Part shown: positions 1 to 64,000 of the stretch, in pieces
How the letters are laid out: each line of letters starts with the position of its first letter
How positions within the stretch are numbered: position 1 is the stretch's first letter
NCBI RefSeq assembly: GCF_943737015.1
Contig: NZ_CALSFP010000001.1
Location: 1,550,001 to 1,614,000, forward strand
Reading direction: 5' to 3'
Length of the DNA: 64,000 bases
Source of the DNA: Staphylococcus sp. Marseille-Q5304
GTDB lineage: Bacteria > Bacillota > Bacilli > Staphylococcales > Staphylococcaceae
Notes under the pieces: generated by a model
What the model saw: the letters and a program-made list of their open reading frames with translations, nothing else
What the model was told of the DNA's origin: nothing
Database searches by the model: none
Translations under genes and position numbers: made by a program

Positions 1-312
1 AGTCTCTACTTCCTCAGCATTTTCGCGTTTTAGTTCACGATGGGGTATGCGTTTTACAATAAAGTAAGGACAACCGAAATTACAGTATTCTAGTAAGTAG
101 TCTTGTATAGTAGAAAATCGCTTACTTACCTCTGCTTTCTTATTACTATCTTTGTAAAACCCTTTAAGTCTGAGTTGTTCGTAGCCATAATCACCAACGA
201 TAAAATCGTATTTATCTAATATTTCTGAGTAACGGTTCGCAAAATGCGTTTCATCAAAGCACTCTCTATAATCTTCTATCAATTCGAAGTAGAGATTATT
301 TATCTTTATCAT
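1..312 (-). CDS. yutD: YutD-like conserved protein, 3' end cut by window
   Basis: Reading the minus strand from the ATG at 312 gives an open frame of 104 codons that runs off the left edge. An AGGTGA ribosome site sits just upstream. The residues FIVGDYGYEQLRLKGFY are the hallmark of the YutD (DUF1027) family, whose biochemical role is not established. The context fits: in Bacillus subtilis yutD lies beside the lipoate synthase gene and the yun genes, and here lipA, yunD, yunE and yunF follow in the same order. Being soluble and basic it is probably cytosolic. The C-terminus is missing only because the window ends. Confidence 0.8.
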   Translation of the reverse strand, partial: MIKINNLYFELIEDYRECFDETHFANRYSEILDKYDFIVGDYGYEQLRLKGFYKDSNKKAEVSKRFSTIQDYLLEYCNFGCPYFIVKRIPHRELKRENAEEVET

Positions 313-457
313 ATAATTCACCTATTTTAATCCTCTATTTAAACATACCATAGCTTTTTAAGCCTTATTCATCAACTATTTATACTATACCATAATAAAA
401 TTTTATCAGTTGAATCGTAATCGTCCAAAGTAATACCTATGTATTTATTGCGAAATA

Positions 458-520
458 AAGACTTAGTTCATACAAAGCAACACATTTTTATCAGTTGCCT
501 TATAAATTGAACTAAGTCTT
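458..520 (-). terminator. Long-stem hairpin after lipA
   Basis: A perfect 13-bp inverted repeat (AAGACTTAGTTCA at 458-470 and its complement at 508-520) encloses a 37-nt loop that itself contains a short GCAAC/GTTGC stem. It lies just downstream of the lipA stop and ahead of yutD. On the minus strand the stem is followed by a T-rich but not pure-T stretch, so it is probably a terminator or mRNA-end stabiliser for lipA. Confidence 0.6.
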
Positions 521-537
521 CAATTCATTTTATATTT

Positions 538-1470
538 TTATTTCATATTTTGTTCTTTTTGAAGTTGTTCTTCACCCATACGGTGTTTTTCTTTAGCTGC
601 TTCGTTAACTTGTTCGTCTGCATGGTAAGAACTTCTAACTAATGGCCCTGCTTGGCAATGTTTGAAACCTTTGTCCATTGCAATTTTTCTTAATTTACCG
701 AATTCTAATGGTGTGTAGTATTTCTCAACCTTTAAGTGTTTACGTGAAGGTTGTAAATATTGACCAATTGTTAAGATGTCTACATCATTCGCGCGTAAGT
801 CATCCATTGTTTCTAATATTTCTTCATGTGTTTCACCTAGTCCAACCATTAAACTTGATTTTGTAGGGATATCTGGTTGTAATTCTTTAGAACGTCTTAA
901 GAATTCTAAAGTACGATCATACGTAGCACGTGCACGGACTCTAGGTGTTAATCGACGAACAGTTTCAATGTTGTGGTTAAGAATATCAGGTTTAGATGCC
1001 ATTAACGTTTCTAACGCTTCAAAATCTCCGCCCATATCTGATGGTAAAATCTCGATTGAAGTGTATGGATTACGTTCACGTACTTTACGTACAGTTTCCG
1101 CATACACATTTGAACCAGCATCTCTTAAATCATCTCTTGCTACAGCTGTAATAACAACATGCTTCAAGTTCATTAATTCAACTGATTCAGCTACTCTTTC
1201 TGGCTCATCTAAGTCTAATTCATTAGGAAGTCCCGTTTTAACAGCACAGAAACGGCAAGCACGTGTACATACCGCACCTAAAATCATAAATGTTGCAGTA
1301 CGACGTTCACCCCAACATTCGTGTATATTTGGACACTTTGCTTCTTCGCAAACAGTGTGTAAGTTCTTTTCTCTCATCATTTTTTTAAGACCAGTGTAAT
1401 TCTCGTTAGTATTTAACTTGATCTTCAACCAATCCGGTTTACGTAGAATTTCTTCATTTTTTGTAGCCAT
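538..1470 (-). CDS. lipA: Lipoyl synthase LipA
   Basis: Radical-SAM enzyme that inserts two sulfurs into protein-bound octanoyl groups to make lipoyl groups, for example on GcvH. The 310 residues are the normal length. The auxiliary cluster motif [12 protein letters not shown] (about residues 41-52) and the radical-SAM motif CTRACRFC (about residues 68-75) give six cysteines for two [4Fe-4S] clusters. A GGGAGGA site precedes the ATG at 1470. The gene appears to be transcribed alone: a hairpin follows it and the next upstream gene (yunD) ends about 80 nt away. Function depends on the Suf machinery encoded at 7.4-13 kb, and one acceptor, GcvH, is encoded at 18.6 kb. Confidence 0.97.
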
Positions 1471-1553
1471 ATCAGCAAAATCCTCCCGATTTCAAATTTA
1501 TCCTCATTATAACAAATATAATTTATTTTAAAACGTAAATCGCTTACAAACTA

Positions 1554-2870
1554 TTACGTGAGTAATGCATTTTTAAAAATATCTCGTAAAAATTCTGGCA
1601 TCAAATATTCTATAGATTGCTCTTTTAACATCGGGAAATAGCGTCCGAATGTATACATATCTACTGTGCCCAATATATATGTTTCATCGTCTTGTATCTC
1701 TTCATCCCCAATAAAATATCGCGATTCTGATTCAATTAAACCGATATTATATAAAATATATCCGCCAAAGATATCACCTCTAAATCCTAATCCTTGCGCA
1801 TGTTCATTTATATATTCTTGCTTTTGACTTTTAATTATAACATCTTTCAATACTTTACCGGAGAGTTTAACACGAACAAGATTAATAGGATGTGGCAACA
1901 TTTGATGGATATTGTACTCTGTAACTTGATCTGCAATCATATCACGCACAACTAAGCCAGCGTTAATAATTGTACCATCTGCTTGAGTGAATTCGAACAC
2001 ACTTTTAGCTAACATATATGATGCTTGTGAAATAGAATCGGTGTGTCGAGGTAAGTTAACAGGTCTATCAATTACCGGTTCACTCAATAGTCGTTTACCT
2101 TCTTCAGCAAAGTGCGTCTCAACATCAGGCAATGTTTCTACAGGATGTATCTTTGCTGTTTTATTTACGACCGTTTTATTTTCAATCTCTAATGTAACTT
2201 CTCCTACAAAGTGACCGTATTTTCCGGCTGCAGCCATTAATACACCGTTATTCATTTCTCCATTTTCAAAATAGTGGTGTGTATGACTACCTAATATGAG
2301 GTCAATTTCAGGTATTTCTTGGCACAACTTTTCATCGAAGAATATACCAACGTGACTCATCACAATTAGGATGTCGTACTGTCCTTGTTGCGCGTTAACT
2401 TCATCTTTTATCGCTTGTAGTGGATCCGTTACGAGCCAATTTAATGCACGATAGAAAGGCGTAAACTGTGCGGTTGCAGCTACAAACAAAATACGAACGC
2501 CATCAATTTCTTTAATATATGATGACGAAATATGGTTTGGTAATTGTCCTTGCTCATCAAACACATTGGCACAAGTGATATCAAATTGTGCATCATTATA
2601 TAGATTGTTTAAAGCTTCATGAGAAATGGTCATGCCTTCATTGTTTCCTATAGTAGCTAAATCACACTGTGCTTTGTTTAATAATTCAACATTTCTTAAT
2701 CCCATCGTTGCTTCTGTGACGGGAGCGGATAAATCAACATGATCGCCGATATCTAAATAGAGTGAGGGGTGTGTAAGCTTTGGACGTGCTTCGGCTAAAT
2801 ATGCTGAAATCCTAGCATATTCATGGAGATGACTGTGTATATCATTCGTATGAAAAATTGTTAATTTCAT
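1554..2870 (-). CDS. yunD: YunD-type metallophosphatase / 5'-nucleotidase family protein
   Basis: 438 residues. The N-terminal calcineurin-like metallophosphatase domain starts at once with FHTNDIHSHLHE, continues with D42-type metal ligands (YLDIGDHVD), GNNEG and the C-terminal histidine motif GSHTHHYF. The second half resembles the 5'-nucleotidase substrate-binding domain (TIINAGLVVRDMI, about residue 300). No signal peptide is seen, so unlike surface 5'-nucleotidases it should act in the cytosol. Start ATG at 2870 follows GAGGAGGG. It is the first of three genes (yunD-yunE-yunF) colinear with B. subtilis, but in this strand order yunF is most upstream. The substrate cannot be told from sequence. 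Confidence 0.88.
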   Translation of the reverse strand: MKLTIFHTNDIHSHLHEYARISAYLAEARPKLTHPSLYLDIGDHVDLSAPVTEATMGLRNVELLNKAQCDLATIGNNEGMTISHEALNNLYNDAQFDITCANVFDEQGQLPNHISSSYIKEIDGVRILFVAATAQFTPFYRALNWLVTDPLQAIKDEVNAQQGQYDILIVMSHVGIFFDEKLCQEIPEIDLILGSHTHHYFENGEMNNGVLMAAAGKYGHFVGEVTLEIENKTVVNKTAKIHPVETLPDVETHFAEEGKRLLSEPVIDRPVNLPRHTDSISQASYMLAKSVFEFTQADGTIINAGLVVRDMIADQVTEYNIHQMLPHPINLVRVKLSGKVLKDVIIKSQKQEYINEHAQGLGFRGDIFGGYILYNIGLIESESRYFIGDEEIQDDETYILGTVDMYTFGRYFPMLKEQSIEYLMPEFLRDIFKNALLT

Positions 2871-2891
2871 CTTGGCATTCCCTCCTCTGAT

Positions 2892-3716
2892 TTATAGCAA
2901 TGATTTTATAATTAAGTATATACCCATCAGTAACATCATTGTACGTAATAACATCACGACGGTATCAGATTTCACTGATTGATTAATTTTAACGCCAATC
3001 TTCGCACCAATATAACTTGAAATGATAAGTACGATAGAGTATAACCATGCCACATGACCAAGTACAATATGACTAGCTGAACTCATGACACTTGAGAAGA
3101 AGATCATCATCATACTTGTACCTACAGCTACATGAGGCGGAAATCTAAATACTATAAGCATGAGTGGTGTCATTAATGCGCCACCACCAATTCCGAATAA
3201 TCCTGTAAGTATACCGATAAAGAACGTTGCCACAAAGGCTACTAAAGGTGGCACACTGTAATGATATGTTTTACCTTCCCCATCGACATATGATTTTCGA
3301 AACTTTTCTTTATCAAATACTTTAAATGGTTTAATCTTATGTCTAACCATCAATAAGATTGCCACTAATATAAGAAATATCCCAAAGTATAAATTAAATG
3401 ACTCAAGTGTTAAATAACGGCTCAATAACGATCCGATTAATGAACCAGGTAACAACCCAAATAGAAAAATAGATCCATTTTTAACATCAACTTGTTTCGT
3501 TTTTAAATAACCTAATGTGGAAGAAAGTCCTGTAACTATGAGTATAACAGATGAGGTACCTATCGCTATTTGTGGTGTAATACCCTTTAATAAATGATGG
3601 TCTACACCTAAAAATACTAATGTCGGTACGATGATTATGCCACCACCAATACCTACTACGGAACCTATAATCGCTGATAGCCCACCAATTAATATCAATA
3701 ATAATATTGTTAACAT
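2892..3716 (-). CDS. yunE: YunE-like TSUP/TauE-SafE family permease
   Basis: A 274-residue integral membrane protein with about eight hydrophobic segments. The family's repeated glycine motif occurs twice, as GIGGGIIIVPTL near residue 24 and GIGGGALMTPLM near residue 175, showing the internal duplication of the TauE/SafE (DUF81) fold. Family members move sulfite, sulfonates or other organosulfur anions; the substrate here is unknown. Start ATG at 3716 follows TAGGAGCGA. The gene is 10 nt from the 3' end of yunF and 21 nt upstream of yunD, so the three are likely cotranscribed. Confidence 0.9.
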   Translation of the reverse strand: MLTILLLILIGGLSAIIGSVVGIGGGIIIVPTLVFLGVDHHLLKGITPQIAIGTSSVILIVTGLSSTLGYLKTKQVDVKNGSIFLFGLLPGSLIGSLLSRYLTLESFNLYFGIFLILVAILLMVRHKIKPFKVFDKEKFRKSYVDGEGKTYHYSVPPLVAFVATFFIGILTGLFGIGGGALMTPLMLIVFRFPPHVAVGTSMMMIFFSSVMSSASHIVLGHVAWLYSIVLIISSYIGAKIGVKINQSVKSDTVVMLLRTMMLLMGIYLIIKSLL

Positions 3717-3726
3717 GATATCGCTC

Positions 3727-4575
3727 CTAGAATAATTTTAACTGTTGCGGGGCCAATCCTTGGTAATCTATACCTAAGATTTGTTGATATGTTTTGGCAT
3801 TCTGAGCTGCATGACCACCGGAATTATTATTAAACACAACGTATACTTTTTTAGCCTTCTGTTCTAAAAACTTTACTTTATTCGCTAAATCTGTAAGTTC
3901 TTGTTTATTGTAATCATAAAGATACCTGACATCGCGCCATGCTTCATCTGTCATATCTTTTTTCGTCCAACCATGTGCATTACGCCCATGATATCGTACA
4001 AAAGCGATATTATTAGTTATTCGATTAATAAGCGGTATTGAACCTTGACCCACTTGAGGCTCATCACAAACAGAATGAATAAGGTTCTGTTGTGTTAAGA
4101 AAGAGAGTGTTTCTTCTTTAAATTCTTTATTAAACCAAGACTGGTGGCGAAATTCAATACAGACTGGAAAATCCTTTAATTGTTCGCGGACATATCGTAT
4201 ATATGTAATATTTTGCACAGTACAATCAAACCAAGGTGGAAATTGTACTAATACCATTGCCAATTTCTGAGCTTCTTGAAGTGGTTGAATCATGCCGATA
4301 AATTGCTCAAATAAAGCCTTACGAGATTCTGCATAATCTCGGTAATCAGCATGCAAAGTGAGTGCTTGATGTATTTTAACAATAAATTCAAATCGTTGTG
4401 GAGTTTCGTTAATCCATTTATTTATATTTCTATCTGGTTGAATTGCATAATAACTTGCATCCAACTCAACGATTGGGAAGTAACTCGCATATGTAATTAA
4501 TTTGTCTGATTTGCGTTGTAAATCTTCATATAACGAATCGTGATCTCCCCATCCTGTAAGACCAATATTTATCAT
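3727..4575 (-). CDS. yunF: YunF-like DUF72 family protein
   Basis: DUF72 protein, a TIM-barrel family of unproven function. I place the start at the ATG at 4575 (MINIGLTGWGDHD), preceded by TTTGGTGAT, because this matches the family's usual N-terminus; the frame stays open 18 codons further upstream to 4629. This gives 282 residues. Family signatures visible are YASYFPIVELDASYYAI, FPVCIEFRHQSW and FVRYHGRNAHGW. It overlaps nothing and is followed after 10 nt by the YunE permease, suggesting a linked function that is not known. Confidence 0.88.
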   Translation of the reverse strand: MINIGLTGWGDHDSLYEDLQRKSDKLITYASYFPIVELDASYYAIQPDRNINKWINETPQRFEFIVKIHQALTLHADYRDYAESRKALFEQFIGMIQPLQEAQKLAMVLVQFPPWFDCTVQNITYIRYVREQLKDFPVCIEFRHQSWFNKEFKEETLSFLTQQNLIHSVCDEPQVGQGSIPLINRITNNIAFVRYHGRNAHGWTKKDMTDEAWRDVRYLYDYNKQELTDLANKVKFLEQKAKKVYVVFNNNSGGHAAQNAKTYQQILGIDYQGLAPQQLKLF

Positions 4576-4638
4576 AGTATCACCAAAACTATGATACCAT
4601 AGATGTTTTATTAAATTCACTTGTTTCATTTATATTTT

Positions 4639-4687
4639 CATAACTCAAACAGTCGTAACATGAGTTCTATCCATAGATTGAGTTATG
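4639..4687. terminator. Hairpin between yunF and the small membrane gene
   Basis: CATAACTCAA at 4639-4648 pairs perfectly with TTGAGTTATG at 4678-4687 around a 29-nt loop. It lies directly after the stop of the minus-strand gene at 4693. There is no clear T tract on the minus side, so it may be a weak terminator or a processing site. Confidence 0.45.
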
Positions 4688-4692
4688 GTAAA

Positions 4693-4881
4693 CTATTCAT
4701 CATTTTTTTCATTATACCTTTTAAATAAAAAGATAGTGCCACAAATTATAGGTATAAAAGCAGTAGCAATCGTGTAGTAATTTTTATGTTGGATTACACT
4801 TGGTAAACAAATGAGTATTATGAGAATACACAGTATTTGAATCATTATCACAATTTTCGTTGATTTATCCATTTTGATCAT
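4693..4881 (-). CDS. Small hypothetical membrane protein (62 aa)
   Basis: Not recognised. Two hydrophobic segments, about residues 9-29 and 36-53, are separated by a short polar QHKNYY linker, and the C-terminus is charged (KRYNEKNDE), so it is probably a two-pass membrane protein. AGAGGAG lies upstream; it sits very close (about 3 nt) to the first ATG and about 11 nt from the second (MDKSTK), so the true start may be the ATG at 4872. It stands alone between yunF and a repeat element. Confidence 0.6.
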   Translation of the reverse strand: MIKMDKSTKIVIMIQILCILIILICLPSVIQHKNYYTIATAFIPIICGTIFLFKRYNEKNDE

Positions 4882-4910
4882 TACTCCTCTAACTTTAATT
4901 TGTATTAGAA

Positions 4911-5076
4911 AAGAGAGTAGAACAGAAATCGAATTTTCAAATGGTGATTTCGTACTCCCACCTCATCAAGGACGACAGGGATTGAAAAAGCTTAATATGA
5001 ACGCTTTCTCAATTCATTCATCTACTGCATAGTTGACAAAAAGTCTGAGACATCTATTTTTGCCTCAGACTCTTTT
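4911..5076 (+). repeat. Dispersed intergenic element, copy 1
   Basis: First of four related ~160-nt elements (others near 14.2, 20.1 and 28.0 kb). In this orientation it starts with an ACAGAAATCGAATTTT block, has a middle GGATTGAAAAAGCTT block and ends with a GTCTGAGACA...CTCAGACT hairpin followed by a run of T at 5072-5077. It is the most diverged copy: the left half of the first stem (GGGAC) has decayed to GAAC. The last hairpin also faces the 3' end of the flavin oxidoreductase gene at 5081 and has a T run on that strand too, so it can terminate in both directions. Confidence 0.8.
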
Positions 5077-5080
5077 TTAC

Positions 5081-6145
5081 TTATTTTATTAAATCAGATG
5101 ATTCCTTAATTATATTTTCAACTAATGTCGCAGCTGCTATAGCTCTAGCAAGTCTAGGACTTTGGCCACTCCATAAATGCGTCCATTCTTCCTTTCCTTC
5201 TTTAGCTGCTTTTTTTCGAATTGGATTGGTAAGTTGGTTTTGAATTGGATAATCTGGAATTTCATCATTGTATTCGTTCATTTCTTCAATAAAGGCATTT
5301 TTAATACCTCTTGCTGGCTTACCACTGAATACTTTAGTTACTACTGTGTCGGTTTCTATACTGTTTTCGATAGCATTTTTATATAAGTTTGAAGCACCGC
5401 TTTCATCAGTTGTTAAAAATGCAGTACCTAGTTGAACACCTTGAGCACCTAAGGCCATACTTGCTGTAAGACCTCGACCATCCATAATGCCACCTGAAGC
5501 GATAACTGGAATGTTTACATGATCCACTACTTGAGGTACCAACGACATCGTACCTATCATAGGCGTTTGACCATTATCACTCTCTGTAAAAGCACCACGA
5601 TGGCCACCTGCTTCACTTCCTTGTGCAACAACTACATCCATACCTGCTTGTTCATTAGCGATAGCTTCTTCAACTGAAGTCGCTGTACCAATAACTTTAA
5701 TGTTTCTCGCTTTAAGTTTTTCAATCACTTCGGCATCCGGGATACCAAATGTAAATGAAACGACCGGTACACCTTTTTCTATAATAATATCAATCGCATC
5801 ATTAAATTTTTGTTGTTCATCAATGTTTACGACTGGTTCTTCTAAATCAAGTGCACGGCGATATGGTTTTAACCACGCTTGCATTTTCTCAACATTTTCA
5901 GGAATGTAGAGTTGTCCTCCCGGTACAAATAAATTTACAGCAAACGGTAAATCTGTGAGTTCTTGAACGGCTGTTATTTCATCTTCTAATTTCTCGGCGG
6001 TAAAATATCCAGCACCAATTGTTCCAAGACCTCCACTATTACTAACAGTAGCCACGAGCTCTGGTGTCGTACTACCAGCCATACCTGCTTGGACGATTGG
6101 GTATTTAACACCAAATATACGTGTAAACTCAGTAGTTAAATTCAT
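5081..6145 (-). CDS. Nitronate monooxygenase-like NAD(P)H/FMN oxidoreductase
   Basis: Member of the nitronate monooxygenase (2-nitropropane dioxygenase/FabK-like) TIM-barrel flavoprotein family; members oxidise nitronates with FMN. Visible signatures are [18 protein letters not shown] at the N-terminus, [22 protein letters not shown] with the catalytic-type histidine near residue 183, and the phosphate loop [15 protein letters not shown] chose the ATG at 6145 because AAGGAA lies about 9 nt upstream; the GTG at 6154 would touch that site. This gives 354 residues, normal for the family. Probably a single-gene unit ending in the bidirectional hairpin of repeat copy 1. A FabK (enoyl-ACP reductase) role is less likely given the length. 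Confidence 0.87.
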
Positions 6146-6185
6146 AATCCTCACTTCCTTTCAAAATAAACATTGAAATTGATAT

Positions 6186-7205
6186 TTATCGTTGACTGTG
6201 AGATTTCATTTGTTGACGTAACTTATATTCTTCCTCTTTATCCATTTCATCTTCAATTTCCATACCTAACATTTCTTCAATTAAATCTTCGTGCGAAACA
6301 ATGGCATCAGTGCCACCATATTCATCTAACACAATCGCTAAATGTTTACGTGTGACAGTCATCTTTCTTAAAACCCATTCAGCCTTATTATGTTCATTAA
6401 CAAACAATGGTTCAGAAATATAATTCATTATTGTATCTGATTGATTCCGGCTCCACGTAAGCAAATATTTCGAATGAAATACACCAATGATATCATCAAT
6501 ATCTTCGCCATATACAGGATAGCGTGTAAATGGATTAGAAGTAACCGTATCGTATGCTTCCTCATACGAAATATCCGAGGGGAAAGCCGTAACGTTAATT
6601 CTTGGCGTTGTATCAACATCTGTTATTTTATATTTTTCAAAATCCATAACGCCTTGAATGCGGTTATGTTCAATCTTATTGAATGCACCTTCGCTTTCAG
6701 CAATCGTAACAATTTGACGAATTTCTTCTTTAGAAAAACGCTGTTCATCCTTTTGCGCATTTGGTAATACATTCTTCATCGCATTCGTAAATCCATGTAC
6801 AACTAATGTTAGAGGTGAAAATATAATGATAAATATAGTTAAAGGCCAATACACGAGACGTGAGATGGTATAAGGGTACGTTTCGGCTAGTGCTCTTGGT
6901 AATACCTCAATTAACAGAAGCACCGCTAAAATAGTAATAATTGTTGCCCAAATAATATTAGTATCAGATTTCAATGTTAATATCGTCACTAAAGTAATCA
7001 ACAAAACATTTGAAATGTTCTTCCCAATTAAAATTGTCGTAATCATTCGACGTGGTTTCGTTAATAATTTAGTAATGTTTTTTGATTTTTTATTTCCTTC
7101 TTCAGCTTCGGTTTGAAGTTTCAACCGATTCACTGCTGTTAAGGCTGTTTCACTAATTGAAAAGAAAAAAGAAGCAAATAAAAGTATGATTATCGCTATA
7201 ATCAT
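6186..7205 (-). CDS. CNNM/CBS-pair membrane protein (CorC/HlyC-like family)
   Basis: 339 residues. The N-terminal half is a DUF21/CNNM membrane domain with three to four hydrophobic segments, starting IIAIIILLFASFFFSISETAL; the S-E-T-A motif near residue 20 is typical. The second half is a CBS-domain pair (FPSDISYEEAYDTV, DDIIGVFHSKYLL, HLAIVLDEYGGTDAIVSHEDLIEEMLG). The acidic C-terminal CorC_HlyC domain found in longer relatives is missing: the chain stops about 25 residues after the CBS pair. Relatives in S. aureus (MpfA/MpfB) have been linked to magnesium export or tolerance; annotation as haemolysin is historical. Single gene, 41 nt upstream of the oxidoreductase. Confidence 0.85.
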   Translation of the reverse strand: MIIAIIILLFASFFFSISETALTAVNRLKLQTEAEEGNKKSKNITKLLTKPRRMITTILIGKNISNVLLITLVTILTLKSDTNIIWATIITILAVLLLIEVLPRALAETYPYTISRLVYWPLTIFIIIFSPLTLVVHGFTNAMKNVLPNAQKDEQRFSKEEIRQIVTIAESEGAFNKIEHNRIQGVMDFEKYKITDVDTTPRINVTAFPSDISYEEAYDTVTSNPFTRYPVYGEDIDDIIGVFHSKYLLTWSRNQSDTIMNYISEPLFVNEHNKAEWVLRKMTVTRKHLAIVLDEYGGTDAIVSHEDLIEEMLGMEIEDEMDKEEEYKLRQQMKSHSQR

Positions 7206-7320
7206 ATAAGCATAACTCCTTAATTATATTAATTTTGATTACATCAATGTACAATTCCCTTTATCTTACATTATAAACGCTTACCCATCTGTATGCTAAT
7301 TAACGTATAAACAATAAAAA

Positions 7321-7390
7321 AGCATGCGATGATGCCATATATAGCGTTATTGTTCTTTTTAATAACACTATTGTTAGCATCACCCATGCT
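7321..7390 (-). terminator. suf operon terminator
   Basis: AGCATGCGATGATGC (7321-7335) pairs with GCATCACCCATGCT (7377-7390) with one bulge, and an inner ATAACAC/GTTATT-type stem fills the loop. On the minus strand it is followed by TTTTTATTGT. It lies 40 nt after the sufB stop. Confidence 0.75.
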
Positions 7391-7429
7391 TGTATAAAAT
7401 ATTCAGATGTGAAACATCAATGATATTGA

Positions 7430-8827
7430 TTAACCGATTGAACCTTCCATTTCGAATTTGATTAAACGGTTCATTTCTACCGCATATTCCATTGGAAGTT
7501 CTTTTGTGAATGGTTCAATGAAGCCCATTACGATCATTTCTGTAGCTTCTTCTTCAGAAATACCGCGACTCATTAAGTAGAATAATTGTTCTTCTGATAC
7601 TTTTGAAACTTTCGCTTCGTGTTCTAATGAGATGTTGTCATTGAACACTTCGTTGTAAGGAATAGTATCTGAAGTTGATTCGTTATCTAAGATTAACGTA
7701 TCACATTCGATATTTGAACGAGCACCTTTCGCTTTACGTCCAAAGTGAACGATACCACGATAAATTACTTTACCGCCATTTTTTGAAATTGATTTAGATA
7801 CGATTGTTGATGATGTGTTTGGTGCTTTATGAATCATTTTCGCACCCGCATCTTGTACTTGGCCTTTACCTGCAAATGCGATTGATAAGGTACTACCTTT
7901 AGCACCTTCGCCCATAAGTACACAGTTTGGATATTTCATTGTTAACTTAGAACCTAAGTTACCGTCAACCCATTCCATATTACCATTCTCATGAACCATT
8001 GTACGTTTAGTAACTAAGTTATAAACGTTGTTTGCCCAGTTTTGAATTGTAGTATAACGAACGTGAGCATCTTTGTGTACGATGATTTCTACAACAGCTG
8101 AGTGTAATGAGCTTGTTGTGTAAACTGGTGCTGTACAACCTTCAACGTAGTTTACTGATGCGCCTTCGTCCGCAATAATTAATGTACGTTCGAATTGCCC
8201 CATGTTTTCAGAGTTGATTCTAAAGTATGCTTGTAAAGGAGTATCTAATTTAACGTTTTTCGGAACGTAGATGAATGAACCACCTGACCATACAGCTGAG
8301 TTTAATGCAGCGAATTTATTGTCTGCTGCAGGAACAACTGTTGAGAAATATTCTCTAAATAGGTCTTCATTTTCACGTAAAGCACTGTCAGTATCTTTGA
8401 AGATGATACCTTTTTCTTCTAGTTCTTTTTCCATGTTGTGGTATACAACTTCTGATTCATACTGTGCTGATACACCAGCAAGATATTTTTGTTCTGCTTC
8501 AGGGATACCTAATTTATCAAATGTACGTTTGATTTCTTCTGGTACTTCATCCCATGAACGTTCAGTATGTTCTGAAGGCTTTACGTAGTATGTGATATCA
8601 TCGAAGTCTAATTCTGATAAATCTCCACCCCATTGTGGCATTGGCATTTTGTAGAAATGCTTTAATGCTTTAAGTCTATAGTTAAGCATCCACTCTGGTT
8701 CTTCTTTCATATTTGAAATTTCACGAACGATATTTTCTGTTAAACCACGTTCTGATCTGAAAATTGAAACATCTTCGTCGTGGAATCCGTATTGATATTC
8801 TCCAACATCAGGTGCTTTTTTAGCCAT
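7430..8827 (-). CDS. sufB: Fe-S cluster assembly scaffold SufB
   Basis: Scaffold subunit that with SufC and SufD builds Fe-S clusters. I place the start at the ATG at 8827 ([11 protein letters not shown]), which follows AGGAGTGATTGAA; the frame is open further to 8860. This gives 465 residues, the standard length. The SUF beta-helix core is clear ([57 protein letters not shown]) and the C-terminal [21 protein letters not shown] matches the paralogous SufD end. Last gene of sufCDSUB, with a 160-nt gap after sufU that shows no clear terminator. Confidence 0.97.
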
Positions 8828-8985
8828 TTCAATCACTCCTTTAATATATTTAAAACACATTTATTTCAAAAGTAGCTAATCACTTTAGTTTCTTAAATTG
8901 TTATAGATAGTCTGCCATTTTATCATTGTTGTTACCTTCAGTTTGAATGGAATATTACACAATGTCAATGTTTAGAGACTAATCT

Positions 8986-10681
<1,696 letters not shown>

Positions 10682-10802
10682 TTAAGAATCTATATTCAAT
10701 CTTAAGGTTTGGTTAATAACACATAGTTGGGAAGGTTTACTTAAATAAACTGCAACTACTTTTAACACAAACCTTCTCATGTTTATTGATATGTTCTTAA
10801 AA

Positions 10803-12113
10803 TTATTTATTTACTTTCAATTCAATAACTTCGCGTAATTGACGTTTAACGTCTTCAATTGGTAGCTCACGAACAACTGGATCTAAGAAACCATGAATAA
10901 CTAATCTTTCTGCTTCACGTTGTGAAATACCACGACTCATTAAGTAATATAGTTGCTCAGGGTCAACACGACCTACTGAAGCAGCGTGTCCAGCTTCTAC
11001 ATCATCTTCATCGATTAATAGAATTGGGTTAGCATCACCACGTGCATTTTCAGATAGCATTAATACACGTGATTCTTGGTTAGCCATTGATTTCGTACCA
11101 CCATGTTTGATTGAGCCGATACCGTTAAATACAGTAGATGCATTTTCACGCATAACGCCGTGTTTTAAAATGTAACCGTTCGTTTCTTTACCGAATTGTA
11201 CAATTTTCGAAGTAAGGTTAACCTTTTGATCACCTGTACCAACGACAACTGATTTCAATGTACTTTCTGAGCGGTCACCGATTAAGTTTGTTGTATTATC
11301 AATGATTTGGCTACCTTCATTCATTAAACCTAATGCCCAACTGATTGTTGCGTCTTCAGCTGTTACACCACGACGGATAATGTGTGCTGTAAATCCTTCA
11401 TCTAGATAATCTACTGAACCATAATTGATTCGTGAATTAGCACCAGCGTTCACTTCTGAAATGATATTAATTTGGTTGTCATTACCAGCAACTTCTGATA
11501 AATAGTTCTCCACGTAAGTCACTTCTGCACTTTTTTCAGTCGCGATAATAACGTGGTTATAGAAGCTTGCATTTTCATCATCGTGTAACACAACGTATTG
11601 AATTGGATGTTCTACGACAACATTTTTAGGAACATATACGAAGATACCACCATTGATAAGTGCTGTATGCAACGCTGTTAAACGGTGTTCATCCATTGAT
11701 ACTGTATCTTCATTCATTAAATATTGTTTAACTAAATCAGGATGCTTAACAAGTGCTTCAGAAAGACCTTCTACAATAACCCCATCATTGATTGCTTTGT
11801 CTGAAACCTTTGTAAAAGCAAGTGAATTGTTATGTTGTATTACTAAATTTTCTGTATTTTCGACATCAATAATTTCTTTTAATGCGTTTGGGATATCTTC
11901 TAATGTATTAAACTCGCTACCTTCTGTGTGTAGTTGTTTAAATGAATCAAAGTCCCATCTATTAATTTTTGTTTTATCTGGTTTTGGCATTTCTAAAGTT
12001 TCTGTAATCTTTAAAGCTTCTCTACGAAGTTCTGTCATCCAAGCAGGCTCATTATGGGCTTGTGAATATTCGACAATTTGTGCTTCAGAAATGTTCAAAG
12101 TTTCTGTCGTCAT
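10803..12113 (-). CDS. sufD: Fe-S cluster assembly protein SufD
   Basis: 436-residue partner of SufB in the SufBC2D complex. The SUF core beta-helix region (about residues 165-400) is present: PKNVVVEHPIQYVVL, ARGDANPILLIDEDDVEAGHAASVG and SRGISQREAERLVIHGFLDP; the EAGHAAS histidine is the conserved SufD residue implicated in iron binding at the SufB-SufD interface. A GGAGGAAAAAA site precedes the ATG at 12113. The gene lies 98 nt after sufC and 133 nt before sufS. Confidence 0.96.
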   Translation of the reverse strand: MTTETLNISEAQIVEYSQAHNEPAWMTELRREALKITETLEMPKPDKTKINRWDFDSFKQLHTEGSEFNTLEDIPNALKEIIDVENTENLVIQHNNSLAFTKVSDKAINDGVIVEGLSEALVKHPDLVKQYLMNEDTVSMDEHRLTALHTALINGGIFVYVPKNVVVEHPIQYVVLHDDENASFYNHVIIATEKSAEVTYVENYLSEVAGNDNQINIISEVNAGANSRINYGSVDYLDEGFTAHIIRRGVTAEDATISWALGLMNEGSQIIDNTTNLIGDRSESTLKSVVVGTGDQKVNLTSKIVQFGKETNGYILKHGVMRENASTVFNGIGSIKHGGTKSMANQESRVLMLSENARGDANPILLIDEDDVEAGHAASVGRVDPEQLYYLMSRGISQREAERLVIHGFLDPVVRELPIEDVKRQLREVIELKVNK

Positions 12114-12211
12114 ACTTTTTTTCCTCCCATTCGATGATTATTTAATAAATTTCATTGATTGTCGGTACAATCTAATGCATTGACTTTACTATTTGAAAGT
12201 TGAAGTGAGGC

Positions 12212-12973
12212 TTATTCTGTCGCACCGTATTCTTCTTTAACCCATTCGTAACCTTCTTCTTCAAGACGTTTCGCTAATTCTGGTCCACCTGAAGTTACGA
12301 CTTTACCACCGAACATAACGTGTACATGATCTGGCGTGATATAGTTTAATAAACGTTGATAGTGCGTAATGATTAATGAACCGAATGACTCGCCGCGCAT
12401 TTTGTTGATACCTTTAGATACAACTTTTAACGCATCGATATCTAAACCTGAGTCAATCTCGTCTAAGATTGCGAATTTAGGATCTAACATCATTAATTGA
12501 AGAATTTCATTACGTTTTTTCTCACCGCCAGAGAAACCTTCATTTAAGTAACGTTGAGCCATGTTTTGGTCAATGTCTAAGTAGTCCATTTCTTGGTCTA
12601 ACTTTTTAATGAATTGCATTAAGTTGATTTCATCGCCTTCGTCACGTTTTGCATTGATTGCTGAACGCATGAAATCTGCATTTGTTACACCAGTGATTTC
12701 TGATGGATATTGCATAGCTAAGAATAATCCAGCTTTAGCACGTTCATCGACATCTAATTCTAAAATATTAACGCCGTCTAATAATACTTCACCTTTTGTA
12801 ACTTCGTAGCTAGGGTGACCCATGATAGCTGATGATAATGTTGACTTACCAGTACCGTTTGGTCCCATGATTGCATGTATTTCGCCAGTATTAATTGTTA
12901 AATTAACACCCTTTAAAATTTCTTTATCTTCTATAGACACGTGTAGGTCTTTAATTTCTAATGTTGATGGCAT
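12212..12973 (-). CDS. sufC: Fe-S cluster assembly ATPase SufC
   Basis: ABC-type ATPase that drives the SufBC2D scaffold; cytosolic, not a transporter. 253 residues with Walker A GPNGTGKSTL (about 36-45), the SufC-type signature GFSGGEKKRNEI, Walker B FAILDEIDSGLD and the H-loop ITHY. GGAGGGAATATGT precedes the ATG at 12973. First gene of sufCDSUB; the operon promoter should lie in the 360-nt divergent region upstream. Confidence 0.97.
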   Translation of the reverse strand: MPSTLEIKDLHVSIEDKEILKGVNLTINTGEIHAIMGPNGTGKSTLSSAIMGHPSYEVTKGEVLLDGVNILELDVDERAKAGLFLAMQYPSEITGVTNADFMRSAINAKRDEGDEINLMQFIKKLDQEMDYLDIDQNMAQRYLNEGFSGGEKKRNEILQLMMLDPKFAILDEIDSGLDIDALKVVSKGINKMRGESFGSLIITHYQRLLNYITPDHVHVMFGGKVVTSGGPELAKRLEEEGYEWVKEEYGATE

Positions 12974-13068
12974 ACATATTCCCTCCGTAATATATGATAT
13001 ATAATACTTACTAGTTTATAATAATTTTAATTTAACGTCAAAAGACTATAACCTAATTACACCCTCTA

Positions 13069-13097
13069 ATTATAACGTAGTTAAGTTTGAATATAAA
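13069..13097 (-). promoter_or_regulatory. Candidate suf operon promoter
   Basis: On the minus strand TTTATA (13092-13097) and a perfect TATAAT (13069-13074) are separated by 17 nt, about 95 nt upstream of the sufC start. The rest of the 12974-13335 divergent gap is AT-rich and I see no other clear structure. The -35 match is only moderate. Confidence 0.45.
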
Positions 13098-13335
13098 CCT
13101 TTTCAGGCTCTAAATTAAAATAGTTCTTATAATGCAATCATTTTTGTTAAATAAGTCTTTATCATGTTAACTGATAATAGGAGGTGTGTTGTTCTCAATT
13201 TCTATTATCACTTTTATCGAAATTTATAGATGTGTAATTAATAAACATATGAAATCTGTTTCTTGCTATTATTACTGTATGAAATCATTTTATGCTATTA
13301 TCATTAACAACTAAGTCATGAGAGGAGGTTCTTTA

Positions 13336-14190
13336 TTGAAAATTAAATGGTCCAATCTTTGGAGAGGTTTCGCGATGGGTACGTCTGATTTAGTACCCGG
13401 TGTGAGCGGAGGAACAATTGCTCTATTGCTAGGAATATATGATGATTTCATAAACTCTATTAGCGGTCTCTTTTCTAAAAACTTTAAGAAAAGCTTAACA
13501 TTCCTAATTCCTATTGTGATCGGTATGTTATTAGCTATGGGATTATTAAGTAAAGTTATCAATTATTTACTAATTGAGCACACTGTACCTACGATGTTTT
13601 TCTTTGTAGGATTAATTGCTGGAATTATTCCCTTCCTATTAAAAATATCAAAATTCAAACAAACATTTACGATAAAACATTACGTTGTATTATTGATCGG
13701 CATTGGTCTTATTGTCTTATTTACTTTATTAAACAATGGTGATAAACATGCGGGAGAAACTTTAACGTTATCTACCGGTTTAGCCATTAAATATTATTTA
13801 TGTGGAATTTGTGCCTCAAGCGCAATGTTATTACCAGGTATTTCAGGTTCGTTTATGTTGTTAGTATTTGGTGTTTATGGCACAGTGATGTTTGCAGTTT
13901 CTGAATTAATTTCATTAAACTTCAAAGCATTACCAATATTAATCATCGTTGGGTTAGGTATTCTAACAGGCTTCTTACTTTCAAGTAAGTTAATCCAATA
14001 TTGTTTAACACATCACCCATATATCACTTATGCTTTAATTATCGGCTTTGTTGTAGGTTCGCTATTTGCTGTATTTCCTGGTTTACCGACATCGATTTTA
14101 ACTTGGGTAATTTCAATTATTACACTTATCGTCGGTTTCATTATTAGTTACAAACTCGGTGAAGTCACGCATAAAAACGAAACACTTTAA
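13336..14190 (+). CDS. popT: DUF368 polyprenyl-phosphate transporter (PopT-like)
   Basis: Multi-pass membrane protein of the DUF368 family. The S. aureus member has been reported to help recycle undecaprenyl phosphate across the membrane for wall synthesis. The start is best placed at TTG 13336, 7 nt after GAGAGGAGG; the upstream ATG at 13318 overlaps that site. This gives 284 residues with about eight hydrophobic segments. The two re-entrant family motifs are seen: GTSDLVPGVSGGTIALLLGIYDDFI near the N-terminus and SAMLLPGISGSFMLLVFGVY near residue 155, an internal duplication. Divergent from the suf operon, and followed by repeat copy 2. Confidence 0.88.
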   Translation: MKIKWSNLWRGFAMGTSDLVPGVSGGTIALLLGIYDDFINSISGLFSKNFKKSLTFLIPIVIGMLLAMGLLSKVINYLLIEHTVPTMFFFVGLIAGIIPFLLKISKFKQTFTIKHYVVLLIGIGLIVLFTLLNNGDKHAGETLTLSTGLAIKYYLCGICASSAMLLPGISGSFMLLVFGVYGTVMFAVSELISLNFKALPILIIVGLGILTGFLLSSKLIQYCLTHHPYITYALIIGFVVGSLFAVFPGLPTSILTWVISIITLIVGFIISYKLGEVTHKNETL

Positions 14191-14212
14191 CAAAGTTTTA
14201 AATTTAAAAATT

Positions 14213-14381
14213 TGAGGGAGAGGGACAGAAATCGAATTTTTAATAAAGATTTCGTAGTCCCTCCCCGGCAAGGATGACTAGGATTGAAAAAAGCTTGATA
14301 TAAGCGTATTTTCAATTCAGACCTCTACTGCCAAGTTGGCAATGAGTCTGAGACATCTATTTGTGTTTCAGACTCATTTTT
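14213..14381 (+). repeat. Dispersed intergenic element, copy 2
   Basis: Same orientation as copy 1. It shows the whole layout: GGGACAGAAATC (14223-14234) paired with GATTTCGTAGTCCC about 20 nt later, then CAAGGATGACTAGGATTGAAAA...TTTTCAAT, then TGCCAAGTTGGCA (a perfect palindrome with a one-base centre), then GTCTGAGACA...TGTTTCAGAC and a T run. The last stem contains a G-T wobble where copies 3 and 4 have a G-C pair, so pairing is kept. It follows the DUF368 gene and could terminate it. Confidence 0.85.
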
Positions 14382-14452
14382 TTATTTCATTCATTAAAAG
14401 TTCAAACAATATATGTTAAAGTTTAAATAAAATATGATATAGGAGTTATGAA

Positions 14453-14860
14453 ATGAATAAACAATAAAACATCGTATTGGATATTCTAATTGTTATTACA
14501 ATCATAACTACATTGCATGGGGCATCAAACCCATATGATGACATTAAAACTATCATTAATTGTGTTGGTTTTATTTTTATCATATTAATGGCTATCTTTT
14601 GTTGGATTTGGACGCGTAGAGATAAGGGGACTAGACTCATTTTTAATAAGGAGTGGATTTTTTTGGAGAAAAAGAATAAACTACTTCCGTTAAATATATC
14701 TTTGATTATACATACTATTTTTATAATTACTTCAATCAACACTATTGTGACAAAGTCAAACGTAACAGCTGAATTATTAGCTATAGGTGGCTTAATAGGT
14801 TTTACTGCTTTAATGACTGTAACCATCATTGCATTAACACATGAACTCAAGCAAATGTGA
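14453..14860 (+). pseudogene. Small membrane protein gene with in-frame TAA at codon 5
   Basis: An AGGAG site at 14441 with good spacing leads to ATG 14453, but the frame reads MNKQ then TAA (14465-14467) before continuing NIVLDILIVITIITTLHG without further stops to 14860. The remainder (127 codons from a TTG at 14477 that has no ribosome site of its own) has four hydrophobic segments, about residues 1-10, 24-42, 61-80 and 98-120, and is not a family I recognise. So the gene is either inactivated by a nonsense mutation, translated by re-initiation, or affected by a sequence error. It runs toward metQ and shares a bidirectional terminator with it. Confidence 0.6.
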
Positions 14861-14880
14861 GATTAAATACGACAAACAGT

Positions 14881-14908
14881 AACCCCTTCATTTGAAAATG
14901 AAGGGGTT
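14881..14908. terminator. Bidirectional terminator (metQ and convergent gene)
   Basis: AACCCCTTCATTT pairs with AAATGAAGGGGTT around a tiny loop at 14881-14908, between the convergent small membrane gene and metQ. The flanks are only partly T-rich on each side. Confidence 0.8.
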
Positions 14909-14918
14909 ATGTTTATTC

Positions 14919-15731
14919 TTATTTCGCTGGAACAACTGAACCATCGTATTGTTTTTCAATGTATTCTTTAATTTTTTTCGATTGTAATACATCGACTAAA
15001 GCTTTGATTTTCTTATCATCTTTATGTTCTTCTTTAACTGCAATTAAGTTAGCATATGGATTATCTTTCGCTTTTTCGATTGCGATTGAATCTTTTTTAG
15101 GATTTAATTTTTGATCAATGGCGAAGTTAGAATTGATAATAACCGCATCGGCTTTTTCTTTTTGGTAAATTTTTGGTAGGTACTCGGCAGATTGCTTATT
15201 GTTGAATTTAATATGTTTTTTGTTTTCTTTAATGTCATCGAAAGTTGCGTCTTGGATTTTAACGCCATCTTTCAATTTAATTAATCCTGCGTCAACGAAG
15301 AACTTTAAGAAACGCCCTTCTTCAGCTGGGTTGTTAGAAACGTAAACAGTTGCACCTTTTGGTAAATCTTTTAAGTTTTTATATTTTTTTGAGTATACTG
15401 CCATAGGCTCTAAATGCACATTACCTGCTGATTCAATTTTGTAGTGCTTGCTTTTCTTATCCTTGTCTAAATATGGTGTATGTTGGAAATAGTTTGCATC
15501 TAGTTCACCTTTGTTTAATAACTTGTTCGGCGTCGTATAGTCATTAATTGTTTTGATTTTCAAATCATAGCCTTTATCTTTCAATAACGGCTTAGCTTCC
15601 TCTAAAATTTCAGCATGCGGTGCTGGTGATGCCCCAACTGTGATTGACTTATCCTTTTTACCGCCATTTCCACATGCAGCTAATACTAGTACTAAAGCAA
15701 TAATCGAAGTTAAACTCAATATCTTTTTCAT
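14919..15731 (-). CDS. metQ: Methionine ABC transporter substrate-binding lipoprotein MetQ
   Basis: 270 residues of the NlpA/MetQ family. An N-terminal signal ends in the lipobox LAACGN (Cys about residue 20), so the mature protein is a lipoprotein on the outer face of the membrane; Lgt at 56 kb would modify it. Family features include VGASPAPHAEILEEAKPLL and YVSNNPAEEGRFLKFF. Last gene of metN-metI-metQ, 25 nt after metI. Expected to bind D- or L-methionine or Met peptides, supported by the S-box upstream of metN. Confidence 0.94.
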   Translation of the reverse strand: MKKILSLTSIIALVLVLAACGNGGKKDKSITVGASPAPHAEILEEAKPLLKDKGYDLKIKTINDYTTPNKLLNKGELDANYFQHTPYLDKDKKSKHYKIESAGNVHLEPMAVYSKKYKNLKDLPKGATVYVSNNPAEEGRFLKFFVDAGLIKLKDGVKIQDATFDDIKENKKHIKFNNKQSAEYLPKIYQKEKADAVIINSNFAIDQKLNPKKDSIAIEKAKDNPYANLIAVKEEHKDDKKIKALVDVLQSKKIKEYIEKQYDGSVVPAK

Positions 15732-15756
15732 AATAACTCACCCTTTTTATATAAAT

Positions 15757-16452
15757 TTATCTTTTATCTAATTTATTTGTCGCCCAATCACCAACGAATT
15801 GAATGACAAATACTAATACTAAAATGAACAACGTCGCAATAAAGATGACATCGTTATGGTTACGTGTGAAACCTGTCAAATAGGCTAAGTTACCTAAACC
15901 ACCTGCCCCAATCACACCTGCGATGGCAGTAGAACCTACTAAGGCAATAGCTGTAACAGTAATGCCAGAAATCAAAGCCGGCATCGCCTCAGGTAATAAA
16001 ACTTTCTTAACCACGGTTGATGTTGTGGCACCCATTGACCACGCTGCTTCAATAACACCTTTATCAATTTCTTTAAAAGCAATTTCCACTAATCTTGCAT
16101 AAAACGGAGCTGCCCCAATAATTAATGCAGGCAATGCACCCGTTGGACCACTAATCGTTCCTAAAACTAAACTTGTGAATGGTATTAATAGCAATATGAG
16201 TATAATGAAAGGAATTGCTCTAAATAAGTTAACTATAAATGATACAACGCTATAAAAAATACGTGCCGCTTTTGATTCACTTTTTGCACTTAAAAATAAT
16301 AATATGCCTAGAATCAAACCAAATATAAATGCAAATATAGTTGAAATTACGGTCATGTAAATCGTTTCATATGTTGCTACCCAAACTTCGTCCCATTTAA
16401 CATTAGGCATCGTAAACATTTCCTGAAGGATACCACCCAATGAATCATTCAT
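15757..16452 (-). CDS. metI: Methionine ABC transporter permease MetI
   Basis: 231-residue permease with five hydrophobic segments and the EAA loop seen as [22 protein letters not shown] (about residues 135-156), which contacts the MetN ATPase. The NDSLGGI N-terminus overlaps the 3' end of metN by 8 nt, implying coupled translation. It is also called metP in B. subtilis. Confidence 0.94.
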
Positions 16453-17470
16453 GTTTTAACACCTCCACAGAAACACCTTGATCCGACAAATCACTTTCTA
16501 AATTTTCAAATTTTTCAGAATTTAGATTTTGTAAATGTGCGACGAGAAACCCTATTGAACCTTCTTTTGTATGTTTAATATTAGCTTCTAAAATATTTAC
16601 ATTGATGTCATGTGCTTTAGTTATGTATGAAACTAATGGTTTCGTAGTGTTCGTTCCTGAAAAACTAAAGCGAACAATAAAATCATTTTTATCAATTTCA
16701 ATAAGTTCTGTATTCGTTTTTTCATAATCATCATTTAAATCATCTTTTACAAAGCGTTGAGTGACAGGTTGTTGAGGATTTTCGAACACTTCTTTCACAT
16801 TACCATGTTCAACCACGCGCCCAGCTTCCATCACAGCGACTTCATCACAGATTCTTCTAATCACGTGCATTTCATGTGTAATAATGACGATGGTTAGGTT
16901 ACGTTCCCTCTTAATCTTAAGTAATAAATCTAAGATTTCATCAGTTGTTTGTGGATCTAAGGCACTCGTGGCTTCATCACAAAGTAACACGTCTGGTTCA
17001 TTCGCTAAAGCTCGAGCAATACCGACACGTTGCTTTTGTCCACCTGATAGTTCAGAAGGATAAGCATATTCTTTACCTTTCAATCCAACTACATCTACTA
17101 ATTGTTTAGCGCGTAGTGCTGCTTCTTTTTTAGAAACACCTGCAATTTCTAATGGAAACATAATATTTTGAACCACTGTACGCGACCAAAGCAAATTGAA
17201 ATGTTGAAATACCATGCTTAGCTTTTGTCGTTTCTTTCTTAACTGTGCCTTGGATAATTTATTTATCGTTGCGCCATCTATAATAACTTCTCCTGAAGTT
17301 GGCGTTTCGAGATTATTTAACAGCCTTATCAAAGTACTCTTTCCTGCACCTGAAAAACCAACGACCCCAAAAATCGTACCTGATTGAATACTTAAATCAA
17401 CATGATCAACTGCCAAAATGTCTTGATCTTTGGTTCGATATTTTTTGACAATTTGATTTAACTCAATCAT
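16445..17470 (-). CDS. metN: Methionine ABC transporter ATP-binding protein MetN
   Basis: 341 residues. The ATPase domain has Walker [10 protein letters not shown] (about 38-46), Q-loop VFQHFNLLW, signature LSGGQKQR, Walker [13 protein letters not shown] and H-loop ITHE. The last ~85 residues form a NIL domain ([18 protein letters not shown]), which in MetN binds methionine and inhibits transport. GGGAGGTAGTAATA precedes the ATG at 17470. Directly behind the SAM riboswitch, so the operon should be off when SAM is plentiful. Confidence 0.95.
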
Positions 17471-17500
17471 TATTACTACCTCCCTATATTTCGACTAATT

Positions 17501-17662
17501 AAAAAATGCTTTCTCTTTTTATGGAGAAAAAGAGAAAGCATTAAGTCCGCTTCTCTCATCTCCAAAAGTCATTAAGACTTTATGTGAATTGGCACCATTT
17601 CTTTTAAAAGACGGTTGCCGGGCTTCGTAGGGCACATCCCTCCACCACTCTTGATAAGAGTT
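17501..17662 (-). promoter_or_regulatory. SAM-I (S-box) riboswitch with terminator, metNIQ leader
   Basis: On the minus strand the S-box core runs from CTCTTATCAAGAG (17648-17660) through GGTGGAGGGA, GCCC and AAGCCCGGCAACC, then a distal stem and an anti-terminator-like AAGCGGAC. The expression platform is a perfect 16-bp stem, AAAAAGAGAAAGCATT on the plus strand at 17527-17542 against 17505-17520, followed by a T run. The metN ribosome site follows about 20 nt later. SAM binding is expected to favour the terminator and shut off methionine import. Confidence 0.96.
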
Positions 17663-17714
17663 TCATTATTTAATTATCATTAATCCTACCACCATACTAA
17701 AGTATAGTCAATAA

Positions 17715-18014
17715 TTATTTTAAATTTTCTAACAAATAGGGAACTGAGCGAAAAGCATAGATTCTTTTTTGCTCTTGTCCTTTTGACATAACCATTAATA
17801 TAGGGACTGATTGTATTTCGTATTCTTGGCTAAAATCTGGATGTAAATTTAAATCTATCTTTGTTATTGGTAACTTTAAAATGTCATTAGCAATATCTAA
17901 CATGCGTTCTGACATCTTGCAAGTTCCACAAGTGGGCGTATACCCAAATATTAAATATTTGTCTTTATCTATATGTTCGCGTACATCTACGCGTTGTTGA
18001 CTTGCGACATTCAT
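17715..18014 (-). CDS. Thioredoxin-family protein (YusE-like)
   Basis: 99 residues with a thioredoxin-like fold: FGYTPTCGTCKMSERML has a C-G-T-C redox motif (about residues 30-33) and the cis-proline is in SVPILMVM. The substrate is unknown. Its ATG overlaps the stop of the toprim gene (ATGA), so the two are coupled. The order metQIN, this gene, toprim, gcvH, ArsC-like matches the B. subtilis yus region. No signal peptide, so cytosolic. Confidence 0.8.
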   Translation of the reverse strand: MNVASQQRVDVREHIDKDKYLIFGYTPTCGTCKMSERMLDIANDILKLPITKIDLNLHPDFSQEYEIQSVPILMVMSKGQEQKRIYAFRSVPYLLENLK

Positions 18015-18403
18015 GTTAATAAACTTACCCTCTCAGCTATATAATCTAATCGTGCCTTAGCAACCTTTTCTTCGTCACGAACGTCAAAACCATGTTTAGA
18101 TAAGACCTTTGATAAATACGGTTTTGGACATCTAGCTACTTCGCAATATTGCTTATCGACACGTATATGTTTACTTTCACTTAAATATTTTTTAAACCAT
18201 TTACGGATTTTTTCACCTTCATCATCTGAATCAACGAGTATATAAACTTGTTTGTCATATAATGATTCAATCATGGCATCCAATTTATCAATACCCATAG
18301 TTCCGTTTGTACATATGATATCAATCGGTTGATCTATCACTTGCTTTACACGTTTTTTGTCTGATTTCCCTTCGACAATAATCACTTGGTTTAATATCGT
18401 CAT
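18011..18403 (-). CDS. Toprim-domain protein (YusF-like, RNase M5-related)
   Basis: Short toprim protein. Start placed at ATG 18403 (MTILNQVI), 5 nt after GAAGGTGG, and not the GTG at 18412; this gives 130 residues. Toprim acidic motifs are seen: the Glu in IIVEGKSDKKRV (about residue 11) and the DxD-type pair in VYILVDSDDEGEKIRKWF (about 55-72). The fold is like that of RNase M5 but without its C-terminal part. Function unknown. Translationally coupled to the downstream thioredoxin-like gene. Confidence 0.8.
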   Translation of the reverse strand: MTILNQVIIVEGKSDKKRVKQVIDQPIDIICTNGTMGIDKLDAMIESLYDKQVYILVDSDDEGEKIRKWFKKYLSESKHIRVDKQYCEVARCPKPYLSKVLSKHGFDVRDEEKVAKARLDYIAERVSLLT

Positions 18404-18599
18404 GACATCCACCTTCTATAAAGTTGATAATAAATCTACTCTTTAGTTCTTAACAATACAATAAACTTATAAACATCAATTACAAATACGTAAAAATTAT
18501 TTAATAATCAAGATCATTTTACGTAATTTATCGTCGTAGTCCGTGAGATATAACATATACAAACTCTAATATAGGTTTTTAAAAATAATATATAAAGAA

Positions 18600-18628
18600 A
18601 ACTCCAAGATAGTATGTATCATGGAGTT
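18600..18628 (-). terminator. gcvH terminator
   Basis: AACTCCA (18600-18606) pairs with TGGAGTT (18622-18628), with weak pairing in the loop, 11 nt past the gcvH stop; TTCTTT follows on the minus strand. The ~180 nt from here to the toprim gene is AT-rich with nothing else clear. Confidence 0.6.
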
Positions 18629-18639
18629 AAATCTTAATA

Positions 18640-19020
18640 TTATTCACCAATCATTTCAGCGTATTGGTCTGCTGATAGTAATGAATCTAATTGACTTTCA
18701 TCACTTAATTCAACTTTAACCATCCATGCTTTTTCATATGGTGATTCATTTACAAACTCTGGGCTATCTTCAAGTTCGTCATTAACGCTTACTACTTTAC
18801 CAGAAACTGGTGCGTATAATTCAGAAACTGTTTTGACAGATTCAACGCTACCAAATGTGTCTTCTTCTTTAAGTTCATCGTCTACTTCTGGTAGCTCAAC
18901 GAATACGATATCACCTAATTCGTTTTGTGCGTATTCTGTAATGCCTATTGTAACTGTTTCTCCATCAACTTTAACCCATTCGTGATCCTTGGAGTATTTT
19001 AATTCATTCGGTACTGCCAC
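18640..19020 (-). CDS. gcvH: Glycine cleavage system H protein
   Basis: 126-residue lipoyl carrier. The lipoylated lysine is in [18 protein letters not shown] (about residue 63). Start is a GTG at 19020 (GTG GCA GTA CCG) behind TAGGAGGGG. It carries the aminomethyl group in glycine cleavage, and in Firmicutes and staphylococci it is also the hub for lipoyl relay to the 2-oxoacid dehydrogenases, with LipA (0.5 kb) acting on it. No gcvT or gcvP is in the window, the usual arrangement in staphylococci. Confidence 0.97.
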
Positions 19021-19178
19021 GAGAATCCCCTCCTAAATAATATTACAAGTTAATAATGCCATATGACTTTATGACATTCAACTATTTACTTAAATCATAT
19101 GATTACCGTTAATAAGCATCTTAACAATCCTTAGCAACTGTCACAGATCAATTATACATAGGTATAAATGGTGACAAT

Positions 19179-19532
19179 TTATAGCCAAGTTTGTTTATAT
19201 TCCTCTTCTTTAAAACCTACTGTAACTTTGTCCCCTGATACAGCTAATGGTCTTTTAATGAGCATGCCATTTGATGATAATAAATCAAGTTTCTCATCAT
19301 CACTTAATGATTTAAGTTTATCTTTTAAACCGAGTTCACGATATTTTGCACCACGTGTATTAAACAATTTATCTATTTCAATATCTGTACCTTTTAAAAT
19401 TTCTTTGAACTCACCTTTCGTAGGTGTATGTTGGACGATATCAATCGGTTCAAAGCTAACGCCATAGTCTTTTAAAAACTTGGCTGCTTTTTTACAAGTT
19501 GTACAATTGGAATATTGGTAAAATTTTATCAT
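19179..19532 (-). CDS. ArsC/Spx-family protein (YusI-like)
   Basis: Arsenate reductase-like thioredoxin-fold protein. ATG 19532 (MIKFYQYSNC) is preferred, 9 nt from GAGGAGG; the TTG at 19541 touches that site. This gives 117 residues. YSNCTTCKKA shows a CxxC pair near residue 10, and the conserved RPLAVSGDKVTVGF segment is in the C-terminal part. Real arsenate reduction is unlikely; the family is mostly of unknown function. Located upstream of gcvH as in B. subtilis. Confidence 0.82.
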   Translation of the reverse strand: MIKFYQYSNCTTCKKAAKFLKDYGVSFEPIDIVQHTPTKGEFKEILKGTDIEIDKLFNTRGAKYRELGLKDKLKSLSDDEKLDLLSSNGMLIKRPLAVSGDKVTVGFKEEEYKQTWL

Positions 19533-19674
19533 AATGCTCAACCTCCTCTAATAACTTATATCTAATATATCAAAAATCGAATGAAAACGCTCTATAAATT
19601 AAGCTGAATTTTTTTATTTCCATAAAATGTTAGTTATAATAAAACCAATTAAAAACAGAAAAAGGAGAATTACG

Positions 19675-19995
19675 ATGCAAACTATTAACTCTACAGAGAA
19701 CTTTAATGAAACTATACAAAGTGACCAACCCGTTATCGTTAAATTCGAAGCAGGCTGGTGCCCAGATTGTAAAGCTATGGACATGTGGATTGATCCAATC
19801 AAAGAAAAATATAACGACTATCAATGGTTTACAGTGAATCGCGACGAATTAGAAGATGTAGCTGCTGATAACGAAGTGATGGGTATCCCAAGTTTACTTG
19901 TATTCAAAAATGGAGATAAAGTTGCGCACTTACATTCAGCAAATGCAAAATCACCTGAACAAGTTGAATCATTTTTAGAAGAAACTTTTAAATAA
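19675..19995 (+). CDS. Thioredoxin-like protein (WCPDC motif)
   Basis: 106 residues from ATG 19675 behind AAAGGAG; the frame is open 48 nt further upstream but without a ribosome site. The thioredoxin fold is indicated by IVKFEAGWCPDCKAM (redox C-P-D-C, about residues 29-32) and the cis-proline in MGIPSLLVFKNG. The motif CPDC differs from CGPC of true thioredoxin, so it may be a dedicated reductase or bacillithiol-related protein. Single gene, divergent from the ArsC-like gene, and followed by repeat copy 3. Confidence 0.85.
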   Translation: MQTINSTENFNETIQSDQPVIVKFEAGWCPDCKAMDMWIDPIKEKYNDYQWFTVNRDELEDVAADNEVMGIPSLLVFKNGDKVAHLHSANAKSPEQVESFLEETFK

Positions 19996-20114
19996 TATAT
20001 ACTCAACTTTTAAAACTTTAAGGACATTACATTTTAATTTACCCCCATTAGATTTTTAGTTGAAATCTTTTGGAGGGTATTATATTAATCATTCATTTTG
20101 TATCATGTATAAAA

Positions 20115-20276
20115 ACGAGTCTGAGACAAAAATAGGTGTCTCAGACTCGTTGTCAAATTGGCAGTAAATGTCTGAATTGTAAATGCGCTTAGAACAAGCT
20201 TTTTCAATCCTAGTCATCCTTGCCGGGGTGGGACTAGGAAAACTCTAATAGAAAATACGATTTCTGTCCCACTCCC
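20115..20276 (-). repeat. Dispersed intergenic element, copy 3
   Basis: Inverted relative to copies 1 and 2. Minus-strand order: GGGAGTGGGACAGAAATCG, a CCTAGTCCCACCCCGGCAAGGATG block, GGATTGAAAAAGCTT, TACTGCCAATTTGACA, then a perfect GTCTGAGACA...TGTCTCAGAC hairpin and CGTTTTTAT. It lies between convergent genes (thioredoxin-like and nitroreductase), so the hairpin can end both transcripts. Confidence 0.85.
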
Positions 20277-20327
20277 GTTTTATTCTTATTCTGAAATATT
20301 TTTAACAGCTTGTATTCCATCCGACTA

Positions 20328-20870
20328 CTAAAATTTTTGTACGAAATTTTGTTTTTTACGTTTAGGATGAGGCATGTCCACTTCTAAGTCTGTTAAATAA
20401 AGAAAACCTACAAGTTTTTCATCTTCAGCTAAATTAAATATCGCACCAATATCCTTGTTGTTGAAAATATATTTTGGTGTCTTCCAACAACTACCTATGC
20501 CGGCCTCGTGTAAGAGCAACATTAAGTTTTGAGCAAATGCACCAAAGGCCATATGATTTTCTAAATTATCTTTCACATCAGGTTCTTCTTTTACGATGAG
20601 TGTAAGCATACCACCTAAATTCGTAACAGTATCATAATGATCCTTTTGTTTATTTGGTTCGTCTGGAAATGTAATCTTTGTAAGCTGTTTACTCATTTCA
20701 CCTAATCGATCTTTCGTAATATGAACAATTCGCCATGGTTGTCTCAAACCATGGTTGGGAGCATCTGTCGCATTATCTATTGCTTCATATAAACGATTGT
20801 CGTCTATATTCATATCTCTTTTGAAGATTTTGATGCTTCTACGTTGTGCTATCGCTTCTTGTAGTTCCAT
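20328..20870 (-). CDS. Nitroreductase-family protein
   Basis: 180-residue FMN-dependent nitroreductase-like protein. The N-terminal RRSIKIFKRDMNIDD and NATDAPNHGLRQPWRIV provide the FMN phosphate-binding region, and LLLHEAGIGSCWKTP matches the second family block. The natural substrate is unknown; such enzymes reduce quinones, nitro compounds or flavins. It lies 68 nt downstream of aroD, so the two could be cotranscribed. Confidence 0.85.
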   Translation of the reverse strand: MELQEAIAQRRSIKIFKRDMNIDDNRLYEAIDNATDAPNHGLRQPWRIVHITKDRLGEMSKQLTKITFPDEPNKQKDHYDTVTNLGGMLTLIVKEEPDVKDNLENHMAFGAFAQNLMLLLHEAGIGSCWKTPKYIFNNKDIGAIFNLAEDEKLVGFLYLTDLEVDMPHPKRKKQNFVQKF

Positions 20871-20938
20871 AACTTAATCTCCCTTTCGTCAAATGATAAC
20901 TATTTTCAATTATAAATCAGAAAAGGCTACATTTCAAA

Positions 20939-21658
20939 TTACTCATACACTTCAAGTAATTGCTTCAAGCGTTCAACATGTATTTGTCCTGGTGCTTTCG
21001 GCTCATCTAAGCAACCATATGAAACGCTTCCACCAAAAAGACCTTGCGCAGTTCTTGAAACGATACCTAAATGTGACATCGCGATACCTATCGCTTTTTG
21101 CGGTACATGTTCAGCCGTTATTACAAGTGCTTCAAGTAGATGAATGACATCAAGTTTATCATTAGGCATCACCGCAACCTTTAAATATGCTGGTGCAAGT
21201 TGATGCATTTTAAAGTAAAGGTGTTTAAGTTCTTCTAATGAAGGGGTCTCTTGAAAGTCATGGTAAGATAATACAACTTCGATATCTTTATGATTCGCTT
21301 GGGCAATTAATGCTTTTAAAGGGTCGCGGAATTTTGATTTATCAAATTCTACATCTATCATATCCACAGAATCGATTTGAATAATTTCGGTCAATAGTTT
21401 CATATATTCATCTTCGTCCAGCTTCCCTGAACCACCTTGTGAAAGTGTTCGGTACGTAACCAATATTTGTTTATTTAATTCTAAAGCGTGGAGTGCCTCT
21501 AATGCTTTAATTAATTGTGCCGTAAATGCCTTTTCCCATTGATCTATTCTTAATTCAATGATGTCGAATGATGCTTGAAAAAGAATTAACTGTTCTTTGG
21601 TTGTTTGATTTAATAACGATTCAGGTTCAATCGTCACTGCTATTTGTGTATTTGCCAT
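20939..21658 (-). CDS. aroD: 3-dehydroquinate dehydratase, type I
   Basis: Third step of the shikimate pathway, 3-dehydroquinate to 3-dehydroshikimate. 239 residues, the usual type I length. The catalytic histidine is in VVLSYHDFQETP (about residue 133), the Schiff-base lysine in YLKVAVMPN (about residue 160), and the C-terminal ARTAQ...GSVSYGCL block is present (SRTAQGLFGGSVSYG). The start codon at 21658 is followed by the typical substrate residues IVTIEP-like VTIEPES. It is divergent from ohr. Confidence 0.95.
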   Translation of the reverse strand: MANTQIAVTIEPESLLNQTTKEQLILFQASFDIIELRIDQWEKAFTAQLIKALEALHALELNKQILVTYRTLSQGGSGKLDEDEYMKLLTEIIQIDSVDMIDVEFDKSKFRDPLKALIAQANHKDIEVVLSYHDFQETPSLEELKHLYFKMHQLAPAYLKVAVMPNDKLDVIHLLEALVITAEHVPQKAIGIAMSHLGIVSRTAQGLFGGSVSYGCLDEPKAPGQIHVERLKQLLEVYE

Positions 21659-21877
21659 AAAATTAGACTTCCTTTGTAAAAATAGTTCTTCTTACACTTC
21701 GATTGGTCTAAGTTTATCAATTTTTCTATAATTATTAAATGCATATGTTCTTTCAGAATGATGATGCTCTGTTTCACTAACGGCTTGAATTTAAATGAAA
21801 AACTGAACTGGAATGAAATGATTGGAAAAACGTAAACGTGGGTAATACATATAATGAAGATAAAAGGAGGTTATAAA

Positions 21878-22303
21878 ATGGCAGTAAAATATGAAACTAG
21901 TGCAGTAAACACAGGCGGACGTAACGGTCATGTTCATACTGATGATAAAGCAATTGACGTAGCAGTGATTCCTCCAGATCAAGCTGATGCTGAGAAAGGT
22001 ACTAACCCAGAGCAATTATTTGCAGCTGGTTATGCATCTTGCTTTAATGGTGCGTTTGATTTAATTCTTAAACAAAACAAAGTAAGAGACGCTAAACCAG
22101 AAGTAACTTTAACAGTACGTCTTGAAGACGATCCAGATGCTGAAAGTCCAAAATTAAGCGTTTCAATTAATGCAAAAGTAAACAACGTATTATCTCAAGA
22201 AGACGCTGAAAAATATTTAGAAGATGCGCATAACTTCTGTCCTTATTCTAAAGCAACACGTGGTAACATCGACGTTGACTTAAACGTTGAAGTTGCAGAA
22301 TAA
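21878..22303 (+). CDS. ohr: Organic hydroperoxide resistance protein (Ohr/OsmC family)
   Basis: 141 residues from ATG 21878 behind AAAGGAGG; the upstream in-frame ATG at 21854 lacks a site. The two redox cysteines of Ohr are in YASCFNGAF (about residue 53) and [12 protein letters not shown] (about residue 119), and [11 protein letters not shown] is the family signature. Ohr reduces fatty-acid and other organic hydroperoxides with lipoyl or dihydrolipoamide as reductant, which links it in principle to LipA and GcvH in the same window. Followed by a strong terminator. Confidence 0.93.
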
Positions 22304-22330
22304 TAACTAGATGCGTTTATATATAACAAA

Positions 22331-22369
22331 TGGCGAGTGAATGTTTAAGCATTCACTCGCCATATTTTT
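22331..22369 (+). terminator. ohr terminator
   Basis: A perfect 13-bp stem, TGGCGAGTGAATG (22331-22343) with its complement at 22350-22362, is followed by a T run (ATATTTTTTT). Confidence 0.9.
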
Positions 22370-22414
22370 TTACCTTATGTTTGTTAAATTCACGTTGCAC
22401 TATCCCCACTCGGG

Positions 22415-22522
22415 TTAATCATCTTTCTCATTGTAAAATCTTGGCAGAAATAGATTTAATATTAAAAAAGCAATTAACACGAGAATTAATAATGATACAG
22501 TAATTGTAATTAAGGACTTCAA
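22415..22522 (-). CDS. Short hydrophobic peptide (35 aa)
   Basis: An unrecognised small ORF on the minus strand: TTG start at 22522 preceded at 8 nt by AAAGGGGG, then MKSLITITVSLLILVLIAFL, then ILNLFLPRFYNEKDD. It is a single hydrophobic helix with a lysine at the N-terminus and a charged tail, resembling a one-pass membrane micropeptide. It is convergent with ohr and divergent from the citrate transporter remnant. It could be a conserved small membrane protein, a type I toxin-like peptide, or spurious; the ribosome site favours a real gene. Confidence 0.5.
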   Translation of the reverse strand: MKSLITITVSLLILVLIAFLILNLFLPRFYNEKDD

Positions 22523-22731
22523 CAGTTACGCCCCCTTTATATCCAACTCTACATTACCACATTTATGTAACGCAAGACAATATTATTCTAGTTTTCTTAT
22601 ATATAAAAAAATTAAAATATTAAGTTTTCAAAACAATATCATCTTTTTCGAAAAAATTAAACCAAATCAATAATTTCAATTTTATAAATTTTCTGAAATT
22701 GATATAATCATATGAATAAGGGGGTTTTTTT

Positions 22732-24026
22732 ATGAATTTAGCAATACTCGGGTTTATTATGATTATTGTATTCATGGCATTGATTATGACACGAAAGATG
22801 TCAGCTTTGATTGCTTTAATTGTAATCCCAACTATTTTCGCATTAATTGGAGGTTTCTACTCTGGGCTTGGTAAATATATGCTCGATGGGATAGAAACTG
22901 TAGCACCGACAGGCATTATGTTAACATTTGCCATTCTCTATTTCGGTGTCATGATTGACGCAGGTTTATTTGAACCTGTCATTAATCAAATTATTAAAGT
23001 TGTTAAAGGGGGTCCAGTAAAAATTACTATTGGAACTGTCATCTTAGCTTCAATGGTAGCATTAGATGGTGACGGGACAACAACTTTTATTATCACAGTA
23101 ACGGCAATGATCCACTTTATAAAAAGATTGGTATGAGTTTATACACGCTTTCAACGTTAGCGCTATTATCAATTGGCGTAATGAATATGCTGCCTTGGGG
23201 AGGACCAACAGCAAGGGCTATTTCTGCTTTACAAGTTTCAACTGAGGATGTATTTATTCCACTCGTTCCAGTGATGGCTGCAGGAATTTTATTTGCATTA
23301 ATCGTTGCATTTATTTTAGGTAAACGAGCACGTAAAACATTATCATATCAATCTGACATTGAATTAGAAGATGTGAAGAAAGACGAAACGAAAGAAGAAT
23401 CTTTATTAAAGAGACCAAAGATGATTATTCCAAACGCAATTTTAACGATTTCGCTTATCGTCTGTCTCGTTCTTGAAGTATTACCCATACCTGTTCTATT
23501 TATGGTTTGGTTCGGAGTAGCATTATTGATCAACTATCCAAATTTAAGCATCCAAAATTCAGTAGTTAAAAAACACGCTGGCAATGTTTTATCTGTAATC
23601 AGTTTAGTGTTTGCATCAGGTATTTTCACAGGAGTAATGGATGGAACAAAGATGGTAGATGAAATGGCAAATACTTTAGTACATATTATTCCAGATGCGA
23701 TGGGGAGTCATTTCGCAATTATCACTGCAGTACTAAGTGGACCTTTCACATATTTTATGGCAAATGATCCATTTTATTACGGAGTATTACCAATTCTAGC
23801 TGAATCTGCACATCAATTTGGAGTGTCCAAAATTGATATGGCTAAAGCGTCTGTACTCGGTCAGCCTTTACACGTGTTAAGTCCTTTATATGCAGCGGGA
23901 TATTTACTTGTAGGTATGTTAGATATTGAATACGGTCAAAACCAACGTGTCGTAATTAAGTGGGCAATTGGTTCCAGCCTATTTATGATACTTGTCGCAT
24001 GTATATTAGGCATTATTCCGTGGTAA
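22732..24026 (+). pseudogene. Citrate transporter (CitMHS family), frameshifted
   Basis: Two frames together read as one CitMHS citrate-Mg/H symporter-type protein of about 430 residues. The first part (22732-23136) runs to DGDGTTTFIITVTAM and then shifts into a stop; the second resumes at once with MSLYTLSTLALLSIGVMNMLPWGGPTARA. Reading ATGATxCCACTTTATAAAAAGATT with one extra base near 23111 restores the expected PLYKK..GMSLYTL, so one base is missing there. The second half also has VMDGTKMVDEMA and FTYFMANDPFYYGVLPI. About 11 hydrophobic segments in total. A true inactivation or a sequencing error are both possible. GGGGG ribosome site before ATG 22732. Confidence 0.85.
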
Positions 24027-24124
24027 CTCTCAAAATCTATTATGACTATAAATAATAATGATAGAAAAGCTTGGAGAAAAATAAATAAATTAAAGAAGTT
24101 AAATTGAAAAGAAAAAGTAGAGGA

Positions 24125-24160
24125 TTGGAAGCATGTCACCCACATGTTTCCAATTTTTTA
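24125..24160 (+). terminator. Terminator after citrate transporter
   Basis: TTGGAAGCATGT (24125-24136) pairs with ACATGTTTCCAA (24142-24153) with one G-T pair, followed by TTTTTTAA. It lies about 100 nt past the transporter stop. Confidence 0.75.
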
Positions 24161-24301
24161 ATGGAAATATTGAAAAATAAGGTTCAAACATCTAAAAAAA
24201 GGGGAATACATAAATAACGACACGAATCAATGTCAATTATTTCATTAGAATGTATTAATTACACGCCATACATTTCATAATGATTAAATATTTACAGCAA
24301 G

Positions 24302-24327
24302 GCGTTTGTAAAAAAAATATCAAACGC
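24302..24327. promoter_or_regulatory. Inverted repeat upstream of 24367 gene
   Basis: GCGTTTG (24302-24308) and CAAACGC (24321-24327) form a perfect 7-bp inverted repeat with a 12-nt A/T spacer, about 40 nt before the start at 24367. It could be a regulator-binding site or a leader hairpin. No T run follows, so a terminator is unlikely. Confidence 0.35.
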
Positions 24328-24366
24328 GTTTAACTGTATGACATATATTTTAAGGGGTGTTTATCT

Positions 24367-24606
24367 ATGCAACCACAAAATGAGTGTAACTACATTAACC
24401 CATCCAACATTTCACTTGATTGGGAATGCTTTGTATTAAGTAAAAGTGATATGGAACTTGATGGTTTACCTAATGAACTCATAAGTTCCTGGATGGCCCA
24501 AAATATAATTGAACCATTTTCAATTATAGATAACGAAATTAATTTTAAAACAGCCGACATCAAAGTCGCATTAGAAAAACAGAATTGGTATTATACGAAA
24601 TACTAG
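24367..24606 (+). CDS. Hypothetical protein (79 aa)
   Basis: Not recognised. 79 residues, acidic, no membrane segment or signal; cysteine-poor with aromatic residues (SLDWECFVLSKSDMEL, EKQNWYYTKY at the end). ATG 24367 has AAGGGGTG upstream at suitable spacing. It looks like a small soluble cytosolic protein. The gene is convergent with the YozE-like gene (stop codons 15 nt apart) with no terminator between them. Confidence 0.55.
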   Translation: MQPQNECNYINPSNISLDWECFVLSKSDMELDGLPNELISSWMAQNIIEPFSIIDNEINFKTADIKVALEKQNWYYTKY

Positions 24607-24621
24607 TGCCTGATTAATGTA

Positions 24622-24837
24622 TTAATTATAAGCTACACTAGAACCGTATAAACTCAATGCTCTGTTTGCTGAAGCCAACACTTCACCATCTAGGTAATTG
24701 TCATAAAAATAATCGCGCAAGGTATCAAGACAAGTTTCATGTTTAGGAAAACTTTGATCCACCATGATACAATTTGCAAGCTTACCAAGTGGTGTATCAT
24801 CATCAATAAAGCCAATTACAAAATCATAAAATGTCAT
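24622..24837 (-). CDS. YozE-like SAM-fold family protein
   Basis: 71 residues resembling the YozE/UPF0346 family, small helical proteins with a sterile-alpha-motif-like fold: MTFYDFVIGF, then PLGKLANCIMVDQSFPKHET and an acidic middle before the ANRALSLYGSSVAYN end. The SFPKH motif is the family marker. Function unknown. The sequence is a divergent member; staphylococci usually have another, more standard YozE protein elsewhere. Confidence 0.7.
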   Translation of the reverse strand: MTFYDFVIGFIDDDTPLGKLANCIMVDQSFPKHETCLDTLRDYFYDNYLDGEVLASANRALSLYGSSVAYN

Positions 24838-25204
24838 TTTTTCAACCTCGATTTTTATAAAATTTAATGAAAATATTTTTATAACTTTGAATGTTAATTG
24901 TAATCATATCAAATTTAAATAATTTGTCTATTCCTAAAATATAACTTTAATATTTCGAATTCGAGATATTCCTATTATACCAGTATGTATACTAACTTTG
25001 TAAAGATTGTAAAATTTTCGTGACACTAGAAAAATCGTCTCAAAAGTCGACTAAATCATAGGTTATAGACAATAATTACACATCTTTTTTTAATAATTAA
25101 GAGCAACTCAATTCATGTTATTTAATTGAACTCAGTTGCTCTTTGTGCTGAAAATAAATCCGATCAAAGACAAGTCTTCATTAACTTTTAAGTTTTATAG
25201 AAAA
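24838..25204. other. Gene-free gap
   Basis: About 370 nt, AT-rich. The only clear structure is the hairpin at 25099-25143. No ORF with a ribosome site was found on either strand. Confidence 0.5.
25099..25143. terminator. Hairpin downstream of TM2 gene
   Basis: AAGAGCAACT (25099-25108) pairs perfectly with AGTTGCTCTT (25134-25143) around a 25-nt loop that contains further AATT pairing. It is placed after the minus-strand TM2 gene at 25205 and has a partly A/T-rich flank. Confidence 0.65.
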
Positions 25205-25411
25205 TTAAACAGCGATGTTACCATTTTCATCAGATGGTACGAATAACGTCATAATTGCGCTAATGATTGCGATTAAATGTGGTATAAATGTCCAACAGAA
25301 TGCTAAATGTAAGAAACCTGAAAGTTTTTTGCCAGCATAAAATTTATGAATGCCGAAACTACCTAAAAATAATGCTAAAACGATGTAAATCACTTTATTT
25401 ACTTCAGTCAT
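25205..25411 (-). CDS. TM2-domain small membrane protein
   Basis: 68 residues with a TM2 domain: a first helix IVLALFLGSFGIHKFYAGKK, the conserved GxxGxHxFY turn, and a second hydrophobic helix (IPHLIAIISAIMTLFV) ending in a charged tail. TM2 proteins are two-helix membrane proteins of unknown role in bacteria. GGAGAGTT site upstream. Stands alone. Confidence 0.85.
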   Translation of the reverse strand: MTEVNKVIYIVLALFLGSFGIHKFYAGKKLSGFLHLAFCWTFIPHLIAIISAIMTLFVPSDENGNIAV

Positions 25412-25627
25412 ACTTAACTCTCCTTTTTAAGAATCTATTTTTAGTATAACTTAAATACAAATATTTATTAAATAATTGTAACTATACACGAAAATATAAA
25501 ATAAAATAGTGACTTTTCTTCTAACTTATAGGGAAAAGAAACTTTTCTGCTACTGCTGAAATGGTATAAATGATAAAATAAGGATATTATTTATAGTATT
25601 TGGATTGTTTCGAGGAGGTGCGTCAAT

Positions 25628-25810
25628 ATGAGCGTTCATTTTATGATCGTATTTTGGTTATCCGTAATATTTTTAGTCAGTGGTATTATCTCTTTAATTA
25701 TATATAAAGTAAGAAATTCTAGTGAAGCGAAAGAATCTTTGCTCGGCTTAACTGTAATGTTAATCGTTTTCGGAGTCGTGGGTATAGTCTTTTCTCTCGT
25801 ATTTAGCTAG
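25628..25810 (+). CDS. Small two-pass membrane protein (60 aa)
   Basis: Not recognised. Two hydrophobic segments (about residues 5-25 and 41-59) flank a short positively charged loop (KVRNSSEAKES). GAGGAGG precedes ATG 25628. The next gene starts 48 nt later with its own strong ribosome site, so the two are likely one transcript. Confidence 0.65.
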   Translation: MSVHFMIVFWLSVIFLVSGIISLIIYKVRNSSEAKESLLGLTVMLIVFGVVGIVFSLVFS

Positions 25811-25858
25811 ATTATTATAAATTATAGATATTTCAACACAACTCAGGAGGCATTTACT

Positions 25859-26107
25859 TTGAAACTAACTTACTTCCCCGATTGGCAAATTGATAATCAA
25901 AGTAAGCATGAATTTTCCATTCAAGAAGACCAACATTCTATTTCGATTGTGAGTGCAATTAATGATTTTGCAATGGGCATTTTAAGTGAAGTTACTTTCA
26001 CCGTTGAAAATAATCAAGTTGTTGCAACACATGTTGAAAATAATAGCAAAGCATTAAAAGTTGAAGTAGATGAACAACATCACAAATTAACAATTGTTGA
26101 TTTGTAA
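25859..26107 (+). CDS. Hypothetical soluble protein (82 aa)
   Basis: Not recognised. TTG start at 25859 with AGGAGG at ideal spacing. 82 residues, no membrane segment, a pattern of alternating hydrophobic residues (SISIVSAINDF, VTFTVENNQVVATHV, KLTIVDL) that suggests a small all-beta fold. Second gene of a likely two-gene unit with the membrane protein before it; a strong terminator follows. Confidence 0.6.
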   Translation: MKLTYFPDWQIDNQSKHEFSIQEDQHSISIVSAINDFAMGILSEVTFTVENNQVVATHVENNSKALKVEVDEQHHKLTIVDL

Positions 26108-26132
26108 TATTTCAAATGTACCAATAGTATAC

Positions 26133-26168
26133 AAACCGTCGTAAAATGAATGTTTTACGACGGTTTTC
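26133..26168 (+). terminator. Terminator after 25859 gene
   Basis: AAACCGTCGTAAAA (26133-26146) pairs perfectly with TTTTACGACGGTTT (26153-26166), 6-nt loop, followed by TC and T-rich sequence. Confidence 0.85.
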
Positions 26169-26411
26169 TATGTCCCTTCCACTTATGGATAAATTTTTTC
26201 AAAGCAACCAACATCCTTATTTCAAACACCATTATTTATTTCGAATTCATTATAATCAAACTGTTGGAAAATAAAATACAAAAAAGTTATCATTAGGATA
26301 ATACATTATCATTTATTTTATATAATGATGAATGAAATAAAATGTCTATGCGATTGTTTATCTTTATTATATTTGAGTGTTTTGGTTTGTTTTAGAAAAA
26401 AGGGTGATGGT

Positions 26412-26576
26412 ATGGAAGTATTGCGTAAAGTATATAAAGACAACGAGCCTGTTTACCACGTTAAAACAGATAAGGGGACCGTTGTAAGAATTAAAGGCTC
26501 AGATGAGTTAACTGATAACGAAACAGAAGAGTTATTAACTTTAGTTTCACAAGATATAGATAAAATGAAAAAATAA
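26412..26576 (+). CDS. Small hypothetical protein (54 aa)
   Basis: Not recognised. I take ATG 26412 (MEVLRKVYKDN) behind AAAAAGGGTGATGG; the frame is open further upstream to 26325 but that part is a hydrophobic/Cys-rich stretch with no ribosome site. 54 residues, charged, no membrane segment, with a YHVKTDKGTVVRIKGSDEL core suggesting a small beta fold and a helical acidic C-terminus. Confidence 0.5.
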   Translation: MEVLRKVYKDNEPVYHVKTDKGTVVRIKGSDELTDNETEELLTLVSQDIDKMKK

Positions 26577-26640
26577 TCGTAACACGGTAAAAATAATCAA
26601 TATACATAAACTCAAAAAATAAAGATTCTATTTAAAATTA

Positions 26641-26694
26641 AAAGAGACTCGGATAGTGCACATTTTGAATCATGGCGTCTATCCGAATCTCTTT
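26641..26694 (-). terminator. Terminator after VOC gene
   Basis: AGAGACTCGGATAG on the left pairs with CTATCCGAATCTCTTT on the right (one G-T and one bulge), around a loop of about 20 nt; it lies 20 nt past the minus-strand VOC gene stop. Confidence 0.7.
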
Positions 26695-26715
26695 ATCCAA
26701 TTAATTAATGAAATT

Positions 26716-27102
26716 TTATTGTTCAATTATTTGTATTAAATTACCGCAAGTATCTTTGAAAATAGCATATTTAACACCGCTCATTTCTGAAAGTTCTGTA
26801 TGAAATTCAACGTCGGCATCTTTTAAATTTTTAACAGTATCTTCTAGATTTTCAACACCAAACATCGTAGCAGGTATTCCTGCTGAAAGTAACCCTTCTT
26901 GATAGTTTTTCGCAATCATGCTTTCATTAGGTTCAAGTACTATTTCTACTGGATTGTTTGAATGTGCTTCTTTAACAGTTAACCAAGAAAATCCATTTCC
27001 TAAATCTTTATCGTGCACTAATTCAAATCCTAATTTTTCAGTATAAAACTTTTTTGCTTTTTCCTGGTCATCTACGAAAATACTCATAGCAATTATTTTC
27101 AA
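26716..27102 (-). CDS. VOC-family (glyoxalase/bleomycin resistance) protein
   Basis: 128 residues with the vicinal-oxygen-chelate fold: two beta-alpha-beta-beta-beta modules, the first starting IAMSIFVDDQEKAKKFYTEKLGF and the second GIPATMFGVENLEDTVKNLKDADVEF, ending YAIFKDTCGNLIQIIEQ. The final E and mid-chain residues are potential metal ligands. Members include glyoxalase I, fosfomycin- and bleomycin-resistance proteins and many of unknown role; the substrate cannot be told here. Single-gene unit. Confidence 0.8.
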   Translation of the reverse strand: MKIIAMSIFVDDQEKAKKFYTEKLGFELVHDKDLGNGFSWLTVKEAHSNNPVEIVLEPNESMIAKNYQEGLLSAGIPATMFGVENLEDTVKNLKDADVEFHTELSEMSGVKYAIFKDTCGNLIQIIEQ

Positions 27103-27208
27103 TTTAATACACTCCCATTACCTTATTTTTATCTATTAAACATCTCACTGTGCGATTCCCTTTCAATATCAAATTAAACTGATATTCTAATTATAAACAC
27201 GATATATT

Positions 27209-27394
27209 TTAACCTTGTTTATAAACTACTGTTATAAAATAATCTACACCTTCAACACTATTCGTAACTGTAGGCGTAACGCTCACGACAGAATAATGAT
27301 GTTGTTTCAATATTTCATCGAGAAATTGATTGACACGTTGATCAAATTCTTCAAAATTTTCTTCATATTGCATATGAAATGTCTTAATTTTCAT
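27209..27394 (-). CDS. Small protein resembling Cse60 family
   Basis: 61 residues: MKIKTFHMQYEENFEEFDQR, then a predicted helix and a beta hairpin (HHYSVVSVTPTVTNSVEGVDYFITVVYKQG). Length and layout resemble the Cse60/YdgA-like small proteins named from Bacillus sporulation; in a non-sporulating staphylococcus the role would differ. Weak match only. GGGATGAG upstream. Confidence 0.5.
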   Translation of the reverse strand: MKIKTFHMQYEENFEEFDQRVNQFLDEILKQHHYSVVSVTPTVTNSVEGVDYFITVVYKQG

Positions 27395-27774
27395 AATCTC
27401 ATCCCTTTAATCATACTAATTATTAAATCATGTGTGTATAAATAATTTACCCTAATACACTCATTTCCACACCAGGCCTTTCGCCCTACAATTATTAAGT
27501 CTATGCGTATTTCAGTATTTCTTACGACTTCTATTTACAAAACTAGACATCTTACAACTTAATGCATATAATCATATTTAATATACAAAATCAAAACGCT
27601 TTCAAATAAAAAGACAATTATTATAACCATAAGTAATCATAATAATCTTAACGATAAATTTATACAATCATTTATCGCACTTAAGTGTAGTACAATATAT
27701 TTAATCTACTTACGTTATGTTATTACCTGGCATTCAGATATTTCATTTTCCATTGAACAACAGGAGGCTCCAAA
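27395..27774. other. Gap with a possible CcpA site
   Basis: About 380 nt of AT-rich sequence without a supported ORF. At 27591-27604 the minus strand reads TGAAAGCGTTTTGA, one base away from the CcpA catabolite (cre) consensus TGAAAGCGTTTTCA. It is 170 nt before the next gene start. Confidence 0.4.
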
Positions 27775-27999
27775 TTGAATATTTTAGCAATTATTTTTAT
27801 ATTAACCAGCATTATTTTACTTGTTCTCGCATATTTTTCATTCCGTGAAAGTAAACGTGAATTAACTCGAACTACAAACGCAAATGAATATGAAAGTAAA
27901 GCGGTTCATATACAATCAAGAAAAGTGCGTATATTCGGTATCATTTTAATTATATTAGCAATTATTTTATTTGTATTTGCACTTACTATGTTATTTTAA
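27775..27999 (+). CDS. Small two-pass membrane protein (74 aa)
   Basis: Not recognised. TTG start at 27775 behind CAGGAGGC. Two hydrophobic segments (about 2-22 and 50-72) separated by a polar, positively charged loop (SFRESKRELTRTTNANEYES). Probably inserts with both ends on one side. Followed directly by repeat copy 4. Confidence 0.6.
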   Translation: MNILAIIFILTSIILLVLAYFSFRESKRELTRTTNANEYESKAVHIQSRKVRIFGIILIILAIILFVFALTMLF

Positions 28000-28020
28000 A
28001 TCCCTCTTAATAAAAATTAT

Positions 28021-28180
28021 GAGTCTGAGACAAAAATAAGTGTCTCAGACTCTTTGTCAATTTGGCAGTAGATGTCTGAATTGAAAATGCGCTTAGATTA
28101 AGCTTTTTCAATCCTAGTCATTCTTGCCCGGGTGGGACTACGAAACCTTTATTAAAAATTCGATTTCTGTCCCACTCCTC
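28021..28180 (-). repeat. Dispersed intergenic element, copy 4
   Basis: Inverted like copy 3. Minus-strand order: GAGTGGGACAGAAATCGAAT, GGTTTCGTAGTCCCACCC, AAGAATGACTAGG, ATTGAAAAAGCTTaatctAAGCGCATTTTCAAT, CTACTGCCAAATTGACA, GTCTGAGACA...TGTCTCAGACTC. All of the helices seen in copy 2 are kept, the first with a T-G wobble. It lies between convergent small membrane genes. Confidence 0.85.
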
Positions 28181-28197
28181 ACACATTTCTTTTTATA

Positions 28198-28401
28198 TTA
28201 ACTTGGCACAGTCATTATGACTAACAACGCAATACCACACACTGCAGCTATCAATAAAGTATATATTCCAGGTTCTAGATTCATTTTTTTGTGACTTTTT
28301 ATAAGGGCTTTATACATTTCATAACTCATATATATCATTGCACTAATACCAAATACCAAGAATCCGATGGCTAGAAGAGAAGCTGTACTATTAAATAACA
28401 T
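28198..28401 (-). CDS. Small two-pass membrane protein (67 aa)
   Basis: Not recognised. Hydrophobic segments at about residues 9-29 and 46-64 with a polar loop KALIKSHKKMNLEPG. GGGGGAATAAA site before ATG 28401. Convergent with the 27775 gene across repeat copy 4. Confidence 0.6.
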   Translation of the reverse strand: MLFNSTASLLAIGFLVFGISAMIYMSYEMYKALIKSHKKMNLEPGIYTLLIAAVCGIALLVIMTVPS

Positions 28402-28487
28402 TTTATTCCCCCTAGTATTCTATACATTTATATTAACAAAGACACATGGGCAGTGAGCTTACACTTTTGTCACATGGTGAAATATTA

Positions 28488-28539
28488 AAACTCCCCTCAA
28501 ATGTCATCTCACACGTACGATAACTTCTAAGGGAAGTTT
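28488..28539 (-). terminator. Terminator after CHAP gene
   Basis: AAACTCCCCTC (28488-28498) pairs with AAGGGAAGTTT (28529-28539) using two G-T pairs, loop about 30 nt, just past the CHAP gene stop, with TTTAATATTTC after it on the minus strand. Confidence 0.5.
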
Positions 28540-28548
28540 GATTTTTGC

Positions 28549-29067
28549 TTAATTATATTTAGGTCTTATAAACCACATTTCGGTATCATAATTATGAACT
28601 ACCTTATGTGCTACTTCAGTTCGTGTTGCGCCACCGCCGTACCAGTTTTGATCAAGTGACTCAAATTTATAATAATTACCATCTGCATTGCCGTTTGTAA
28701 CGATTGCCGTGTGTCCAGCACCGTTACCATAGTTATCATTAAATACGACGATGTCCCCTGCCTTAGCTTTAAATTCTGGTGTATTTTTATAAACAGTCGC
28801 TTCCCCTGTGAAGTCATTGGCAAATGGTATTTGTTTTGCATAAGCCCCTTTCAAACCATGGTTATATAAATAATCCCATTGTTCATTAACGAGGTCGAAA
28901 CACTGCCATCCATAAGCGTTATCATAATCCCAACCTTTACCTTCAAGCGTATCAACATGGGTAATTGCTTCATTTTCGGTAGCAGCTGAAACTGTTTCAT
29001 GAGTTAAAAATATACATATCGAAGTAACAAGTGACATGATTATTAAACGCGATATAACTTTAGACAT
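28549..29067 (-). CDS. Secreted CHAP-domain protein
   Basis: Cell-wall amidase or endopeptidase-type CHAP protein. ATG 29067 ([16 protein letters not shown]) is preferred, about 6 nt after AAAGGGA; 172 residues. A signal peptide (about 1-30) ends near VSAATENE. The CHAP domain fills the rest: catalytic Cys in [17 protein letters not shown], His in [11 protein letters not shown], and the conserved [10 protein letters not shown]. No anchoring domain (LysM, SH3, LPXTG) is visible. The GWQCFDLVN motif resembles staphylococcal phage lysin CHAP domains, so an origin by capture is possible. Expected to act in the cell wall. Confidence 0.88.
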
Positions 29068-29257
29068 ACATATCCCTTTCAAAAAATATCATTATTAAAG
29101 ACAAAAACAATTAAGTTGTTTTAAATTACTTCACCTTTAATCCTGGGATAATATATCATAGTCACTTTTCTAAAAGATTACATATAGATGAATGTAATAT
29201 AACTAAATTTAACTACTTTGTAAAAAACACAATAATCAGAATAACTAAATTTTTAAA

Positions 29258-29719
29258 TTATTCTACAAGTGTAGCTAAAAATTCTACTTCATCATAAACA
29301 CGTATGTTGTATTCACTTAATAATGCTGATAATACGCCGGGGCCTGCTGTTTTCCCCCCATTAAATTGCCCATTATAAATCGTCCGTGTACCACATGAAG
29401 GGCTGTTCGATTTTAAAACTACCGTATCGCACTCAAATGACTGTATTATCTTTAACGTCTGCTTGGCACCTGTTTTAAATGCTTCAGTAACATCTCTACC
29501 TGTCACGGTCATCACTTTAGCCTCGTCGTTCCATACATCAAATCCGTCTCCACCTACGATTTCAGACGGTTCTCTTGGAACAGAAAGTCCTCCAAGCAAC
29601 TCTGGACAAGCAGTAATCGCTTCTCCTTTATCTACGAGGTCTTTCAATCTTTGATCTAATTTATGACCTCCATCATATCGTACCGCTTCTCCTATCAGAC
29701 AAGCACTAATCAATATCAT
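29258..29719 (-). CDS. DUF523 family protein
   Basis: 153 residues of DUF523. Cysteine motifs are MILISACLIGEAVRYDGGH, AITACPELLGGLSVPREP and SNSPSCGTRTIYNGQFNG. The three conserved cysteines suggest a metal or Fe-S site. Function is unknown; some relatives are fused to or near metabolic enzymes. Single gene in this region. If the site is Fe-S it would depend on Suf. Confidence 0.85.
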   Translation of the reverse strand: MILISACLIGEAVRYDGGHKLDQRLKDLVDKGEAITACPELLGGLSVPREPSEIVGGDGFDVWNDEAKVMTVTGRDVTEAFKTGAKQTLKIIQSFECDTVVLKSNSPSCGTRTIYNGQFNGGKTAGPGVLSALLSEYNIRVYDEVEFLATLVE

Positions 29720-29835
29720 ATCATTTCACACCTTTAAAATAACTACACTTCAATTCCGTACTATTATCAAAGAGAAAACTTTAAAAAGCAATATCAATTG
29801 ATGTATGTTTAATAATAAATCATTTATGTAAGATA

Positions 29836-30093
29836 TTACGTCTTTCTCTTTTTAAAAAACACGACGGCCACGACAACGATAGCAATGACTTCTAAAATAT
29901 CAAACGACTTCATTATTGAAGAAGTAACTGAGTGACCTGCCCAAAAAACTCTAATTAAAAATAACAGTATAGAATGCACAATCATAGCAATAATTGTATA
30001 TTTTAATGATTTATCTAATATTAAATTAAAAATAATTATAAAAAGCACCACAGTCACTGTTAAAAGTAACATAACAATTTCTGCTAATGACAT
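29836..30093 (-). CDS. Small membrane protein (85 aa)
   Basis: Not recognised. Three hydrophobic stretches (about 4-24, 30-50 and 65-80) ending in KKRKT, so probably three-pass. Length and pattern resemble small cation-antiporter subunits but I see no specific motif. AAGGAGACC site before ATG 30093. Confidence 0.5.
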   Translation of the reverse strand: MSLAEIVMLLLTVTVVLFIIIFNLILDKSLKYTIIAMIVHSILLFLIRVFWAGHSVTSSIMKSFDILEVIAIVVVAVVFFKKRKT

Positions 30094-30352
30094 CGTTGGT
30101 CTCCTTACTTAAATAAATAGATTTCTACGTTCTCTTTTTATAATAATTTCATATTCTATCTACCTAAACAAGTGCATGCGAATATCTTTCTACGAGGGAT
30201 TAACACTTTCAAACCCGAACCTTGTAATACATACTCTTTTTTGCACTTTCATTTTTAATTTTGGTAACAAAAAAATTTATATTAGTATATACTGGGTATT
30301 ATGTTATTATCCTTTAAGAGGTTTTAAATTTTCAATGAATGGTGATTAAAAA

Positions 30353-31660
30353 ATGAGCAAAGTAAATAAACCATTATATTTCTATCTACTCTTATTTCTA
30401 TCAACGACGATAATAGGAGCATTGTTACTTTATTTACCGTACACCGGTAAAAAACCTATCAATTTTATTGATGCGTTATTTGTAGCTTCGAGTGCATTTA
30501 CAGTGACTGGCTTATCTCCCGTTGACGTAGGAACCCAATTTAATCTCTTAGGTGAGCTTGTTATTCTCGCCCTGATTCAAATCGGTGGTTTAGGGATTGT
30601 AACGGTGACGATGTTGACACTCGTTATTTTAAATAGAAAGATCTCAATAAAAAACAGATTCTTAATTATGGTTACTTGGAATATCGATGAACCGGGTGGC
30701 ATTATTAAATTAATTAAGCATCTCGCAATTTACAGTATAGTAAGTGAAACAATTGGTGCGCTATGTTTATGTTTAACATTTATTCCTAAATACGGCTTAG
30801 GAAAAGGCGTGTTTATTAGTATATTTACATCAATATCTGCGTTTAACAACGCTGGGTTTGCATTATTTAAAGACAATTTAATTCATTTTGCGAATGATCC
30901 AGTGGTCATAATTGTTGTTCCGTTGTTAATCATCATGGGCGGTCTCGGTCATTTTGTAATTATAGACTTATTATATTGTAGAAAGTTAAATAAACTATCA
31001 TTGCATTCAAAGCTTGTACTATCGACAACATCGATTTTGATTGTTTCAGGTATGGTACTCTTTTTCTTACTTGAACAAGCGAATACTTTAAATCACATGG
31101 GTATTATTGAAAAGATAGGAAATGCATTCTTCCAATCTGTCACAACGCGTACAGCAGGATTTAACACTGTCGATATTGGTAGTATAACGACACCTACTGC
31201 CCTGTTATTCATGTTATTGATGTTTATCGGGGGCGCACCATTAAGTGCAGCTGGTGGTGTTAAAGTTACAACTTTCGCGATTATTGTCATATTTGTGCTA
31301 AACACTTTAAGAAAAGAACACAGTATTTCATTGTTCAATAAAGAAATATTCGATAAATATATTAAAATGTCTATTGTGATAATCAATATTTCTATCGCAT
31401 TTATATTTTTCATGACTTTCATTATATCAATGATTAACCCGACGATTTCCTTTATTAAAATACTATTTGAAGTCGTTTCAGCCTTTGGTACAGTAGGATT
31501 GTCAATGAACTTAACACCGGAGTATCATGGAATAACTAAATTGTTAATCGTTATTGTGATGTTATGTGGTAAAGTCGGTTTACTCACGATTGCTAGAGCA
31601 ATTATACCACCAAAAGAACCTAAAAATTATCACTTCCCTAAAGCGCACATACATTTATAA
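30353..31660 (+). CDS. Trk/Ktr-type potassium uptake subunit (KtrB-like)
   Basis: 435-residue membrane subunit of a Ktr potassium/sodium-coupled uptake system. The four M1-P-M2 repeats are visible from selectivity-filter-like turns: SSAFTVTGLSPVD, ISAFNNAGFALF, TRTAGFNTVDIG and VSAFGTVGLSMNL. Lys/Arg-rich cytoplasmic loops follow. No KtrA-type cytosolic gene lies near, as is common for KtrB/KtrD in staphylococci. The name KtrB or KtrD cannot be decided here. A terminator follows. I see no c-di-AMP riboswitch in its leader. Confidence 0.88.
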   Translation: MSKVNKPLYFYLLLFLSTTIIGALLLYLPYTGKKPINFIDALFVASSAFTVTGLSPVDVGTQFNLLGELVILALIQIGGLGIVTVTMLTLVILNRKISIKNRFLIMVTWNIDEPGGIIKLIKHLAIYSIVSETIGALCLCLTFIPKYGLGKGVFISIFTSISAFNNAGFALFKDNLIHFANDPVVIIVVPLLIIMGGLGHFVIIDLLYCRKLNKLSLHSKLVLSTTSILIVSGMVLFFLLEQANTLNHMGIIEKIGNAFFQSVTTRTAGFNTVDIGSITTPTALLFMLLMFIGGAPLSAAGGVKVTTFAIIVIFVLNTLRKEHSISLFNKEIFDKYIKMSIVIINISIAFIFFMTFIISMINPTISFIKILFEVVSAFGTVGLSMNLTPEYHGITKLLIVIVMLCGKVGLLTIARAIIPPKEPKNYHFPKAHIHL

Positions 31661-31988
31661 CTCATATGTCGTCGCGCTAATCCATTGTTAAAGTATAAAA
31701 TAAAAGTAGACACAAAGGCGAATCACCTTTGTGCCTACTTTTTTAATGATAAAAAACTCACAACCAATAAAATTGTGCGTCCATCAACCAAATTTTTAAT
31801 TTTATGAAAGATATTAACGATTATTTTTCTAAAAAATAAATAAAATGCTTTTTAATTATATCAAAGGCCTTTGATATCGAAAGTTAAAATATTAACAAAA
31901 ATTTTACTTTTATAATCATTTGTTTCACTTTATTATAAAATTACAATTGTTATACTATAATTACCAACCAAGGAAGGAGGTGTTTATT
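31661..31988. other. Gap before poly-Asn gene
   Basis: Contains the KtrB terminator (31702-31744) and then about 240 nt of AT-rich sequence. A TATACTATAAT stretch about 40 nt before the ribosome site could be the promoter -10 region for the next gene. Confidence 0.4.
31702..31744 (+). terminator. Terminator of ktrB-like gene
   Basis: AAAAGTAGACACAAAGG pairs with CCTTTGTGCCTACTTTTT (one mismatch), short loop, ending in a T run. Confidence 0.85.
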
Positions 31989-32213
31989 GTGGCTACAAAT
32001 AATTCAAACAATAATAACAACAACAACAATAATAACAATAGTACAAATAATAACAACTCAAACAATCAAGAACGTACTGGTCAAGTAAAAGATCGTTCTC
32101 AAGTTAAAAACCCTCAAAACGATAGCTATGTTAAACGTGATACTGAAACTGGTGAATTCATGCAAGTAAAATCAGATTCAGAACCATTCAAAGGCGTTCG
32201 TAAAGAAGACTAA
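31989..32213 (+). CDS. Poly-asparagine small protein (74 aa)
   Basis: GTG start at 31989 behind AAGGAAGGAGG. The N-terminal 25 residues are almost only Asn with a few Ser/Thr, encoded by an AAC/AAT trinucleotide tract, followed by QERTGQVKDRSQVKN and a conserved-looking tail (SYVKRDTETGEFMQVKSDSE then PFKGVRKED). The tail resembles a small protein common in staphylococci whose function is unknown. Asn repeats this long are rare in bacteria; tract length may vary. Hydrophilic, no signal, probably cytosolic. Confidence 0.75.
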   Translation: MATNNSNNNNNNNNNNNSTNNNNSNNQERTGQVKDRSQVKNPQNDSYVKRDTETGEFMQVKSDSEPFKGVRKED

Positions 32214-32223
32214 TATGTGTGTG

Positions 32224-32258
32224 GAGCTACTCTATTGCCGTAGAGTGGCTTCTTTTTT
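32224..32258 (+). terminator. Terminator of poly-Asn gene
   Basis: AGCTACTCTA pairs with TAGAGTGGCT (one A-G position aside), 6-nt TTGCCG loop, then TCTTTTTT. Confidence 0.8.
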
Positions 32259-32441
32259 GTTGAAAATAGTCTTTTTAGATAACACTAAACGTCACGTTTA
32301 ACATAGCTTATTTAACATATATAAATATATTTTAAACCTAGAAACGATATTTTGCAAATTCACACAACTTACATACAATTGTGTAGATATCACACCTAGT
32401 TTTAACAAAAACTTAAATTTCATAAGTTAAGAGGCTAATAT

Positions 32442-32615
32442 ATTTCTCAACGCAAACTGTTAGCTATTATTTTAATTACATTAATATTGAGCATTTTTAT
32501 GCCAATCGTTGGTTACATTTGCGATATACATATACTCAAATTTGGTTCATTCTTGATGAAAATAATAGATATATTACTCATTATAAGTTTACTGTTTATA
32601 TGGGTAAAAAGATAA
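32442..32615 (+). CDS. Short membrane protein ORF with possible ATT start (57 aa)
   Basis: Open frame from 32442 (ATT) to TAA 32613. AAGAGG lies 7 nt upstream of the ATT, an ideal spacing; a TAA lies just before the ATT so no longer N-terminus exists in frame. The protein is ISQRKLLAIILITLI, then LSIFMPIVGYICDIHILKFG, then a second hydrophobic segment (MKIIDILLIISLLFIW), ending VKR: a typical two-pass membrane protein. If the ATT is not used, an internal TTG or ATG would give a shorter peptide. A hairpin terminator follows at 32676. Not recognised. Confidence 0.45.
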   Translation: MSQRKLLAIILITLILSIFMPIVGYICDIHILKFGSFLMKIIDILLIISLLFIWVKR

Positions 32616-32675
32616 AAAGTAATGATTTTTAAATTAAATTGCCCCTTTACATATAAGAAATTGCTAAATAGTTGT

Positions 32676-32710
32676 AGCCATTATTCATGTTTGGATGATG
32701 GCTTTTTTTA
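32676..32710 (+). terminator. Terminator after 32442 ORF
   Basis: AGCCATTATTC pairs with GGATGATGGCT (with wobbles), then TTTTTTTAT. Supports that the region upstream is transcribed on the plus strand. Confidence 0.65.
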
Positions 32711-32760
32711 TAGGCTCTGTGGCAATATTAGGGCAAAACTGTGGCAACAAAAATGAAAAA

Positions 32761-32785
32761 GCCCACAACCATGCGGGTTGTAGGC
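32761..32785 (-). terminator. ssrA terminator
   Basis: GCCCACAACC pairs with GGTTGTAGGC, small loop, and a run of T follows on the minus strand; directly after the tmRNA 3' end. Confidence 0.85.
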
Positions 32786-32792
32786 TCAATAG

Positions 32793-33149
32793 TGGAGACG
32801 GCGGGATTTGAACCCGCGTCCAGAGGTCCTGATACAGATCTTTCTACGTGTGTAGTCTATCTGTAAGTTTCACATAGTGATAGGAGACAGACAACCAACA
32901 CTATGCTAGTTTGATTAGTTCTCTTCTAAACAGACTTCAAACGGCAGTGTTTAGCGTATCCTACTAAGGTTGAATCGCGTTAACTGCACATAGGAGATGC
33001 AGTTAGGCGATGCAGTGGCTATTACGCAGCTACTGCTAAATTATCGTTTGATTTGTCAGTTAATTTTAACTGTGTGTGTTGATACGGAGACAACCCTCCG
33101 ACACGCTTAATCAGCTCGGGGGACCCCTGTCGAATCCAAGAACGTCCCC
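32793..33149 (-). ncRNA. ssrA: tmRNA (ssrA)
   Basis: Transfer-messenger RNA of 357 nt on the minus strand. The 5' end GGGGACGTTCTTGGATTCGA and the 3' end GGTTCAAATCCCGCCGTCTCCA form the tRNA-Ala-like domain with a G-U identity pair expected; CCA is not encoded. The resume reading frame is at 33057-33022 and encodes DKSNDNLAVAA followed by TAA (an Ala from the charged tmRNA comes first). Pseudoknot segments lie on both sides. Encoded next to smpB, its protein partner, as in other staphylococci. Confidence 0.98.
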
Positions 33150-33261
33150 TTAATAAAAATTAACAAGCATTCTCTTAGAAAAAATGCTTATATTAACTGA
33201 CATTTTTTAGAAAGCATATTCAATATTACCAAAGATTAATATCTTTGGCAATATCTTTCGC

Positions 33262-33732
33262 TTAATAACGGGCTTTCATCTCTCTGTCCACATCGCGTTT
33301 GACTGCTTTTTCTTTCAATGCTTGACGTTTATCGTATTTCTTCTTACCTCTTGCAACGCCAAGTAATACTTTGCAGTTACCATGCTTTAAATATAGTTTT
33401 AAAGGAACAATAGAATAACCAATTTCTCTCGTACGGTCGCCAAGTTTTAATATTTCTTTTTTATGAAGTAATAGTTTTCTTGAACGACGTGGATCATGGT
33501 TGAACTGGTTACCTTCTTCGTACGGCGCAATGTGCATATTTTGAAGGAAGATTTCACCTTTTGATACTTGTGCGTAACTATCCTTTAAATTTGCGCTACC
33601 ACGACGAATTGACTTAATTTCAGTTCCTTTCAACGCAATGCCCGCTTCAATCGTATCTTCTATGTTGAAATCATGTCTTGCTTTACGATTTTCAGCTAAT
33701 GTTCCTGGTGATTTTTTCTTCTTTTTCGGCAT
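33262..33732 (-). CDS. smpB: SsrA-binding protein SmpB
   Basis: 156 residues, required for tmRNA function in ribosome rescue. Signatures: [39 protein letters not shown], and the basic C-terminal tail [23 protein letters not shown] that enters the mRNA channel. The gene lies 22 nt downstream of rnr and about 110 nt upstream of ssrA on the same strand. Start ATG at 33732 follows AGAGGTG. Confidence 0.97.
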
Positions 33733-33754
33733 TGAGTTTCACCTCTTTGTTGAG

Positions 33755-36130
33755 TTATTTTTTCTTTTTACGTGCTTTCTTTTTAACCTTTTTATCTTTA
33801 TAAAATGGTTTATGGTTGGTATTACCTTTTTTATCTTTATTACGTTGGTTTTTACCCTTACGTTGTTTTGATTTCTTTTTACCTTTTCGATCGTCTTTAG
33901 ACTTATCTAAAGCGTTGCCTCTTGTTTTAGTTTGAATTGTTTTTCCTCTTGCAGGTCTTTGACTGCCACGATCATTTTTCGGTAATGGCATACCTACAAT
34001 TTGGAAATCAATCATACGCTCATCTACGTCTACATTAACGACTTTAATTTTTACTGGATCCCCAATACGGAATACTTTAGCTTGTCTTTCACCAATCATT
34101 GCCATTTGACGTTCATCAAAGTGGTAATAATCGTCAGTTAAGTTTGATACATGAACCATACCTTCAATTGTATTTGGTAATTCAACGAACATACCGAAGT
34201 TTGCCACTGAGCTGATAATACCTTCGTATTCTTCACCGATATGTTGTACCATGTATTCTGCTTTTTTCAGTTCATCCGTATCTCTTTCTGCATCAATCGC
34301 TCTACGTTCTCTTGTAGAAGTATGATCTGCAATTTCAGGTAACATTTCTTCCCATTTATTAAGGGTTTCATTATCCATGGATTGCTCAATGATATATTTA
34401 CGGATTAATCTGTGTACGATTAAGTCAGGATATCTACGGATAGGTGATGTGAAATGAGTGTAGAACTCAGCTGATAAACCGAAATGACCTAAGTTTACAT
34501 CGTCATAACGTGCTTGTTGCATTGAACGAAGCATCATAGTAGAAATCACCATTTGTTCTGGTTGACCTTCAACTTCTTGTTGAATTTTCTGTAATGTCGA
34601 TGGATGAATGTCTTCACCTGTACCTTTGATCATTAAACCAAAGTTCGTAATAAAGTCGAAGAATTGACGTAATCTTTCTGATTTAGGTTGTTCGTGAACA
34701 CGGTAAATAAATGGTACTTGTAAGTTGTCAAAGTGTTCAGCGATTGTTTCGTTGGCTGCAAGCATGAATGATTCAATTAGACGTTCACCTTCGCCACGCT
34801 GTCTTAATTCGACATCCGTTGGAATACCTTCATCGTTTACTAATACTTTAGCTTCACTAATATCAAAGTCAATTTCACCACGATGTCTTCTCATCGCAAT
34901 TAAACGATTTGATAAATCTTGTGCTAAATCTAGCATAGGTGTAACGTCTGGATACTTTTGTCGTGTTGCTTCATTTTGATCAGTGATGATTTCGTTTACT
35001 TCATCATAAGTCATTCGATGATTAGAATGAATGACACTATCAAAGATGCTATGATTTATAACGTCACCACGCTGGTTAATTTCCATTTGACAACTTAATG
35101 TTAAACGGTCGACCTTCGGATTTAGTGAACAAATACCGTTACTTAAACGATGCGGTATCATAGGTATAACGCGATCAACTAAATACACACTCGTGGCACG
35201 TTCATACGCTTCTTGATCTAGTGGTGAATCTTCAGTCACATAATAGCTTACATCCGCGATGCTTACTGTTAATTGCGTATTACCATTATCTAGTTTCTTC
35301 ACACTAATCGCATCATCTAAGTCTTTAGCATCTGCACCATCAATCGTAATTGTTAGTTCATCACGTAAATCTGTGCGTCCTTCAATTTGTTCTGGTTTAA
35401 TTTCTTCAGGTACTGCTTGAGCATCTTCCAGTACTTTATCTGGGAAGTCAATTTCTATGCCATGTTGATAAATAATAGATAAAATATCTACACCTGGATC
35501 ATTTTTATGACCAAGTATTGCTGACACATGACCTTCTGGATTATCAGTACCGTCCGCATATTTCGTTATTTGAACTAATACTTTATGTCCATCTACTGCA
35601 CCTAAGTTTTGACCTTTAGGAACAAAAATATCTTGCATGATACGTTTATCATCCGGCAGAACGAAGCCGAAATGACGCGCCTCGCTATAAGTTCCTACAA
35701 CCTGTGTCACAGAATGAGTTTCGATGGATTTGACTTCACCTTCAACTTTACCTTTATGTTCACCTTTAGATTTTTGTAATTCAACAAGAACAGTGTCCCC
35801 GTCCATTGCTCTGTTTATTTTAGTAGGTGGAATGAAAATATCTTCCATATCATCTTCTTCTGGACGTAAAAATGCAAAGCCTTTTTTGTTTTGGCTTAAT
35901 TTACCTTTAATTAATTTAGATTGCTTTGATGATTTAGTTTCTTTGCGTTGATATCTATCTGTTTTTGTACGTTCAATCAAACCAGTTTGTTCTAATTCTA
36001 CTAATATTTTAATTAATTCTCTAAATGAATCAGCACTACTTAAACCGAGCGCATCTTGAAAGTCTGACACTGACATCGGTTCATAATCAGGTTGTTTAAT
36101 AATTTCTTCTATGGATTGTTTTAAATTCAT
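33755..36130 (-). CDS. rnr: Ribonuclease R
   Basis: 791-residue 3'-5' exoribonuclease, which degrades structured RNA and tmRNA-released non-stop mRNA. Order of domains: N-terminal winged helix (about 15-70), two cold-shock domains (about 75-220), the RNB catalytic domain with DAKDLDDAISVKKL (acidic metal ligands, about 268-276), an S1 domain (EYEGIISSVANFGMFVELP, about 625-710) and a Lys/Arg-rich tail of about 75 residues. RBS AAGGAGG before ATG 36130. Part of est-rnr-smpB, likely one transcript. Confidence 0.97.
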   Translation of the reverse strand: MNLKQSIEEIIKQPDYEPMSVSDFQDALGLSSADSFRELIKILVELEQTGLIERTKTDRYQRKETKSSKQSKLIKGKLSQNKKGFAFLRPEEDDMEDIFIPPTKINRAMDGDTVLVELQKSKGEHKGKVEGEVKSIETHSVTQVVGTYSEARHFGFVLPDDKRIMQDIFVPKGQNLGAVDGHKVLVQITKYADGTDNPEGHVSAILGHKNDPGVDILSIIYQHGIEIDFPDKVLEDAQAVPEEIKPEQIEGRTDLRDELTITIDGADAKDLDDAISVKKLDNGNTQLTVSIADVSYYVTEDSPLDQEAYERATSVYLVDRVIPMIPHRLSNGICSLNPKVDRLTLSCQMEINQRGDVINHSIFDSVIHSNHRMTYDEVNEIITDQNEATRQKYPDVTPMLDLAQDLSNRLIAMRRHRGEIDFDISEAKVLVNDEGIPTDVELRQRGEGERLIESFMLAANETIAEHFDNLQVPFIYRVHEQPKSERLRQFFDFITNFGLMIKGTGEDIHPSTLQKIQQEVEGQPEQMVISTMMLRSMQQARYDDVNLGHFGLSAEFYTHFTSPIRRYPDLIVHRLIRKYIIEQSMDNETLNKWEEMLPEIADHTSTRERRAIDAERDTDELKKAEYMVQHIGEEYEGIISSVANFGMFVELPNTIEGMVHVSNLTDDYYHFDERQMAMIGERQAKVFRIGDPVKIKVVNVDVDERMIDFQIVGMPLPKNDRGSQRPARGKTIQTKTRGNALDKSKDDRKGKKKSKQRKGKNQRNKDKKGNTNHKPFYKDKKVKKKARKKKK

Positions 36131-36165
36131 TTTGTCCCCTCCTTTCTTATTTTCTATCTACTTTA

Positions 36166-36906
36166 TTATTTGGACCAATCTAACGATTCTAAAAATTGGT
36201 ATACATCTTCAAATACAGTTTCTTTTTCTTTATCAATTGTAATAACATGACCAGAGTTTGCATACCATTTTATATCTTTAATATCTGAATCACTTTCGTT
36301 GTATATAATGTTTGCTGAATCAGGATTAATCATATTATCCAATTCCCCTTGGACAACTAATAGTGGATCCATAACTTCATCTACTTGGGATCTAATATCT
36401 TTAATTTGGCTTTGCAACTCATGTAATGTAGAAGTAGGTTTAAAGGCAGCCATTTCTTGCTCAATTGTAGACTCATCTTTTCCTTCGTATTTCTTAAAGT
36501 TACACGCGTAGTCTAGTACACCTACAAACATTGCTCCTTCTGTTTTGATATACATAGGAGAACACATGGTTACAATACCCTTTACATCTCTATTTAAGCT
36601 TAATTTTAATGCATAACATCCACCTAATGATAATCCGGCCACGACAATTTCTTCATAACCTTGTTCTACGAGAAAATCATACCCATCAAGTGCATCTTTA
36701 TACCATACATGTGGACTTGATTTTAAAATTTCTTCAGGTGGTTCCGCATGCCCTTCATAATGTGGAGCGTAAGAAGTATAGCCTTTTTTCTGGAGATATC
36801 TTCCTAACTGTCTGACATCTGAAGAATTCCCAGTAAAACCATGTAACAATAACACAGCTCGTGGTCCTTCTTCAAAAAAGAATGGTTTTGGTAATTTAAT
36901 TTGCAT
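36166..36906 (-). CDS. est: Carboxylesterase / alpha-beta hydrolase
   Basis: 246 residues with the alpha/beta-hydrolase fold: oxyanion region [12 protein letters not shown], nucleophile elbow GLSLGGC (Ser about residue 93), acid in [16 protein letters not shown] (Asp about 192) and His in [11 protein letters not shown] (about 222). Resembles the small thermostable carboxylesterase (Est30) type. AAAGGATTG site before ATG 36906. Cotranscribed in secG-est-rnr-smpB, a constant staphylococcal order; its natural substrate is unknown. Confidence 0.93.
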
Positions 36907-36983
36907 CGTTATTCAATCCTTTCGCCTTACAACAACTGTACTTTTATGATAAATGGAAAACTATCTTTTGCTAAACTCACAAA

Positions 36984-37014
36984 TAAAAAAGCCCGACTTT
37001 CGAATCGTCGGACC
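36984..37014 (-). terminator. Hairpin after secG
   Basis: On the minus strand AAGGTCCGAC pairs with GTCGGGCTT (one mismatch), followed by TTTTTT; it directly follows the secG stop. Confidence 0.75.
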
Positions 37015-37248
37015 TTATAAACCAAAATAACTTATGCCTACCATTAACAAGAAGAATATAACTGCTAAAACGATCGTCAATCTATGCAAAAATAAATCGA
37101 TGCCACGTTGTTTTTGTTTACCAAATAACTGCTCGGCACCACCACTTATCGCGCCTGATAATCCATTACTTTTACCTTCTTGGAGTAATACAACAGTTAC
37201 TAATGCAATACAATCTAATATTAAAAGTATGATGATTAATGTATGCAT
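37015..37248 (-). CDS. secG: Protein translocase subunit SecG
   Basis: Accessory subunit of the SecYEG channel. ATG 37248 ([20 protein letters not shown]) behind GGAGGACAA gives 77 residues, the normal length. Two hydrophobic helices flank [29 protein letters not shown], where LQ-GK and the GGAEQLFG motif are characteristic. Encoded upstream of est with a terminator directly following. Confidence 0.95.
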
Positions 37249-37316
37249 AAAAATTGTCCTCCATTCATTATATACGAGTGGCATTATACCATACGTGAAT
37301 TACATTTAGCAAATTA

Positions 37317-37778
37317 CTACTTATTAAATGTACTTTTTCTTTTAATTGAAACAATTAACATATAAATTGCCATAATTATCGATAATAATAAAGCGATGCT
37401 CAATGGCAAGATATTCAGTGGCGACTTAACGTCACTAATCGCAACAAATAAAGAACTAATATTTACTAAGTTATACAAGACTTGTGCGACAAATACTGCA
37501 AACATGAACCACCATAAGTAAGTATGTTTATTCCATATAGCAATAATGCCGGCTAAATTCGCAAGTACGTACATCACACCTGTGAATTGTAAGTTATTTC
37601 TTATGAGGCCAATAGCGTTGTCAGTAGGTTTCTGTCCACTATTAGATAACATTTGTTTAACGACATGATCGTCTATTACTACAAATACATGAATCGCATA
37701 TAATATTGCAATCGCAAGTGAAGTATATGCTAACAAATGCGCCGTTTTCGTAACTCTTGACTTAGTCTGTTCGTCCAT
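37317..37778 (-). CDS. Four-pass hypothetical membrane protein (153 aa)
   Basis: Not recognised as a named family. Four hydrophobic segments, about 14-34, 68-85, 88-110 and 122-145, in a 153-residue protein with a basic C-terminus (SIKRKSTFNK). It lies between eno and secG on the same strand; staphylococcal genomes carry a similar small membrane gene at this place. Function unknown. Confidence 0.65.
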   Translation of the reverse strand: MDEQTKSRVTKTAHLLAYTSLAIAILYAIHVFVVIDDHVVKQMLSNSGQKPTDNAIGLIRNNLQFTGVMYVLANLAGIIAIWNKHTYLWWFMFAVFVAQVLYNLVNISSLFVAISDVKSPLNILPLSIALLLSIIMAIYMLIVSIKRKSTFNK

Positions 37779-37896
37779 ATAAGTAAAAAATCCCTTCTAT
37801 AAATTACAATTCTAATTATATCAGTTCCAATAGGAAATATGAACAATTAAGGTTGATCATTCAGTGTTGAACTTAAAGATACTTTTAAAATAAAAA

Positions 37897-37926
37897 GCCA
37901 GCCAACATCGAAAGACATTGGCTGAC
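37897..37926 (-). terminator. eno terminator
   Basis: On the minus strand GTCAGCCAA pairs with TTGGCTGGC (one T-G pair) around a 12-nt loop, followed by TTTTTATTTT. It lies about 50 nt after the eno stop. Confidence 0.85.
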
Positions 37927-37975
37927 GTTACATTAACACTTAAATGTTAGCGTGAACTCATGATTTAAGTTGTTA

Positions 37976-39325
<1,350 letters not shown>

Positions 39326-39436
39326 TCATTTTCATTATAGCCTTTACAACTATAAATACAAAATATTTCACTTATGTTTTGTAGCAATGAAAAGCTTTTA
39401 TATAAGCCCTCCATTGCTTTGTTTTAAAGAAAGTTA

Positions 39437-40954
39437 TTAATCATTAATTAATGATTCACCTGTCATATCATCAGGTTGATTAACGTTTAATAAGTCTAAT
39501 AATGTTGGTGCTAAATCACCAAGACGACCTGTTTCACGTAACGTTACGCCTTCTTTAGTAACGATAACTGGAACAGGATTTGTAGTGTGCGTTGTCATTG
39601 GCTCATCATCATCTGTTAATACCATGTCTGAGTTACCATGATCAGCTGTAATTACTGCATGACCGCCCATGTCGATGATTTTATCCACGACTTCGCCTAG
39701 ACATTCATCAACGGCTTCAATTGCTTTTACCGTTGGTTCTAATTTACCACTATGACCTACCATATCTGGATTAGCAAAGTTTAATAAGATTAAATCTAAG
39801 TCACCTTTGTCTAATTCTTCTAATAGTGCGTCTTTCACTTCGTAAGCACTCATTTCTGGTTTAAGATCATACGTAGCAACTTTCGGTGAATCAATTAAAC
39901 GGCGACGTTCTCCTTCGAATTCGTCGTTACGTCCACCACTCATAAAGTAAGTCACATGAGGGAATTTTTCTGTTTCTGCAATACGTAATTGTTTTAAACC
40001 TTCATTTTGTGCTACTTCACCGATTGTATTTTTTAAGTCAACTTTTTCAAAGACAACTTCAGCATCGATGTTATCGTTATACTTTGTAAATGTTGTATAG
40101 AATAAGTCATTTACGCGTTCTACTTTAAATCCATCAAATGCTTTATCTGTGAAGATCTCTGAAAGTTGTGCCGCGCGGTCAGGACGGAAGTTATAGAAGA
40201 TGACTGAATCACCATCATTCACACCATTATTTTGACCTTCTACGATAAATGGTTCAACGAATTCGTCAGTAACATCTTTGTCGTAACTAGCTTCGATTCC
40301 GGCTTTAGCAGATTCAAATGTTTCTCCACCGAAATTACGAATCGCGTTGTATGCTTTTTCTTCACGATCCCAACGTTTGTCACGATCCATTGCATAATAA
40401 CGACCTGAAACAGAGGCAAATTGACCTACGCCAATTTCTTTAAATTTCTCTTCTGTTTTTTCTACGTATTTCAATGCTGATTTTTGATCAACATCACGGC
40501 CATCTAAGAATGCATGCACATAAACTTTGTCGATGCCTTGTTTTTTAGCTAATTTTAAAATAGCAAATAAGTGTTCATAATGACTGTGTACTCCGCCATC
40601 TGATAATAAACCGAATACATGTAAAGCTGAATCGTTATCTTTAACGTGATCCATCGCTTTATTCAACACTTCGTTATCGTAGAAACCTTCATCTTCAATC
40701 GCTTTATTGATACGTGTAAGACTTTGATAAACAACACGCCCTGCACCGATGTTCATATGACCTACTTCAGAGTTACCCATTTGGCCTTCTGGAAGTCCAA
40801 CATCTAAGCCGCTTGCTTCGATTTGAGTTGTTGGATATTTACTATAATAACGATCAAAGTTAGGTTTGTTCGCTTGTTTCACAGCGTTACCATGTTCACT
40901 GTCTCTATTTGCGAAACCATCTAAAATGATTAAAGCAGTAGGTTGTTTTGCCAT
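39437..40954 (-). CDS. gpmI: 2,3-bisphosphoglycerate-independent phosphoglycerate mutase
   Basis: Interconverts 3- and 2-phosphoglycerate. ATG 40954 ([11 protein letters not shown]) is preferred: AGAAGGTG is 9 nt upstream, while the GTG at 40966 lies within that site. 505 residues with the alkaline phosphatase-like metal motif [12 protein letters not shown], the phosphoserine site [16 protein letters not shown] (about 58-73) and the C-terminal metal histidines in [16 protein letters not shown] and [10 protein letters not shown]. Needs manganese. Its start is 1 nt from the tpiA stop. Confidence 0.97.
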
Positions 40955-40955
40955 A

Positions 40956-41729
<774 letters not shown>

Positions 41730-41798
41730 CTATTTATTAGTTTTATATATTCATAAACGAATGATACATATCATTTTTAATATACGTTCGTGTGTAAA

Positions 41799-42989
41799 TT
41801 ATTTATCTGAAATAGCTTGTACGCCTGGTAATGTTTTACCTTCTAGATATTCTAATGAAGCACCGCCACCAGTTGAAATGTGGCTAAAGTCATCAGCATA
41901 CCCTAGAGAGATTGCTGCTGCTGCAGAATCGCCGCCACCGATAATTGTGTTAGCGTCTTTTAATTCAGCGATGGCTTCACAAACACCAATTGTTCCTTTT
42001 GCAAAGTTGCTGAATTCGAATACACCCATAGGTCCATTCCAGACTACTGTGTGAGCACCTTGAAGTTGTTCTTTGAATAGTTCAACTGTCTTCGGACCAA
42101 CGTCCATCGCTTCTTGGTCTTCTGGGATTTCATCTACAGATACTTCAGTGATTTCAGCATCATTTGAAAATTCTTTCGCTACTTTACAATCAACTGGTAA
42201 TACGATTTGATCGCCATGTTGATCTAGTAATTCTTTTGCGAAATCAATTTTATCTTCTTCTAATAGTGATTGGCCAATTTCTTTACCTTGCGCTTTAAAG
42301 AATGTGTATGACATGCCTCCACCAATTAATACTTTATCCGCAATTTTTAATAAGTTAGTAATTACGCCGATTTTGTCTGAAACCTTAGCTCCACCAAGTA
42401 TAGCTACTACTGGTTTTTCAGGATTCTCAACAACACCGCCGATATACTTAATTTCTTTTTCCATTAAGAATCCAGCTACTGTTTCTAAATTAGATGCGAT
42501 ACCTACGTTTGAAGCATGTTCACGGTGAGCTGTTCCGAATGCGTCATTTACAAATACATCTCCAAGAGACGCCCAGTATTTACCTAGTTCAGGATCATTT
42601 TTAGATTCTTTTTTACCATCTAGGTCTTCAAAACGTGTATTTTCTACTAATAACACGTCACCTTCATTTAATTCCTTTACTGCTTGCTCAAGTTGTTCGC
42701 CACGTGTTTCAGGAACAAATTTAACCTCTTGACCTAATTTGTCAGTAAGTTCTTGAGCTACAGGTTTTAATGTTAATGATTCTTTATCGCTTTCTTCTTT
42801 AACTTTACCTAAATGTGAGAATAAAACGACTTTCCCGCCATTTTCAATTAAATGTTTAATTGTAGGCAAAGCTTGAACGATACGGTTATCATCAGTGATT
42901 TCTCCGTCTTTCATTGGAACATTGAAATCCGCACGAACAAGAACAGTTTTACCTTTAACTTCTATGTCAGATACAATTTTTTTAGCCAT
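41799..42989 (-). CDS. pgk: Phosphoglycerate kinase
   Basis: 396 residues, produces ATP from 1,3-bisphosphoglycerate. N-domain signature [19 protein letters not shown] and SHLGK; nucleotide-binding C-domain [20 protein letters not shown] and GGGDSAAA. Two-domain hinge protein. AAGAGGAGG precedes ATG 42989. A hairpin lies between gapA and pgk. Confidence 0.99.
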
Positions 42990-43027
42990 CTAAATTTCCT
43001 CCTCTTAATGGAACAATAAAGTAAAAT

Positions 43028-43056
43028 AAGCGGAGAAGCGTTTGTGCTCCCCGCTT
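43028..43056 (-). terminator. gapA-pgk intercistronic hairpin
   Basis: AAGCGGAGAAGC pairs with GCTCCCCGCTT on the other side of a 6-nt loop (one mismatch), followed on the minus strand by ATTTTAC. It would attenuate expression after gapA or mark an mRNA processing site. Confidence 0.7.
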
Positions 43057-43124
43057 ACTCCTAAGCTTTTAGTTAAATTTAACACAGCACAATGAGCTTG
43101 TTAAATTAATATTTTAATTCAATC

Positions 43125-44132
43125 TTATTTAGATTGTGATGCTAAGTGATCTAAAGTACGTACTAATTGTGAAGTATATGACATTTCGTTGTCATACCAA
43201 GCTGCAACTTTAACTAATTGGCGATCTCCAACTGTCATAACACGTGTTTGAGTAGCGTCAAATAATGAACCGTAAGTCATACCAATTACATCTGATGAAA
43301 CGATTTCGTCTTCAGTGTAACCGAATGATTCAGTTGAAGCGTTTTTCATTGCTTTGTTTACGTCTTCGATTGTAACGTCTTTTTCTAATACAACAGTTAA
43401 TTCAGTTAATGAACCAGTTGCAACAGGTACACGTTGCGCACCGCCATCTAATTTACCATCGATTTCAGGGATTACTAAGCCGATTGCTTTAGCAGCACCT
43501 GTTGAGTTAGGGATGATGTTTTCTGCTGCAGCACGCGCACGACGTTTGTCGCCTTTACGGTGAGGTGAATCTTGTGTACTTTGGTCACCAGTGTATGCGT
43601 GGATTGTTGTCATGAAGCCTTCAACTAAACCAAAGTCATCATTTAATACTTTAGCTACTGGAGCTAATGAATTAGTTGTACATGAAGCACCTGAAACAAC
43701 TGTTTCTGAACCGTCTAATTGGTCATGGTTTGTGTTATATACGATTGTTTTTAAGTCACCTTTAGCTGGTGCTGAGATTAATACTTTTTTAGCACCTGCT
43801 TCGATGTGAGCTTCTGCTTTTTCTTTTTCAGTGAATAAACCAGTACATTCAAGTACTACATCGATGTCTAAGTCTTTCCAAGGTAATTTGCTTGGATCTG
43901 GTTCTGAGAATGATTTGATTTCTGAACCATTTACGCGGAAACCATCTGATTCTACTTCAACTTCTCCTGTGAAGCGTCCTTGCATAGTGTCATATTTTAA
44001 TAGATGCGCTAACATTTCGTCGTCAGTTAAATCGTTAACTGCTACTACGTCGATGCCGTCAACTTTTTGAATTCTTCTGAATGCTAAACGACCGATTCTA
44101 CCAAAACCATTAATTGCTACTTTTACTGCCAT
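43125..44132 (-). CDS. gapA: Glyceraldehyde-3-phosphate dehydrogenase (glycolytic)
   Basis: 335 residues. Rossmann N-terminus [15 protein letters not shown], catalytic Cys in [13 protein letters not shown] (about residue 151), His in TIHAYTGDQ (about 178) and the S-loop [18 protein letters not shown]. Longer basic S-loop context is typical for the NAD-dependent glycolytic GapA rather than gluconeogenic GapB. AAAGGAGGCC before ATG 44132. Directly follows cggR and is the strongest expected target of its control. Confidence 0.99.
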
Positions 44133-44172
44133 AGATAATGGCCTCCTTTATAATGATATTTAAAAAGTGAAA

Positions 44173-45201
44173 TCACTTTTTATTACTATGATTTACGATA
44201 ATATTTGCCGCACCTTCATCAGTGATTAACACTGTATTTTTAGGAGCTATTGAAAGATAAGCTTTTATTGCTTCTCCTTTTGACTTACCCCCTGCAACGG
44301 CAAAAATAAACTTCTTTGATTCAAGGTCTTCTAATTGAAGTCCAATTGTTCTTGCTTTATGAACAATATTTCCTTGATCATCAAAATAATATCCGAATGC
44401 TTCGCCTGAAGCTTTATGATGTTGAAGTTTTTCGATGACTTCGATTGACGATTGACGTCTACGTGCCATCTTCAGCGCATCACCAATTCCATGAACTGTA
44501 ATATCGGATTCTTTAATCTTACTGAGCGTTTGAATCACAGAAGGTTCCAACATTAACGTATTATAAGTTGATTCATTTACATTATCCGGAACGTATAATG
44601 TTGTATAATCGCCACCTGTTTGTTGTGCCATACTTGCGGCAATTGTATTTGCTTGGTAAATCACATTCTCGCCAAGACCACCACGTGCTGGGACGAAAAA
44701 TACACTATAGGGTTGCCGATGCATAGCATCGCTTAAATATGCCATTGTTGAGCCACCAGTCACTGCAACAACTGCATCTTCGTGTAACACCTCTTCAACG
44801 AGCTGTCCACCTTGCGTCGATAGTTCAACTTTAACTGTTTTATCAGAATCAGAATCACCTGGCACAATAAATACATCTTGAATGTTAAATTGCTCTTTAA
44901 TTGATTGAGCGAGATGATGTTCATCAGAATAACTATTAAAGTAACTTTGCAATTGTCGAATAGTGGATTCACCTTTATCTGTGATTTCCATACCAGTTGG
45001 TTTAACCTTTATGAGTGATTGTTCCTTTAACACATCTGTTTCAGAACGTAACACACGCTCAGTTAAATCCATATACTCACTTAAACTTCGTCTCCCCACT
45101 GGTTGATATTTTGAGATAGTAGTGAGAATTGAAAAACGTCGATACATTTTTTCAACGAGTTCTGGAACTAGATTCTGTTGAATTTTTATCAAGTCTTTCA
45201 C
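44173..45201 (-). CDS. cggR: Central glycolytic genes regulator (CggR/GapR)
   Basis: SorC/DeoR-type repressor, 342 residues. N-terminal helix-turn-helix (about 33-80, TTISKYQPVGRRSLSEYM and the following RVLRSETDVLKEQSLI) and the sugar-phosphate-binding domain with AVTGGSTMAYLSDAM, FVPARGGLGENVIYQAN and FVVAGGKSKGE-like FAVAGGKSKGEAIK. Fructose-1,6-bisphosphate is the known inducer in Bacillus. GAGGAGGATAGTAG upstream. First gene of the glycolytic operon; autoregulated if the operator at 45260 is correct. Confidence 0.97.
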   Translation of the reverse strand: MKDLIKIQQNLVPELVEKMYRRFSILTTISKYQPVGRRSLSEYMDLTERVLRSETDVLKEQSLIKVKPTGMEITDKGESTIRQLQSYFNSYSDEHHLAQSIKEQFNIQDVFIVPGDSDSDKTVKVELSTQGGQLVEEVLHEDAVVAVTGGSTMAYLSDAMHRQPYSVFFVPARGGLGENVIYQANTIAASMAQQTGGDYTTLYVPDNVNESTYNTLMLEPSVIQTLSKIKESDITVHGIGDALKMARRRQSSIEVIEKLQHHKASGEAFGYYFDDQGNIVHKARTIGLQLEDLESKKFIFAVAGGKSKGEAIKAYLSIAPKNTVLITDEGAANIIVNHSNKK

Positions 45202-45259
45202 TACTATCCTCCTCCTTGTGTAAATAAAGGGTCAAGTTTCAACCACGGATTGACTAATA

Positions 45260-45330
45260 TTGTCCCTGGTGGGACAAAAAAATATAACCTCTACAGTTGC
45301 AATCCTACTACTATCGTTATAGAAATGCAA
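45260..45330 (-). promoter_or_regulatory. cggR operon promoter and CggR operator
   Basis: On the minus strand a promoter-like pair TTGCAT (45325-45330) and TAGGAT (45302-45307) with 17-nt spacing lies upstream of a perfect inverted repeat TTGTCCC-TGGT-GGGACAA (45260-45277), about 25 nt past the expected start point. GTCCC/GGGAC half-sites match what CggR recognises in Bacillus, although only one symmetric site is seen here. Confidence 0.7.
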
Positions 45331-45576
45331 GAGAAAAACTTGCTACAATTTTTTTACCAATACATACTCAGTTTACTTTGTAACTATATTTCATACATTA
45401 CCCTTTAATTTGAAATTTAATCATAGATGTTTAAAGCCTGATTTAGAGGAAAAGATTATATATAAGAAATTTTAAAACTTAGTCGTATTAATTTTTATAT
45501 TAAAATAAAAAATTAACGATTACAAAATCTATAAAACATAAACTCAAACGCCTTGTAATTAGAAGGAGGATAGACT

Positions 45577-45810
45577 ATGACTAAAAAAGATGAACCTACT
45601 GTAATAGATCCTAATGATCCATCTTATAAAGGATCAGATCACTTTGAAGATGAGAGACATACGTCAGAGCAATTTAGCGAAATGAATGGCACTGGTTTTA
45701 GAATAATGGGTTGCGGTCCATTTGGATGTTTTGGCGGTTGTTTAACTAGTATTATACTTTCAATATTACTCACTATTTTATTAAACTTTTTATTCAATCT
45801 CCCATTTTAA
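45577..45810 (+). CDS. Small C-terminally hydrophobic protein (77 aa)
   Basis: Not recognised. ATG 45577 behind AGAAGGAGG. The first half is acidic and polar (KKDEPTVIDPNDPSYKGSDH), then a Gly/Cys-rich patch with three cysteines (GCGPFGCFGGC), then one hydrophobic helix (about 58-75). Looks like a tail-anchored membrane protein. The 45202-45576 gap otherwise holds the cggR promoter and AT-rich sequence. Confidence 0.65.
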   Translation: MTKKDEPTVIDPNDPSYKGSDHFEDERHTSEQFSEMNGTGFRIMGCGPFGCFGGCLTSIILSILLTILLNFLFNLPF

Positions 45811-45820
45811 CGTATTAAAA

Positions 45821-45860
45821 AACTGGCACGTCAGGATGATTTACATTCTGACTGCCAGTT
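45821..45860. terminator. Bidirectional terminator
   Basis: AACTGGC and GTCAG pair with CTGAC and GCCAGTT (two internal mismatches), followed by ATTTTTTAG; between the convergent 45577 gene and the repetitive protein gene. Confidence 0.8.
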
Positions 45861-45865
45861 ATTTT

Positions 45866-46708
45866 TTAGTCCTCGTCACTTTGTTCAGAGGATTGTGAAC
45901 TACTATTTGAGCTAGAATCACTACTTGATGATGGCTCATCACTATTTTGTGATGAGCTTTGGCCACTATTTTGGTTAGATTGTTGTTTGCTTGATTGTTG
46001 TTTACTTGATGACTGTTCAGATGATCTTGGTTGTTGCGAAGAAGACTGACTAGTTGATTGTTTAGTTTTTTTTTCCTCTGTCGAAGCTTGTTGTTTCGCA
46101 CTATTGCCTTCTTGGGATGATTGTTGTTTTGAGTCATCTTCAGCTGTTTTTTCTTTTGTTGAAGGTTCCTGCGTTGAGCGCTCTGTTGTAGAACGTTGCT
46201 CTGTTGATTTTTGTTGTGTAGATGGTTTTTCTGAAGTGCGTTTTTCTTGTGTTTTTTCTTCAGTGGATTTTTCTTGTGTACGCTCTTGTGTTGATTTTTC
46301 TTGTGTTGATTTTTCTTCTGTCGTACGTTTTTCACGTGTTGATGGCTCTTGAGTACTACGTTTTTCAGAAGTTTGTTCTTTTGTTGGTTTCTGCTCTGTT
46401 GATTTTTCTACTGTTTTACTTGGTTGTTGTTTCTGTTGTGTTTGTTGTGTTTGTTTAGATGAGTCATTATCTTTTTTGTCTTTATCTTTGTCTTTATCTT
46501 TGTCTTTATCCTCATCCTTTTTATCGTCTTTTTTCTTATCTTTATCTTTGTTCTCTTCTTGCTTTTGTTCGTTTAAGCGTTCTTTAGCCTTATTAGAATG
46601 ATCAACGAATGCAAATACTGCAAACACTAAACCACTGATCAATAATAAAACGATAACGCCACTAACAATTTTAGCAAAAGAACTCATTCCACCATTTCGG
46701 TTCGACAT
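45866..46708 (-). CDS. Membrane-anchored, low-complexity Ser/Gln/Lys/Glu protein (280 aa)
   Basis: Not recognised as a family. One N-terminal hydrophobic helix (about residues 10-32, SGVIVLLLISGLVFAVFAF) serves as a type II signal anchor; the remaining ~245 residues are fully disordered. Segments are a KD-repeat (about 47-80), Q-rich (about 85-95), STQE/STEE/KRT repeats (about 98-190) and S/Q-rich then S/D (about 190-280). No LPXTG motif, lipobox or wall-binding domain was found. GGGGAGC before ATG 46708. A wall-spanning or cell-separation role is possible but unproven. Confidence 0.75.
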   Translation of the reverse strand: MSNRNGGMSSFAKIVSGVIVLLLISGLVFAVFAFVDHSNKAKERLNEQKQEENKDKDKKKDDKKDEDKDKDKDKDKDKKDNDSSKQTQQTQQKQQPSKTVEKSTEQKPTKEQTSEKRSTQEPSTREKRTTEEKSTQEKSTQERTQEKSTEEKTQEKRTSEKPSTQQKSTEQRSTTERSTQEPSTKEKTAEDDSKQQSSQEGNSAKQQASTEEKKTKQSTSQSSSQQPRSSEQSSSKQQSSKQQSNQNSGQSSSQNSDEPSSSSDSSSNSSSQSSEQSDED

Positions 46709-46977
46709 ATGCTCCCCTCACTTCATTTCAATAAATTTATTTCTCAAGTGACATTGTTTCAAAATAACAAAAATATATTCTACACGAATTTTTTTAAACT
46801 GCAACAACTTTTAATCTATTATTTTTTAGCCATTAACATGTTACCATGAGTATGTCGCTAATAAAATAGCTACTTCCCTTTTAACTGTTTCAGAAGTACT
46901 CAAACCCTGAACAGTATTATTTCTTAAAATAAACACATTTTACACTTTATTAACTATTACAGGAAGTGACCCTTTTA

Positions 46978-47178
46978 ATGACTAATAATAACTACAATCC
47001 GCATGATATCTTCAATGAAACAGATAATCACAAGCAAAAAGGATTACGACGTATGATGTCGGAAAACGATGATTATGAATCTCAACCAAAATCGAAGAAA
47101 CAAATAGTTATTTTATTATTAATAATAGTTACACTTATAATTACTGCTTTAGTTATATCTCAGATCTTTATTCACTAA
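46978..47178 (+). CDS. Small tail-anchored protein (66 aa)
   Basis: Not recognised. ATG 46978 (MTNNNYNPHDIFNETDN) behind AGGAAGTGA; the GTG at 46966 lies inside that site. Hydrophilic, Asn/Lys-rich N-terminal half and one strong hydrophobic helix (about 44-64, IVILLLIIVTLIITALVISQIFI). Divergent from the repetitive protein, which has the opposite topology. Confidence 0.6.
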   Translation: MTNNNYNPHDIFNETDNHKQKGLRRMMSENDDYESQPKSKKQIVILLLIIVTLIITALVISQIFIH

Positions 47179-47598
47179 TCTATAACTAACGTTAGTATAA
47201 AGAGAAATGGACGACTATGCAAAAAATACACTATTTTTTGAAGTAACATCTAACTCTTCGTAACCACCTTCAGCAATACCCCTTACTTACTCAACTTTCA
47301 TTTGTAACTTACAAAAGCCTGAAACGTTGTAACGTCTCAGGCTCATTACTAAAGGGAGTTAGATATTTACCTTCGTAAGTATATTATGGGTATACTGAAA
47401 TAATTAAGAGATGATTAATTTCTATCGAAGGTACTTTAATTATAAATCTATATAACCTCAAATAAAATAGATTTCAACGCAACTTAATGACATATTGATG
47501 ACTAATTTTTGAACACTATATGTCATTTGCGTATTAAATAAATTGTAGCTACTCACTAACATTCGTATAATAGAATACATAGCGAAGAGGTGATCTAT
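47179..47598. other. Gap before TIGR01777 gene
   Basis: Contains a perfect 12-bp palindrome ACTAACGTTAGT (47185-47196) right after the previous stop and a hairpin at 47316-47343 that lacks a T run. The rest is AT-rich. No supported ORF. Confidence 0.5.
47316..47343. terminator. Hairpin in 47.2 kb gap
   Basis: AGCCTGAAACGTT pairs with AACGTCTCAGGCT (one mismatch), short loop. The CTGA/TCAG core resembles the terminator stem of the dispersed repeat but no other part of it is present. Probably the end of the transcript from 46978. Confidence 0.6.
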
Positions 47599-48498
47599 TT
47601 GAAAAATTATTTAATTACAGGCGGCACTGGTATGATCGGTTCAGAGTTAATCAATGCCATTGTCCATAGTGAAGCCCATATCACTGTATTAACGAGACAG
47701 AATATTCAAACGTCACAATCACAAATAACATATATCAATTGGTCACAGCCAAATTGGGAATCACAAGTTCCAAGTGACATCGACTTTGTAATCAATCTCG
47801 CAGGTGCTAGTTTAAATCAACGATGGACACAATCGTATAAACAAGAAATTATGTTAAGTCGACTGAAAGCTACACAAGCTTTATACGACTTATTTAAAGA
47901 CCGCACACATAAGCCGTCAGTGTTCTTTAATGCGAGTGCTGTCGGGTATTACCCGCCTGATTTATATCGTACCTATACTGAACTAGATCAAACGTTACCT
48001 TTTGATTTCTTATCTGAAGTGGTCTATCAATGGGAACGTAAAGCTCGACAGTTTGAGACTTTAGGTACACGCGTCATCATTGGACGATTTGGTATGGTAC
48101 TCTCAAATCAAGACGGTGCATTACCATTAATGAAACTACCTTATGAATTAAATGTCGGTGGTAAGGTTGGTTCAGGTAGGCAATGGTACTCATGGATTCA
48201 CATTGATGATGTAGTTCGAGCTATTCTTTTCACAATTAATTCCGATAAAGCTCAGGGTGTATTTAATTTCACAGCGCCTATCATCGAACGTCAAAATATG
48301 TTCGGCTATACGATTGCACGTGTGACAGAGCGTCCACATTATACTTGGGTGCCCGCACCATTTCTTAGATTACTACTCGGTGAAATGTCGACAGTCGTAT
48401 TAGATACTCAAAAAGTAATCCCTAACAAACTTCAAGCGATCAATTTCGAATTTAAATATTCAAACTTAAAATCAGCGTTAGAATCAATATTAAAATAA
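47599..48498 (+). CDS. TIGR01777-family NAD-dependent epimerase-like protein
   Basis: SDR-type protein of about 299 residues. TTG 47599 ([14 protein letters not shown]) is preferred, 6-9 nt after AAGAGGTG; the GTG at 47590 overlaps that site. The nucleotide-binding loop is [13 protein letters not shown], with [13 protein letters not shown] and [11 protein letters not shown] (catalytic-type Y region); a C-terminal DUF1731-like tail ([21 protein letters not shown]) is present. Function unknown; some relatives affect cell division or oxidoreduction. Probably with the small gene downstream. Confidence 0.85.
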
Positions 48499-48518
48499 CT
48501 AGACAAAAGAGGTGCTAA

Positions 48519-48719
48519 ATGATGAAATATGATGCACTCACGCACATATTATTATTAATTGTAGGCTTGTTACTACTTGCAAATGGTATATTGTCTTTTG
48601 ATAAAACGATTGCGATGAGCATTGTTTCTATAATCTTCATTATAGTTGGATTAATCATCGTAGCCTTTGGAGGAAAGTTAATTTACGATAATAAATTTTC
48701 CAATAGTAAAAGTAAATAA
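48519..48719 (+). CDS. Small two-pass membrane protein (66 aa)
   Basis: Not recognised. Start ATG 48519 or the adjacent ATG 48522 after AAGAGGTG. Hydrophobic segments at about 8-22 and 32-54 and a polar, charged tail (YDNKFSNSKSK). It lies 20 nt after the TIGR01777 gene, so likely cotranscribed. A terminator follows. Confidence 0.65.
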   Translation: MMKYDALTHILLLIVGLLLLANGILSFDKTIAMSIVSIIFIIVGLIIVAFGGKLIYDNKFSNSKSK

Positions 48720-48736
48720 AACGACAATATAAAAAA

Positions 48737-48765
48737 CCTGAGACAATGTATGTCTCAGGCTTTTT
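48737..48765. terminator. Bidirectional terminator (48519 gene and clpP)
   Basis: CCTGAGACA (48737-48745) pairs with TGTCTCAGG (48751-48759) followed by CTTTTT, and AAAAAA on the other side; between the small gene and clpP. Confidence 0.85.
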
Positions 48766-48775
48766 ATTTCACAAA

Positions 48776-49360
48776 TTATGCTTCAGGTTCCATAACATGG
48801 TCTACTAAGCCGTATTCTTTTGCTTCTTCAGCAGATAAGAAGTTGTCACGGTCTGTATCTTTTTCAATTTTTTCTATTGATTGACCTGTACGTTCTGCTA
48901 AAATTTTGTTTAATTTAGCACGTGTTTTTAAGATGTGGTTAGCAGCAATTTCGATTTCTGTTGCTTGTCCTTGTGCGCCACCTAATGGTTGGTGAATCAT
49001 TACTTCAGCATTTGGTAATGCAAAACGTTTACCTTTCGCACCTGCTGAAAGTAGGAATGATCCCATAGACGCTGCCATGCCGATACAAATTGTTTGTACA
49101 TCTGGTTTGATGTGTTGGATTGTATCGTAAATAGCGAAACCAGCAGTTACGCTACCACCTGGTGAATTTATATAAAGATAAATATCTTTTTCAGCATCTT
49201 GAGCTTGTAAGAATAATAATTGTGATACAATTGAGTTTGCTACGTTATCATCAATTTGTGAACCTAACATGATGATACGGTCTTTTAATAAACGTGAGTA
49301 AATATCATAAGCACGTTCCCCACGGTTTGTTGTTTCAATTACTGTAGGTATTAAATTCAT
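48776..49360 (-). CDS. clpP: ATP-dependent Clp protease proteolytic subunit
   Basis: Serine protease core of ClpXP/ClpCP; degrades tmRNA-tagged proteins, among others. ATG 49360 ([20 protein letters not shown]) behind AAGGAGG gives 194 residues, the expected length. Catalytic Ser in GMAASMGSF (about 98), His in [11 protein letters not shown] (about 123) and Asp in KDTDRDNF (about 172). N-terminal axial loop typical. A promoter with a CtsR box lies just upstream. Confidence 0.98.
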
Positions 49361-49394
49361 TATTACTGCCTCCTTAATTCTAACTGATAAATAC

Positions 49395-49424
49395 ATTTTA
49401 ACCTAAAAGTCAAATATGGTCAAA
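49395..49424 (-). promoter_or_regulatory. clpP promoter with CtsR operator
   Basis: On the minus strand TTGACC (49418-49423) and TAAAAT (49395-49400) are 17 nt apart. Overlapping the -35 and spacer on the plus strand is AAGTCAAATATGGTCAAA (49407-49424), a near-perfect CtsR heptad repeat (GTCAAA-3-GGTCAAA). CtsR would block RNA polymerase until heat or protein stress. Confidence 0.9.
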
Positions 49425-49511
49425 AAATATAACTCCCAGATTTAAAAGTTTTTTATATTTCCATTGACCGACAAAATGATCATTTGTACACTATTACTAA
49501 TGTCCTTTTAT

Positions 49512-49583
49512 CCCCTCGTAGTGTAATGGATAACACATAAGATTCCGGTTCTTAGAATAGGGGTTCGATTCCCTTCGAGGGGG
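49512..49583 (+). tRNA. tRNA-Arg (anticodon CCG)
   Basis: The cloverleaf is complete: acceptor CCCCTCG/CGAGGGG, D-arm GTG-TAATGGATAA-CAC, anticodon stem TAAGA/TCTTA around TTCCGGT (anticodon CCG), variable GAAT and T-arm AGGGGTTCGATTCCCTT. It decodes CGG. CCA is not encoded and a T run follows at once, so the acceptor stem may double as the terminator stem. Confidence 0.95.
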
Positions 49584-49610
49584 GTTTTTTATGATAATTT
49601 GACTTTATGA

Positions 49611-49808
49611 CTAAATCACAAAATAAGAAATGATTAATATGATGATTGAAATAGCAGTTGTAATGGTGAAAACCGGTGATATGTTGTTGATTAATTTTTT
49701 ATATTCACTGTCTGGCGCATTTTGCTTTTTGAGGTCAACACATTTTTTCATTACATACAGTGCTTCAATTAATGAAACAATTAATACAACTAATAGTAAA
49801 ATAAGCAT
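49611..49808 (-). CDS. Small two-pass membrane protein (65 aa)
   Basis: Not recognised. Hydrophobic N-terminus (about 1-17) and C-terminus (about 43-64) with a charged middle (KKCVDLKKQNAPDSEYKK). It lies between a tRNA gene and the whiA terminator. GGATCATGATG upstream is only a moderate ribosome site. Confidence 0.5.
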   Translation of the reverse strand: MLILLLVVLIVSLIEALYVMKKCVDLKKQNAPDSEYKKLINNISPVFTITTAISIIILIISYFVI

Positions 49809-49847
49809 TCATCATGATCCTTTCATCTTGGGAATAAATATGTAAAA

Positions 49848-49882
49848 AAAGACGGTACGTTTTAACTCAACGTACCGTCTTT
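49848..49882. terminator. whiA terminator
   Basis: AAAGACGGTACGTT (49848-49861) pairs perfectly with AACGTACCGTCTTT (49869-49882), 7-nt loop; A-rich and T-rich flanks on both strands. Confidence 0.9.
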
Positions 49883-49914
49883 ACTCTTTCACAATTATTA
49901 CATTATTGTCAAAC

Positions 49915-50859
49915 TTATAATTCAATAGTTTCACCACTGCGGAGTTTATCTGCCATTTCGTTTAACTTTCTTAAACGATGGTTTACCCCAGATTTCGAAA
50001 TCTTTCCGGTAGACATCATTTCACCTAACTCTTTTAATGAAACGTCTTGATGTTCAACTCTTAACTTCGCAATTTCTCTCAATCTATCAGGTAAGTTATC
50101 TAAACCAATTTCTTGATCAATCAGTAAAATGCTTTCAACTTGTTTCATAGCAGCACTTACTGTTTTGTTTAAGTTTGCAGTTTCGCAATTAACTAAACGA
50201 TTAACTGAATTTCTCATATCACGAACAATACGCACGTCTTCAAATTTCAATAACGCTTGATAACCACCGATTAAACTTAAGAAATCAGAAATTTTTTCAG
50301 CTTCTTTTAAATAGGCAATACTGCCCTTCTTACGTTCTAAATGTTTAGCATTCAATCCATAACTATTCATCAATTGCGTTAAACCTTCTGAATGATCTTC
50401 ATATAATGAGAAAATCTCTAAATGATACGAAGATGTTTCAGGGTTGTTGACTGAACCACCTGCTAAAAAAGCACCTCGTAGATAACTTCGTCTCATTTCA
50501 TCATCTTGAATCATCGCTTCATCAATCTCATGCGTGAATATACCATTCTTTAAAATGCCTAAATCATTTAGTATTTCACGTGCGCGAGCTTTTATGCGAC
50601 AGATATAAATATTGTTCTTTTTTAATTTCATTTTCTTTCTTACAAGTAGTTCAACTTCAACTTTAAATACCTTTTTAATTAATGAATAAATTCTACGTGC
50701 TGTCGTGGCATTTTCAGTTTGAACATTAATGATAAATTGTTGGTTGGATAAACTGAGTGCACCATTCATTCGGATAAGTGCACTGAGCTCTGCTTTAGCA
50801 TTGATTTCATCTACTTCGATTCTCGTCAGCTCATTTTTCATATCAGACGCAAAGCTCAT
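49915..50859 (-). CDS. whiA: Sporulation/division regulator WhiA
   Basis: 314 residues. N-terminal degenerate LAGLIDADG-homing-endonuclease fold ([26 protein letters not shown], about 111-136) and C-terminal helix-turn-helix (about 220-305, [20 protein letters not shown]). In low-GC Gram-positives WhiA influences cell division and chromosome segregation. Start ATG at 50859 follows GAAGGGCC. Third gene of rapZ-glmR-whiA. Confidence 0.97.
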
Positions 50860-50900
50860 CGTATCATCAGGCCCTTCTTTACTAAGCTGAGTGCTTAGAT

Positions 50901-51893
50901 TTATTCATCTGTATTTCTCTTGAATTGGATTGTTGATGTTTCTCTTAACGCAATTTCATAAATCATCTTCGCCAACACTTCGGTATTATGTCTTACATAA
51001 TTTTCCGATGAAATTTCAATTAAATCTGGATGTGTAAAAACCTTAATACCAAGTCGTTTCATAGCTTCTGAATCGTTTTTAACAGGTGCAGCATTATCTT
51101 TTTTATAACGTTCAAGTACATCGTTATTATATGTTTGTGAACCACAAAGTGCATAATCAATACATTTTTCACCAATTTGATTATGAATTGCGTTGACGTG
51201 ATCTAATACAGTATAGCCATTTGTTTCACCTGGTTGTGTCATAACATTAGACACATACAATTTAGGGGCATCACATTTTAATAATGCTTCTGAAATACCT
51301 TTGACACAAAGATTTGAAATCACACTTGTATATAATGAGCCTGGCCCCATAACTATGAGGTCGGCATTTTCTAAAGCCTGTACGGCTTCTTCCATAGGTT
51401 CAACATCTTCGGGTTCTAAAAAGACATTTTTTATACGTTTATTTCGTTTAGGAATTTCAGACTCTCCATAAACGACCTCACCATCTTCCATGACAGCATT
51501 TAAACGTACACTCGCGTTTGTAGATGGTATGACGCGTCCTTTAATGTTAAGTATTTCGCTTAGCTCTTTCACCGCATGACCAAAGTCATCAGTAATATTT
51601 GTCAGAGCCGCAATTAATAAATTTCCTAATGAATGCCCTTCAATTTGATTTTCTTTAAAGCGATATTGGAATAATTGTTCCAATGTCGATTCAGTTTCAC
51701 TTAATGCAGAAATTACATTTCGTATATCCCCTGGTGCTGGTATATCCATTTCATTTCTTATCTTACCTGTACTACCACCATCGTCTGAAACAGTTACAAT
51801 CGTCGTAATATCAATTTGATAATCCTTTAAACCTCTTGCTAAAACGGATAAACCTGTACCTCCACCGATGAGGACAAGTTTGATTCTTCTCAT
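50901..51893 (-). CDS. glmR: GlmR/YvcK gluconeogenesis factor
   Basis: 330 residues of the CofD/YvcK family. [20 protein letters not shown] (about 6-25) and [15 protein letters not shown] are the nucleotide/substrate-binding loops, and [17 protein letters not shown] is conserved (as [13 protein letters not shown]). In Bacillus GlmR stimulates GlmS and is controlled by UDP-GlcNAc; needed for growth on gluconeogenic substrates. 5 nt separate it from rapZ. Confidence 0.96.
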
Positions 51894-51897
51894 AGTA

Positions 51898-52806
51898 TTA
51901 TTTCACGCCACTTTCTATATGTGCATCACGATGATGAACATAAACATTATAATCAAAGCTCTCTTGTAGTTCTGCCCCAATGCGTTTCGCTAAGGCAACT
52001 GATCTATGTTGTCCACCTGTACATCCAATTGCTATGACAAGTTGTGATTTACCTTCCTTCTTATAACCCGGAACCATAAATTTCAACAAGTCCATTAACT
52101 TTTCATAAAATATATTCGTTTCTTTCCATTTCATCACATATTTGTATACCGCTTCGTCTTCACCAGTTAATGGCCTTAATTCATCAACGTAGTGCGGATT
52201 TGGTAAAAATCTTACGTCGAATACCAAGTCTGCATCTATTTGAATGCCATGTTTAAAACCGAAACTGATGACATTGATATTAAATGTTTGGAAATCACTA
52301 TCGTTAAAATAGTCACGTATCTGATTACGTAGCGCTTTAGGTTTCATATGTGAAGTATCTATTGTGTAATTCGCAAGACTTTTAATTTCACTCAATAAAC
52401 TGCGCTCTTCTTCAATTGCATCAATTAATGAACGTTGACCATTATAAGTTAATGGATGTGCTCTTCGTGTTTCCTTATAACGAGAAATAAGCTTATTATT
52501 TGTAGCTTCAAGAAACATAATGTCTACAATAACGTCTGTATTACTCTTAATTTGATCAATTTCTTGAATTAACGCTTCAAATAATTCCTTACCACGTAAA
52601 TCAATAGCAATCGCTACCTTTTGTAAAGATGGATTACCTTGATCCATTAAATCTACAAATTTTCCCAATAAGATTGGAGGTAAATTATCTACGCAAAAAT
52701 AACCAATGTCTTCTAAACTTTGAATGACTACTGATTTTCCTGCTCCTGATAATCCAGTAACAACCAATAATTCGCTTTTTACTATTTCTTTTTCTTCTCG
52801 TTGCAT
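51898..52806 (-). CDS. rapZ: RNase adapter RapZ / nucleotide-binding protein YvcJ
   Basis: 302-residue P-loop protein. Walker [11 protein letters not shown] (about 18-27), Walker B-like DIMFLEA, and C-terminal [17 protein letters not shown]. In Gammaproteobacteria RapZ presents GlmZ to RNase E; in Firmicutes (YvcJ) a GTPase linked to competence and cell-wall metabolism. GAGAAGAAAAAG context before the start. First gene of the whiA set; transcribed with glmR. Confidence 0.96.
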
Positions 52807-52960
52807 TTTTCCACACCATCCATAGTTATTTTTAACTAGAACAAATCGTCTCGTGCTCTATTGAAAGTCTAAGTCGTTAATATATTTGTACATGATACAT
52901 GCTATCATATTATATTTTACATTAAAATCTGTGACTATAGTAGTCGTAACATCAAAATAA

Positions 52961-52998
52961 AAAGACTAGTCACTTCATAGATGAATGAACTAGCCTTT
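52961..52998 (-). terminator. trxB terminator
   Basis: AAAGACTAGT pairs with ACTAGCCTTT (one mismatch) with an inner TTCAT/ATGAA stem; A-rich to the left gives T-rich RNA on the minus strand. Confidence 0.8.
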
Positions 52999-53078
52999 TC
53001 ACTAATGATCTTATAAACAAGCTAATATAAGCAATTTATCATAATCTGTACTTAAAATAAGAGATGCTTAAATTTACT

Positions 53079-54047
<969 letters not shown>

Positions 54048-54088
54048 TCAATATGCGAATTATATATGATAATCAACACATTATAAAC

Positions 54089-55525
54089 CTATATGCTCAA
54101 CAATACATCTATCATTTTATTCAAACGGTATTGTGAAATATCAAACCATTCTTCAACTTGTCGCTTCGTCACTTTGTGCTCATTATTGCGATAATAATTA
54201 TATACGAACGCAGCAACATAAGCATCTACAGAGCTCAAATCCAGCTTCTCTGCAATCACTGCTTTTGCTTGATCAATCCACGTGACAAATAATAACGAAT
54301 CATGCGTTAATGAATCAACCTCATAAAGTTTGACCATTCCTCGGTGGATAAAATCTAGCTTATTTAACTTTAAATCTTGAATCAAATAAGTTAAATAAAG
54401 CTTTTCATAATCATTCATCGTTTCCAATACCGACCAGATATCTTCGGTCATAAACACTTCTTTACCTTTTAATTGGTTTAATAGAAATATACCATACAAT
54501 CTGTAATGGCTATCGTCACTGTGCAATAAAGGTAAAATTCTACTCTCAAAAATAGCTTTACTTTCATCAATCACCCAAGGTGCATAACCGACATTAACTT
54601 TAGCAATTTCTTGTAATTTGTTCCAGAAGAATTTACTTTCTTCTATATGGTTTAAATGATAATGATTAAAGCTCAATGCATTATACATTTGTAATGAAAG
54701 GAACTTGCCTTTTTTATAAAGCGGTTGCAGTATCTTTTGAGAAGCTTCGTATTGTTTCAAATAACAAAGTACAATACCTAATTTAAACGATTCATCGTCA
54801 TTCATCGGCATCACTTTGTTTAAAATTTTTAAATAACGCTCATATTTTTCAGTATCATTCGTGTTATAAAGTAATAAAGTATAATGACACAATGCATAGA
54901 CATCTGTACTGTCTTCGGATAATAACCTTTCGAACATGACTTTCGCACTATCAAAATCATTTAAATATAAATAACACATCGCCAATAAGTTACGTACGAT
55001 ACGATGATCTTGTATTGAAGCATCTTGGCGTAAAATATAATTTTGCGCTTCTTCCAAACGCCCTTGTGAAAATAAAAATTGGAAGATAACCTGCGCGACA
55101 AATAACTGACTTTCTATTTTAATATCGTTGTTAGATGAATATGAGACCTCAAACATCTCTTCAAGTTCAGTTTTATAATCTTCATCATCCGTCAATATGA
55201 CGTAATTCATACCAAATAAAAAAGATTTATTCGGATCATTAAGCGTAATATTTAACTGACTTAATTGGTAATAACTTTCAGGAATCATCGTTCCAGCCGC
55301 GATATTTTCATAGAATAAATGCTCAGCTTGGTTACTCATGCCTATGTGGGTCAGAGACTCAGCATATTTAACTTTAATATCAAAATCTTGAGGTGACATA
55401 TCAAGCACTTTGGCATAATACTCAGCTGCTTTTTTATAGTTTTGTTGCGAAAACTTTTGTTCACCCATTTTTTTATAAAACTGACTGTCTAACGTCATAG
55501 GTATAATATTGTTATTGCGTGCCAT
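54089..55525 (-). CDS. TPR-repeat protein (478 aa)
   Basis: No named function. Several tetratricopeptide-like helical repeats from the N-terminus (FYKKMGEQKFSQQNYKKAAEYYAKVLDMSPQD, about 15-46; LVRNLLAMCYLYLNDFDSAKVMFERLLS, about 175-202), then a less regular helical C-terminal half ending in a possible helix-turn-helix-like region (VTKRQVEEWFDISQYRLNKMID). Conserved beside trxB in staphylococci. GGAGGTGAGC before ATG 55525. Soluble, cytosolic, likely a scaffold. Confidence 0.75.
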   Translation of the reverse strand: MARNNNIIPMTLDSQFYKKMGEQKFSQQNYKKAAEYYAKVLDMSPQDFDIKVKYAESLTHIGMSNQAEHLFYENIAAGTMIPESYYQLSQLNITLNDPNKSFLFGMNYVILTDDEDYKTELEEMFEVSYSSNNDIKIESQLFVAQVIFQFLFSQGRLEEAQNYILRQDASIQDHRIVRNLLAMCYLYLNDFDSAKVMFERLLSEDSTDVYALCHYTLLLYNTNDTEKYERYLKILNKVMPMNDDESFKLGIVLCYLKQYEASQKILQPLYKKGKFLSLQMYNALSFNHYHLNHIEESKFFWNKLQEIAKVNVGYAPWVIDESKAIFESRILPLLHSDDSHYRLYGIFLLNQLKGKEVFMTEDIWSVLETMNDYEKLYLTYLIQDLKLNKLDFIHRGMVKLYEVDSLTHDSLLFVTWIDQAKAVIAEKLDLSSVDAYVAAFVYNYYRNNEHKVTKRQVEEWFDISQYRLNKMIDVLLSI

Positions 55526-55543
55526 CCATGCTCACCTCCTCTA

Positions 55544-56017
55544 TTACTTAATTTGCATGGGATTGCCATATGCAAATGCTGAATCAGGAATACTCTTTGA
55601 AACAACTGTGCCGGCGCCTACTTTCACATTAGAACCTATTGTAACACCAGGCAATATCGTCACATTGGCACCGATTAAAGTATTGTCACCAATATACACT
55701 TCACCTGTGCGATATTCATCCACTAAAAATTCATGCGTTAATATTGTTGTATTATAACCTATAACACAATTTTCTCCAACGTGTATGAGACTGGGATTTA
55801 GTATATCAGGTACAACTTTATATGCAAAGGCTGAATGTTGACCTACCTTCATGTTTAAAACGTGGCGATATAACCAATGCTTTATTCGTACATCGGGTAA
55901 ATATCTACATAACTCGACAATAAATGTATTTTTAAAAACTTTTAACCCGTTAACATATTGGTACATATGCCAGAGCGGGTTTTTAGTCTTAACAACTATC
56001 TTTTTTAAGTTTCTCAT
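55544..56017 (-). CDS. Hexapeptide-repeat acyltransferase
   Basis: 157 residues of left-handed beta-helix hexapeptide repeats ([61 protein letters not shown]). Resembles the maltose/serine acetyltransferase group; acyl acceptor unknown. A basic N-terminal stretch ([21 protein letters not shown]) could bind membrane. 14 nt from lgt, 18 nt to the TPR gene, so hprK-lgt-acyltransferase-TPR is likely one operon. Confidence 0.87.
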
Positions 56018-56031
56018 CTCGTTACTCCTTA

Positions 56032-56862
56032 TTACAGTCCTTTTTCAGGCCAAGTTAAAGCGCCTGCATCTTTATAACGCGGTGCTTTATATCTAACTCT
56101 ACGAAGAACGATGACAGTAATACCTATGATGATTAAAATAATAGACATTAATTGGGCTATTCTGATTTGTCCAAATAGCATAAGACTATCAGTTCGTAAG
56201 CCTTCTACGAAAAATCTGCCTAATGAATACCATATAAGATATAAACAAATCGTATCTCCAACACGTAAGTGCTTTCTGATAAATAATAATATGACAAATC
56301 CACAAAAATCCCAAATGGATTCATATAAAAATGTTGGTTGGTAATAATGTCCATCTATGTACATATTCTTAATGATGAAATTCGGAAGATGCATATTTTC
56401 TAATACGTGTTTAGAAACTTCACCACCATGTGCTTCGTGGTTCATAAAGTTCCCCCATCTCCCTATACCTTGACCTAGAATTAAACTTGGTGCAATGACA
56501 TCACCAATTTGTAATGGGTTTAAATTCTTTTTCTTACACATGATTACACCTGTAATAAAGCCACCAATTAAACCGCCATGTATCGCTATACCGCCGCGCC
56601 AAATCATCGGAATTTCAATCGGATGTTGCATGTAGTATGGCCATTGGAAGATAACGAAATAAATACGCGCTACAATAAATCCAAAGAACGCACTCCAAAA
56701 GATAATATCGACTAATTTCTCTTTGTCATGACCTAAACGGACTAAGCTCGATTGTGCGATGAAATACCCTATGAGAATACCAATTCCGATAATAATGCCG
56801 TACCAACGTACTGAAATTGGACCGAGTTGAATCGCAACTGGATCAATATAATTTAAAATCAT
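56032..56862 (-). CDS. lgt: Phosphatidylglycerol-prolipoprotein diacylglyceryl transferase
   Basis: Membrane enzyme that adds diacylglyceryl to lipobox cysteines, such as that of MetQ in this window. 276 residues, about seven hydrophobic helices. Signature [14 protein letters not shown] (about 134-147), with HGGLIGG and the GSIGRF-like [15 protein letters not shown]-terminal motif. 4 nt after hprK, AAGGAGAAC ribosome site. Confidence 0.97.
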
Positions 56863-56865
56863 TTG

Positions 56866-57801
56866 TTAGTTCTCCTTATTGTGATTTCCATTTCGTAAGA
56901 TTTCAGCATTTAACCGATCGTTAAATTCTTCTGCAGTATTAATACCCATAATATTTAATCGGTAATTCATGGCAGCTACCTCAATAATCACTGCTACATT
57001 ACGTCCTGGTCTCACTGGGATTGTCTTTTTCGTGATTTTATTATCTAAAATACGTAATTTCTCTTCATCTAAACCAACACGATCATATAATTTACCTTCG
57101 TGCCAATTTTCTAAATGTATATTCAATCGTAATCGTTTTTCAGTCAATATAGAGCCAGCACCAAATAACGTCATAACATTAATAATGCCTAATCCTCTAA
57201 TTTCTAATAAATGTTCAATCAGTTTAGGTGGTTTACCTATTAATTCATCTTTACTAATTTCACTTATTTCAACATTATCATCTGCAACAAGACGATGCCC
57301 TCTTTTAACAAGTTCGAGTGCTGTTTCACTTTTACCGATACCAGAGTCACCCGTAATCAAGACGCCTACACCATAAACATCCACAAGTACACCATGAAGC
57401 GATGTTGTACGGGCTAAGTTATGTTCTAAAAACGTCGTCAATCGACTCATCAGTTGCGTCGTTGCAGCAGAAGACTCAAATAAAGGCGTATTGTTTTCCT
57501 CGGCAGCTTTAATGAGTTCTGTTGGTGGCTCTAAATCTCGCGTTACAATAATGGCAGGGGTTTCTGGACGACATAACTTTCTCATACGCCCTTTTCGTTC
57601 CTCATCAGGTAATAAATTATAAAATGATAATTCCGTTGTACCTAATAATTGAATACGGTCAGATGCATAATGCGAGAAATAACCAGCCATTTCCAAACCA
57701 GGTCTTGAAATATCAGTATTTTTAATTGCTTTATTTAATCCTGATTCACCAGTTACGAGTCTTAACTCAAACCGTTCGATCAAGCTCTTTGTTGTTAACA
57801 T
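56866..57801 (-). CDS. hprK: HPr kinase/phosphorylase
   Basis: Bifunctional enzyme that phosphorylates and dephosphorylates HPr Ser46, setting CcpA-dependent catabolite control; fructose-1,6-bisphosphate is the signal, linking it to the glycolytic operon. 311 residues. P-loop [12 protein letters not shown] (about 153-164), HprK signature [16 protein letters not shown], and His in [13 protein letters not shown] region (about 138). N-terminal DRTGG-like domain present. First of the hprK-lgt set. Confidence 0.97.
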
Positions 57802-58030
57802 AGGTTCACCTCTATTTATAATTCCCTTTCAAAACTACTTGCTTTCATCATATCAAAAAGCGCTAATAATCCATATTAAAAAGTGTATCAGAGCCGGAGT
57901 TATATGCACAATTATATTTATTATAACCTATATTCCAATTTTTAAAGCTAAGGTGCTCCTCCCTATACTAAAGGGTTCAAGTATTAAATATGACATAGTT
58001 ATTTTAAAGAAGCATCATTTCTCACAAAAA

Positions 58031-58072
58031 AATAATGATTTCCATCACATTCGATAGAAATCATTATTTTTT
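58031..58072 (-). terminator. uvrA terminator
   Basis: AATAATGATTTC (58031-58042) pairs with GAAATCATTATT (58057-58068) with A-rich and T-rich flanks. It follows the uvrA stop on the minus strand and also faces the hprK promoter region. The 57802-58100 gap otherwise is AT-rich, with no supported gene. Confidence 0.85.
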
Positions 58073-58100
58073 ATTACCTAGGAAATACTTATTTTCTATT

Positions 58101-60938
58101 CTATTTATCACGTTCTAATACTAGCTTTAAATATTGTCCTGTATAACTATGAGGAACATCTGCTATAGCTTCAGGCGTTCCAGTGGCAACAAGCGTTCCT
58201 CCACCATCGCCACCTTCAGGTCCTAAGTCTATAATATGATCTGCCATTTTAATTACGTCTAAATTATGTTCGATGATGACTACAGTATCACCATTTTCAA
58301 CGAGTTTATTTAGCACCTTTAATAATCTACTAATATCATCCACATGCAGACCTGTTGTTGGTTCATCAAGTATATAAATTGAGTTACCTGTTGAACGTTT
58401 GTGTAATTCCGAAGCGAGTTTCACACGTTGTGCTTCACCACCAGAAAGTGTGGTCGCAGGTTGACCTAATGTCACATAACCTAAACCAACATCAACGAGT
58501 GTTTGTAGTTTACGATGAATTTTCGGAACATTTTCAAAGAAATGCGTTGCATCTTCAGCAGTCATTGCTAACACATCAGCGATACTCTTACCTTTATAAG
58601 TAACCTCTAATGTTTCACGGTTATAACGTGAGCCGCCACACACTTCACATGGTACATACACATCTGGTAAAAAGTGCATTTCAATTTTAATAATACCGTC
58701 ACCTTTACATGCTTCACAACGTCCGCCTTTAACGTTAAAGCTGAAACGTCCTTTTGAATAACCTCTCACTTTCGCTTCGTTTGTTTGAGCGAAGATATCT
58801 CTAATATTGTCAAAAACGCCAGTATAAGTCGCAGGGTTTGAACGTGGTGTACGACCGATTGGAGACTGATCAATATCAATAATACGCTCAATTTGATCTA
58901 TGCCTTTGATTTCATCACAATCCCCTGGCTTAACTTTCGATTTATTAATAGCTTTAGCTAATGACTTATATAATATTTCATTTACTAAAGTACTCTTACC
59001 AGAGCCTGAGACACCCGTAACTACAGTCATTGTTGAAAGCGGGAAGTCAACATCAATATTTTTAAGGTTATTACTTTTAGCACCTCTGATTTGAATTTGT
59101 CTGTCAGTTAATGGACGACGTGCTTCGGGTAATTCGATGCGTTTTTTACCGCTTAAATATTGACCTGTAAGAGATTGTTTATTTTGCATGACTTGTTTCG
59201 GCGTACCACTCGCAACGATTTCACCACCGTGATCGCCTGCGCCTGGGCCGACATCGACTAAATAATCAGCTGCACGCATCGTATCGTCATCGTGTTCAAC
59301 GACAATAAGCGTATTTCCTAAATCACGCATCTCTTTCAACGTATTAATGAGTCGGTCATTGTCTCGTTGATGCAACCCGATAGAAGGCTCATCTAACACG
59401 TATAGTACACCGGACAATCTTGAACCAATTTGTGTTGCCAGTCTAATACGTTGTGCTTCACCACCAGATAATGAACCTGAAGCACGATTAAGTGTTAAGT
59501 AATCGAGACCTACGTTATTTAAAAACTCAAGACGTGCGATAATTTCATTTAAAATTTGTGTCGCGATTTTACGATCTTGTTCTTTCAGCTCAATATGTTT
59601 GTATTGGTGTAATGCATCTTTAATTGAATTCTCTACAATTTCACCGATATTATAACCTGCAACATAAACTGATAAAGCTTCACGACTCAAGCGTTTACCA
59701 TGACACGTTTCACATGGTAACTGTGTCATATATTTACTCATCATTTCTCTTACTAATTCAGAAGGCGACTCATGATAACGACGACTAATGTTATTTACTA
59801 CACCTTCGAATTCCATCGTTCTTTTGCGAGTTGTACCGTTACGTTGTTTAAATGTAAATTCAATTTCTTTACCGTTTGAACCGTACAAAATAATATTTTT
59901 TTGGCGGTCAGTTAACTTTTTAAACGGTTTGTCCATTTTAATCTTATAAACTTCACAAACTCGTTTTAATAAAGTTGGATAGAAATCAGAACTTGTAGGT
60001 TCCCACGGTACGATTGCACCTTCATCTAACGTCTTATTTTTGTCTGGAACGACTAAATCTAAATCTACTTTTAGTTTTTGTCCTAAACCATCACAAGTTG
60101 GACAAGCTCCAAACGGGCTGTTGAAACTAAACATACGCGGCTCTAACTCACCAATAGAGAAACCACAAATTGGACAGGCATGATTCTCTGAGAATTTAAG
60201 CTCTTCATCTCCAATTACATCAACTATGAGGTTGCCATCAGCTAGGTTAAGTCCAGTTTCAATCGAGTCGGCAAGACGTGTTTCAATGCCATCTTTAACT
60301 ACAAGTCTATCTACTACAACTTCTATCGTATGATTTTTATTTTTATTTAAATCAGGTACTTCATTGACGTCTGTTATTTCACCATCAACTCTTACACGCA
60401 CATAACCTTTTTTACTAATGTCATCTAATAATTTCTCATGTGAACCTTTACGATGTGACACTACAGGAGCTAAGAGTTGAATCTTACTACGTTCTTCTAA
60501 TTGTAAGACACGATCTACCATTTGTTGAACTGTTTGCGATTCGATTTCAATACCGTGATTGGGACATATAGGTTTACCTACACGCGCATATAATAAACGT
60601 ATATAATCATAAATCTCTGTGACTGTGGCAACCGTCGATCTTGGGTTTTTGCTTGTCGTTTTCTGATCGATTGAAATCGCTGGTGACAAACCTTCTATAG
60701 TATCTACATCTGGTTTGTCCATTTGTCCTAGAAATTGACGTGCATATGCACTTAAAGATTCAACATATCTACGTTGCCCTTCAGCGTAAATCGTATCGAA
60801 TGCTAATGAAGATTTACCTGACCCTGAAAGACCAGTCATGACAATCATTTTGTTCTTCGGTATTTCGATATCAACATTTTTTAAATTATGAGCACGTGCT
60901 CCTTTAACTACAATGGATGGTTGTTTCATATTTTTCAC
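58101..60938 (-). CDS. uvrA: Excinuclease ABC subunit A
   Basis: Damage-recognition ATPase of nucleotide excision repair. 945 residues, two ABC modules: Walker [15 protein letters not shown] (about 32-45) and [14 protein letters not shown] (about 635-648), signatures [15 protein letters not shown] and [14 protein letters not shown]. Zinc cysteines are in [19 protein letters not shown] and [15 protein letters not shown]...[12 protein letters not shown] 60938 overlaps the uvrB stop by 4 nt, so translation is coupled. Confidence 0.99.
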
Positions 60939-62917
60939 CCTTCTGCTTTTAATTCAAATAACATATCTCTAAGCTCTGTTGCCTTTTCGAAATCTAAATC
61001 TTTTGCTGCTTGCTTCATTTCTTTTTCTATATTTGCAATTGTTTTTTCGCGTTCTTTCTTCGTCATTTTCTTAGGTAATTCAGTTTGCTCTTGTTCGTTT
61101 GTCTCGTCACTCTCTACTGTAGCACTAATCACATCATGAATCTTCTTATTAATCGTCATTGGTGTAATACCATGTTCTTCATTATATGCTTCTTGAATTG
61201 AACGACGTCGATTCGTTTCATCAATCGCATATTGCATAGAATCTGTGACTTTATCACCATACATGATAACTTCCCCGCCACTATTACGCGCTGCACGACC
61301 AATCGTTTGTACAAGAGAACGTTCTGATCTTAAGAAACCTTCTTTATCAGCATCTAAGATGACGACTAACGATACTTCAGGAATATCTATACCTTCTCTT
61401 AATAAGTTAATACCAACGATAACATCATATGTGCCCATTCTTAAATCACGTATAATTTCAATACGTTCAAGTGTTTTTATTTCAGAGTGTAAATAATTGA
61501 CTTTGATGCCCGCTTCTTTCATATATGTCGTCAAATCTTCACTCATTTTTTTAGTGAGTGTAGTCACTAACACGCGTTCATCACGATCAATACGTGTTTG
61601 TATTTCACTTAATAAGTCATCGATTTGATTTTCTGTAGGTCGCACATCAATCTTAGGATCTAATAATCCAGTTGGACGAATAATTTGTTCAACCATTTCA
61701 TCAGTATGTTCTAACTCATACGGACCAGGTGTAGCAGAAACATATACGAGTTGATTCGTCTTATCTTCAAACTCTTCAAATTTCAATGGTCTATTATCTA
61801 AAGCACTTGGTAAACGGAAGCCGTGATCTACTAAGACTTGTTTACGTGCACGGTCACCGTTATACATACCTCTAATTTGAGGTAAAGTCACGTGAGATTC
61901 ATCAATCATAACTAACCAATCATCACCAAAATAATCAAGTAAAGTATAAGGCGTAGACCCTGTTGGACGTAAAGTTAAATGTACTGAATAATTTTCAATT
62001 CCTGAACAAAATCCCATTTCTCGCATCATTTCAAGATCATAATTTGTACGTTGCTCCAAACGTTGTGCTTCAAGTAATTTATTTTCGTTACGTAATTCAG
62101 TTAATCGTTCTTCTAATTCATTTTCAATACGTTTAATTGCTAATTTCATCTTTTCATCACGTGTTACGAAGTGAGACGCTGGGAAGATAGCAAAGTGATC
62201 TCGTTCGCGCAATACTCCCCCTGTTAGGTAGTTCACTTCTCTAATGCGATCAATTTCATCCCCGAAGAACTCAACTCGGATACACATTTCTTCACGAGAT
62301 GCCGGGAAGATTTCTACAACATCCCCACGTACACGGAACGTACCACGTCTAAAGTCAATGTCATTTCTTGTATATTGCACATCGACAAGCTTTCTTAACA
62401 GTTCACTTCTATCCATTTCCATTCCGACGCGAACACTTACAACTAATTCTTTATATTCTTCTGGATTACCTAAACCATATATACAACTGACACTAGCAAT
62501 AATAATAACATCGTCACGTTCAAACAGTGCACTTGTCGCTGAGTGTCTCAATTGATCAATTTCGTCATTAATAGAAGCATCTTTCTCTATGAAAGTATCC
62601 GTTGAAGGTACATATGCTTCTGGTTGATAATAATCATAATAACTCACAAAGTACTCTACACGATTTTCAGGAAAGAACTCTTTAAACTCGCTATATAACT
62701 GACCTGCAAGTGTCTTATTATGAGCGATAATTAGAGTTGGCTTTCCAACGCGTTTAATTACATTACTCATCGTAAATGTCTTACCTGTTCCTGTGGCACC
62801 GAGTAATGTTTGGTGACGTTTCCCCTCTTCTACACCCTTAACAATTTCATCAATCGCTTGAGGTTGATCACCTTGGGGTTCAAAGTTAGATTCTAATTTA
62901 AATGGAGAATGTTCCAT
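60935..62917 (-). CDS. uvrB: Excinuclease ABC subunit B
   Basis: Helicase-like subunit that loads at lesions and recruits UvrC. ATG 62917 ([18 protein letters not shown]) is preferred, 10 nt after GTAGGAGG; the GTG at 62926 is too near that site. 660 residues: Walker [19 protein letters not shown] hairpin [21 protein letters not shown], motifs [18 protein letters not shown] and [21 protein letters not shown], and C-terminal UVR domain ([21 protein letters not shown]). Preceded by a LexA box. Confidence 0.98.
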
Positions 62918-63054
62918 AATGATCACGCCTCCTACAAAATTTCACATTAACGTTCCTATGCGATATCCCACATTAATCCTCTATAATTACTTATACTTTT
63001 CGTTTATATTAATTGTTCACGATAAACATTTTAACAGATTTACCACTACAAATA

Positions 63055-63068
63055 CAAACATTTGTTCG
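63055..63068 (-). promoter_or_regulatory. LexA (SOS) box of uvrBA
   Basis: Minus-strand sequence CGAACAAATGTTTG, nine of ten positions of the Firmicutes consensus CGAAC-N4-GTTCG, 138 nt before the uvrB start. It overlaps the -35 of a promoter-like pair (TTGTAT, 18 nt, TAAAAT). Supports DNA-damage induction of uvrBA. Confidence 0.85.
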
Positions 63069-63086
63069 TTATTGGTTTTGAGAAAA

Positions 63087-63118
63087 TAAAAAACAAACAT
63101 AGTTATTCCCATGTTTGT
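63087..63118 (-). terminator. csbA terminator
   Basis: ACAAACAT (63093-63100) pairs with ATGTTTGT (63111-63118), 10-nt loop; the minus strand continues TTTTTTAT. Located between csbA and the LexA box of uvrB. Confidence 0.8.
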
Positions 63119-63194
63119 CTTATGCGCGTTAAGTTGTTTCTTATTATGATGTAATATGCTAAATAAATAATGAACTTTCGCACTTATATATTAA

Positions 63195-63425
63195 CTAATC
63201 GTCCATTTTTTTGTGTAACTCGAGTTGGTCGATAATTAAATATCCTGCTAATAATGACACTACGTCAATAAAGATAATCCACTGACTATGGAAAAATCCT
63301 TTTTCAACTGAAACGCCAATGAGTATTAACGCCAAAATCGTTCCAACCCATTTGTTCCTTGTAACTACACTAAAAGAAACTACAAGAATACAAGGGAAAA
63401 ATGCAGCAAGTAAATACCAAATCAT
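63195..63425 (-). CDS. csbA: CsbA-like small membrane protein (DUF2198)
   Basis: 76 residues from ATG 63425 (MIWYLLAAFFPC); the upstream GTG 63434 is in the stop overlap of the previous gene. Three hydrophobic segments (about 2-22, 28-45 and 52-68), matching the CsbA family, a sigma-B-controlled protein in Bacillus. Staphylococci have it upstream of uvrB. Function unknown. Confidence 0.85.
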   Translation of the reverse strand: MIWYLLAAFFPCILVVSFSVVTRNKWVGTILALILIGVSVEKGFFHSQWIIFIDVVSLLAGYLIIDQLELHKKMDD

Positions 63426-63430
63426 ACATC

Positions 63431-64000
63431 TCACTCATTTCTTTTATTTAGGATGGCCATTGTCGTTTCTCTTAATTCTGAGCGTGGGATAAAGTTTTCA
63501 GTAAGCATTTCCGGAATAATATTTTCAATGAAGTCATTTACAGAGCTCAAATGATCGAATTGCATAATCGTTTCTAATGACATCTCATAAATTTCAAAGA
63601 ATAGAGGTTCAGGATTTCTTTTTTGTATTTCACCAAATGTTTCATATAATAAATCAATTTTGTCGGCTACTGATAGTATTTGCCCTTCTAAAGAGTCATC
63701 TTTTCCCTCTTGCAGACGTTCACGATAAATGGCTTGATATGGTTCTGGAATCTCTTCATTAATAAAATGATTGACCATTTCTTCCTCAACTTGTGAGAAG
63801 AGCTTCTTTAACTCGCCACTCGCATATTTTACAGGTGTTTTGATATCACCGGTAAATATTTCGGCAAAGTCATGGTTAAGCGCTTTTTCATATAAACTTT
63901 TCCAATCAACTTTATTGCCATGATATTCTTCAACCGTACCTAAATATTGTGCAATCTTCGTGACTTTAAAAGAATGTGCAGCCACGTTATGTTCGAAATA
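63431..64000 (-). CDS. YfbR-like HD-domain 5'-nucleotidase/phosphohydrolase, 5' end cut
   Basis: The frame stays open to the right edge (YFEHN directly ahead of VAAHSFKVTKIAQYLG), so the true start lies outside the window and the GTG at 63985 is not the start. At least 190 residues. The HD motif is in KALNHDFAEIFTGDIKTP (His-Asp about residue 42 of the visible part), with AAHSF and a later Asp in ILSVADKIDLLYE. Relatives hydrolyse dNMPs. 4-nt overlap with the csbA reading frame. Confidence 0.82.
   Translation of the reverse strand, partial: YFEHNVAAHSFKVTKIAQYLGTVEEYHGNKVDWKSLYEKALNHDFAEIFTGDIKTPVKYASGELKKLFSQVEEEMVNHFINEEIPEPYQAIYRERLQEGKDDSLEGQILSVADKIDLLYETFGEIQKRNPEPLFFEIYEMSLETIMQFDHLSSVNDFIENIIPEMLTENFIPRSELRETTMAILNKRNE

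Follow-up and report, generated by a model that had tools for sequence, protein, structure and literature searches.

RagB (YrrS) of Bacillus subtilis is described, in the available text of PMC12457691, as a single-helix protein with a short end in the cytoplasm, an extracellular intrinsically disordered region (IDR) rich in lysine, serine, and aspartate, and a C-terminal domain. According to the same source, its membrane region and IDR are both required for binding to RodA, and a version without the cytoplasmic end and the C-terminal domain can take the place of the full-length protein in supporting growth. The suggestion made there is that the IDR guides RodA to wall damage (PMC12457691). The IDR of B. 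subtilis PBP1, as reported in the accessible part of PMC13270295, senses wall pores, probably through entropic translocation.

In Staphylococcus aureus, the family DUF4887 has been assigned to SACOL0835, a protein of 209 amino acids, which the available text of the same study places among hypothetical proteins whose expression differed when a single MSSA strain was compared with a single MRSA strain (PMC5429968). The S. aureus DUF4887 protein has also been put forward in silico as a membrane antigen candidate, and the tail printed in the accessible part of that report matches by eye one of the orthologs collected here, L015 (PMC13260313). No tested function for a DUF4887 protein was found in the literature searched.

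Herein, we analyze a DUF4887-family gene located at 45866..46708 on the minus strand of a 64,000-nucleotide stretch of DNA (the window) from Staphylococcus sp. Marseille-Q5304. Its product is predicted to be a bitopic membrane protein with a disordered tail. Like SACOL0835 (MDF3296909.1), the window protein matches DUF4887 above the cut-off, and the locus is kept in Staphylococcus schweitzeri, where the protein (L043) has 209 amino acids, the same length as SACOL0835. However, the window protein is longer (280 amino acids) and contains more STQE/STEE and KD sequence.

The resemblance to RagB lies in the short N-terminal end, the single predicted helix, and the predicted disordered hydrophilic tail, whose placement on the outer side is suggested by charge. 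In contrast to RagB, the window protein lacks a C-terminal folded domain. Pfam DUF1510 (PF07423), which we take to be the YrrS/RagB family (the RagB paper writes DUF1515), has no matches in the window genome and is not among the Pfam matches of the window protein, while a 14-genome control hits B. subtilis only. In addition, the motif pattern bound by GpsB, [ST]RxxR, is present at the rule-chosen N termini of 0 of 62 orthologs. Because both the DUF1510 match and the GpsB-like motif are missing, we reject membership in the RagB/YrrS family and propose only a shared working principle. With this restriction, the helix-plus-IDR part of RagB looks like the closest functional analogue found for the DUF4887 protein. 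The PBP1 IDR is likewise a disordered, charged tail outside the cytoplasm (a location we infer for the DUF4887 tail), but it is anionic and joined to a peptidoglycan synthase, whereas the window tail is near neutral and stands alone.

Two additional groups of proteins invite comparison. The elastin-binding protein EbpS is likewise a membrane protein of staphylococci and contains hydrophilic sequence of low complexity, but the window protein scores 31.3 bits against an NCBIfam equivalog cut-off of 300 and has no LysM domain among its Pfam matches, and this assignment was rejected. Sdr-type and other LPXTG surface proteins carry low-complexity repeats in variable number. However, these are anchored at the C terminus, whereas the DUF4887 protein is anchored at the N terminus. 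None of the 62 distinct orthologs contains the sorting-signal pattern [LNI]Px[TS][GNA] and no ligand-binding domain was found, and LPXTG membership was therefore also rejected. The remark in an earlier note on this DNA that the protein has no wall-anchor motif thus extends to the orthologs. The Pfam matches of the window protein also include no wall-binding domain.

The DUF4887 gene and the composition of its product

The gene begins with an ATG codon, ahead of which lies the Shine–Dalgarno-like sequence GTGAGGGGAG (46712..46721, minus strand). Among the orthologs, GTGAGG is located no more than 25 nucleotides from the rule-chosen start in 33 of 62. The whole window protein matches Pfam DUF4887 (PF16228) with 35.0 bits against a cut-off of 30.2. 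The window gene is the staphylococcal DUF4887 gene, and its family is already named and uncharacterized rather than new.

The protein can be divided into a series of blocks, all encoded on the minus strand. Residues 1–45 (46574..46708) form a conserved N-terminal module comprising a short start, a predicted membrane helix at residues 14–34, and the juxtamembrane sequence FVDHSNKAKERL. Residues 14–34 are the sole membrane-helix candidate in the protein (mean Kyte–Doolittle value 2.82). The tail begins with a KD/KE polyampholyte block (residues 46–82; 46463..46573), modeled mostly as a low-confidence helix that prolongs the membrane helix. This block is followed by QQT runs (residues 83–95), imperfect STQE/STEE/KSTEE repeats (residues 101–190; 46139..46408), a Ser/Gln-rich block (residues 191–255; 45944..46138), and an acidic, Ser-rich C terminus (residues 256–280; 45869..45943). 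At least two of the last eight residues are acidic in 35 of 62 orthologs.

Hydrophobic residues are nearly absent from the tail. Among the 235 residues from 46 to 280, V, I, L, M, F, W, Y, and C together account for one position, a V, while S, T, Q, and N make up a fraction of 0.53. The charged fraction is 0.41 and the net charge per residue is −0.01. Of the 54 non-overlapping open reading frames of at least 100 amino acids in the window, the DUF4887 gene is the only one whose product includes a hydrophobic-free stretch of 100 residues; the next lowest count per 100-residue stretch is 18 and the median is 31. The sequence is also repetitive beyond chance, with 44 repeated 5-mers, whereas 2000 composition shuffles average 2.8 and never exceed 14. 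Tandem Repeats Finder reports periods of 6, 12, 15, and 27 bp inside the gene. However, the repeats are imperfect, and the longest perfect tandem peptide array in the window protein, located in the KD block, is 12 residues. These data agree with the earlier note in the coordinates and strand of the gene, and in its account of one membrane helix followed by about 245 residues built from KD, STQE/STEE, and Ser/Gln blocks.

The same note had pointed out that another frame is open over part of the gene as a result of codon repetition. This frame is real (45859-46335, 158 amino acids) and can be attributed to composition, because 2000 of 2000 synonymous-codon shuffles keep it at least as open (mean of 219 codons compared to 180 observed). 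When codon order is shuffled, 6.1% of the shuffles reach the observed length. Across the 62 orthologs, the longest run in the second frame ranges from 49 to 238 codons. Given the shuffles and this variability, a separate gene in the second frame was rejected.

Distribution, constraint, and repeat variation

A profile of the N-terminal module (FVDHSxKxxERL) detects the protein in 84 of 84 listed Staphylococcus genomes, where the weakest best E-value is 2.0e-13. At the level of the bacterial family, 86 of 108 genomes match, including two weak matches outside the genus (2.6e-4 and 8.1e-4); two non-matching genomes are absent from the listing, and the genus tally places both outside Staphylococcus. 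Across the order, 90 of 157 genomes match, and the six outside the genus are all weak (best E-value 5.6e-6). Relatives in a separate named collection come from Staphylococcus in 23 of 23 cases. Outside Staphylococcus, nine genomes of the family were searched for the TIGR01777 gene that adjoins the DUF4887 gene in the window, and seven have it; at six such loci from sister genera (L102–L107) there is no DUF4887-protein match near it and other genes are present. Because the module occurs in all listed genomes of the genus, is matched weakly elsewhere, and is not seen beside the TIGR01777 gene at the six sister loci, the protein looks restricted to Staphylococcus.

The Pfam profile itself fits the family unevenly. 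In a six-frame search of 41 genomes of the genus, 28 matched DUF4887 at E ≤ 0.001, 23 were above the cut-off, and 13 gave no match; the window genome reached 26.5 bits, which is below the cut-off of 30.2. The 14 control genomes gave no matches. Ten of 11 orthologs match the profile at E ≤ 0.01, and the best fits are far higher in some species, with 166.6 bits for G018 (whose protein is that of S. schweitzeri) and 255.5 bits for G022. Searches for relatives of solved structure gave chance-level matches alone (E at least 0.4).

Orthologs were recovered from 98 of 100 loci, yielding 62 distinct sequences; L027 and L083, both from genome G014, were dropped, although the module was detected in that genome. 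Starts were picked by rule, such that some N termini are probably too short, and tails were cut by rule after the juxtamembrane motif. A single hydrophobic helix segment is present in all 62 sequences. L23, L27, F29, and D36 do not vary among the 62 sequences, and G26, A30, F32, F34, V35, S38, E43, R44, and L45 are identical in 56 to 60 (G26 in 56, A30 in 58, E43 in 58, and R44 in 59). The tails range from 147 to 260 residues with 0–6% hydrophobic residues and at most one Cys, and their sequences diverge strongly. Perfect tandem peptide arrays of up to 69 (L007), 66 (L011), and 63 (L120) residues occur, and eight of the 62 orthologs have none.

Tail dN is lower than dS in 34 of 34 close pairs (>80% DNA identity), which were drawn from the 62 orthologs and, because they share sequences, are not independent. 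Thirty-three of the 34 pairs show gap columns in the tail, and two show them in the N-terminal module. In the pair L010/L011, dN exceeds dS in the N-terminal module. On the evidence of these alignments, the tail is under selection for composition while its sequence and repeat number change.

Repeat turnover is also seen within the species. The genome G102 aligns with the window over 6516 columns with five mismatches and one gap. Two of the mismatches fall inside the DUF4887 gene, one synonymous and one changing R to K. The gap is an in-frame 15-bp deletion relative to the window that removes one STQEK unit (46303..46317, minus strand, with the exact placing ambiguous within the repeat). The prediction of the earlier note that the repeats vary between strains is therefore borne out by the only same-species pair available (two genomes).

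The high repetitiveness of the gene and its open second frame might suggest a non-functional or artefactual open reading frame that arose from codon repetition. This reading is largely contradicted by the presence of the gene in every listed genome of the genus, by its conserved locus, and by the dN and dS values of the close pairs. Furthermore, a DUF4887 gene of S. saccharolyticus is transcribed, and at 48 h its level in biofilm exceeds that in planktonic cells by 2.3 log2 units, according to the available text of PMC9742538. We consider the probability of an artefact to be negligible. A gene that is universal among the listed staphylococcal genomes and under selection, and for which the literature searched offers no tested function, marks a missing piece in the core biology of a genus that matters in medicine.

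Weaker matches of the module profile occur elsewhere in the genus (E from 4.8e-10 to 1e-3), and seven of these (L086–L092) were inspected by eye. L088 (512 amino acids), L091, L092, and probably L089 of the window genome (all three HtrA-like), and L090 (zinc-ribbon) have mainly a membrane helix in common with the DUF4887 protein and were not counted as family members. L086 and L087 carry a second staphylococcal protein with a helix and a disordered tail (666-1205 and 727-1233 of the respective loci, plus strand; 179 and 168 amino acids), convergent with a gene that is TetR-like by eye. It was not counted as DUF4887 either, and may be distantly akin to it. Hits with open frames of similar size are present in several genomes of the genus.

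Topology, export, and a possible role in the wall

An AlphaFold2 model based on 11 sequences has a mean pLDDT of 50.9 and includes one helix spanning residues 10–77. Averaged by block, pLDDT is 82 and 89 within residues 11–30 and 55–60 within residues 41–80, and from residue 85 on the model is coil with pLDDT mostly below 50, such that only the part near the membrane is modeled with confidence. Charge-hydropathy analysis likewise predicts disorder, with a mean H of 0.22 for the window tail against a boundary of 0.42. Some ortholog tails rich in Q, K, A, and E (L023, L026, and L029) may be helical in part.

In 46 of 62 orthologs, the residues ahead of the helix carry a higher charge than those behind it; 15 orthologs show no difference, and one shows the reverse. 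This modest bias favors, but not strongly, an N-in/C-out orientation. The bias is absent in 16 of 62 orthologs and the topology is a prediction, and a low-complexity tail of Ser, Gln, and Thr might instead lie inside the cell as a cytoplasmic scaffold or condensate former. However, the majority of orthologs show the N-in bias, and the window tail has no aromatic residues, eight Arg among 235 residues, and mixed charges that sum to nearly zero. The usual stickers of condensates are wanting in such a tail. Phase separation, which the earlier note had offered as one of three roles, is disfavored on this composition, and a tail inside the cytoplasm is in our judgment very unlikely.

Alternatively, the N-terminal segment could serve as a signal peptide whose removal, by a cut behind A30 or at a neighboring position, would leave a soluble polyampholyte that is secreted or trapped in the wall. 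By the general rule for signal peptidase sites, a cut could be accommodated by G26 (56 of 62), by the A, V, or I found at position 28 in most orthologs, and by A30 (58 of 62). The top PSI-BLAST match of SACOL0835 is also annotated as an “exported protein” in the available text of PMC5429968. However, the VFAFV sequence after A30 is still hydrophobic, and conservation continues through D36, E43, and R44, unlike what is expected of a mature N terminus. Moreover, the accessible portions of three reports point to a protein retained in the membrane: PSORTb assigns SACOL0835 to the cytoplasmic membrane with a score of 9.55 (PMC5429968), the S. aureus DUF4887 protein is predicted to reside in the cytoplasmic membrane with one helix and no signal peptide (PMC13260313), and a second paper on the same protein also predicts no signal peptide (PMC13311002). 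Cleavage is therefore rather unlikely.

The latter paper, which is concerned with the prediction of nucleomodulins, reports scores for a nuclear localization signal in the S. aureus DUF4887 protein in its available text (PMC13311002), and the protein might thus be directed at the host and reach its nucleus. This proposal consists of a prediction, and low-complexity sequence rich in K and R readily mimics such signals. In addition, the protein is predicted to be held in the membrane (PMC5429968, PMC13260313) and its K/D/E block differs between species. We find a nuclear destination scarcely plausible.

Considering general wall dimensions and a standard polymer formula, a 235-residue disordered tail would have a mean end-to-end distance of 14 nm and a contour length of 85 nm. 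By this estimate, the tail could cross the gap between membrane and wall and enter the wall. We tentatively prefer, with slightly less than even confidence, the view that the DUF4887 protein is a type II bitopic membrane protein whose tail resides in the wall and whose membrane module is docked on an envelope partner, with the tail serving as a spacer or gap sensor. Specifically, the short N terminus would remain in the cytoplasm and the conserved helix would pass through the membrane. The juxtamembrane FVDHSxKxxERL sequence and then the K/D/E-rich segment would exit on the wall side, and the disordered hydrophilic tail would reach across the gap into the peptidoglycan mesh. The tail would work through its length, charge, and absence of structure, which would explain sequence drift and repeat slippage in a tail whose composition is kept by selection. 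The membrane module would dock on a partner, most likely an envelope protein, for example a peptidoglycan synthase or a protein that regulates one, and the tail would serve this docked partner.

That the membrane and juxtamembrane residues are so strictly conserved speaks for such a docking partner. Against the preferred view stand the missing wall-binding domain and GpsB-like motif, the modest charge bias, and the lack of a peptidoglycan gene among the neighbors examined. Of the other roles proposed in the earlier note, a wall-spanning spacer fits the length, predicted topology, and composition of the tail, and a scaffold is possible because conservation of the module goes beyond what a simple anchor would call for. 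The same conservation bears on the idea of a passive hydrophilic brush or stress protectant, in which the tail would hydrate and screen the outer membrane face in salt or during drying without any partner. The extreme hydrophilicity of the tail, and the conservation of its composition rather than its sequence, are in keeping with a brush. However, a brush has no need of near-invariant membrane and juxtamembrane residues. Furthermore, hydrophilins are defined by more than 6% glycine, whereas glycine reaches at most 3.3% in the 62 tails and 0 of 62 exceed 6%. Membership among the hydrophilins was accordingly rejected, and a brush function seems unlikely.

A more specific version of the docking model is conceivable, though unlikely. 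The helix, through G26xxxA30 and a face formed by L23, L27, A30, and F34, would dock on a SEDS or PBP peptidoglycan synthase, and the tail would act as a stand-alone probe of wall gaps that entropically enters openings in the peptidoglycan and directs or boosts repair. If so, the protein would represent an independently evolved counterpart in a coccus of RagB and the PBP1 IDR, with its reach set by repeat slippage. More generally, if the tail does probe the wall, a mechanism described in Bacillus would be extended to cocci, and the DUF4887 protein would offer a simple system for examining how disorder, length, and charge gauge wall porosity.

Neighboring features of the locus

Upstream of the DUF4887 gene and on the same strand, the sRNA RsaH (RF01821; 47311..47434, minus strand; 81.3 bits against a cut-off of 50) lies between the DUF4887 and TIGR01777 genes. 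Scanning 14 of the 23 named loci revealed RsaH at 10, the exceptions being L035, L038, L050, and L052. It is thus a conserved neighbor, and the relation is positional. In S. aureus, the mapped position of RsaH falls between SA0724 and SA0725, and the sRNA is oriented like SA0725, as given in the available text of PMC3386247. Because of this position next to RsaH, SA0725 is presumably the S. aureus DUF4887 protein.

The divergent neighbor, encoding a TIGR01777-family SDR protein (47590..48498, plus strand), is retained at all 23 named loci, among them that of S. schweitzeri (L043). Both clpP and cggR are inside the flanks in 18 of 23. At L035, L036, L038, L039, and L050, the TIGR01777 and DUF4887 genes are together, with neither clpP nor cggR detected in the flanks; the L039 flank is truncated upstream. 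No peptidoglycan gene is present among the neighbors examined.

Three small open reading frames on the plus strand are also present. A convergent gene (45577-45810) encodes a 77-residue protein that ends in a hydrophobic helix and has no family match above the cut-off, and a similar sequence occurs at 15 of 23 named loci. Between the DUF4887 gene and RsaH lies a frame for a 70-residue single-helix protein (46966-47178; similar sequence in 11 of 23), and a 66-residue hydrophobic protein is encoded next to clpP (48519-48719; similar sequence in 13 of 23).

Between the convergent genes, an inverted repeat formed by AACTGGCA and TGCCAGTT (45821..45860) is followed by ATTTTTT on the plus strand and TTTTTT on the minus strand. 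Judged by eye, it is a probable shared terminator, and the consensus terminator scan has no entry for it. A sigma-A promoter candidate, TTGCAG-16-TAGAAT (46804-46777, minus strand), was rejected as weak and absent from the list of the consensus scan, which gave seven hits compared to 9.3 expected in shuffles and hence no excess. Finally, a long hairpin seen by eye at 49829-49904 (minus strand) has a sub-threshold miRNA match of 24.2 bits against a cut-off of 90. It is located just 3′ of an open reading frame at 49915-50859 on the same strand and is therefore probably a terminator.
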